Assembly (NCBI GenBank): GCA_009782955.1
Contig: WRIB01000032.1
Coordinates: 1 to 33,738, forward strand
Direction of reading: 5' to 3'
Length of the DNA: 33,738 bases
Source of the DNA: Treponema sp.
Lineage (GTDB): Bacteria > Spirochaetota > Spirochaetia > Treponematales > Breznakiellaceae
In this document: positions 1-33,738 of the stretch, one piece after another
How positions within the stretch are numbered: the first letter of the stretch is position 1
Layout of the letters: every line of letters starts with the position of its first letter
Notes under the pieces: generated by a model
The model's input: the letters and a program-made list of their open reading frames with translations, nothing else
Database searches by the model: none
What the model was told of the DNA's origin: nothing
Translations under genes and position numbers: made by a program

Positions 1-84
1 GTATGACTTCAACCATTAATGTCATGGCTTAAGTATAGCGTATTCATTAATTGGGGTCAAGTTTACGGCCTCGACGTGGGAGCC

Positions 85-2568
85 TCATTTATCCCCAAGT
101 TTCCAATTCGCTCCGTAAGGGAACATTGTACCATTACGCGGAATTGCGCCGATGTCAGGTGTTTTGCCGGTGGGGCGGTATTGAGCATCTACCGTGCCGC
201 GGGCGTTGCCTGATGATTGTACACGGCCTTCCCGTCTTATAGGCGCAGGTATGGTTCCGTTTACAAAATTTCCATTATAATTGACCGGTTTGCCGTTTTC
301 ATGTCCGTAATACCCGATATCACGGTATTTAGTCTTTACAAATAAATTGTCGGTAAAAAAAGAAGTGCTTGCATCGGCATTATCAACAGGGTAACCATAC
401 ATACCAATACCGGCATCAGCGCCAATGACCGTATTATTATAAAACCTTACCGCCTTGCTCCACAAATTCATTTTTAAACCATTCATGCCGCCAATCACAA
501 TATTATGATGAACAATATAATTTAACGTGTAATTGTCCGTATAAAGACCAAAACGAAGTTTGTCAAAAGCGCCCTGATTGTTCTTGTTTCCGCATACAAT
601 AAAATTGTTGTATATTTCTGTACCTCCGCCGTCAGAACCCCATGCGTAAAAAGCCCCGCCGTCACTGTTTAAGGTAGAATGATTCTCAAAATAATTGTTG
701 CGAATTATACAGCGCTCATAATCGGCATGATATTCTTCCGCTTTTATTATTGAAATTTCAAGTTTATGAGCGCTCCACTCTGTAAAACGAATATGTGAAT
801 GTGCCGAATTTATTATTGTATTGTGCGAAATTTCCAGTCTTTTGGATTGCCTTACATTTATTCCATAATAAGGAAAACCTGTATAACTGGTGTTATGGAC
901 GATATTATTGGTAAAAATATTGTTTTCACCTTCCAGAATAATTCCGCTTCCCGCTGTTGGACCAAACTCACATCTTTCTATACGGTTATTCGAACCTGAT
1001 ACAATCATTCTGTCTGCTTTTGTCCACCATTGAAAACCATTAACGCCATTGAGATAAAAATGCTCGGCATAATTTATACGGCAATTTTCCAGCGTGCTGT
1101 TTTTGGTATTCTTCATAAATATACCGCCGCCGTATACAGTAATATTTTTTATGTTTACAAAAGATGTATTTTCTGCATGAATTGCTATGCCATTAAAATG
1201 CCTCATTGTAAGAGCGCGTGTATCCGGTCTGCCGTTCCACGGCGGATAAAAATACAGAAGATTAGTCTGCCTGTCAAAATAATATTCACCCGGCGCATCC
1301 AGTAGTGATAACGCTCCTGTAATATAAAAAGGATTCCCGGGATGGGGAGTGTACGGGTCACCGCCGGAAAGTGGATCGGGATTTGTTATTTCGCTCGCCA
1401 GCTTTATTGTTCTGCCGTTAACTGATTGAACCAATGAAGAAGCTGTTTCCCATGATAAGCCGTTTTGTCCCGGACAAATAACTACTCTTGCGCCGATAAT
1501 GGCAGAAGGTATATTTTTACTTGCTGTTACTGTGTTTTTATTTGTACCTCTCCCGGCAATATCGCGTTTATAATCATGTATCATAGACATAGAAGTGCCC
1601 ATATTTGGGTATCTTGCTTCTACCATAGAATCCCTGTCAGCAAAAAGCTGGGGGAATTCTGTATCTATGTCTTTAACATACCGGCTTATATCTGCAACAT
1701 AGATGTTTTTTGCGTGCTGCCTCCATTCAGGTGTAATTGAAACTGCCGGTGTCAATATAACTTCAGCGCCGGGCATTGCGGTTAAGGTAACAGGTCTTCC
1801 TGCTGTGCCGCCTGGTATCTTAAATCTTTCATAATAAGTGCCGGAATCGACCAGTACGGTATCGCCGGGTTTGACATAATACATTGCGTGCGCGATTTTT
1901 TGGAATGGACGGGTTTGTGTGCCATTTCCGTTATCAGAGCCATTACTTGCGCTGACATACAAATTCCGTGTGCTGTTATTGTTGGCTTCACCAACAGTTG
2001 AAATCACGGAAGCCGGGGTATAATCCCATGTTTCCATTGTTATATTGATACTGAGGTTATCAATATAGAAAATTGTATTTGTGGCACTGTTTTCCCATGT
2101 ATTTAAATACAATAATGTATCTCTATGAGCGGGAGTAATAACGAGCGTATTACTCATCCTATACCACACTCCCGGTACTGCATTCTTTAACTGTGCCACT
2201 ATAGGATAATCCGGTTCGTTATTATATTGCCATTGCAGTTGTCCTTCAGCTCCCATACGCATAACATCTGCAGAAAAATTGATTGTTATCTGCTTTCCCC
2301 TGTATGCAGCCAGAGAATAACTTATCACATTCCAGTCGCAGTCTCTGCCATTTATCTTTATAACATTGGTTCGTCCATCCAATGGAAGATTGACAATTTC
2401 ATAACTTGCAGCATTCGACCTAAATCCATCGACAAGCGCAGTATTGCGGGCCGTGCTTACCCGAACTTCCTGAATGTTTGTCCGCGGCTTTTGTGAATAT
2501 AAATGTACTGCCAATAATACATTAGCCATTACCGTTAAAAATAGGGCAGCTCTGCGAAGATTTAACAT
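85..2568 (-). CDS. Secreted right-handed beta-helix protein with N-terminal CBM-like domain
   Basis: The protein is 827 residues from the ATG at 2568, chosen because AGGGGA lies just upstream and the first 25 residues form a hydrophobic signal sequence ending near LYSQ. Residues about 30-180 resemble a beta-sandwich carbohydrate-binding module of the CBM4/9 kind, with alternating aromatic strands. From about residue 205 a NLYVSASNGSDNGNG start, followed by Pro-Phe and GTYYER motifs, is typical of pectate-lyase-like parallel beta-helix proteins. Many N-N-x-I/V turns follow, and the chain ends with a DIGA motif. The likely role is binding or cleaving a polysaccharide outside the cytoplasm or in the periplasm. 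The substrate and catalytic residues cannot be assigned. The neighbouring 4-alpha-glucanotransferase is divergent, so the two are not in one operon. The stop codon lies in a TGAGGCTCC element also found elsewhere in the window. Confidence 0.8.
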   Translation of the reverse strand: MLNLRRAALFLTVMANVLLAVHLYSQKPRTNIQEVRVSTARNTALVDGFRSNAASYEIVNLPLDGRTNVIKINGRDCDWNVISYSLAAYRGKQITINFSADVMRMGAEGQLQWQYNNEPDYPIVAQLKNAVPGVWYRMSNTLVITPAHRDTLLYLNTWENSATNTIFYIDNLSINITMETWDYTPASVISTVGEANNNSTRNLYVSASNGSDNGNGTQTRPFQKIAHAMYYVKPGDTVLVDSGTYYERFKIPGGTAGRPVTLTAMPGAEVILTPAVSITPEWRQHAKNIYVADISRYVKDIDTEFPQLFADRDSMVEARYPNMGTSMSMIHDYKRDIAGRGTNKNTVTASKNIPSAIIGARVVICPGQNGLSWETASSLVQSVNGRTIKLASEITNPDPLSGGDPYTPHPGNPFYITGALSLLDAPGEYYFDRQTNLLYFYPPWNGRPDTRALTMRHFNGIAIHAENTSFVNIKNITVYGGGIFMKNTKNSTLENCRINYAEHFYLNGVNGFQWWTKADRMIVSGSNNRIERCEFGPTAGSGIILEGENNIFTNNIVHNTSYTGFPYYGINVRQSKRLEISHNTIINSAHSHIRFTEWSAHKLEISIIKAEEYHADYERCIIRNNYFENHSTLNSDGGAFYAWGSDGGGTEIYNNFIVCGNKNNQGAFDKLRFGLYTDNYTLNYIVHHNIVIGGMNGLKMNLWSKAVRFYNNTVIGADAGIGMYGYPVDNADASTSFFTDNLFVKTKYRDIGYYGHENGKPVNYNGNFVNGTIPAPIRREGRVQSSGNARGTVDAQYRPTGKTPDIGAIPRNGTMFPYGANWKLGDK

Positions 2569-2596
2569 AAAAGTTCCCCTGATTATGCTTAATATC

Positions 2597-2632
2597 ATTA
2601 TAGTACACCGTTTCTGAATTATGTGGTATACT
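2597..2632. promoter_or_regulatory. Divergent promoter region, beta-helix gene and malQ
   Basis: On the minus strand a perfect TATAAT (2602-2597) lies about 29 bases before the beta-helix ATG, with no good -35. On the plus strand an extended -10, TG-G-TATACT (TATACT at 2627-2632), serves malQ. Its predicted start site falls on the AGGAG ribosome-binding site at 2638-2642, so the malQ leader would be very short. The two -10 boxes are only 24 bases apart, so the promoters should compete. Confidence 0.5.
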
Positions 2633-2649
2633 GTATCAGGAGAAAAAAT

Positions 2650-4680
2650 ATGGCAAAAAGCGGCGGAACCGTCATCGCAGACGCATCTAACCAAAAAAGA
2701 CGTATTGGAGTAGTGGTACCCGTGGGAGCTTTAAGAAGCAGCGAGAGTACCGGCGTAGGAGAATTCCTGGATTTAATTGAATTTGCCGGTCTTTGTGCTG
2801 ATATGGGCATAGGGCTTATTCAAATCCTTCCGATAAACGACACAGGTTACGAAAGCTCGCCTTACAGCGCGCTTACTGCTTTTGCCCTTCATCCCCTGTA
2901 CATAAGATTAAGCGCCCTGGAGGAAGCAGCTCCTTTTTCCGGTGAAATCGCAGCATTGGGAAAAAAATACGGCGGGAAAGAACGGTTTCCCTACTATGAG
3001 CTTTTAAAAGAAAAAATGGAATTGCTGCGGAAAATCTATGGAAGTAATAAAAAGATCATTCTTGATAATGCAAAAACCGGCAGCCTTGCCGAATGGATAA
3101 AAGAAAATTCATGGGTCATATCCTATGCGGTATTCCGAAGGTTAAAAGAATCCAATCAGGAAAAAAGCTGGAAAGAATGGGAAACGCATCGTGAAGTATG
3201 CAAGAAAGATATAGAGAAGCTATGGAATGATCCGGCCTTTGAAGAAGAGCATTTATTTTGGGCATGGTTACAGAATGTTCTGGACAGCCAGTTTTCCAAG
3301 GCGGCAAAGGCAATACGGGAAATGGGTATTTTGCTTGAGGGGGATATTCCCATTTTAATGAACGAAGATTCCTGCGATCACTGGATCAACGGTGATGTTT
3401 TCCATTCCGAATTGTCTGCAGGAGCTCCGCCCGATATGTACAACTCGGAAGGCCAGAACTGGGGTTTCCCGATTTATAATTGGGAAACCCAGGCCGGAAA
3501 TAATTACCTTTGGTGGAAAGAGAGATTAAAAGCTGCAGAAAAATTCTATAGTGCCTATCGTATCGATCATGTTTTGGGATTTTTCCGTATCTGGGCTTCT
3601 TCCCGGTACGATACTTCTTCCACACTGGGCCGTTTTGTTCCGTATACTCCGGTTACCCGGAATGATCTGGAAAAACTGGAATTCACCAAAGAACGGATAC
3701 GCTGGCTTTCCATGCCTCATATCCCTACAGAAGAAATTTGGGACGGCTTACGGGACAACTGGGGACATCCAACTTCTGCAGGGGAAATTTCTTCGGAAGC
3801 AGAGCGGGTTATCGATCTTGCCCTCGACCGGATTGGCAACGAAGAGCTCTTCCTTTTTAAGGAAACCATTAAGGGAGAAAAAAGCATCTGTGCTTTGGGA
3901 CTGCGGCCTGTTTCTGAAAAGATGTTAATCAAAGCATGGCATAACCGGTTGTTTTATGAATATGAAAAAGACAAATTTTTTCCTGTATGGTATTACCGTG
4001 ATTCCCGTGCTTATGCTTCCCTTTCGGAAAAAGAAAAACTTGCACTGGAAGAGGTTCTTTTAAAGCGTCAGGCTGAATCGGAAAAGATATGGGAAAAAGA
4101 AGGGAAAAAGCTTCTTTCGGTATTAATTGAATCTTCTTCTATGCTTCCCTGTGCGGAAGATCTGGGAGCAGTACCGGAGTGTGTGCCGCGGGTTCTTTCC
4201 CAGTTAAAAATACTGGGGCTTAGGGTAATTCGCTGGTGCCGCCTTTGGGATGAAGAAGAACAGCCTTATGTGCCTTTTGAGGAGTATCCCGAACAAAGCG
4301 TCTGTACTCCGTCAGTACACGACAGTTCAACCCTGCGTGAATGGTGGGATGGCGAAGCAGATCAGAAAGCTTTTGCCGGTTTTATCGGAAAACCTTCACT
4401 GCCCAAAGTGTACAATCCCGGTACAGCAAAGATTTTTCTAAAGCATGCCGCAGCCGCCGCTTCCCGGTTCCGTGTTTTCCAGATCCAGGATATGCTCCAT
4501 TTATCCAAAAAGTGGTATGCCGCCGATCCTGCTTCGGAACGAATTAATGTTCCGGGCACTATAAATGATTTTAACTGGACATACAGGATTCCTGCGCCAA
4601 TAAGCGAAATACGCGAGGACAGCGAATTAATTCGAAGTGTAAAGGAACTCTCTGAAATACAGCCGGCAAAGACGTGCTAA
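2650..4680 (+). CDS. malQ: 4-alpha-glucanotransferase (GH77, amylomaltase)
   Basis: The enzyme transfers alpha-1,4-glucan segments between maltooligosaccharides in the cytoplasm. It is 676 residues from the ATG at 2650, which follows AGGAG; the frame is open further upstream but that part has no ribosome-binding site. The GH77 landmarks are in order: YRIDHVLGFF with the nucleophile Asp306, CAEDLG with the acid/base Glu503, the HD pair 557-558 in SVHDSST, and an RINVPGTINDFNW end motif. It is longer than the usual 500-residue MalQ, with an insert between the RIDH and AEDLG motifs like that of longer DPE-type enzymes. The RINVPGT, RIDH and AEDLG motifs make the family assignment secure. A debranching enzyme at the far end of the window suggests glycogen or starch turnover in this organism. 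Confidence 0.93.
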   Translation: MAKSGGTVIADASNQKRRIGVVVPVGALRSSESTGVGEFLDLIEFAGLCADMGIGLIQILPINDTGYESSPYSALTAFALHPLYIRLSALEEAAPFSGEIAALGKKYGGKERFPYYELLKEKMELLRKIYGSNKKIILDNAKTGSLAEWIKENSWVISYAVFRRLKESNQEKSWKEWETHREVCKKDIEKLWNDPAFEEEHLFWAWLQNVLDSQFSKAAKAIREMGILLEGDIPILMNEDSCDHWINGDVFHSELSAGAPPDMYNSEGQNWGFPIYNWETQAGNNYLWWKERLKAAEKFYSAYRIDHVLGFFRIWASSRYDTSSTLGRFVPYTPVTRNDLEKLEFTKERIRWLSMPHIPTEEIWDGLRDNWGHPTSAGEISSEAERVIDLALDRIGNEELFLFKETIKGEKSICALGLRPVSEKMLIKAWHNRLFYEYEKDKFFPVWYYRDSRAYASLSEKEKLALEEVLLKRQAESEKIWEKEGKKLLSVLIESSSMLPCAEDLGAVPECVPRVLSQLKILGLRVIRWCRLWDEEEQPYVPFEEYPEQSVCTPSVHDSSTLREWWDGEADQKAFAGFIGKPSLPKVYNPGTAKIFLKHAAAAASRFRVFQIQDMLHLSKKWYAADPASERINVPGTINDFNWTYRIPAPISEIREDSELIRSVKELSEIQPAKTC

Positions 4681-4688
4681 AAATCTAC

Positions 4689-4752
4689 ACCATTATTCGG
4701 GTAATACCATTATTCGAGTAACGTAATTGACTAGAATCATTATTTCGGTTAT
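4689..4752 (+). repeat. 17-bp repeats at the ribosomal operon promoter
   Basis: Two abutting 17-bp copies, 4689-4705 and 4706-4722, share the core CCATTATTCGRGTAA and differ at two positions. A looser third copy (13 of 17) lies at 4736-4752, inside the promoter spacer and touching the -10 box. This spacing resembles an operator or activator-site array; no binding protein is known to me. Confidence 0.5.
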
Positions 4753-4755
4753 ACT
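4727..4755 (+). promoter_or_regulatory. Sigma70-type promoter for rpsP operon
   Basis: TTGACT at 4727-4732 and TATACT at 4750-4755 are separated by exactly 17 bases, an almost consensus promoter. The leader is about 53 bases long and ends with AGGAGG at 4801-4806 before the rpsP ATG. It likely drives the whole packed block that follows. Confidence 0.85.
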
Positions 4756-4814
4756 GGAAATTCCACGTGTACATTACCCGTTGAGCGGTTGTAATATAGT
4801 AGGAGGATTGTTGT

Positions 4815-5066
4815 ATGGGCGCAAGGATTAGGCTCAAAAAATTCGGGACCAAAAAGCGGCCCTATTACCGGATAGTGGTAATGGATAACCGCGCCCCAAG
4901 AGACGGAAAAACCATTGAAGAACTGGGTTACTACCATCCTATTGAAGCTGAGGACAAACAGATAGTGTTTGATGCCGACAAGGTTAAAACCTGGATTCAA
5001 AATGGCGCTACAGTAACAGATACTGTACGGAGTATTCTGAACAAAAAGAATCTCTCTGTAAAATGA
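4815..5066 (+). CDS. rpsP: 30S ribosomal protein S16
   Basis: This 83-residue protein is a small-subunit ribosomal protein that binds 16S rRNA and stabilises 30S assembly. The start IRLKKFGTKKRPYYRIVV, then the ELGYYHP motif, is diagnostic of bS16, and the length is normal. A strong AGGAGG precedes the ATG by 8 bases. It is the first gene of the rpsP-khpA-rimM-trmD-rplS cluster and its stop region overlaps the first possible start of the next gene. Confidence 0.97.
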   Translation: MGARIRLKKFGTKKRPYYRIVVMDNRAPRDGKTIEELGYYHPIEAEDKQIVFDADKVKTWIQNGATVTDTVRSILNKKNLSVK

Positions 5067-5080
5067 AGGTGAATACTATT

Positions 5081-5314
5081 ATGGAAAAAGATTTTGTTGA
5101 ATATGTCGCCAAATCTTTGGTTGATAACCCCAGCGATGTTTCAGTTAACCTTGTCGAAGGGGAAAAATCTACCATCCTGGAGCTCCGTGTTGCTCCGGAT
5201 GACATTGGCAAAGTTATCGGCAAGCATGGGCGCATAGCCAAGGCCATGCGAACCTTACTCCAGGCGGCTACAGCCAAAAGCGGCAAGCACACGGTTTTGG
5301 AAATCCTGGACTAG
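5081..5314 (+). CDS. khpA: KH-domain RNA-binding protein KhpA
   Basis: The protein has 77 residues and a single KH domain with the IGKHGRIAKAMR loop (a GxxG-type RNA-binding motif). I chose the ATG at 5081 because AAGGTGA sits 8-9 bases upstream and the resulting length fits the family. An alternative ATG at 5063 overlaps the rpsP stop codon and would add six residues. KhpA proteins bind many RNAs in bacteria and in Gram-positives work with KhpB in cell-shape and division control. Its place after rpsP matches many bacterial genomes. Confidence 0.93.
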   Translation: MEKDFVEYVAKSLVDNPSDVSVNLVEGEKSTILELRVAPDDIGKVIGKHGRIAKAMRTLLQAATAKSGKHTVLEILD

Positions 5315-5349
5315 AACTTTCCATTCCGGTTAAGCATCGGATTAGAAAA

Positions 5350-5847
5350 ATGACAGAGCGTTTTGTTGTCGCACTTCTGGGCTCTCCCTTTGGCCTTACC
5401 GGACGAGTAAAAATTGAATCCCTGTCCGGGGAAAAAAACCATCTTTTAGAACTGCAAAAAGTAACACTTCGCAAGGAAGGGCTGGAAAAAGAATATATAG
5501 TTGAAGAAGTATTTGCTTTTCCGCTTTCATTTAAGCTTAAAGGAATCAACACCCCTGAAGCGGCCAAAACATTAAGGAGCGCAGAAATTTTATTTTCCAG
5601 GGATCATGCGGCTCCCCTTAATGAAGGGGAATTCTATATCGAAGATCTGCGGGGTCTGGATGTAATTGCTGAAAGTAACATCGTAGGAATCATTAGCGAT
5701 GTAATTGAAGGGGGCGGCGGTTTTTTGGCAGAGGTTCTCCTTGGTTCGGGAGAAAAGAAACTCGTTCCTTTCAGGAATGAATTTTTCGGCAAAATTGACC
5801 TTGTTGCCGGCACTGCTGAATTGGTAAATGTATGGATTCTGGAATGA
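5350..5847 (+). CDS. rimM: Ribosome maturation factor RimM
   Basis: RimM assists maturation of the head of the 30S subunit. The 165-residue product begins with the family pattern ALLGSPFGLTGRVKIES and has the PRC-barrel half from about residue 95, with FYIEDLRGLDV followed by the GGGGFLAEVLL segment and LVPFRNEFF near the end. The ATG has only a weak GGAT-type ribosome-binding site, suggesting translation coupled to upstream genes. Its TGA overlaps the trmD ATG by four bases. Confidence 0.95.
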   Translation: MTERFVVALLGSPFGLTGRVKIESLSGEKNHLLELQKVTLRKEGLEKEYIVEEVFAFPLSFKLKGINTPEAAKTLRSAEILFSRDHAAPLNEGEFYIEDLRGLDVIAESNIVGIISDVIEGGGGFLAEVLLGSGEKKLVPFRNEFFGKIDLVAGTAELVNVWILE

Positions 5848-6629
5848 AATTTACCGTTCTGACCCTGTTCCCGGAAATTACAGACGCTTATTTTGCCAGT
5901 TCAATTATGGCTAAAGCATTGGACAAGGGAATTATCCGGTACAGGGCTGTGAATATCCGGGATTTTGCCATGGATAAACATAAAACCTGCGATGATGCTC
6001 CTTATGGCGGCGGACCGGGAATGCTCATGCTGGCCGAGCCTTTAAGCCGTGCCCTGGAGTCTGTGGGTGTTATTCCTCATGTTATCTATTTATCGCCGTC
6101 GGGGCGGCCTTTTACACAAAAGCGGGCGCAGGAACTTGCCGCCCTGGAAGAAATAGTACTTATTTGCGGCCGTTATGAAGGCATTGACCAGCGGATTATC
6201 GATACCTATGTGGACGAGGAGCTTTCTGCAGGGGATTATGTGTTGTCTTCCGGGGAAACCGCAGCTTTGGTGGTTATTGATGCAGTATACAGACTGGTGG
6301 ATAAGGTAATTACCGCAGAATCGCTTGACGAAGAAAGTTTTTCCGGAGGGCTTTTGGAGTACCCCCAGTATACACGGCCAGAAATTTTTGATACAATTAA
6401 AGTTCCTGAAATTTTGCTGTCGGGACATCATGAAAACATACGGAAATGGCGTCTGAAGAAGCGGGTGGAAAAGACCCTTGCTGTCCGGCCCGAACTTGTG
6501 GAACGAGGTTTACGGGAAGGATTATTTGATGCTGAAACTGTAAAACTTATAGAGGAAGGAATTAGAAACAATGAACGAGATAAAAGCGATCGAAGCCGGT
6601 CAGATGAAGGCTTCACTGGACAATTTTAA
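5844..6629 (+). CDS. trmD: tRNA (guanine-37-N1) methyltransferase
   Basis: TrmD methylates G37 of tRNAs using S-adenosylmethionine and prevents frameshifting. The 261-residue protein has the SPOUT-family landmarks [20 protein letters not shown] and GDYVLSSGE, then [10 protein letters not shown] and [13 protein letters not shown]. The start at 5844 overlaps the rimM stop codon as ATGA. The knot motif reads SSGE rather than the usual GGE, with Ser at residue 136 where Gly is expected. The C-terminal tail is a polar, Arg/Ser-rich stretch that runs 59 bases into rplS in another frame. Confidence 0.96.
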
Positions 6630-6960
6630 GATTGGTGATACCGTTAAAGTCCATTTTAAAATCGTGGAAGGGAAAACCGAGCGTATCCAGATATATGAAG
6701 GCCTGGTAATTGCCATGAAAAATTCAGGTATTGGAAAAACCTTTACCGTTCGAAAAAATTCTTATGGTGTCGGAGTTGAACGGGTATTTCCCATTCATTC
6801 ACCCCGTATTGCCAGAGTGGAACTCGTACGTCCCGGCAGAGTCCGGCGGGCAAAATTGTACTATATCCGCGATAAGATTGGTAAAGCCGCCAAAATTAAG
6901 GAACTTATTGTAAAAAAAGGCGCAAAAGCCAAAGCAAAGGAAAAAGAGAACCAGGCATAA
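6571..6960 (+). CDS. rplS: 50S ribosomal protein L19
   Basis: bL19 sits at the interface between the ribosomal subunits. The 129-residue protein shows the family core [19 protein letters not shown], then [22 protein letters not shown] and [12 protein letters not shown], with a Lys/Ala-rich tail. The ATG at 6571 is preceded by GAGGAAGGA, and the normal N-terminus of L19 starts there, so the 59-base overlap with trmD is real and not a misplaced start. Confidence 0.96.
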
Positions 6961-6985
6961 TCTCCAAGAGGATTAGAAGGCAAGA

Positions 6986-8104
6986 TTGAAAATCCCCGCT
7001 GAGCCTCAAAAAAACGCCTTTATTCCAAAAAAAACTGCAGAAAATACCGGCAAAGTTGTTCGTGTCCCGGCCAACATAACCAATACAGCTGATGCCGCAA
7101 CTAAACCGGTTGCGGCTACCGGTAAACCGGCTCTTTTACCGGGAAATGCAGCCGCAAGCCTGGCGAATCTTCTGTCTGCACTTAAACTGCCGCATGATAA
7201 TCTGTCTCGTTCAATAATTGCTTTTGCCCGTTTTTTTTCCCTTCCCCTGGAGCCAAAATTCCTCAATTCACTCAGAAGGGATGTACTAAGCCTGCCGGAT
7301 AAAGGAATGGCCCTTCGGGAAGCTGCGGTACTGGGCTCGGCAGCTGCGGCAGATAAAGGATTAAAACTCGGCAAAAAGGCACTTGGCGAATATGCAGCTG
7401 CTATTGAAGGCTCATTAAAGAGTTTTATCGGGAAAAGTACGGAAGAACCGGAGATTAACCGGCAGATAAATGACAGGGAAGACGGAGAGCAGCAAAAACA
7501 GGACACTTCGCAGAACCCGAAAGGCGGAGGTTCTTTTTCGGAAAATGAACATCGAAAAGACAATGACAGGCAAAAAGACACGGCAAACGGTAATTTAAAG
7601 CGTCAGGTAACGGAAATACTTAACGAAAAGCCTTTACTCGACCTGATAAACCGAATTCCCGGAAAAAAAGGCCGCTGGATAGTTATTCCTTTTTCATATA
7701 ATCAGGATGGCTTTGAATTAAATGTTTCTCTGCGTATATTATTATATGAAAATAATATTTCTTTTGCAGAATCTGTAATTATTGAACGCTTAACAGCAGA
7801 TATTAATATAAAGAGGGCGGGTGAAAATATAACGGATTTGGCCGGAGCAGAAAAGCAAAGACGCTGGATTATCAGCCTGGAGAAGCCAAAATTGGCTTTG
7901 GCGGACAAAGCTGTATTAACCGGCTGCCGGGTGAGTGTTTTTTCTGAAACGGCGGCGAATTCTCTATCGGAAAAAAAACGGTTAAAGCGGGATTTGGCAA
8001 AGGCTTTAAACATACCTCTTGACGGGGTAGAAATCATGGAAAAACCGCTTCTTTATGCCGATTCACGGGAAGATCACTTGCGATCGGTGTATGAGGAGGT
8101 ATAG
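6986..8104 (+). CDS. Hypothetical protein, possible FliK-like partner of the FlhB stub
   Basis: The 372-residue protein begins with TTG at 6986, five bases after AGAAGG. Residues 1-70 are basic and Ala/Thr/Pro-rich and unlikely to fold. Residues about 150-205 are a charged, Gln/Asp/Lys linker. The C-terminal third from about residue 210 is compact, with beta-rich stretches such as WIVIPFSYNQDGFELNVSL. A disordered N-terminus, a compact C-terminal domain and the position directly before an FlhB-C-like gene resemble hook-length-control proteins and the Bacillus ylqG-ylqH pair. I infer a FliK-type role; there is no motif proof. It overlaps the next gene by 14 bases if that gene starts at 8091. 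Confidence 0.55.
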   Translation: MKIPAEPQKNAFIPKKTAENTGKVVRVPANITNTADAATKPVAATGKPALLPGNAAASLANLLSALKLPHDNLSRSIIAFARFFSLPLEPKFLNSLRRDVLSLPDKGMALREAAVLGSAAAADKGLKLGKKALGEYAAAIEGSLKSFIGKSTEEPEINRQINDREDGEQQKQDTSQNPKGGGSFSENEHRKDNDRQKDTANGNLKRQVTEILNEKPLLDLINRIPGKKGRWIVIPFSYNQDGFELNVSLRILLYENNISFAESVIIERLTADINIKRAGENITDLAGAEKQRRWIISLEKPKLALADKAVLTGCRVSVFSETAANSLSEKKRLKRDLAKALNIPLDGVEIMEKPLLYADSREDHLRSVYEEV

Positions 8105-8369
8105 AATAGATCCAGGAAAAAAGGCAGCAGCAATTGCCTATACTCCGCCCGCACCGGCGCCGCTGCTTTTGGCTGCCGGGAGAGGCAGGGACGCTGAACG
8201 TATTTTGGAAGAAGCGCATAAAGCCGGTGTTGCCATAGTGGAGGATGCAGGGCTTGCCTCTTTACTGGAAGCTGCCAGGCCGGGGGATTACATCCCTTCC
8301 TGGTGCTGGGAAGCAGCGGCAAAAATACTTGCTTTTGTGTTAGCAAGGGAAAATGAATCTTTAGAATGA
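8091..8369 (+). CDS. FlhB C-terminal-domain-like protein (YlqH type)
   Basis: This 92-residue protein corresponds to the cytoplasmic switch domain of FlhB/YscU without the membrane part. PGKKAAAIAYTPP takes the place of the usual alanine-rich strand, and the self-cleaving NPTH motif is absent. Next come APLLLAAGRGRDAERILEEA, GVAIVEDAGLASLL and IPSWCWEAAAKILAFV, which match the second half of the FlhB domain. Such stubs occur in Bacillus and other bacteria, and some can replace the FlhB domain in export-switch control. The ATG at 8091 has no ribosome-binding site. A perfect AGGAGG at 8094-8099 lies inside it, six bases before an in-frame ATA at 8106, so the true start is uncertain. Confidence 0.85.
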   Translation: MRRYRIDPGKKAAAIAYTPPAPAPLLLAAGRGRDAERILEEAHKAGVAIVEDAGLASLLEAARPGDYIPSWCWEAAAKILAFVLARENESLE

Positions 8370-8385
8370 ACGGGATGAAGAAGCT

Positions 8386-9609
8386 ATGAAAAAAATCGAA
8401 GTAAAAACCCTTACCCCAGGTATGGTTTTTTCTGCCCCGGTATATATAGAGGGAAATAACCTGTTGGTTCCTGCCGGTATTGCCATCCGCAAGAAAGATA
8501 TCGATCATCTGATTAACTGGGGTTATACAGTTGTTTCTACGGAAGGGGATCCGGTACAACCCGCTCCTGCTGAACCAATCCTTGAACCGGTTAAAGAAGA
8601 AATTCCGGAAACGGTTGTTGAAGATGAAGCTCTTCCGGGTCTTTCAGGCGGTACAAAAAAAACAGCGGGAAATGTACTTTCTTTGGTTGATGTTCAGGAA
8701 AATAAAGGAGCGTATCGCAGTTATATTGATCTTATTGAACGGCTTGATTCGGTCTTTTCCAACAGTAGTTCCGGAGTTTCTGTAGAACCGCGGACAGTCG
8801 ACAATCTAACCGGACGGCTGCTGCAGGCAGTCAGAGAGGAACGTGACCATATTATTGGTTTTATCCTGGGCGGCGAGGTTCACGGACATATGTTGGCGAA
8901 GAATTCGGTTAATACTGCTATTTTAGCCTCCCTTATTTCCATGGAATTAAGGTTTACCCACCATAAGGTAATGCAAATAGTTACCGGCGCTCTGTTGCAC
9001 GATATTGGGATGCTCAGACTGCCCAAGGAAATTACCGACAAAACCGGCGGACTTTCCGAAGCAGAGCTCCAGCGTATGCAGGCGCATCCTTTGTATGCCT
9101 ATAAAATTATTACCAAAGAGCTGCTTTATCCTGAAGATGTAGGTTTGGTAGCACTGCAGCATCATGAACGGTGGGACGGAGAAGGTTATCCCAGGCGTAT
9201 TTCAGGTTCCGATATTGATATTGGAGCACGCATAGTATCTGTAGCCGATGCTTTTGAGGCCATGGTCAGCGAAAAACCTTATCGGAACTCTATGATGGGT
9301 TACCAGGCTATGAAAAACCTGCTTTCCGACAATTCCAGACGTTTTGACCCGGATATTCTGAAGGCTTTTATCAAAACTATGGGGATTTATCCTATCGGTT
9401 CCATTATTTTACTGAACAACGGTGTAATAGCCAGAGTTACGGAAGTACAGGGAGATGCCCCGTTACGTCCCAAAATCCGCATATTAATAGATGAATTTGG
9501 CAAAATGTTCAGGCAGGATGAGGGTGAGGTAATTGATCTTCTTACAGAAAAGAGTCTTTTTATTGCACGGGCTCTGGATCCAAAGGAACTTTCCAAGGGA
9601 CGTGGCTAA
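8386..9609 (+). CDS. HD-GYP cyclic-di-GMP phosphodiesterase
   Basis: The 407-residue protein is a likely cytoplasmic enzyme that degrades c-di-GMP. The first 50 residues form the small domain often found before HD-GYP (LTPGMVFSAPVY, then VPAGIAIRKKDIDHLINWG). A Pro/Glu-rich linker follows. The HD-GYP domain carries LLHDIG (His205-Asp206), HPLYAYKI, and HHERWDGEGYP at about 259-269, then VADAFEAMVSEKPYR. All metal-ligand motifs are present, so it should be active. A C-terminal extension of about 60 residues from TMGIYPIGSIILLN is typical of the family. It lies in the same block as a GGDEF cyclase, so synthesis and breakdown of the messenger are co-located. Confidence 0.93.
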   Translation: MKKIEVKTLTPGMVFSAPVYIEGNNLLVPAGIAIRKKDIDHLINWGYTVVSTEGDPVQPAPAEPILEPVKEEIPETVVEDEALPGLSGGTKKTAGNVLSLVDVQENKGAYRSYIDLIERLDSVFSNSSSGVSVEPRTVDNLTGRLLQAVREERDHIIGFILGGEVHGHMLAKNSVNTAILASLISMELRFTHHKVMQIVTGALLHDIGMLRLPKEITDKTGGLSEAELQRMQAHPLYAYKIITKELLYPEDVGLVALQHHERWDGEGYPRRISGSDIDIGARIVSVADAFEAMVSEKPYRNSMMGYQAMKNLLSDNSRRFDPDILKAFIKTMGIYPIGSIILLNNGVIARVTEVQGDAPLRPKIRILIDEFGKMFRQDEGEVIDLLTEKSLFIARALDPKELSKGRG

Positions 9610-9964
9610 AACTGCCAGAATCGTAGGAATAGAAGGAGAATTGCAGGCCGCAATAGCTTTGCAGGAAAAAGGTATGCAGCTTATTGGCCGGAATTTCCGG
9701 TACAAAACAGGTGAAATCGATCTGGTATTGCTGGACGAAGAAGATTTGGTTTTTGTGGAAGTAAAGAATTGGCCTGCAAATGGTCTGGAAAACCTGGAGC
9801 TTATGATAACCCCAAAAAAGCAGCATCGCATAATAGAAACTGCTAAGTATTTTCTTGCCTCTCATCGAGAATATAAATATAGATCGATTAGGTTCGACAT
9901 TGTTTTTTTACAACCCGGCGAACCAATGGTCCACCTGGTGTCAGCATTTACGGAGTCCACATGA
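9602..9964 (+). CDS. YraN-family endonuclease-like protein
   Basis: The 120-residue product begins at a GTG at 9602 that overlaps the HD-GYP gene by 8 bases; the frame is open upstream but conserved sequence starts here. The family pattern is clear: GIEGELQAAIALQEKGMQLIGRNFR, then GEIDLV and FVEVK, which form the E-D-ExK motif of the Holliday-resolvase-like endonuclease fold, and IRFDIVF near the end. The biochemical role of YraN proteins is unsettled, but the nuclease residues are intact. Its stop overlaps the next ATG as ATGA. Confidence 0.88.
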   Translation: MAKTARIVGIEGELQAAIALQEKGMQLIGRNFRYKTGEIDLVLLDEEDLVFVEVKNWPANGLENLELMITPKKQHRIIETAKYFLASHREYKYRSIRFDIVFLQPGEPMVHLVSAFTEST

Positions 9965-10146
9965 TTGCGGTGGAAGAGGACATTTTTCCCCTGGGGGAAA
10001 ATGATCTGCCAAATAAATTAAGTCTTCTCAAACAAAAAATTAACGATGATGATTATTTGTTTGAAGCCATTCAGCGGATTGCCCAGGTACTAAGCAATGA
10101 AATCACCGGAATTCCGGGAGGGAGAAAGGGTGAACGGACGAGATAA
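9961..10146 (+). CDS. Small hypothetical protein
   Basis: This 61-residue acidic protein of unknown function starts with an ATG that overlaps the YraN stop codon and ends 17 bases inside the following gene. The tight overlaps on both sides support real translation. It is predicted to be mostly helical (LSLLKQKINDDDYLFEAIQRIAQVLSNEI) with no signal peptide or recognisable motif. A role linked to its neighbours is only a guess from position. Confidence 0.65.
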   Translation: MIAVEEDIFPLGENDLPNKLSLLKQKINDDDYLFEAIQRIAQVLSNEITGIPGGRKGERTR

Positions 10147-10606
10147 CCGAGGCCGCCGCAGACCATTCAGAGGACGAAATTCTGAACGTTCAGCTCGATC
10201 GTCAGGAGGGGAATCCATCATTGCCGGACATTCCGCCAGGCGAACGAATGTCCCGAACGAATATGAACGTATTTCACCTCCGGTACCGAATACCGATCTT
10301 TTGCCCGTTTTAAATTGTATACGATGCGGTTTACCCATTACGGAACCTTACTTGGCGCTTTCAGACAGATACAATGGGGAACCTGTTCATTTTGATTGTG
10401 TTATGGCAGAATTGACGGAGCAGGAAAAACCGGAAACAGGGGATGTACTGAGTTATATTGGCGGCGGCCGTTTCGGGATTATTCATTTTAATAATGGAAA
10501 AGGTGAGCAGAAAAATTTTACAATTAAAAAGATTCTGGAATGGGAAGATAAAGAAAAAAAGGCAAAATGGCGCGATGCTATTGCTGACCGGTATTCTATA
10601 ACATGA
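10130..10606 (+). CDS. Hypothetical zinc-ribbon-like protein with basic N-terminus
   Basis: The 158-residue protein starts at a GTG at 10130, eight bases after GGGAGG. The first 55 residues are very rich in Arg, Ser and Gly and look like a nucleic-acid-binding tail. From about residue 60 the motif CIRCGLPI followed about 20 residues later by HFDC gives a C-x2-C...H-x2-C set that could bind zinc. The C-terminal part, with YIGGGRFGIIHF and ILEWEDKEKKAKWRDAI, appears folded. I do not recognise a named family. It overlaps the following gene by four bases (ATGA). Confidence 0.75.
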   Translation: MNGRDNRGRRRPFRGRNSERSARSSGGESIIAGHSARRTNVPNEYERISPPVPNTDLLPVLNCIRCGLPITEPYLALSDRYNGEPVHFDCVMAELTEQEKPETGDVLSYIGGGRFGIIHFNNGKGEQKNFTIKKILEWEDKEKKAKWRDAIADRYSIT

Positions 10607-11784
10607 ATGCAGAAATAGATAATCTGGATTTTATTTCCAGCCCCAAAGTTGTCGAAAATTATAAATTTCTGGATGAAATCGGGGTATTTAAACATATCGA
10701 AAGGCTTAATAAAGAATTACTGGACTGTAGTAACCTTCTTTCCGGCGCTGTTGATATTTTTAACAAGATTTCCATTACTGAAATACTGGACGCTGCGGTT
10801 TGGAAGATTTCTGATCGGTTTTTGCCTTCATTTATTACCTTTTTGTGGAAACCGCATCAAAACCGGAATGATGTAACCATAAAAAGCTATAAAAACTACA
10901 AACCGGTGGATATTAATCTGCCTGTTCAGACTATTGCGCCTTTTATCCCCTTTTTTACGCGGTTTCCAAAGCCTGTCGCTTATGAAATATTTGAATTTCA
11001 GGAAAAAAATCTTGATCCTGTAATTCTTGACAGGTTAAAAGAACTTGATCCTGAACTTCTTATTCCGATAATGGGGCCTTTTGGTCTTTACGGTATTGTA
11101 TTGATTGGAAGAAAAATGATTTCTAAAGGCTATACCCCGGATGAACTTTTTTTCCTTGAACAGCTTATGTCTTTTCTTTCTCAGGCTGTACAGAATAATC
11201 TTCATTATGAACATTCGGTAAGGGATGTTAAGACAGGGCTTTATAACCATGGTTATTTTTTAACGCGTCTTTCCGAAGAAATAGCCAGAACCAAGAGAGA
11301 AGATGCTGTTTCTTCGCTTTTGGTTATGGACGTGGATAAATTTAAAATTTTTAACGATACCTACGGACACCTGGCAGGAGACCGTGTTTTGGAAAGTCTT
11401 GCCTTGACCATTAAGCAATCTTTGCGGACCGGAGATATTCCTTCTCGTTTCGGCGGAGAGGAATTCACGATATTGCTTATCAATACTCCCCGTCAAACTG
11501 CATGGTTAGTGGCAGAACGGCTGCGGAAGTCGGTGGAAGAAATGAAAGTACCCTGGGAAATTCCGTTGCCTCAGGTAACAATCAGCCTGGGATTGGTAAG
11601 TTTTGACAGCAAAATGGATACCAATGCTGATGAAATAATTTCCCGTGCCGATGAAGCTTTGTACAAGTCGAAAGAAAACGGCCGTAACCGCACAAGCATC
11701 TGGGGAGGAGGTCTGCTTTTCAGGATTCAACACAGCCGGGAGAACACGGAAGATAAACAAGACCCTGACATTGTGACTGCGTAA
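10603..11784 (+). CDS. GAF-like/GGDEF diguanylate cyclase
   Basis: The 393-residue protein should make c-di-GMP. Residues about 45-195 resemble a GAF-type sensory domain without clear ligand residues. The GGDEF domain begins with DVKTGLYNHGYF, contains MDVDKFKIFNDTYGHLAGD, the active-site GGEEF at residues 284-288, and ISRADEALYKSKENGRN. RTGD at 275-278 lies five residues before GGEEF, so the product-inhibition (I) site is intact. It is the last gene of the packed plus-strand block and meets the next gene tail to tail with only three bases between stop codons. Confidence 0.94.
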   Translation: MNAEIDNLDFISSPKVVENYKFLDEIGVFKHIERLNKELLDCSNLLSGAVDIFNKISITEILDAAVWKISDRFLPSFITFLWKPHQNRNDVTIKSYKNYKPVDINLPVQTIAPFIPFFTRFPKPVAYEIFEFQEKNLDPVILDRLKELDPELLIPIMGPFGLYGIVLIGRKMISKGYTPDELFFLEQLMSFLSQAVQNNLHYEHSVRDVKTGLYNHGYFLTRLSEEIARTKREDAVSSLLVMDVDKFKIFNDTYGHLAGDRVLESLALTIKQSLRTGDIPSRFGGEEFTILLINTPRQTAWLVAERLRKSVEEMKVPWEIPLPQVTISLGLVSFDSKMDTNADEIISRADEALYKSKENGRNRTSIWGGGLLFRIQHSRENTEDKQDPDIVTA

Positions 11785-11787
11785 AAT

Positions 11788-12849
11788 CTAACTCCAATCA
11801 AAGGCTGCACAATAATATGTATCCCGGTGGTTGTACAGGCCGTCGTATGCTTCCATGGCTGCTTCGGGCTTTACTACATGACTGATAATACGTTTAGGTT
11901 CAATGGTTCCTTTTTTTATTAATGAGGCAAAACTTGCAAAGTTCCGTTCGATGGATTCGCGGCTTCCTTCTTTTTTGCTGAACGGGTAGCGGCCGTTAAA
12001 AGCGCCAATAAGGGTGATCATATTCATGTGCAGATGGTTAAAGACACCGGTAACATTGCAGGTGTAATCCTCTCTGGGAGAGCCAAGCAGCAAAACCTGT
12101 CCGTTTTTTCCGCAGCACATTATTGCATTGACAATCCCTTCGGATCGGCCTGTTGCATCTACGGTGATGTCCGGAGGGGAACCTTCGCTCACTTTCGTTC
12201 GTTCGGCGGAGTATACCGTTTCTCTCCCAAAAAAACCGGTAACGGCTTCTATCTGTTCCTCAGCTGGTGCTGCAAGAACATTTTGCAAACAGGCATTTTT
12301 TGCATGAGCTGCACGGTTTTCTACGGTATCAACTCCCAGTACCTGGACGCCGGAAGCCTGGTAGAGAAGAGCCGTTAAAAGACCTACTATACCAAGACCA
12401 AAAACACAAACCGTGTCTCCGAGTTTTAACTCGGCAGGAAGTATGCCGTTCATTGCCACAAGACCCAAATGAATAAGGCTTGCGTCAATGCTATTAAGTT
12501 CATTAAATTCATTTCCAAGCTTAACAACCATTCCCAGGCTGCTCATCGTTTCCACAGGGAACCTGAAAAATTCCTGGTGGGGACCGCTGTAAAGAACTCT
12601 GTCTCCTTTGGCAAAGTTAACGCCGGTTCCGGTATTTTCTATCTTTCCAATGGAAGCATATCCGGGGTATACCGGATAAACGACTCCTTTTTTAAGACCG
12701 TATACTCTGGACAGTTCCGTACCCGTGCTTATCAGCGACGCCTCGTTTCTGACAAGTATTTCTCCTTCTTTAAGCGGACTATTATCCAGTTCTTCCGAAA
12801 CACAAACAACCTGGCCCTTGTTAATGATCTTAATGTTTCTGCTTGTCAT
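11788..12849 (-). CDS. Medium-chain dehydrogenase/reductase (Zn-ADH superfamily)
   Basis: The 353-residue protein has the GroES-like N-terminal half and a Rossmann fold with CVFGLGIVGLLTAL (GLGIVG at 151-156). ISTGTELSRV stands where the catalytic cysteine segment normally lies, and no structural-zinc Cys cluster is seen, so it may use no metal or an atypical site. This pattern occurs in MDR members related to BchC and sugar-alcohol dehydrogenases. The substrate is unknown. The ATG at 12849 has no Shine-Dalgarno, but TATACT lies six bases upstream, suggesting a leaderless message. It faces away from a CDF exporter gene. Confidence 0.83.
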   Translation of the reverse strand: MTSRNIKIINKGQVVCVSEELDNSPLKEGEILVRNEASLISTGTELSRVYGLKKGVVYPVYPGYASIGKIENTGTGVNFAKGDRVLYSGPHQEFFRFPVETMSSLGMVVKLGNEFNELNSIDASLIHLGLVAMNGILPAELKLGDTVCVFGLGIVGLLTALLYQASGVQVLGVDTVENRAAHAKNACLQNVLAAPAEEQIEAVTGFFGRETVYSAERTKVSEGSPPDITVDATGRSEGIVNAIMCCGKNGQVLLLGSPREDYTCNVTGVFNHLHMNMITLIGAFNGRYPFSKKEGSRESIERNFASFASLIKKGTIEPKRIISHVVKPEAAMEAYDGLYNHRDTYYCAAFDWS

Positions 12850-12861
12850 AAAATTAGTATA
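12847..12861 (-). promoter_or_regulatory. -10 box abutting start codon, leaderless candidate
   Basis: On the minus strand TATACT (12861-12856) is followed by six bases and the ATG of the MDR dehydrogenase. Transcription would begin at or next to the ATG, and there is no Shine-Dalgarno. No convincing -35 is visible. Confidence 0.45.
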
Positions 12862-12905
12862 ACATATATAATAAATTTTATTTGAATAAATTTCGGGGAA
12901 ACTGC

Positions 12906-13763
12906 TTGGAAAAAGTAAAAGCCGGTTATATAGAAGGGATAATTTCCGTAATTGTCAATTTGGCATTGTTTATCCTTAAAATGTGGGCTGGTATTGTATC
13001 CGGGTCAATTGCCCTGGTTGCAGATGCATGGCATACGCTGTCTGATTCGTTTAGTTCGATAGTAGTTGTAGTTGCCGCAAAGTTGTCGTCCAAAAAAGCC
13101 GACAAGGAACACCCCTTTGGACATGGGCGATGGGAATATATAGCTTCTCTTTTTATAGCTTTTTTCCTGGGGATAATAGCCTATGAATTTTTTAAAAATT
13201 CGATAATAAGATTTAACTCAAAAGAACATATTGAATTTGGATTAATAGCAATTATTGTAACAATAATATCAATAGTAATTAAGGAATTACTGGCTCAATA
13301 TGCATTTTATTTGGGACGAAAAACTCAGAATCTAATTGTCAAAGCGGATGGCTGGCATCACAGAACCGATGCATTGTCATCTGTAGTTGTTTTAGTTGGC
13401 ATATTTTTTGCAAAACAGTTTTGGTGGGTTGATAGTGTCCTGGGAATTATTATTGCATTAATGATTTTTTATATAGCATTTAAAATTATGAAAGAAACGA
13501 TTGCTAAAATTCTGGGCGAAGAACCCGGCGATGATTTGGTTAACAGAATAACCAGTGAAATTGTTAATGCCTACCATGATGATTTAAAAATACATCATTT
13601 TCATGTTCATAATTATGTTTTGCATAAGGAATTGACATTGCATATCAGGCTTAGAAAGAATTTGACAATAGAAACCGGGCATAGAATAGCTTCTGTTATT
13701 GAAGAAAGAATAAATGATAAATTTGATGTGGTTACGACAATTCATGTTGAGCCATTGGAATGA
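12906..13763 (+). CDS. Cation diffusion facilitator family transporter
   Basis: The protein exports divalent metal ions such as Zn, Fe, Mn or Co across the inner membrane. It is 285 residues from a TTG at 12906, six bases after CGGGGA; an upstream in-frame TTG at 12882 lacks a ribosome site. Six membrane segments are predicted. The metal-site residues are present in VADAWHTLSDSFSS (segment 2) and KADGWHHRTDALSS (segment 5), and HPFGHGRWEYIASL is typical of the family. A cytoplasmic ferredoxin-like domain with HHFHVHNY and TTIHVEP completes it. The metal cannot be predicted. The stop codon lies in a TGAGGCT element. Confidence 0.93.
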   Translation: MEKVKAGYIEGIISVIVNLALFILKMWAGIVSGSIALVADAWHTLSDSFSSIVVVVAAKLSSKKADKEHPFGHGRWEYIASLFIAFFLGIIAYEFFKNSIIRFNSKEHIEFGLIAIIVTIISIVIKELLAQYAFYLGRKTQNLIVKADGWHHRTDALSSVVVLVGIFFAKQFWWVDSVLGIIIALMIFYIAFKIMKETIAKILGEEPGDDLVNRITSEIVNAYHDDLKIHHFHVHNYVLHKELTLHIRLRKNLTIETGHRIASVIEERINDKFDVVTTIHVEPLE

Positions 13764-13779
13764 GGCTGCAACGGCTCAG

Positions 13780-14628
13780 CTATCCTGTTCGCAGTTCTGC
13801 GCGGAACACCGGTACAGCTTCGGCGGCCGATCCCCGGCGGCCTTCTATGGCATAAGCCGCTGTACAATGCAGGGGAATTTGCCGGCATAGCGGACTGTCT
13901 TTGTTTATGTCTTCCGATGTTATGGGCAAAAGAAACAGGTTTATCGTTTCTCCGTACAAAACTTCGGCAAGATAATTGATATCCAGCCTGATTTGTTGTG
14001 CATTTTTCAGAATTTCCGGATCAACTAAATCCTGGATCCACTGGATATACCGTGCATTATTTACATGACCGTTATAGTCGATGTCGGAATAACATGCCCG
14101 GCGCAGAACCGGTTCTGCGGCAGAATAATCCTGTGCCGCAAGAGACGGCGGCGGATCGTTACCCTGCAGGTTTTCTCCCGGCAAAGCATTTATCCCTTCG
14201 TTGGGCGGAAGTTTTTCCGCAGCAATCTGGGGACGTAAAGGACGCCGTTTTTCTATGTCAACAACCAGCCATGCGCTTCTGCCACGTACTAAGGCATTGT
14301 CGAGACACTGACTGTTTTCCCGGTCTGAAATATCGGCAGAATAATGGATATCATAATCGCGGATGGCAAATAGTTTGTTTGTACTGCGTGGCCATGTTCG
14401 GGTAATTATTTTTTCTTTGTACCGGGGACGACAGGCCATAAAAACAGAAAGCCGGGAAAGTATCCAAACTGTACCGCTTTGCTTCATTGCTTCCCTTCCC
14501 ACTCCAAGAATTTCGGCGTGGTTAATTGCCGCTTCCTGAAACAGATCAAAAGTGGAGGCAATGGTCAGGCCGTCACTTTGATCAATTCCTGCAAAATCGA
14601 CAGTAGATTCTTCATTAAAAATGTTCAT
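13780..14628 (-). CDS. Acyl-ACP thioesterase (FatA/FatB-like double hotdog)
   Basis: The enzyme releases fatty acids from acyl-carrier protein. It has 282 residues and two tandem hotdog domains. The first carries FDLFQEAAINHAEILGVG and VWILSRLSV. The second carries SDIDYNGHVNNARYIQWI at 181-198, the signature with the active-site Asn/His. A Pro-rich linker (about 140-165) joins them. An AAGGA site precedes the ATG. It lies 14 bases downstream of the secreted hydrolase gene on the same strand and is probably co-transcribed with it. Chain-length preference cannot be read from the sequence. Confidence 0.9.
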   Translation of the reverse strand: MNIFNEESTVDFAGIDQSDGLTIASTFDLFQEAAINHAEILGVGREAMKQSGTVWILSRLSVFMACRPRYKEKIITRTWPRSTNKLFAIRDYDIHYSADISDRENSQCLDNALVRGRSAWLVVDIEKRRPLRPQIAAEKLPPNEGINALPGENLQGNDPPPSLAAQDYSAAEPVLRRACYSDIDYNGHVNNARYIQWIQDLVDPEILKNAQQIRLDINYLAEVLYGETINLFLLPITSEDINKDSPLCRQIPLHCTAAYAIEGRRGSAAEAVPVFRAELRTG

Positions 14629-14642
14629 AATAATATTCCTTT

Positions 14643-15620
14643 TTACTTTTCCCAGAATGCAGTATCTCTGGGAAAGACAGTGTCCCAGTACGGGTTAAGA
14701 TTATGATTCGCATTGGCATAAACTTCATAGTGCAGCTCTATTTTTCCTTTTCCTGTTTTTTCACGCCGGGCGTTTTCCGCTTGTATTGCCTTTGCAAGGG
14801 CATCATTCCATTTCTTTGGCACCGCATTGTCCTTATCTCCCTGTTCAATCAGTATTGGTGTACCGGGGGCGATCTTGTCCAGATGAACAATAAGCGAGAA
14901 ATCGTCTGCCGGTTGTTCCTTTTTAAAACGTTCCGCCCATCCGGCATTGCGGCCATAATGAGCCCATGAGTCAGGAAAAGGCAGGCTTACCGGAGCCCAA
15001 AGTACCGTCGGAACAGGTTTTTGAATGATTTCCAAAAAATGCAAAGCTACCTGACCTCCGTTGCTGTGACCCCATAGAACGATTTTTTTAAAGGAAACAG
15101 GAAATGTAATCCTGTCAGCCCGGGCGATTTCCGGACTGAAAATATAATCCGGCGTTTCCAGGCTTTTATAAAGCTCTATCGCATTTACTGTAGAATAAAA
15201 CTGGTGAAGCTGCTGCGGGGCAGGGGCAGGCGATGAAGAGCCGTAACCAAAAAAATCCGGCGCAATTATTGCCCAGCCGTGCTGAAGATACCCTTTTGCC
15301 GGATTTTCCGTTCCTTTTCCGGTATAGTAGTTTCTTGGATTTTGATGTCCCCTCAGCATTATCACAATGCCCTTGATGGTTTCCGGCTTAATTGCCGGAA
15401 TACTCAGCCTGGCGCTTACGGTTAAACCCATTGATTTGTAATTGACATTGTAAGCATGCTGAAGATTGTTTTTAAATGCTAATTCTTCAATTAATATAGA
15501 ACTTGTTTTATAGGGATATGTTTGCAGGTTTTTCAGAGAAAAGTCTGTAAAACGCCGTTCCTGAGAAACCAGTAATGTAACCGGAATAAAAAGCACCAGA
15601 ACACCCAGGGTTTTTTTCAT
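14643..15620 (-). CDS. Secreted alpha/beta hydrolase (S9-like)
   Basis: From the ATG at 15620 the protein has 325 residues, beginning with a signal peptide (KK followed by a hydrophobic stretch ending at VSQ). The hydrolase fold shows an oxyanion strand IVIMLRGHQNP, the nucleophile elbow GHSNGG with Ser186, Asp262 in EQGDKDNAVP and His306 in ANANHNL, a full catalytic triad. The family includes esterases and dipeptidyl-peptidase-like enzymes, and the substrate is unknown. An upstream TTG at 15662 would hide the signal peptide behind an extra hydrophobic run and is less likely. No Shine-Dalgarno precedes the ATG, but TATAGT does, seven bases away. Confidence 0.82.
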   Translation of the reverse strand: MKKTLGVLVLFIPVTLLVSQERRFTDFSLKNLQTYPYKTSSILIEELAFKNNLQHAYNVNYKSMGLTVSARLSIPAIKPETIKGIVIMLRGHQNPRNYYTGKGTENPAKGYLQHGWAIIAPDFFGYGSSSPAPAPQQLHQFYSTVNAIELYKSLETPDYIFSPEIARADRITFPVSFKKIVLWGHSNGGQVALHFLEIIQKPVPTVLWAPVSLPFPDSWAHYGRNAGWAERFKKEQPADDFSLIVHLDKIAPGTPILIEQGDKDNAVPKKWNDALAKAIQAENARREKTGKGKIELHYEVYANANHNLNPYWDTVFPRDTAFWEK

Positions 15621-15633
15621 TAATCGTACTATA
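15618..15633 (-). promoter_or_regulatory. -10 box abutting start codon, leaderless candidate
   Basis: TATAGT (15633-15628, minus strand) ends seven bases before the ATG of the secreted hydrolase, and no Shine-Dalgarno is present. The -35 region is poor. Confidence 0.35.
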
Positions 15634-15739
15634 ATAAAAAAAATGGATTTCTTAAACCCCAATACCTAGAAAAAATCACTTAAATTTATTAAATTCAAAA
15701 CATAGAAAAAAATTTCTGTTTATACATCAGGAGGCTAAT

Positions 15740-16264
15740 ATCGGAAAGCAGCTTGTTTTACTATTGGTGATTTTCACACTTTTGTCTCTGCAAAATATAC
15801 TGGGATATTTTTTTCAAATACGGCAATATCAAAAAATGATTAGAAAATGGCTGGGGAAGGGTATTTTGGGTATTGGTCAAAGACGTGGTCTGTTTACACC
15901 GGGAGAAATAATTATTCTGGTTTATGACACAAGGGCAAATGCGGCAATTACCGTCCAATCCATGCGGGGTTATTCGATTTTTGTTCGTTTTAAGGAAAAA
16001 TCGGATTGCCTGGGCCTTTCTCTGGAAGAACTGCGCCGGCTGGGTTTGGAAGCTGACCGCCATGATCTGGGGTTATGGCGTATCTTTTTTCGTTATAAAC
16101 CGCAAAAGCTTTCCAAGCAAAAAGGTGCGTTGATTCAGGCAGTAGAAGCAGTTGCAAAGAAAATGGCGTCGGAAGTAAGTGATGTACCTGCGATACAGCA
16201 ATTTTTGGCAGCGATGCCTTCGTCAAACATCATATCGGAGAGAGATAATGCCGGACAATATTAA
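15740..16264 (+). CDS. GutM-like membrane-anchored regulator
   Basis: The product resembles GutM, the activator of the glucitol operon: one N-terminal membrane helix (residues about 4-22), then YQKMIRKWLGKGILGIGQRRG, TPGEIIILVYD and a soluble C-terminal part of about 110 residues. In enterobacteria GutM controls sorbitol PTS genes. Here the next gene resembles the C-terminal half of the sorbitol permease SrlE, which supports the link. The start is unusual. AGGAGG at 15729-15734 stands five bases before an in-frame ATC at 15740; the first standard start is TTG at 15764, 29 bases from AGGAGG, and would cut into the membrane helix. I give the longer form (174 residues) as the better guess. Confidence 0.65.
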   Translation: MGKQLVLLLVIFTLLSLQNILGYFFQIRQYQKMIRKWLGKGILGIGQRRGLFTPGEIIILVYDTRANAAITVQSMRGYSIFVRFKEKSDCLGLSLEELRRLGLEADRHDLGLWRIFFRYKPQKLSKQKGALIQAVEAVAKKMASEVSDVPAIQQFLAAMPSSNIISERDNAGQY

Positions 16265-16868
16265 ACAACAGTTATTTGATACAGCAAAAAAAGTTTCTGT
16301 TTTTTTGGGCAAAGCTGCACGGTTTACTTTAGAGCGGCTGCTTGTTATATACAAAAAAGTTCTTCCTTTTTTGGAAAGGGCGGTGCGGATTATTTTAGAT
16401 CTGCTGGTCCGTCTTGGCAGGCAGATACTGCCGGTGCTAAAAGCAATGGCGCCGTCTGTTCTGCTTGGTGCGGTGACTTTTATTCTTTTGTTCTTAACAG
16501 GTTTGGGGGATACAATAGGCAGGGAATTGGCTCTTCTGACAGGTATTGTTCCGGCTTTGTTGATTATTTTTGCAATTTGTTTTATTCCTGCTGTTTCTCC
16601 TGTACTGGGACCCGGAATAATAATTGCAGTAGCCGCAGCTATATTTACAGGAGAACAAATCGCCGGAGGAATGGCAAAACCGGTTGTTGCTTTGGCAGCT
16701 TTGCTTGCTCTTGATGCCCAGCTTGGCGGCAGTTTTATTCCTCCAAACCATGTCCTGGGCGAAAATGAGCCGGAGACAATAAGCGCCGGAGTTCCGGGGA
16801 TCGTATTTACCCGGCTGCTCACCGTTCCTGCAGCGGTATTGCTTTCCTGTTTGCTTTCCTTTTTATAA
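16248..16868 (+). CDS. SrlE C-terminal-domain-like membrane protein, no PTS EIIB
   Basis: The 206-residue protein starts at an ATG seven bases after CGGAG and overlaps the GutM-like gene by 17 bases. Residues 1-70 are amphipathic, Lys/Arg-rich helices in place of the phosphorylated EIIB domain. The remainder has three or four membrane segments, with SPVLGPGIIIA, IAGGMAKPVVALAALLALDAQ, GGSFIPPN and the ISAGVPGIVFTRLLT motif, which I recognise from the C-terminal part of the glucitol/sorbitol permease SrlE. No EIIA, EIIB or EIIC2 gene lies nearby. It could be a reduced transporter or a membrane partner of the GutM-like protein. Confidence 0.7.
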   Translation: MPDNIKQQLFDTAKKVSVFLGKAARFTLERLLVIYKKVLPFLERAVRIILDLLVRLGRQILPVLKAMAPSVLLGAVTFILLFLTGLGDTIGRELALLTGIVPALLIIFAICFIPAVSPVLGPGIIIAVAAAIFTGEQIAGGMAKPVVALAALLALDAQLGGSFIPPNHVLGENEPETISAGVPGIVFTRLLTVPAAVLLSCLLSFL

Positions 16869-16894
16869 GTGATTATGCGAAGCTGCAGACAGGC

Positions 16895-16916
16895 GGCTTG
16901 CCTCGGGGAGCCTCAT
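16895..16916. repeat. Dispersed GC-rich hairpin element, also at 27762-27783
   Basis: These 22 bases are an exact inverted copy of 27762-27783. Read on the minus strand the element begins at the MscS stop codon (TGAGGCT) and can fold by pairing GGCT with AGCC around CCCCGAGGCA. It lies between convergent genes and may act as a terminator, although no strong T run follows. Confidence 0.6.
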
Positions 16917-18115
16917 TTCCGCTTGTCGTCAATCAGATTAATTCTAAAGTGAGCTGCGGTCATATCCAGTCCGGCTTCTTTAAAGCCATTTTGAATGTTT
17001 TCGAATAATTCCGAATAAATCGACGGCACCAGATCCACGGTCTTGGTATATGCATTAATCTGATAGCGTGCGTAAAAATCTTCCAGAGCGGTTTGCAGCA
17101 CGAAAGGTTTTGGGTCGTCCAGAATATGTTTTGTTTTTAAAGCTGCGTTGACAAGAATTTCGTGTACCGTTTGCCAGGCTAATGCATAACAGAAACTAAT
17201 CTCTGCATTCAGGATAAGTCCCTGTTCGGTTGTGGATGTGTGGTAGTTTATGATATTTGAAGTAAGAACCATACTGTTGGGAAAAGTTACATATTCGTTC
17301 TTGTGTGTTCGCAGCCGGATAATAACCGGAGACTTTTCTACCACAAAACCTGTTATGTTCTGTATTTGAATACGGTCCCCAAGTTTAAATGGCCGCATGT
17401 ATGTAATAACCAGCCCTGCAACAAGGTTGCCTATGGCCGGGCCTGATCCAAAAGAAATGATAATGCCTACAAAAACCGAAACACCCTGGAAAATTCGTGA
17501 ATCCGCTCCGGGCAGGTAGGGGTAAACCATCGCCACGGTAAAGGCATAGATTAAAAACCGGAGTATATTAAAGGTAGGATGAGCCCAGTCCGAATAAAAA
17601 CCCGGGACAACCAGTTTTTCTTTTTCAATCCGGTCGGCAAAAAATTTAAGAGATCGGATTAAATACTTTGATACAGCAATAAACACTATTATGGTTATAA
17701 TGTTGGGGATATAACGGATAATTCCGGCAATTACCTTGTTAATGGGGGCAAGTATATAACCCAACAGTGCATGGGCCAGATTGGAGGTTGGTTCAAAAAG
17801 ACTTAAGACCAAAGGAATAGTAAGGAAAAGCTGAATGGCTATGACCACCCATTTTCCGATTCTGATGAAGAAATATATTGCTCCCGGTATTTGAGCAGCT
17901 TCCAGAATGCGGATTTTCTTTATGGTTAAAGCAGGGGAATATTTTTTTATTAAAAAAGCAGCTTTTTTCTGCAGCCAGCGAAAAAAGATTACTACAACCC
18001 AAATCAGGATAATCTGAACAATAACAAAGGCTGCTGCAACACCCAGCCTCAGGGTCAAGGCTGATGAGAAAATATCTCCGGAAAGCAACGCCAGTATATT
18101 TTTTATATTATCCAT
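16913..18115 (-). CDS. MscS-family mechanosensitive channel
   Basis: The 400-residue inner-membrane channel should open under membrane tension during osmotic downshock. Four or five membrane helices precede the pore helix FGSGPAIGNLVAGLVITYMR and the family motif PFKLGDRIQI. FPNSMVLTSNIINY marks the beta domain, and a C-terminal alpha/beta domain follows. It starts 20 bases after the carbamate kinase gene on the same strand, with no clear promoter between, so it probably lies at the end of the agmatine operon. No Shine-Dalgarno is seen at the ATG. Confidence 0.92.
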   Translation of the reverse strand: MDNIKNILALLSGDIFSSALTLRLGVAAAFVIVQIILIWVVVIFFRWLQKKAAFLIKKYSPALTIKKIRILEAAQIPGAIYFFIRIGKWVVIAIQLFLTIPLVLSLFEPTSNLAHALLGYILAPINKVIAGIIRYIPNIITIIVFIAVSKYLIRSLKFFADRIEKEKLVVPGFYSDWAHPTFNILRFLIYAFTVAMVYPYLPGADSRIFQGVSVFVGIIISFGSGPAIGNLVAGLVITYMRPFKLGDRIQIQNITGFVVEKSPVIIRLRTHKNEYVTFPNSMVLTSNIINYHTSTTEQGLILNAEISFCYALAWQTVHEILVNAALKTKHILDDPKPFVLQTALEDFYARYQINAYTKTVDLVPSIYSELFENIQNGFKEAGLDMTAAHFRINLIDDKRK

Positions 18116-18135
18116 GTTAAATAATCCAGTTTATA

Positions 18136-19065
18136 CTACCTGATAATTGTACCACTTTTTCCGTTGAGCGCAAGAGATGCTTTATCCAGCGAGCCGACAA
18201 TGGCTTTGCGGTTTTTTCCGCCTTCCACAAACAGGCAGGCTGCCTGCACTTTGGGCAGGATACTTCCCGGCGCAAAATGCCCGGCTTCAATGTAAGCGGC
18301 AGCGACAGCAGCATCCATCTCGGCAATTTCTTCCTGATTGGGCTTGTTGTAATTAAGGTATATGCGATCCACCGCCGTCAGGATAATAAAAATATCGGCA
18401 TTGACAAGGTCGGCAAGTTTTGCGGCGGCAAAATCCTTGTCAATTACTGCATCCACGCCCATGTAACGCTTGCCGCGGTACACCACCGGAATGCCGCCGC
18501 CGCCGCAAGCGATAACAACTTGTCCTGCATCTACAAGTGTCTTCAGGGTTATTTTTTCGTATATATCAATCGGTCTGGGCGAAGGAACGACACGCCGCCA
18601 GCCGCGTCCGGAATCTTCCGCATAAGGACAGCCTGTCGTTTCCATAAGGTGCTTTGCTTCCGCTTCGCTGTAATATCCGCCTACGGGTTTTGTCGGATGT
18701 TGAAACGCAGGATCATTTTCGTCCACCACCACCTGCGTTAACATTGCAACCACGGGTACTTCGTCGTAACCTCTGGCTACCAATTCTTCATCAATAGATT
18801 GCTGCAAATGGTAACCGATATACCCCTGACTCATGGCGGTACATTCAGGGAAGGGCATAAGCGGTGCCATGCCGTCTTTATAACAGCGTTCAAAAGCAAG
18901 CCGGATATGGCCTACCTGCGGCCCGTTGCCGTGGGCAATAATTACCTGATTTCCCATTACGATAAGGTCAACAATTGATTTGGCCGCCAACTGGCTTTTG
19001 TCAAGCTGTTCCTCCGCCGTATTTCCCAGCGCATTTCCCCCCAAAGCAATTACGATTTTTGACAT
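18136..19065 (-). CDS. arcC: Carbamate kinase
   Basis: The enzyme transfers the phosphate of carbamoyl phosphate to ADP, giving ATP, CO2 and ammonia, the energy-yielding last step of agmatine or arginine fermentation. The 309-residue protein has VIALGGNALG at the N-terminus, AHGNGPQVGH, SPRPIDIYE, IACGGGGIPVV, and VDAVIDKDFAAAKLA, all standard for the family, and normal length. GAGG lies eight bases before the ATG, within the end of the preceding antiporter gene. Together with ptcA and aguA it makes this an agmatine pathway rather than arginine deiminase. Confidence 0.96.
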   Translation of the reverse strand: MSKIVIALGGNALGNTAEEQLDKSQLAAKSIVDLIVMGNQVIIAHGNGPQVGHIRLAFERCYKDGMAPLMPFPECTAMSQGYIGYHLQQSIDEELVARGYDEVPVVAMLTQVVVDENDPAFQHPTKPVGGYYSEAEAKHLMETTGCPYAEDSGRGWRRVVPSPRPIDIYEKITLKTLVDAGQVVIACGGGGIPVVYRGKRYMGVDAVIDKDFAAAKLADLVNADIFIILTAVDRIYLNYNKPNQEEIAEMDAAVAAAYIEAGHFAPGSILPKVQAACLFVEGGKNRKAIVGSLDKASLALNGKSGTIIR

Positions 19066-19068
19066 GCT

Positions 19069-20427
19069 TTAACCTCTTTTTTTATTTTTTAAACGTAAAA
19101 GAACCAATTCTCCCGAAATAATTCCCACTATGGAACCGATCACCAGCGGAATTTTATCTTCAAGCTCGCCGTACTCAAGCGGTACGACCGTGAATACCAG
19201 CGTTACGCATAATAAAATCAGCGGCAGACATGCCGCAATTGTCAGCAGTTTCGGGCTGCCGGGCATTTTATACGGCCGTTTTAAATCCGGATCCATTTTA
19301 CGCAGTTTTAAAAACGCCGGGAAAAGAGGCACATACGATAACAGAAACATTACCAGGCTAAGAGCGAAAAAATTCCAAAAAAGACGTTCCGAAGGGAATA
19401 AAGGGGCGATTAACAGAAGCGCTGTAGCAAGACCTCCGTCCATAAGCGCCGCACCGAGCGGCACCTGATTTTTTTTTGTAGAAAGGGCAAATATACCCGG
19501 CATACCGCCGTCCCGGGCACAGTAACGCGCCACAAAATTAACACCTACCACCCAGGACAATTGGTTGGAAAACATTGCAAACAAAATCATAATACCGATA
19601 ATGACGATAAACCCGGACCCTGATACACCAAGTATAAAACTCATCGCATCCAGAATACCCATGGATTCCGAGATTTCCGCCACGGGGATAGATGCGGAAA
19701 TACAAAAAGCCGCCAGCATATACAATGCAGTAACTACCAGCCCGCCGGTAAAAATGGCGCGGGGAATGTCGTGCCGTGGGTTGGGCATGCTGTCTATGTA
19801 GGTGGCGACGACCTCAAATCCCATAAAATTAAAAATGATTATGGAAACATAGGACAGGCTGCGCAGATCTGTACCCGGCAGTATATTTTGCATGGTAATG
19901 GGATTTGCAACGCCATTTTGGAAAGCGGTGTATATTCCTGCAGCGCCAAGGCCAATTACGATTACTATTTTAAGCATTGTGCCGATGTTGAGCAGCCATT
20001 TGCTTTCCGAAAGCCTTAAAAGACTGGAAATCGTAACGCTCCAGACAAAGCAGAGTTGTAAAACGGTGATTGCGTATACAGGCAGATCTCTGCCAATAAT
20101 AAGCTGCAAATTGTCGGTAACCAGCACCGAACCCGAAGCCATCCACAGCGGAAGGTTAATCCAGTAGTACCAGGCAACTCTTGCGCTCCATTTTGGTCCG
20201 AACGCCCGGTTTACCCAGTTGTACATACCGCCTTCACTTTCGTAAGTAACACCAAGTTCTGCGGACATAAGGGCGTATGGAAGGCAGAAACAGAAAAGCA
20301 GGAAAATCCACCAGAAAAACTGGCTGTTGCCTATCGAAGCGGCAGGTGCAGCGGCATCTACCGCCAGAACCAGGCATACCACCGCCAGCACGCAGTCAAA
20401 AAGTTTGAAATTCTTTTTAATTGCCAC
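19069..20427 (-). CDS. Second APC-family antiporter of the agmatine operon
   Basis: This 452-residue protein is a paralogue of the aguD product encoded at 21602-22990. Both begin with KxFxLFD, continue AAAPxAxIGNSQ-FWW, and share AELGxTYxxEGG and RVAWYYWIN. About 12 membrane helices are predicted. The start is a GTG at 20427, six bases after GGAGG; an upstream TTG is less likely. It probably exchanges a guanidino or polyamine compound, such as agmatine for putrescine, but a different specificity is possible because the canonical operon has just one antiporter. A strong hairpin separates it from aguA, so its expression may be lower or independently set. Confidence 0.88.
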   Translation of the reverse strand: MAIKKNFKLFDCVLAVVCLVLAVDAAAPAASIGNSQFFWWIFLLFCFCLPYALMSAELGVTYESEGGMYNWVNRAFGPKWSARVAWYYWINLPLWMASGSVLVTDNLQLIIGRDLPVYAITVLQLCFVWSVTISSLLRLSESKWLLNIGTMLKIVIVIGLGAAGIYTAFQNGVANPITMQNILPGTDLRSLSYVSIIIFNFMGFEVVATYIDSMPNPRHDIPRAIFTGGLVVTALYMLAAFCISASIPVAEISESMGILDAMSFILGVSGSGFIVIIGIMILFAMFSNQLSWVVGVNFVARYCARDGGMPGIFALSTKKNQVPLGAALMDGGLATALLLIAPLFPSERLFWNFFALSLVMFLLSYVPLFPAFLKLRKMDPDLKRPYKMPGSPKLLTIAACLPLILLCVTLVFTVVPLEYGELEDKIPLVIGSIVGIISGELVLLRLKNKKRG

Positions 20428-20454
20428 GGCGTGCCTCCGCAATTAACATAAAAG

Positions 20455-20487
20455 AACAACTCCTCACTGTTTAAGTGAGGAGTTGTT
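20455..20487 (-). terminator. Intercistronic hairpin between aguA and second antiporter
   Basis: A perfect 14-bp stem (20455-20468 with 20474-20487) encloses a five-base loop. Read in the operon direction it is followed by CTTTTATG, a short T-rich tail. It looks like a partial terminator or an mRNA-stabilising hairpin that lowers expression of the antiporter and arcC. Confidence 0.75.
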
Positions 20488-20507
20488 AATTCAACCAATA
20501 TAAATAA

Positions 20508-21599
20508 TTATTTTGGCTGTTGCTGTGTAATACAGTGAATATTGCCTCCGCCCAGCAGAATCTCGCGGGCAGAAACCCCTACTGTTTTCCGGCCGGGGAA
20601 AGCTTTTTTCAGCAATTCCTCCGCCTGTTTGTCCGTGGCATCATCCAGCAACGGAAACACAATCCCGCCGTTTGCTATGTAAAAATTAACGTAAGATGCA
20701 GCAAGCCGGTCACCTTCCATGCGCGGCAGTGTACCTTCGATTGCGTCAACGCCTCCGCTTTCTTCCTTTGTAATAAGCACCGGTCTGGGCAGCGGCATCT
20801 TGATGATTTCCAGTTTACGGCCATTTGCGTCGGTTGCGTCTTCCAGGAGCTTAAGATTTTCGGCGCTGATTTCGTACTGGGGATCGTTTTTATCATCTGT
20901 CCAGGCGAGCATAATTGTTCCCGGTTTTACCACGCAGAGAATGTTATCCACATGGCCGTTGGTTTCGTCGTTATAAATCCCGCGCTTAAGCCAGATAATT
21001 TTCTGGACACCCAGATATTCTTTTAACGTTTCTTCAATTTCTTCTTTGTTCATATGCGGATTGCGGCCTTCTGACAGCAGACATTCCTCGGTGGTGAATA
21101 AGGTTCCTTCCCCGTCCGTATGTATGGAACCGCCTTCCAGAACAAACCCGTCAGTACGGTAACTGTCTTTACGCTCAATTTCACAAATCTTATGCGCCAC
21201 AAGATCATCCTGATTCCAGGGGAAATAAAGGCCGTCTACCAAGCCGCCCCACGCGTTAAATTCCCAGTCTACCCCTCGGATAACGCCGGCGTCATTTTTT
21301 ACGAAAGTAGGACCGCAATCCCGAACCCAGGAGTCGTCATTGGAGATTTCCACCACCCGCACGCCGGCGGGCAGTGATGCAACTGCGTTATCGTACTGGC
21401 GGGCGCTTACACCCACGGTAACAGGTTCAAACTGTAAAATAGCTTCCGCTACTTTAACAAATGCCGTCTGTGCAGGCTTGGCGCCCAGGCGCCAGTTGTC
21501 GGGACGCTCAGGCCACAGTATCCAACAGCCTTCGTGCGGCTCAAACTCACCCGGCATACGGAATCCATCCTTCCGGGGCGTAGTGTTGAGGAGTTTCAT
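20508..21599 (-). CDS. aguA: Agmatine deiminase
   Basis: The enzyme hydrolyses agmatine to N-carbamoylputrescine and ammonia. The 363-residue protein shows the family motifs [48 protein letters not shown] and the C-terminal [14 protein letters not shown] containing the nucleophile Cys356. Length and active site are complete. GGAGG stands seven bases before the ATG, and only two bases separate it from the upstream antiporter stop, so translation is probably coupled. The order ptcA-aguD-aguA matches known agmatine operons. Confidence 0.97.
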
Positions 21600-21601
21600 A
21601 T

Positions 21602-22990
21602 TTAACCCTCCGCTTTTTTCCCTGTCAGATAAGCGATCACCTCACCCGCAATGATTGCGGCAATAGTGCCGTACAGCAGCATAGAGTCAAATGTCCAGGC
21701 GCCGTCTTCGTCCGGAAAATACATGCAGAAGAAAGCGGCAAGTATCAATAACACCATGGGCAGGTATGTAAACAGATTGATAATGAAAGGCCCGCCGGAT
21801 ACCTTAAACGGCCTGTTGGCATCGGGATCGATAGCCCTGAGTTTCTTAAACGCAGGGAACATCAGTATATAAGACATCAGCAGGGTGATGATCTGCAGCG
21901 CAAAAAATCCCCAGAAAATATCATCAACATATTCTTCGGGTATTAAAGCGGCAACAATAATCATAACGCTTGCAACAATACCGTTCATCAATGCAGGACC
22001 AAGACGCGAATCGTTTTTACCTTTAAGAGCGAAAAACTTGGGCAATGCCTTGCTTTCGGCAGCATAAGAGGCTACATAATTAACGCCGAGTGCCCAGGAA
22101 AGCAGATTGACGACAAGCGTGAATAAAAACGCGATGCCGATTATTGGAACAAGTACGTTGCCGGGAAGTCCAAGATTGTCAAAGAAATAGATAAAACTTT
22201 CCAGGAATCCTTCCGAAATGGATACTTCTGCGCCCTGTGTCAGTTCGTCAACCGGAATGGCGACGCCAATTCCGAAAGCTGCGAAAATGTAGAACACCGC
22301 TATAAGAATACCGCCCGTAAGCAAAGCTTTGGGGATTTCTTTTTTCGGCTCCTTCATTTCGGATGAAAAAGTTGCGACTACTTCAAAGCCCATAAAGTTG
22401 AACAGTATAATTGCAATAAACGATATGCCCATGAAATCGGGAAGAAGATCCCTTGCGGATGTTATGGGATTGGCGAAACCGTTCTTTACCCCGTAATAAA
22501 TGCCGAACAGGCCCAGCGAAACCATCAATATAATTTTTATCGCTGTGCCTATGTTTATAAGCGTTTTATTTTCTGAAACAGAATACAGACTGAGGATGTT
22601 CACCACCCAAATAAACACAAGCTGGATTAAAACAGCCAACACAATGGGTATTTCTATCCCAAATGCCTGATCTATAATCCCGGTAAACAAGACGGCAAGG
22701 GATGCCATCCAGAAAACATAGTTGATCCAGTAATACCAGGCAACACGGCTTCCCCATTTGCGCCCGAAAGCGCGCTTTATCCAGTCGAAGAGACCGCCCT
22801 CATCTGCATAAGTAGTGCCCAGCTCTGCCGAAACAAGACCGTACGGCAGAAAAAATGCGGCCAGCAGCAAAATCCACCAGAAATACTGGCTGTTACCTAT
22901 CGCCGCAGAAGGAGCTGCTGCCTCTACTACCAAAATAAGGCATACAGTGGCAAGAACTGCGTCAAATAACCTGAATTCTTTTTTCTTCAT
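21602..22990 (-). CDS. aguD: Agmatine/putrescine antiporter, APC superfamily
   Basis: The 462-residue inner-membrane protein has about 12 predicted membrane helices and the APC start [37 protein letters not shown] matches the conserved helix 6 region of AguD-type transporters. By position and family it should import agmatine and export putrescine, so the pathway runs without spending ion gradients. AAAAGGAG lies ten bases before the ATG. A palindrome of the same family as the one at the DeoR promoter lies just upstream at 23021-23045. Confidence 0.92.
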
Positions 22991-23020
22991 ATAATATTAT
23001 CTCCTTTTATATTCGAGGCT

Positions 23021-23045
23021 ATTCCAAAATGTCAAACTTTGGAAC
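23021..23045 (-). repeat. TTGACA-centred palindrome, copy 1
   Basis: ATTCCAAAAT and ACTTTGGAAC form an imperfect inverted repeat. Its middle reads TTGACA on the minus strand (23035-23030), followed 18 bases on by TATAAA (23011-23006). Flanks also match copy 2 at 27607-27633. It sits between ptcA and aguD and may be an operator, a weak promoter or an mRNA hairpin. Confidence 0.6.
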
Positions 23046-23058
23046 AGCTGCCCTGGAT

Positions 23059-24069
23059 TTAATCAGCGGTTAGCAGCGCATCCAGTTCGGATTTTGCTTC
23101 GGCTGCGACAGTTTTGTTTTTCTTTACAGGCGCTACAAAATACGCCAGCAGCCCGCGCATGGCGGTAAGGCGGTTACCTGCTTCATCAAAGGCGACGGAA
23201 TAAGGCGCATCCAGCACTTCGTCCGTAACCTCCATGCCGCGGGAAGCGGGCAGGCAGTGCATAAATTTGGCATGAGGCGCCGCCTTTTTCATCAGCGCAT
23301 CCGTTACCTGATATTTAGGATGGAAAATCTTCATACAGTCTTCGTGTGAACGTTCGTCGTCGTAAAGGCCGTACCAGACATCGGTATAGATAAAATCCGC
23401 ATTACGCATTGCCTCTTCCGCATCTTCCGTAACTGTGAAACTGCCGCCCGATACAGCGCATTGTTTTTTGATAATCTCGGCGCGGTCGTCCGGAATCTGA
23501 TATCCCTTTGGCCCAAACTGCACAAAGCTCATCCCGAGTTTACTGGCAATAAAACCAAGTGACACACAAACCTGTGTTGCGTCTCCTACAAAAGTAACTT
23601 TGCAGTCTTCTATCCGTTTGCCTGCGGGCAGGTTTTCTATCATGGTGATCATATCACCGATTTCCTGCGTGGGGTGGTTGTAATCACTCATTGCATTGAG
23701 TACCGGAATTGTAGCGAGCCGCGCCAAATCCGCAACCGTTTTGTGGCGATTTACCCGCGCCATTACTACGTCTACCAGCCGGGAGAGTACACGGGCTGAA
23801 TCTTCAATTGTTTCATGACCGCCCAGTTGGATCTGACCGGGCGCCAGATATTGTGCGTGTCCTCCCATCTGGGCCATAGCCGTTTCGAACGACACCCTTG
23901 TCCGGGTAGAACTTTGTTCAAAGATCATTCCGAGAGATTTGTTTTTCATGATCTTTGGATAATAACCGTTGTTGATACACTTTTTAATAACCAGCGAAAG
24001 GTTAATGATGTGCATGATTTCTTCTTTTGTAAATTGTGTAGTATCAATAAAATCCTTGAGCCGGGGCAT
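23059..24069 (-). CDS. ptcA: Putrescine carbamoyltransferase
   Basis: It splits N-carbamoylputrescine with phosphate to putrescine and carbamoyl phosphate. The 336-residue protein carries the carbamoyl-phosphate motif SSTRTR at 53-58, HPTQ at 132-135 and HCLPA at 271-275. The segments VWYGLYDDE (from 231) and HPKYQV (250-255) are typical of putrescine rather than ornithine carbamoyltransferases, and the ornithine SMG loop is missing. An extended C-terminal helix is present. It is the first gene of the operon, with its own consensus promoter and AAGGAGG upstream. Confidence 0.94.
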
Positions 24070-24117
24070 AGTAACGTACCTCCTTGTTTATTTCTCAAGC
24101 TAAGATGATTTCCGTCT

Positions 24118-24146
24118 ATGATAGGTTATTTTACCGTAAATGTCAA
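24118..24146 (-). promoter_or_regulatory. Promoter of the agmatine operon
   Basis: TTGACA (24146-24141) and TATCAT (24123-24118) on the minus strand are 17 bases apart. The leader of about 42 bases contains AAGGAGG. No catabolite-control or operator palindrome is evident within it. Confidence 0.82.
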
Positions 24147-24159
24147 GTATTACTTTTTT

Positions 24160-25512
24160 TCAGAAACATCCGGTAATGGCGCTTTCCAGAGCTTCCAAAT
24201 CCGCCTTTATTTCTGCGATGGGTTCTGCCCGGTAGTTAAGTGAGGCAAGATGTTCCGGTATGGAAAGAGTCTTACCGGTTGCCTTAAAAATCAAATCTGC
24301 ATATTTGGCCGGATGAGCGGTAGAAAGAATTACGATATGGCCGTTGAAATTCCGGGAGTTTGCTGTTTTTTGTGCTGCTGCAAAAGCTACAGCGCCGTGA
24401 GGGTCAAGATATATGCCGTATTTATCCCAGGCTGTTTTTATTGCATTTAACGTACTTTCATCATCTATACTTTCCGGAAAGACCATGTTACGCATTACAG
24501 CAGGAGCTGATTTGTAAAATGATGCAAGCCGCTCAATGTTGGACGGATTGCAAATATCCAGGGTGGGTGTAATAGTTGGAACAAGCGGTTTACTGTTTAT
24601 AATACTTCCGGCAGTTCCATTTTTAATGAATTCGCTGAATGAATTGTTGGCATTCATTGCCGCAATAAAACCATTAACAGGCATACCGAATTTCCATGCG
24701 TAAAGGGCGGCAATCAGATTGCCAAAATTCCCGGAAGGGATGCTGTATACCAGTTCACCAGTAACATGTTTTTTTAATTTAATAAAACTGTAGAGAAAGT
24801 AAAATGATTGGGGAAAAAGCCGTCCCGGATTAATCGAATTTGCGGCGGTAATCCGGTACCGTTCCGAAAACTTTCGATCATGTATTAGGAGGGAAAGAAG
24901 TTTTTGACAGTCATCCAGATTGCCCTTTATCCTGATAGGAATTAAATTCCCTCCCTGGTTTGCATACGTAGTTTTGTCCAATCCGTAAATTGGTTCATCC
25001 GGGCAGAGAAGAACGGTCGTAATATCCCGCCTGTTTTGAAAAGCTCTGGCTATGGCAACACCGGTGTTACCGCGGGCAGCAGCGACAACCATGCACACGC
25101 CGCTTTCAAGCAATTCTTCCAGAAGCGCCGCCAAAAAGTTAATGCCGAAATCTTTAAAGATCCCCGTTGGTCCGTTGTATAAATTCAATACCGAAAATGA
25201 ATCATCGAGTTGTATAAGTTCCGGTTCAAAGCTGTAAGCCTTTTCCGCTACACGGGAAGCGGACAGAGGATTAAGTTCTCCTTCAAATAAATGAGATGTA
25301 ATGGCAGCAGTTAATTCCTGGAAAGTAGTTTCCTCTCCCATGTGCAGAAAAAAAGATCGAAGGTCTGGTTCTGATTCGGGAACAAAAAGCCCTCCTTCGG
25401 AAGGAAGACAGCGTAAAACCGCTTCTTTAAAGGAAACCGCCGCCGTCTGTAAGGCTGGTACGCCGTCGTGTCCCCGATCTTTTAAAACTTTTTCCGTGGA
25501 AATAAAGTACAT
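24160..25512 (-). CDS. thrC: Threonine synthase
   Basis: The enzyme makes threonine from O-phosphohomoserine with pyridoxal phosphate. From the ATG at 25512 the protein has 450 residues. GPTGIFKDFG contains the PLP lysine (Lys120). AAARGNTGVAIARAF binds the substrate, and IPSGNFGNLIAALYAWKFG is the phosphate-binding loop. The chain begins with the family start MYFISTEK, which argues against the upstream TTG at 25551. No Shine-Dalgarno is present, but a promoter lies right before the ATG. It is on the same strand as ptcA but probably a separate transcript, since the agmatine promoter lies just downstream. Confidence 0.94.
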   Translation of the reverse strand: MYFISTEKVLKDRGHDGVPALQTAAVSFKEAVLRCLPSEGGLFVPESEPDLRSFFLHMGEETTFQELTAAITSHLFEGELNPLSASRVAEKAYSFEPELIQLDDSFSVLNLYNGPTGIFKDFGINFLAALLEELLESGVCMVVAAARGNTGVAIARAFQNRRDITTVLLCPDEPIYGLDKTTYANQGGNLIPIRIKGNLDDCQKLLSLLIHDRKFSERYRITAANSINPGRLFPQSFYFLYSFIKLKKHVTGELVYSIPSGNFGNLIAALYAWKFGMPVNGFIAAMNANNSFSEFIKNGTAGSIINSKPLVPTITPTLDICNPSNIERLASFYKSAPAVMRNMVFPESIDDESTLNAIKTAWDKYGIYLDPHGAVAFAAAQKTANSRNFNGHIVILSTAHPAKYADLIFKATGKTLSIPEHLASLNYRAEPIAEIKADLEALESAITGCF

Positions 25513-25518
25513 ATTAAA

Positions 25519-25547
25519 AGTGTAATAAAGAGAACTTTTTTCTTCAA
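25519..25547 (-). promoter_or_regulatory. thrC promoter, leaderless candidate
   Basis: TTGAAG (25547-25542) and TACACT (25524-25519) on the minus strand are 17 bases apart. The -10 box ends six bases before the ATG of thrC, and no Shine-Dalgarno is present. Confidence 0.5.
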
Positions 25548-25591
25548 GCAATGAACATTAACGTTGTTTTTTGTCAGAGACAACGAAAAAC

Positions 25592-26755
25592 TTACCCTAC
25601 CGATTCCCGGAAAATGCGTTCAATTTCTTTTTTATCCGGCTGTATATATGTTTGAGCGGCGTTTTTCATTGGCAATGCGCTCCATGCAGCAAGTTCAGTT
25701 TCGGTTGCTTTTTCCCGTTGTCCCAATAATTGTTCTATCAGGTTAAAAAGGTTTTCCAGATCCATTCCCAGTGCAGAACAAAGCCGGGGGATCCTTGGTA
25801 TAAAAGAAGGATCGCTTTTTTGAATGTCATTTTCTTTCTCCCGGCACCACAGAAGAAAACTCTTCATTAAAAGTCCGTTTGCCCTGCCATGATCGGTACC
25901 CCAATTCAGGGTAAACTGATAGCCCATTGAATGAGGAACTGCCGTACCGCTTTGTGCAATAACCATACCGGCTATTGTGGAAGCAAGGAGCAGCTTTTCC
26001 CGTTTTTCCGCCGGAAAAGAAGAAGGGTCTTGCGGAAAAGCAAGAAGCGCATCCATGCAGTCCAAAAGCATTGTTATACTTTCTTTTGCCAGTACGTCGG
26101 AGATGCAATTGGAACGCAAGGTAAGCATTCCTTCTACTGCATGGGACAATGCATCAATTGCCGTGTTTACGGTAATGCTGCAGTTAAGGTTTTTTATATA
26201 CCGTGCATCCAAAAATGTAATGTGCGGAAAGAGCAGCGGCGAATTAATGGAACGTTTGGCAGGGCCGGTTAACATGGGGGTCTTGCCGTCTGTTTCGGTA
26301 GTATCCACCAGCACCGAATATTGGGTGGTTTCCGAACCGGTGCCGGCTGTAGTGGGAATGGCAGCAATGGGCAGAGCGCTTTTAAATGCAAGGGTGAATA
26401 GTTCTTCTTTGGAAATATCATTTATTGCCAGCACTGCAGCTGCTTTTGCCACATCTATGGGGGAACCGCCGCCGATTGCGATAACAAAATCACAGTGTTT
26501 TTCTCTTGCCAGCTTTCCTGCTTCACAAACACAAATATCCGTAGGATTTACCATTACCTGATCGTATAATACAAACTCCTGGCCGTTGGCTTTCAGTGCT
26601 TTTATTACATCATCGTAAGCGCCGTTTATACGGGCGGAATTTCTTCCTGTTACAATAAAGGCTTTTTTCCCCAGAGCAGAAAGCAAATTCCGTTGTTCAA
26701 AAACACAGCCGGGTCCCATTACTATCCGGGTTGGCATCAGGTAATTCAATATCAT
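25592..26755 (-). CDS. Iron-containing (type III) alcohol dehydrogenase
   Basis: The 387-residue enzyme should interconvert an alcohol and an aldehyde or ketone with NAD(P). GGGSPIDVAKA (96-106) binds the nucleotide, PTTAGTGSE (134-142) is the family signature, and the metal ligands are Asp201, His205 (SHAVEG), His275 (PHSMGY) and His289 (DHGRANG). All four are present. The substrate is not predictable. It lies 50 bases after the DeoR-type regulator gene on the same strand and is the obvious target of that regulator. No good Shine-Dalgarno precedes the ATG. Confidence 0.93.
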   Translation of the reverse strand: MILNYLMPTRIVMGPGCVFEQRNLLSALGKKAFIVTGRNSARINGAYDDVIKALKANGQEFVLYDQVMVNPTDICVCEAGKLAREKHCDFVIAIGGGSPIDVAKAAAVLAINDISKEELFTLAFKSALPIAAIPTTAGTGSETTQYSVLVDTTETDGKTPMLTGPAKRSINSPLLFPHITFLDARYIKNLNCSITVNTAIDALSHAVEGMLTLRSNCISDVLAKESITMLLDCMDALLAFPQDPSSFPAEKREKLLLASTIAGMVIAQSGTAVPHSMGYQFTLNWGTDHGRANGLLMKSFLLWCREKENDIQKSDPSFIPRIPRLCSALGMDLENLFNLIEQLLGQREKATETELAAWSALPMKNAAQTYIQPDKKEIERIFRESVG

Positions 26756-26805
26756 GCTGAAAGGATACTACCCGCCCGGATAAAGCGCAATGGGCATGCA
26801 AACGC

Positions 26806-27567
26806 TTATGCGGCTTTGACGCTGGATACTTTGTGGACAGTTACTTTTTTTTCCTGGAGGAATGCTTCCGTTTCGGGCTTGATTCTGTCGTCGGTAAAGA
26901 CAGCCGAAACCTGTTCGGTCCGTACAAGTCCCTCCGATCCCCGATTGAGAAATTTGTCCGAATCGGTAAGGACGATTACATGTTTTGCCTGTTGAGCCAT
27001 ATCCCGGGCAGTCTGCACGCGAAGATGATCTTTTCCGGTAAAACCGAATTTTTCGATAAAACCATTCACGCCGACAAAAAATTTGTCGGATATAAAAATT
27101 TCCGCCCATTTGCTGGTCATGGCTCCAACCATAATCTGGGAGGTGTTTTGATATTTACCGCCCAAAAGAAATACATCTGCATGTGGGGCATGACGTATGT
27201 GGTTTGCAATAAATGCGGAGTTTGTAATAATTGTTACTCTTTTATAATTGGCCAATTCTTCTGCAAGAAGAGCGCAGCAGGAGCCGGATTCAATCAATAC
27301 CGTTTCCCCGTCTTCCACTGTTTTTGCAGCACTTCTTGCAATGCGCCGTTTAATATCATAGTTAATCGCCATACGAGTACCAATATCTTCAGTGGAACCG
27401 AACCTGGCGAAACCATGCTCACGTTTTATATAACCCAGTTCATTAAGATAATCCAAATCTTTTCGGATGGTAACCTGAGAAACATTCATGGTTTTTGCAA
27501 GGGCATTTACATCTGCCCGCCGGATTCCCGCCAAAATTTCCAGTATTTTATTCTGCCGCTCGGTCAT
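26806..27567 (-). CDS. DeoR-family transcriptional regulator
   Basis: The 253-residue repressor-type protein has an N-terminal winged helix (MTERQNKILEIL, VSQVTIRKDLDYLNELGYIKREHG, residues 1-55) and the DeoR sensor domain with VLIESGSCCALLAEEL, ITNSAFIANH, FLLGGKY and FVGVNGF. Such regulators usually sense phosphorylated sugars or related metabolites. AAGGAG lies six bases before the ATG. A palindrome overlapping the -35 region of its own promoter suggests autoregulation. The adjacent alcohol dehydrogenase is its likely target. Confidence 0.94.
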   Translation of the reverse strand: MTERQNKILEILAGIRRADVNALAKTMNVSQVTIRKDLDYLNELGYIKREHGFARFGSTEDIGTRMAINYDIKRRIARSAAKTVEDGETVLIESGSCCALLAEELANYKRVTIITNSAFIANHIRHAPHADVFLLGGKYQNTSQIMVGAMTSKWAEIFISDKFFVGVNGFIEKFGFTGKDHLRVQTARDMAQQAKHVIVLTDSDKFLNRGSEGLVRTEQVSAVFTDDRIKPETEAFLQEKKVTVHKVSSVKAA

Positions 27568-27594
27568 GGTTTTCTCCTTGCAAATCGATTTTTT

Positions 27595-27633
27595 GTTATC
27601 AAAGGCTGTTCCAAAATGTCAAATTTTGGAACA
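27595..27633 (-). promoter_or_regulatory. DeoR-gene promoter with overlapping palindromic operator (copy 2)
   Basis: GTTCCAAAAT and ATTTTGGAAC make a perfect 10-bp inverted repeat around GTCAA (27608-27632), with matching AGGC/GCCT flanks. On the minus strand its centre is TTGACA (27622-27617), followed 16 bases later by GATAAC (27600-27595), and the message would start about 20 bases before the ATG. A protein bound to the palindrome would cover the -35 box. Copy 1 lies upstream of aguD. Confidence 0.65.
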
Positions 27634-27650
27634 ACTGCCTTAAATTCATC

Positions 27651-27670
27651 TGAGTTTTTGGAAAAACTCA
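27651..27670. repeat. Perfect 9-bp inverted repeat
   Basis: TGAGTTTTT and AAAAACTCA face each other around GG. It lies upstream of the DeoR gene, outside its core promoter. Function unknown; too AT-rich to be a typical terminator. Confidence 0.4.
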
Positions 27671-27761
27671 TCTTGCTGTGAAAGTGATGTATATTTAAAA
27701 AATAATAAAAAAAAACAAAAAGTCAAGCGAACTCTCTCCAAAACTTACGCCAAACGCATGA

Positions 27762-27783
27762 ATGAGGCTCCCCGAGGCAAGCC
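27762..27783. repeat. Dispersed GC-rich hairpin element, also at 16895-16916
   Basis: An exact inverted copy of the element at the MscS stop codon. Here it extends into GAGGCT...AGCCTC, a 6-bp hairpin up to 27786, and lies in non-coding DNA, marking the start of the accessory region. Confidence 0.6.
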
Positions 27784-27832
27784 TCGAGGTATCCTGTAAG
27801 CCTTGCATTATCTGCCAAGGAGCCTCGTTCGC

Positions 27833-27861
27833 GACGGGAATTTGGCAGCTGCTGCCATCGC
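27833..27861 (+). repeat. Dispersed repeat with GGCAGC-T-GCTGCC core, copy 1
   Basis: GACGGGAATTTGGCAGC followed by TGCTGCCATCGC. The 13-base core (27844-27856) is a perfect inverted repeat. Two related copies lie at 29650-29684 and, inverted, at 31970-32002. Confidence 0.6.
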
Positions 27862-27879
27862 TCCGTCCAACAAAGGCTT

Positions 27880-28039
27880 TCCGGAACTGGAAGAAAAGAC
27901 CATGTGGGACTATTTTATGGGGTTGATGATTTTGAAACAGAAGAAGAAGTCCGGGAATTCTTCAATATCAATGAATATTTAAAAAAAATTCCCCAAAATG
28001 CGAGATGAACTCATTGAAAATGCACTGGAATTTCTATAA
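27880..28039 (+). pseudogene. Frameshifted C-terminal gene remnant
   Basis: One frame reads GRKDHVGLFYGVDDFETEEE then VREFFNINEYLKKIP. Within the run at 27991-27998 it must shift by one base to continue KMRDELIENALEFL before a TAA at 28037. The joined peptide looks like a genuine protein tail, but I do not recognise the family and no start codon is attached. It is best read as a decayed gene. Confidence 0.45.
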
Positions 28040-28311
28040 AAATGTGCCGGAGAAATGAGGGTCTAGGCCGGCTTACGGGGCATGGCAGAATAAAAAGCCA
28101 AATCACAGAAAAAACTATTGATCAATGACCAATTTTCTGGTAGAATTTCCTAATGTGCGAATTGCAGAAAGGCTATGAACCAGTGTAATCAAGCGCAGAG
28201 GCATAGCTTGAAACCAAACAAGCATATCAATTCACCCATCCATCAGCCGATAATATAGCAAAAGTGAACAGGTGAAGATACATATGCATTCTATACGAAG
28301 GAAGGGAACAT
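28040..28311. other. Non-coding accessory spacer
   Basis: About 270 bases with no convincing gene, promoter or repeat. The only functional signal is GAAGGAAGGG just before the ATG at 28312. It is probably remnant DNA at the upstream edge of the cassette-like region. Confidence 0.4.
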
Positions 28312-28497
28312 ATGGCAAATTTCAATGAATTGAATGTTGATCTCAATAATGACGATTATTTCCCGTTGGATCTTTATGGGCGAACCAAAGATAACCCAAA
28401 TCTTGACCTTGCTGTTCCTTGTATACCTTGCAATGATCCGATTGATGAATATGCAAACAAACTTGGTGAAGAAATACTTGCTGCTTTAGAAGATTAA
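28312..28497 (+). CDS. Small acidic protein of unknown function
   Basis: The 61-residue protein has a clear GAAGGAAGGG ribosome site. It is strongly acidic, begins NFNELNVDLNNDDYFPLDLY and carries one C-x2-C pair in VPCIPCND before an acidic helix at the end. It precedes a 232-residue gene by 15 bases on the same strand, so the two are probably translated together. A small acidic product before a larger one recalls toxin-antitoxin or immunity pairs, but nothing in either sequence proves it. Confidence 0.65.
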   Translation: MANFNELNVDLNNDDYFPLDLYGRTKDNPNLDLAVPCIPCNDPIDEYANKLGEEILAALED

Positions 28498-28512
28498 TAA
28501 ACAGGACATAAC

Positions 28513-29211
28513 ATGGATACAATTGATTCATTGTTTCCCAATAAACAAGATTGCTTTTCTGCATTGTTTCAAGATGCCGCTTACGAACATGACGCCAATA
28601 ATAAATACACGTTTACTGATGATGAGGATTTTGTTGAAAGAGACAGGGTATTAGTTATTAGACAAGTAATGGGCATAGTGGAATATCTGTTTGAAATAAT
28701 AAAAAAACAACAGGTAGATGCTTTTTCCCGCTGTAAGCCGTTTGTTAATTATTCATCACTAATGACGGTACTCTTGCGGTATTCACGTGATATTTACGGG
28801 TTTCGCCGCATTAAAGCAAAGTTACAAAAATGGGATGATATTATTACGTCCGAGAAACAAAAACAGCTAAGTAACATCATCCTTAAAGGATCAGACTTTG
28901 GGTTTAAAATACCTTCAGATAATCCATATATTCATAGACAAATCTCTGTACTCCTGTATTGGTTTTCAGTCATGAAACCATTCCATCTAAATATAAAAAA
29001 GGGGGAAGGATCAATACCTAATAAAAACTATTTGGCATATTTTAATGAATATTTTTCTTATCATTTAATAGCCACATGTGTTCGAGTTAAGTCTGTCAAT
29101 CTCACATTGCACACAAACAGAGCATATTTTTTGGAATTCCTAAATGAATTACATTTTAGAAACCTTTCTCGATCATCACTGGAATTTTTCATACCTGGAT
29201 TTATTTCATAG
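28513..29211 (+). CDS. Hypothetical protein, partner of the 61-residue protein
   Basis: The 232-residue protein has no signal peptide or membrane segment that I can see. It is mostly helical, rich in Phe, Tyr and Lys, with blocks such as YSRDIYGFRRIKAKLQKWDD and FNEYFSYHLIATCVRVKSV. I recognise no family. AGGA precedes the ATG. Its codon use is more AT-rich than the chromosomal core, fitting acquired DNA. It could be a restriction, toxin or defence protein, but that is speculation from context only. Confidence 0.7.
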   Translation: MDTIDSLFPNKQDCFSALFQDAAYEHDANNKYTFTDDEDFVERDRVLVIRQVMGIVEYLFEIIKKQQVDAFSRCKPFVNYSSLMTVLLRYSRDIYGFRRIKAKLQKWDDIITSEKQKQLSNIILKGSDFGFKIPSDNPYIHRQISVLLYWFSVMKPFHLNIKKGEGSIPNKNYLAYFNEYFSYHLIATCVRVKSVNLTLHTNRAYFLEFLNELHFRNLSRSSLEFFIPGFIS

Positions 29212-29310
29212 ATGATTTTTTTTACCCTGCCATACTCCTACTGGTTGTCTCCGACTCCGGTTGGGGAAAAAAGCAATAAGGCAGGAAAGAAGCTGTCATT
29301 TTGAGCCAAA

Positions 29311-29457
29311 ATGGTAAATGAAGAATTCCACTGTGAAAAATGTGGCATTGTTTTCTCTATGCAGGTTCAAAATAATGGTAAATTTGATTATGATGATGGA
29401 ACTGGCTGTTGCGAGGTCATGCTTAGCAGCAGCTACCAAATTCGTCTGGTGTTATAA
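29311..29457 (+). CDS. Short Cys-rich ORF
   Basis: A 48-residue ORF begins at 29311 with VNEEFHCEKCGIVFSM and ends LSSSYQIRLVL. HCEKCG and a later GCC give three to four possible zinc ligands. There is no obvious ribosome-binding site and the frame is closed directly upstream, so expression is uncertain. It lies between the unknown pair and the first core-site-like element. Confidence 0.4.
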   Translation: MVNEEFHCEKCGIVFSMQVQNNGKFDYDDGTGCCEVMLSSSYQIRLVL

Positions 29458-29649
29458 CATCAGTTATACCCCATATTTAGCGTGATCCTCTTTTAATAGG
29501 ATATTTTCAACATTTATACAAGCACAGTGAATTTTAAAACCACTCCTCTACATACCCACCGCAAATTGCAATGCAAAAGTATCACCAACACTCTGATTCC
29601 CCAAAACCTCTATCCGGTTAATTTCAACAGACAATGCCCCTTCATCAAT

Positions 29650-29684
29650 GACGGGATTTTGGCAGCTGCTGCCGTTGCGTGTCC
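29650..29684 (+). repeat. Dispersed repeat with GGCAGC-T-GCTGCC core, copy 2
   Basis: GACGGGATTTTGGCAGC then TGCTGCCGTTGCGTGTCC, with the perfect palindrome at 29661-29673. Its right flank GTTGCGTGTCC matches copy 3. The surrounding stretch 29458-29735 carries no convincing gene. Confidence 0.65.
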
Positions 29685-29735
29685 TCAAAAGCGTGTGGAA
29701 TGGATTGCCTTTATTTTTGCTTGTTCGGCGCTCAA

Positions 29736-29763
29736 AACATCGCCAAAAGCCGGGACGTTATGC
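29736..29763 (+). other. attC-like 3' half with core site (element A)
   Basis: AACATCGCCAAAAGCCGGGA is followed by GTTATGC at 29757-29763, close to the GTTRRRY core consensus of integron cassettes. It aligns with 30649-30676 and 31488-31513. No clear complementary left half was found; TTTCAAC at 29622 would give a 142-base site. It is followed directly by a promoter and a gene. Confidence 0.6.
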
Positions 29764-29783
29764 GCAATATATTCAATAATATA

Positions 29784-29811
29784 TTGACAAAAATTATAAA
29801 TTTTATATAAT
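29784..29811 (+). promoter_or_regulatory. Consensus promoter of the lipoprotein cassette
   Basis: TTGACA (29784-29789) and TATAAT (29806-29811), both perfect, are 16 bases apart. The ATG at 29821 is nine bases after the -10, so the message should be leaderless or nearly so. It starts 26 bases after the core site. Confidence 0.8.
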
Positions 29812-29820
29812 AGATACATA

Positions 29821-30485
29821 ATGAAAATATGTAAAAGAATATTTGGAGAAATAATTTTAGTTTTAATTATAATATTGTTTTCCAATTGCCAAAATATAAC
29901 TAAAAATGATCAAGAAAAATATTATAAATTAAATACTGAAGAAAAAGGAACTATAGAAATCAACGATTCAAGAAATAATAGATATTTAGGTATATATATT
30001 TTGAAGATATAGAAGAACCTCCAAATGAATCATGGATTATCAATGCATATGTTTACGAAAAATATGTTATTAATCAAATGTGTTATGGTTATCACCCTGT
30101 TGGAATTTCTGTTTATAATAGAAATAAAGATATAAATATAATAGAGTATAAAAATCACGTTGAATTATATATTACATATGATCATTATTTATTGGGTATT
30201 TATGACAATTTTTTATTTTTATTGTCAATGGGAAATTCTCTAGCCTATAGAGATTTTATAATTATAGATTTAAATAATAAAGAAATGATTTATTCAGGAC
30301 AATATATTTGGGATTTAGGGATTAATGTAAAAGATTCTTATAATATAGAAACATATGAATATTTTGATGAAAGTATTTATAATGACGGATATAATAGAGT
30401 ATTTATTTTTGATCAATATTCATTTAATTTAATAACAAAAGAGAAAAAAAATATGAATAGAAAAATTGAAATAATTGGGAAATAG
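29821..30485 (+). pseudogene. Lipoprotein gene, frame broken in a TA repeat
   Basis: The first frame (29821-30012) encodes a lipoprotein signal: basic start, hydrophobic LVLIIILF and the lipobox FSNC. It stops after 63 residues. A second frame continues with YFEDIEEPPNESWIINAYVY and runs to 30485, rich in Tyr, Asn and Ile throughout. The shift lies in the alternating TA tract at 29991-29999; removing one AT unit gives one continuous protein of 221 residues reading LGIYFEDIEEPP. Base composition is far more AT-rich than the core genes. It may be a pseudogene, a sequencing error, or a reversible on/off switch. Function is unknown; it would be an outer-surface or periplasmic lipoprotein. Confidence 0.7.
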
Positions 30486-30495
30486 AAAAGACTGC

Positions 30496-30676
30496 GCATA
30501 ACAGGTTTATTGGCTGTACGCCGCCTGTTCGGGCGGCTCGGAGCTCCGTTCGCCTAGGTCGTGCTTCCTACGGAACCAGTCCCACGCCTCATTCCGGCAC
30601 ATTCCAGCCCACCCATAAACCTGCGGTTTGATTTATAGGGTTTGCTGGAACGTCGCTAACAGCCGGGAAGTTAGGT
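30496..30676 (+). other. attC-like recombination site (element B)
   Basis: The left end GCGCATAAC (30494-30502) is the exact reverse complement of GTTATGCGC at 29757-29765, the core that opens this cassette. The left TGGCTGT pairs with ACAGCC in the right half, whose core is GTTAGGT (30670-30676), a full GTTRRRY match. The middle holds further hairpins, including GCCGCC...GGCGGC and AAACC...GGTTT. At 181 bases it is longer than most attC sites. It lies just after the lipoprotein stop, as cassette sites do. Confidence 0.7.
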
Positions 30677-30745
30677 GCCATTGTGCCTAAACTGGTTGAA
30701 AAATATGGAATAGAAACTATTGACAATAATAAAAGGAATAGATAA
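30662..30745 (+). pseudogene. Possible short C-terminal gene remnant
   Basis: An open frame reads GKLGAIVPKLVEKYGIETI and ends in RNR at a TAA at 30743. It has no start codon and overlaps the core site and the next promoter. It may be a decayed gene tail or chance. Confidence 0.25.
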
Positions 30746-30748
30746 ATT
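30720..30748 (+). promoter_or_regulatory. Promoter of the DJ-1/PfpI cassette
   Basis: TTGACA (30720-30725) is followed 17 bases later by TAAATT (30743-30748), a weaker -10. AAAGGAG at 30757-30763 is the ribosome site of the following gene. Confidence 0.5.
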
Positions 30749-30770
30749 AATTTAAGAAAGGAGAAATTAT

Positions 30771-31391
30771 ATGAATGTATTCTTGTATGTGTTGGACACT
30801 CTTGCGGATTGGGAAATTGGTTTTTTAATGCCAGAAATTAACGGCGGTAGATATTTAAAGAAAAATATCGAAAAGCCTAAAATTGTAAAGGTTGGAAAAA
30901 ATCTCAATCCAATAAAAACAATGGGCGGAATAGAAATCACCCCCGATATTGGTGTACAAAAAATGGAAATGCATAAAGACGATCTGTTAATATTGCCTGG
31001 AGCCGATGCCTGGTTAAATGGGAATAATGATGAGATACTTAATTTTGTCAAGGACAATATTGAAAAAAATGTGACTATTGCCGCAATTTGTGGAGCCACA
31101 ATCGCAATGGCTAATTATGGTTTATTGGATGGAATAAAGCATACGAGTAATAATCTTGGATTCTTAAAAATGGCATGTCCAAATTATAAAGGTGAAAAAA
31201 ATTACTGTGATCAACCTGTGGTTTCAGAAAATAATTTAATAACTGCTACTGGTATTGCACCGTTGGAATTTGCCTATGAAGTAATAAAAAAAACAAACAT
31301 AATGGAAAATGGTGTTGTTGAGGCATGGTATAATTTGTACAAAACAAAAGAAGGTAAATACTTTTTGGAATTAATGGAATTATTAAAGTAA
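30771..31391 (+). CDS. DJ-1/PfpI-family (class I glutamine amidotransferase-like) protein
   Basis: The 206-residue cytoplasmic protein has the DJ-1/PfpI fold. It starts MNVFLYVLDTLADWEIGFLM, continues with LLILPGADAW, and has the nucleophile elbow AAICGATIAMANYGLLDG with the reactive cysteine, followed by a TSNNLGFLK segment. Relatives include YdeA/ThiJ-like proteins acting in aldehyde (glyoxal) stress, peptide cleavage or protein repair; the exact reaction is not predictable. AAAGGAG precedes the ATG by seven bases. It lies between two attC-like sites and has its own promoter, so it appears to be a mobile cassette gene. Confidence 0.88.
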   Translation: MNVFLYVLDTLADWEIGFLMPEINGGRYLKKNIEKPKIVKVGKNLNPIKTMGGIEITPDIGVQKMEMHKDDLLILPGADAWLNGNNDEILNFVKDNIEKNVTIAAICGATIAMANYGLLDGIKHTSNNLGFLKMACPNYKGEKNYCDQPVVSENNLITATGIAPLEFAYEVIKKTNIMENGVVEAWYNLYKTKEGKYFLELMELLK

Positions 31392-31410
31392 TAAAATACG
31401 GCACAACGGC

Positions 31411-31513
31411 ATATAACAAACGATTATGCGGAACCACATTTTGCCATCCCTGGTCTTGCTTCGCAAGCCCTTGTCCGGGATAGCAAAAACGTCGCCAACC
31501 TAGAACGTTAGGC
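31411..31513 (+). other. attC-like recombination site (element C)
   Basis: ATATAAC (31411-31417) opens and GTTAGGC (31507-31513), a perfect GTTRRRY core, closes a 103-base imperfect hairpin. TTTTGCCATCCC (31439-31450) pairs with GGGATAGCAAAA (31477-31488) at 11 of 12 positions. The loop carries CTTGC-TTC-GCAAG. Unequal stretches near the ends leave unpaired bases, as expected of attC. The left end ATAACAAACG resembles the start of Vibrio cholerae repeats. Confidence 0.75.
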
Positions 31514-31545
31514 GTAAGTATTTTGAAATTGTTGTATATAAATAG

Positions 31546-31573
31546 TTGACAAAATAAATTATTTGTAGATAAT
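31546..31573 (+). promoter_or_regulatory. Promoter of the RidA cassette
   Basis: TTGACA (31546-31551) and GATAAT (31568-31573) are 16 bases apart, 39 bases after the core site. AGGAGG at 31590-31595 serves the RidA-family ATG at 31603. Confidence 0.75.
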
Positions 31574-31602
31574 AAATTGAAAATCATTTAGGAGGTAAAA
31601 AA

Positions 31603-31968
31603 ATGATTGAAAGCAAAAGAGACATCATTAGAAGTGATGTAGATGAAGACTATGCCTGTTCCGGAATTGTTGAAGCTGGAGACTTAGTTTTCATAAGTTA
31701 TTGTTTTGGCAATGTTGGACAGTCTATTGAAAAGCAGATTATTGGTGCAATTGATACCTTAGAAAAACGGTTGGAATCAAAAGGTTTAACTTTAGAATCT
31801 GTTGTCAATGTAAAGTGTTTGTTTAAGGACATTATGGATCTTCCCGTTCTTAAAAATGTATTTAAGGAAAAATTCAAAGGAAAGTTTCCCTCAAGAATAG
31901 CTATTCAGTCTGACTTCGTTATAGAAGGGTTATTGTTTCAACTTGATGCAGTAGCATTCAAAGGTTGA
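31603..31968 (+). CDS. RidA/YjgF-family protein
   Basis: The 121-residue protein matches the RidA family, which forms trimers and, in active members, hydrolyses reactive enamines and imines made by PLP enzymes. Visible features are GDLVFISYC in the first strand, the central helix region TLEKRLESKGLTLESVVNVKCLF, PSRIAI with the conserved arginine, and a C-terminal LDAVAFKG. The last strand reads FQLDAVA where RidA itself has IEIEAIA, so it may belong to a sister subgroup with another substrate. AGGAGG lies seven bases upstream. It follows attC-like element C. Confidence 0.87.
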   Translation: MIESKRDIIRSDVDEDYACSGIVEAGDLVFISYCFGNVGQSIEKQIIGAIDTLEKRLESKGLTLESVVNVKCLFKDIMDLPVLKNVFKEKFKGKFPSRIAIQSDFVIEGLLFQLDAVAFKG

Positions 31969-31969
31969 A

Positions 31970-32002
31970 GGACACGCAATGGCAGCAGCTGCAAAATTCT
32001 CG
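31970..32002 (-). repeat. Dispersed repeat with GGCAGC-T-GCTGCC core, copy 3 (inverted)
   Basis: On the minus strand this reads CGAGAATTTTGCAGC then TGCTGCCATTGCGTGTCC, matching copy 2 except for one missing G in the palindrome and a few substitutions. It lies right after the RidA-family stop codon, where an attC would be expected, but no core site was found. Confidence 0.6.
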
Positions 32003-32038
32003 TAGTACTCTGTAATAGCTAATAATTTACATTATTTA

Positions 32039-32134
32039 TCACGCAGTGACGCAGAGAACAAAGGAAAACGAAAAGTTTTCGAATAAAGTATAAAATTTTA
32101 TATTATTCTCTGCGTCATTTGCGCCTTTGCGTGA
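32039..32134. repeat. Palindromic CGCAGAG repeat element, MITE-like
   Basis: TCACGCA...TGACGCAGAGAA (32039-32058) faces its reverse complement (32106-32134), the right arm carrying nine extra bases. The centre holds GAAAAC/GTTTTC and an AT palindrome. The CGCAGAG type of repeat is widespread in bacterial genomes. It abuts and may have interrupted the ORF6N remnant. Confidence 0.7.
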
Positions 32135-32231
32135 GAATTTTATTACTGAACATGGTATATTAATGTTATCAAGTGTATTGAACTCTGATAAAGTCATTGA
32201 TGTTAATATACAAATAAAGAAAAGCCTGTGA
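32133..32231 (+). pseudogene. ORF6N-domain protein remnant
   Basis: An open frame reads ENFITEHGILMLSSVLNSDK followed by VIDVNIQIKKSL and a TGA at 32229. EHGILMLSSVLNS-DKxIxVNIQI is, from memory, the hallmark stretch of ORF6N (phage antirepressor/KilA-N-related) proteins. The rest of the domain is missing on both sides, so this is a fragment cut by the palindromic element. It shows that phage- or plasmid-type DNA was once here. Confidence 0.65.
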
Positions 32232-32285
32232 AAACAAAAGCAATTGGTTTTAAAACGTAAAGATGTGAGGAATGTAGAAGATACT

Positions 32286-32894
32286 TTAATTGAACAGGTT
32301 GGTTGTTCCCGTACGCCACTCTTCCAGTGCTTCCATTATAATTTTTTCCGCTTCGATCCAGGAATCGGCACGAGGACCGGGAATACCAATATTTGTTGAG
32401 TTGGAAAAAACAATGGTTTTATGCCCCTGTTCGCGAAGCTGCGTTATGTTTTTTGGAGCATCGTCGATATATACATGGGCGCCTACGGCAACTTTATCAT
32501 TCATAAAACAGATATCCCAATAGGGTATGTCATAGTTATCGAGCCAGTCTACTGTCTGGGTAATACTGGTTTTGTGGGAATATTTAAGAAATAGCCGGTG
32601 GGTAATGATTCGTATTCTTATACCTCTGTTGGATAGTTTTCTGAGCGTACCCGGAGCGTCCTGAATGGGCGGCATATCCCTGAACAGATTACGCTGAGCT
32701 ACGGCAAAGCGGTGGAGCCTGTCATAACCTCCGTATTCATCAATACCCCATTCTTCAAGTCCAAAACTTACCTCTTTTGTGAGTTTTTCTTCCGGTTTGT
32801 TCAGCCATTCGGCGGCAATCTTCCGCATGGCGCTGTAAAAATCTCCCACAACGCCGTCCAAATCAACACCAAGAATAAAACTGCTTTCGTCCAC
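32286..32894 (-). CDS. HAD-family 5'-nucleotidase-like phosphatase
   Basis: The 202-residue protein starts at a GTG at 32894, about seven bases after GGGAG. VDLDGVVGDFY supplies the DxD nucleophile of the HAD superfamily, IRIITHR holds the second motif, and YIDDAPKNI carries the acidic fourth motif. The pattern agrees with the cytosolic 5'(3')-deoxyribonucleotidase (NT5C type) group, which dephosphorylates nucleoside monophosphates, although the substrate is not proven. It lies 12 bases downstream of the debranching-enzyme gene on the same strand and is probably co-transcribed. Confidence 0.85.
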   Translation of the reverse strand: MDESSFILGVDLDGVVGDFYSAMRKIAAEWLNKPEEKLTKEVSFGLEEWGIDEYGGYDRLHRFAVAQRNLFRDMPPIQDAPGTLRKLSNRGIRIRIITHRLFLKYSHKTSITQTVDWLDNYDIPYWDICFMNDKVAVGAHVYIDDAPKNITQLREQGHKTIVFSNSTNIGIPGPRADSWIEAEKIIMEALEEWRTGTTNLFN

Positions 32895-32906
32895 GGGTTA
32901 CTCCCA

Positions 32907-33738
32907 TTATTGTTGTTTTGAAATAAGTATTACCATGCTTCGGGCCTGTACCGGATAACGATCGGGATAGGTTAGTTCTTCTTCCGTCCCGGGCAGGAGC
33001 ATATCTTCGGGACTGCTCATGGCTGTGTTCACTTTTCTTACCCAGCGTTTACCGGCAAGGGGGGCGCAAACACTGAACACAACTTTTTTACTTCCTGCGT
33101 TGAACATAATAAAGAAGTCGTTGTCGTCCTGATCCGCCGAAATCTCCGCCTTGCTTCCGTCCATACGCAAAGCCATGCAATAACCAATGTTATCCCAGTT
33201 AGGAGTTCTGCCCGATTCGTCAAACCATGTAATATCCGGTATGGCATTGTAGTTACCGTCACGTCCTGTGTAAAATTCCGGCCGCATAAAACCATGGTGG
33301 CGAAGACGGAAGGCGATAATCTCTTTGATAAAACGGAAGAGGCCGGAATTTTTATTTAACAGTGACCAGTCGTACCATGATATTTCGTTATCCTGACAGT
33401 ATGCATTGTTATTGCCGTTCTGGGTGCGGCCCATTTCATCTCCGCCAAGAATCATGGGGGTTCCAAGGGAAATCATCATGGTGGCAATAAAATTCTTTGT
33501 AAGCCGTTCTCTTGTTTGCCCTACCATCATGTCGACGGTTGGGCCTTCTTCTCCGTTGTTATAGCTGCAATTGTTGTCGCTGCCGTCGCGGTTTTCTTCG
33601 CCGTTGTCTTCGTTGTGTTTGTGATTGTAGGAGATTAAATCACGCAGGGTAAATCCGTCGTGGCTTGTAACAAAGTTTATGGAATGGAACGGCTTGCGTC
33701 CGTCTCGCAGATATAGATCGCCGGGACCGGATATCCTT
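32907..33738 (-). CDS. glgX: Glycogen debranching enzyme GlgX-type, C-terminal part
   Basis: Only the C-terminal 276 or so residues lie in the window; the gene continues past the right edge. The visible part begins GDLYLRDGRKPFHSINFVTS, with the catalytic-region HDGFTLRDL, NHKHNEDNGEENRDGSDNN, MISLGTPMILGGDEMGRTQ and NAYCQDNEISWYDW, then the C-terminal beta domain. These are the hallmarks of isoamylase-type GH13 debranching enzymes that cut alpha-1,6 branches in glycogen. With the 4-alpha-glucanotransferase at 2650 it indicates glycogen or starch metabolism in this organism. Confidence 0.93.
   Translation of the reverse strand, partial: RISGPGDLYLRDGRKPFHSINFVTSHDGFTLRDLISYNHKHNEDNGEENRDGSDNNCSYNNGEEGPTVDMMVGQTRERLTKNFIATMMISLGTPMILGGDEMGRTQNGNNNAYCQDNEISWYDWSLLNKNSGLFRFIKEIIAFRLRHHGFMRPEFYTGRDGNYNAIPDITWFDESGRTPNWDNIGYCMALRMDGSKAEISADQDDNDFFIMFNAGSKKVVFSVCAPLAGKRWVRKVNTAMSSPEDMLLPGTEEELTYPDRYPVQARSMVILISKQQ

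Follow-up and report, generated by a model that had tools for sequence, protein, structure and literature searches.

The window analysed here is the whole 33,738-nt contig WRIB01000032.1 of a Treponema sp. assembly (GCA_009782955.1), which is genome G000 of our survey, the contig itself being G000:C32. It carries a pair of overlapping genes, gutM and a shortened srlE (hereafter srlE'), that belong to families of the glucitol-type phosphotransferase system (PTS), together with the following features:

15729..15734, plus strand: Shine-Dalgarno motif aggagg of gutM, read directly from the sequence
15740..16264, plus strand: gutM, encoding a GutM-family protein of 174 aa with an N-terminal membrane helix, three strands and two helices
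15740..15742, plus strand: AUC (ATC) codon at which gutM probably starts, from a conserved column and the lack of an upstream start
16248..16264, plus strand: overlap of gutM and srlE', 17 nt by their coordinates
16248..16868, plus strand: srlE', encoding the C-terminal (EIIC') domain of a glucitol PTS EIIBC protein without EIIB, 206 aa
16248..16370, plus strand: SrlE' residues 1-41, basic and amphipathic, with no counterpart in full-length SrlE (BLASTP covers 42-205)
16593..16862, plus strand: EIIBC-GUT_C Pfam domain, aa 116-205 of SrlE'
16913..18115, minus strand: MscS-type channel gene, outside the module; a DXR-II gene sits between SrlE' and the MscS gene in the sister genome G053

Beyond the channel gene, the minus strand of 18136-22990 encodes carbamate kinase, two amino-acid antiporters and agmatine deiminase, which we take to be an ordinary agmatine deiminase cluster.

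In profile searches the GutM protein matched PF06923 with 62.6 bits and SrlE' matched PF07663 with 71.5 bits, both above the cut-off of 25, which agrees with an earlier note on this DNA that had recognised a GutM-like protein beside an SrlE half-domain. Against the equivalog model NF007592 the window GutM scored 35.7 and stayed under the threshold of 148. The hydrophobic segment of GutM spans aa 5-23, and its AlphaFold2 model reached a pLDDT of 72.5 and a pTM of 0.62, while SrlE' was poorly predicted (pLDDT 61, pTM 0.34). Only the secondary structure of GutM is used here from these models, and a structural search with both gave zero significant fold matches for either protein.

The start of gutM had previously been placed at 15729, a position that proves to be the first base of the aggagg motif, and translation probably starts at the conserved AUC codon at 15740. 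Indeed, ATC occupies the start column in 13 of the 14 gutM genes compared, which share ancestry and are not 13 independent events, and GGAGG precedes it in 11 of these 13. No in-frame ATG, GTG or TTG was found 5' of the ATC in the own genome, G189, G191, G018 or G044. The column is unlike an ordinary isoleucine codon, since the isoleucine codons inside these genes are ATC in only 31 of 131 cases. GutM has been named a transcriptional activator since the 1980s. In lactic acid bacteria, the accessible part of one study (PMC5723342) presents it as a predicted membrane-anchored activator, with residues 1-21 predicted to be membrane-located, that raises operon expression and is harmful when overproduced. 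A weak AUC start would hold the GutM level low, and this would fit the reported harm of excess GutM.

The NCBIfam SrlE models match srlE' only over positions 173-327 of about 330 (179-327 of 330 in the SrlE equivalog model), which shows that the EIIB half is missing, as the earlier note had it. Similarly, BLASTP against full-length spirochaete SrlE gives 42% identity across SrlE' residues 42-205. The further proposal that amphipathic basic helices replace EIIB held in part: the N-terminus is truly basic (12 K/R vs 5 D/E in residues 1-62), but the part that full-length SrlE does not match is only about 41 residues long. The SrlE' of G191 (L036 5877-6755) has a much longer N-terminal extension, about 150 residues of repeated basic helices with 29 K/R and 0 D/E. 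The overlap with gutM is common to the other adjacent unfused pairs, those of G189, G053 and G018, and probably reflects translational coupling.

The distribution of these genes was surveyed by profile searches in the 195 genomes of the GTDB family. PF07663 is present in 17 of them and GutM in 18, including all 17 with PF07663; in the eighteenth GutM genome, G005, a contig end falls within the EIIBC gene. Nine of the 17 encode a full-length SrlE of a glucitol-type PTS (about 151-157 bits, frames of 325-348 aa), and the other eight the reduced form (74-103 bits), each of them with GutM. These eight are G000, G189, G053 and G191, which form one genus, G018, and G054, G134 and G135 of a third genus, g54. 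The genomes of the nearest relatives presumably come from termite gut. In a sample of the phylum (392 genomes), PF07663 was found in five, the low-scoring reduced form being that of the own genome only, and two loci of this sample (L044, L046) have a separate SrlE C-domain gene with EIIC and EIIB genes adjoining. A contig scan with the alignment of the reduced SrlE' returned 12 loci, seven reduced and five of PTS type, all from Treponema, Spirochaetaceae or Spirochaetia, and no reduced form outside these spirochaete loci.

The other PTS parts are absent from the reduced genomes by the same kind of search. EIIC (SrlA, profile EII-GUT) was found in none of the eight, and the EIIB domain (EIIBC-GUT_N) and EIIA (PTSIIA_gutA) in none of the four searched for them, the own genome included; all three profiles were found in four out of four PTS-bearing relatives. 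The absence of EIIA and EIIC near the pair, already remarked upon from the window, extends to the whole own genome (85.9% complete), where none of the three profiles matched and no complete glucitol PTS able to use the pair was found by these searches. The pair is built from PTS parts, as had been suggested. As the reduced assemblies are 64-91% complete, SrlE' might still be a permease half that uses PTS proteins missed through genome incompleteness. It is however very unlikely that eight assemblies would all miss the same linked genes by chance, and at those reduced loci for which both flanks were read, the neighbouring genes are there with no PTS gene between them, so that we regard this reading as highly improbable.

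GutM and SrlE' are adjacent or fused in seven of the eight reduced genomes, and both are present, unlinked, in the eighth, so that the co-occurrence which the earlier note proposed to check holds across related spirochaetes. In this eighth genome, G191, the contig with GutM is not the one that carries SrlE' and DXR-II, and both frames are intact. In the genus g54, GutM and SrlE' form a single open frame with a Pro/Ala-rich linker between them (G054, G135), and the same arrangement, cut by a contig end, is seen in G134. Retention of both genes in fused, overlapping and unlinked arrangements alike is the behaviour of a functional pair, the fusion and the overlaps bearing only indirectly on a putative contact between the two proteins.

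The gene order of relatives points to the source of the pair. Their full operon reads SorC-type regulator, GutM, EIIC, EIIB, SrlE-C, EIIA, DXR-II-like oxidoreductase and EI, and it adjoins CarD in G052 and L053. Beside CarD, GutM-SrlE'-DXR-II is found in the reduced genome G018 and the fusion in G054 and G135; the loci of G018 and G054 adjoin CarD-IspD-IspF, like the PTS operons of relatives. The sister genome G053 has the order GutM-SrlE'-DXR-II-MscS and the window GutM-SrlE'-MscS, its own DXR-II being on another contig (G000:C38). This DXR-II-type gene, which keeps the same company and stands beside the pair in G053, was omitted from the earlier note. The simplest history is that EIIC and EIIB were lost from between GutM and SrlE-C, and EIIA later. 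One branch of the SrlE-C tree (support 99/96) separates all SrlE' proteins from the others, and one of the GutM tree (84/86) does so for the GutM proteins of the reduced form, while the DXR-II tree requires three changes and leaves 8 of 13 inner branches open. A single origin of the reduced form is unsure, the trees having long branches.

Both genes of the pair are under purifying selection, to different degrees. Between the own genome and G189, dN/dS is 0.098 for gutM and 0.38 overall for srlE', with 0.28 in its core and 0.68 in residues 7-62. The C part of the fused SrlE' gives 0.30 (G054-G134) and 0.48 (G054-G135), and the fused GutM parts, compared between two genomes, 0.39. In the PTS operons the corresponding values are 0.02-0.07 for SrlE-C and 0.13-0.16 for GutM. 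GutM is hence about equally constrained with or without a PTS, save for the 0.39 of the fused genus, and SrlE' is relaxed but not neutral. The alignment shows that GutM retains its invariant core. For SrlE-C, 54 positions are fixed over 11 PTS-type proteins, including E. coli SrlE; 13 of them are retained in all eight reduced proteins and 41 are altered in at least one. The conserved Asp that aligns with position 162 of the own SrlE' is replaced in all eight.

Such values might be left by a slowly decaying rest of the PTS operon without any present function. This would account for the climb of SrlE-C dN/dS to 0.28-0.48 after loss of the PTS genes, compared with 0.02-0.07 in their presence, for the 41 altered positions, and for the location of the pair in G018 and G054 at the old operon site; moreover, the congener G190 is without both genes, though it is only 72% complete. 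On the contrary, frames are intact in all eight reduced genomes (one being cut by a contig end), the gutM dN/dS of 0.10 is low, and G191 retains both genes despite their lost linkage. In a neutral-drift simulation at the observed dS, the frame stayed open in only 3% of the runs for srlE' and 0.3% for gutM, i.e. it was broken in 97% and 99.7% of them. We therefore consider decay without function unlikely.

The altered residues bear as well on a role in transport. SrlE' could self-assemble as a polyol facilitator that needs no phosphorylation and has GutM for an accessory subunit. It retains the hydrophobic segments together with the motifs SP-x-x-G-x-G and GE-x-I-A, and the domain is known to occur in an oligomer, the SrlA-SrlE permease (PDB 9x2m), to which SrlE' is homologous through the SrlE C-terminal domain (E = 1.2e-16 for chain 1). 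However, 9x2m contains SrlE and SrlA with three chains apiece, and SrlE' alone would therefore be half a permease at best. The SrlA partner is absent from all eight genomes, and the window system is also without the EIIB domain and EIIA. SrlE-C and SrlA were also compared as possible repeats of each other, a relation that received no support (hhalign probability 0.1%), hence there is no evidence that either could replace the other. Finally, the residues invariant over the 11 PTS proteins and replaced in all eight reduced ones, the Asp at position 162 among them, disfavour an unchanged sugar-translocating role. A facilitator of this kind seems to us improbable, and a conventional transporter role of the pair less likely. 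The earlier note had left the choice between a non-PTS transporter and a membrane sensor: a sensor is the better fit, GutM being under stronger constraint than SrlE', and the transporter option is less supported, given the missing SrlA and the changes in SrlE-C.

We tentatively favour a PTS-derived, non-PTS membrane module in which GutM would be the working part and SrlE' its membrane partner, without holding this reading with confidence. The pair would descend by reduction from a glucitol-type PTS / DXR-II operon, with loss of the EIIC, EIIB and EIIA genes and, at the locus, of EI, HPr and the SorC-type regulator as well; what would be left is GutM, the C-domain of SrlE and a DXR-II elsewhere in the genome. 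GutM, held by its single N-terminal helix, would be a membrane-bound regulatory or tethering protein, and SrlE' its membrane partner or scaffold. We infer that the two associate physically, in a presumed membrane orientation and with a putative regulatory role, as a small membrane complex that would neither move phosphate nor serve as a PTS permease. This module has its weak points: slow decay would relax the constraint on SrlE' in the same way, GutM has the higher dN/dS of 0.39 in the fused genus, the SrlE' structure model is poor and neither model found a significant structural match, and the window has no remaining target regulator next to the pair.

A DXR-II-type enzyme keeps company with the pair. 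The DRL_cat domain (PF21135) is found in 22 of the 195 family genomes, i.e. in all 18 with GutM and in four of the 177 others, and it scores above the cut-off in all eight reduced genomes. The nearest solved relatives of this DXR-II are 3upl and 3upy, presumably the structures of Brucella DXR-II. In Brucella numbering, the accessible part of PMC3847144 lists the residues G121, T229, H250, R320 and V351, of which four are present in all 20 proteins compared and V351 in 16, the own protein having Ile. In G000 (L039 9210-15846) and G189 (L040 9395-18270), DXR-II is divergent to genes for a LacI-type regulator and a sugar ABC importer, so named from sequence reading, as if the importer replaced PTS uptake.

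Outside the spirochaetes, plasmid records with SrlE also encode DXR-II in at least 24 of 40 cases (at least 17 within 10 kb and at least 24 within 15 kb), a lower bound based on 60 of 111 enzyme records, many of them near copies. Four alphaproteobacterial plasmids, those of Rhizobium, Nitratireductor, Aminobacter and Terrarubrum (L061, L064, L065 and L066), have GutM and a glucitol-type PTS with EI less than 20 kb from DXR-II. In the Rhizobium plasmid a TPP-dependent E1 alpha gene comes directly after DXR-II, where the stretch ends, and in the other three DXR-II is followed by E1 alpha, E1 beta and E2, the Terrarubrum E2 passing the cut-off of 307 of the acetoin dehydrogenase E2 model with 377.5 bits. 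This gene order suggests a route from 2-C-methylerythritol via MEP and DXP to acetyl-CoA and glyceraldehyde 3-phosphate. In a plasmid of Ligilactobacillus salivarius (L062 5986-13230), fructose-6-phosphate aldolase and transketolase come after DXR-II, glucitol PTS A/C/B, GutM and a regulator, possibly a different ending of the same route. In the open-access literature, which was the scope of the search, none of the matches listed describes this 2-C-methylerythritol breakdown route.

On this basis, GutM may have a general role in 2-C-methylerythritol / deoxyxylulose-phosphate metabolism, as a membrane-bound protein for signalling or tethering, and in these spirochaetes it would act as a PTS-free sensor with SrlE'. 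The parent operon would then be an undescribed breakdown pathway, in which a glucitol-type PTS makes MEP from 2-C-methyl-D-erythritol, DXR-II runs reversed to yield DXP, and, in Alphaproteobacteria, an acetoin-dehydrogenase-like complex cleaves DXP to give acetyl-CoA and glyceraldehyde 3-phosphate. We put this forward as a doubtful but conceivable extension.

The module may be compared with known systems. It differs from the SrlA-SrlE permease in the missing parts and altered positions described above. With the GutM / SrlM activator (PF06923) it shares the family match, the N-terminal hydrophobic helix and the conserved domain, but the window GutM has no adjoining glucitol operon or regulator and probably starts at AUC, and in one genus its counterpart forms a fusion with SrlE'. 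Split SrlE genes of other spirochaete families (L044, L046) similarly encode a free-standing C-domain of 175-180 aa, whereas the adjoining EIIC, EIIB and GutM genes make them a PTS with a split gene. The permease-less, incomplete PTS of Brucella, in the accessible part of PMC2937029, is likewise a PTS cut down to some parts and thought to be regulatory; it represents the opposite remnant, since here a permease piece stays and the phosphotransfer parts are gone.

According to the accessible part of PMC3847144, some bacteria with an orphan DXR-II have no other MEP-pathway genes, and the operon context described here offers such enzymes a possible catabolic role. For these spirochaetes, the fusion points to the SrlE membrane domain as the likely partner of GutM. 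The presence of GutM without any glucitol PTS separates its role from sugar transport and makes that role testable; GutM probably serves an independent function.
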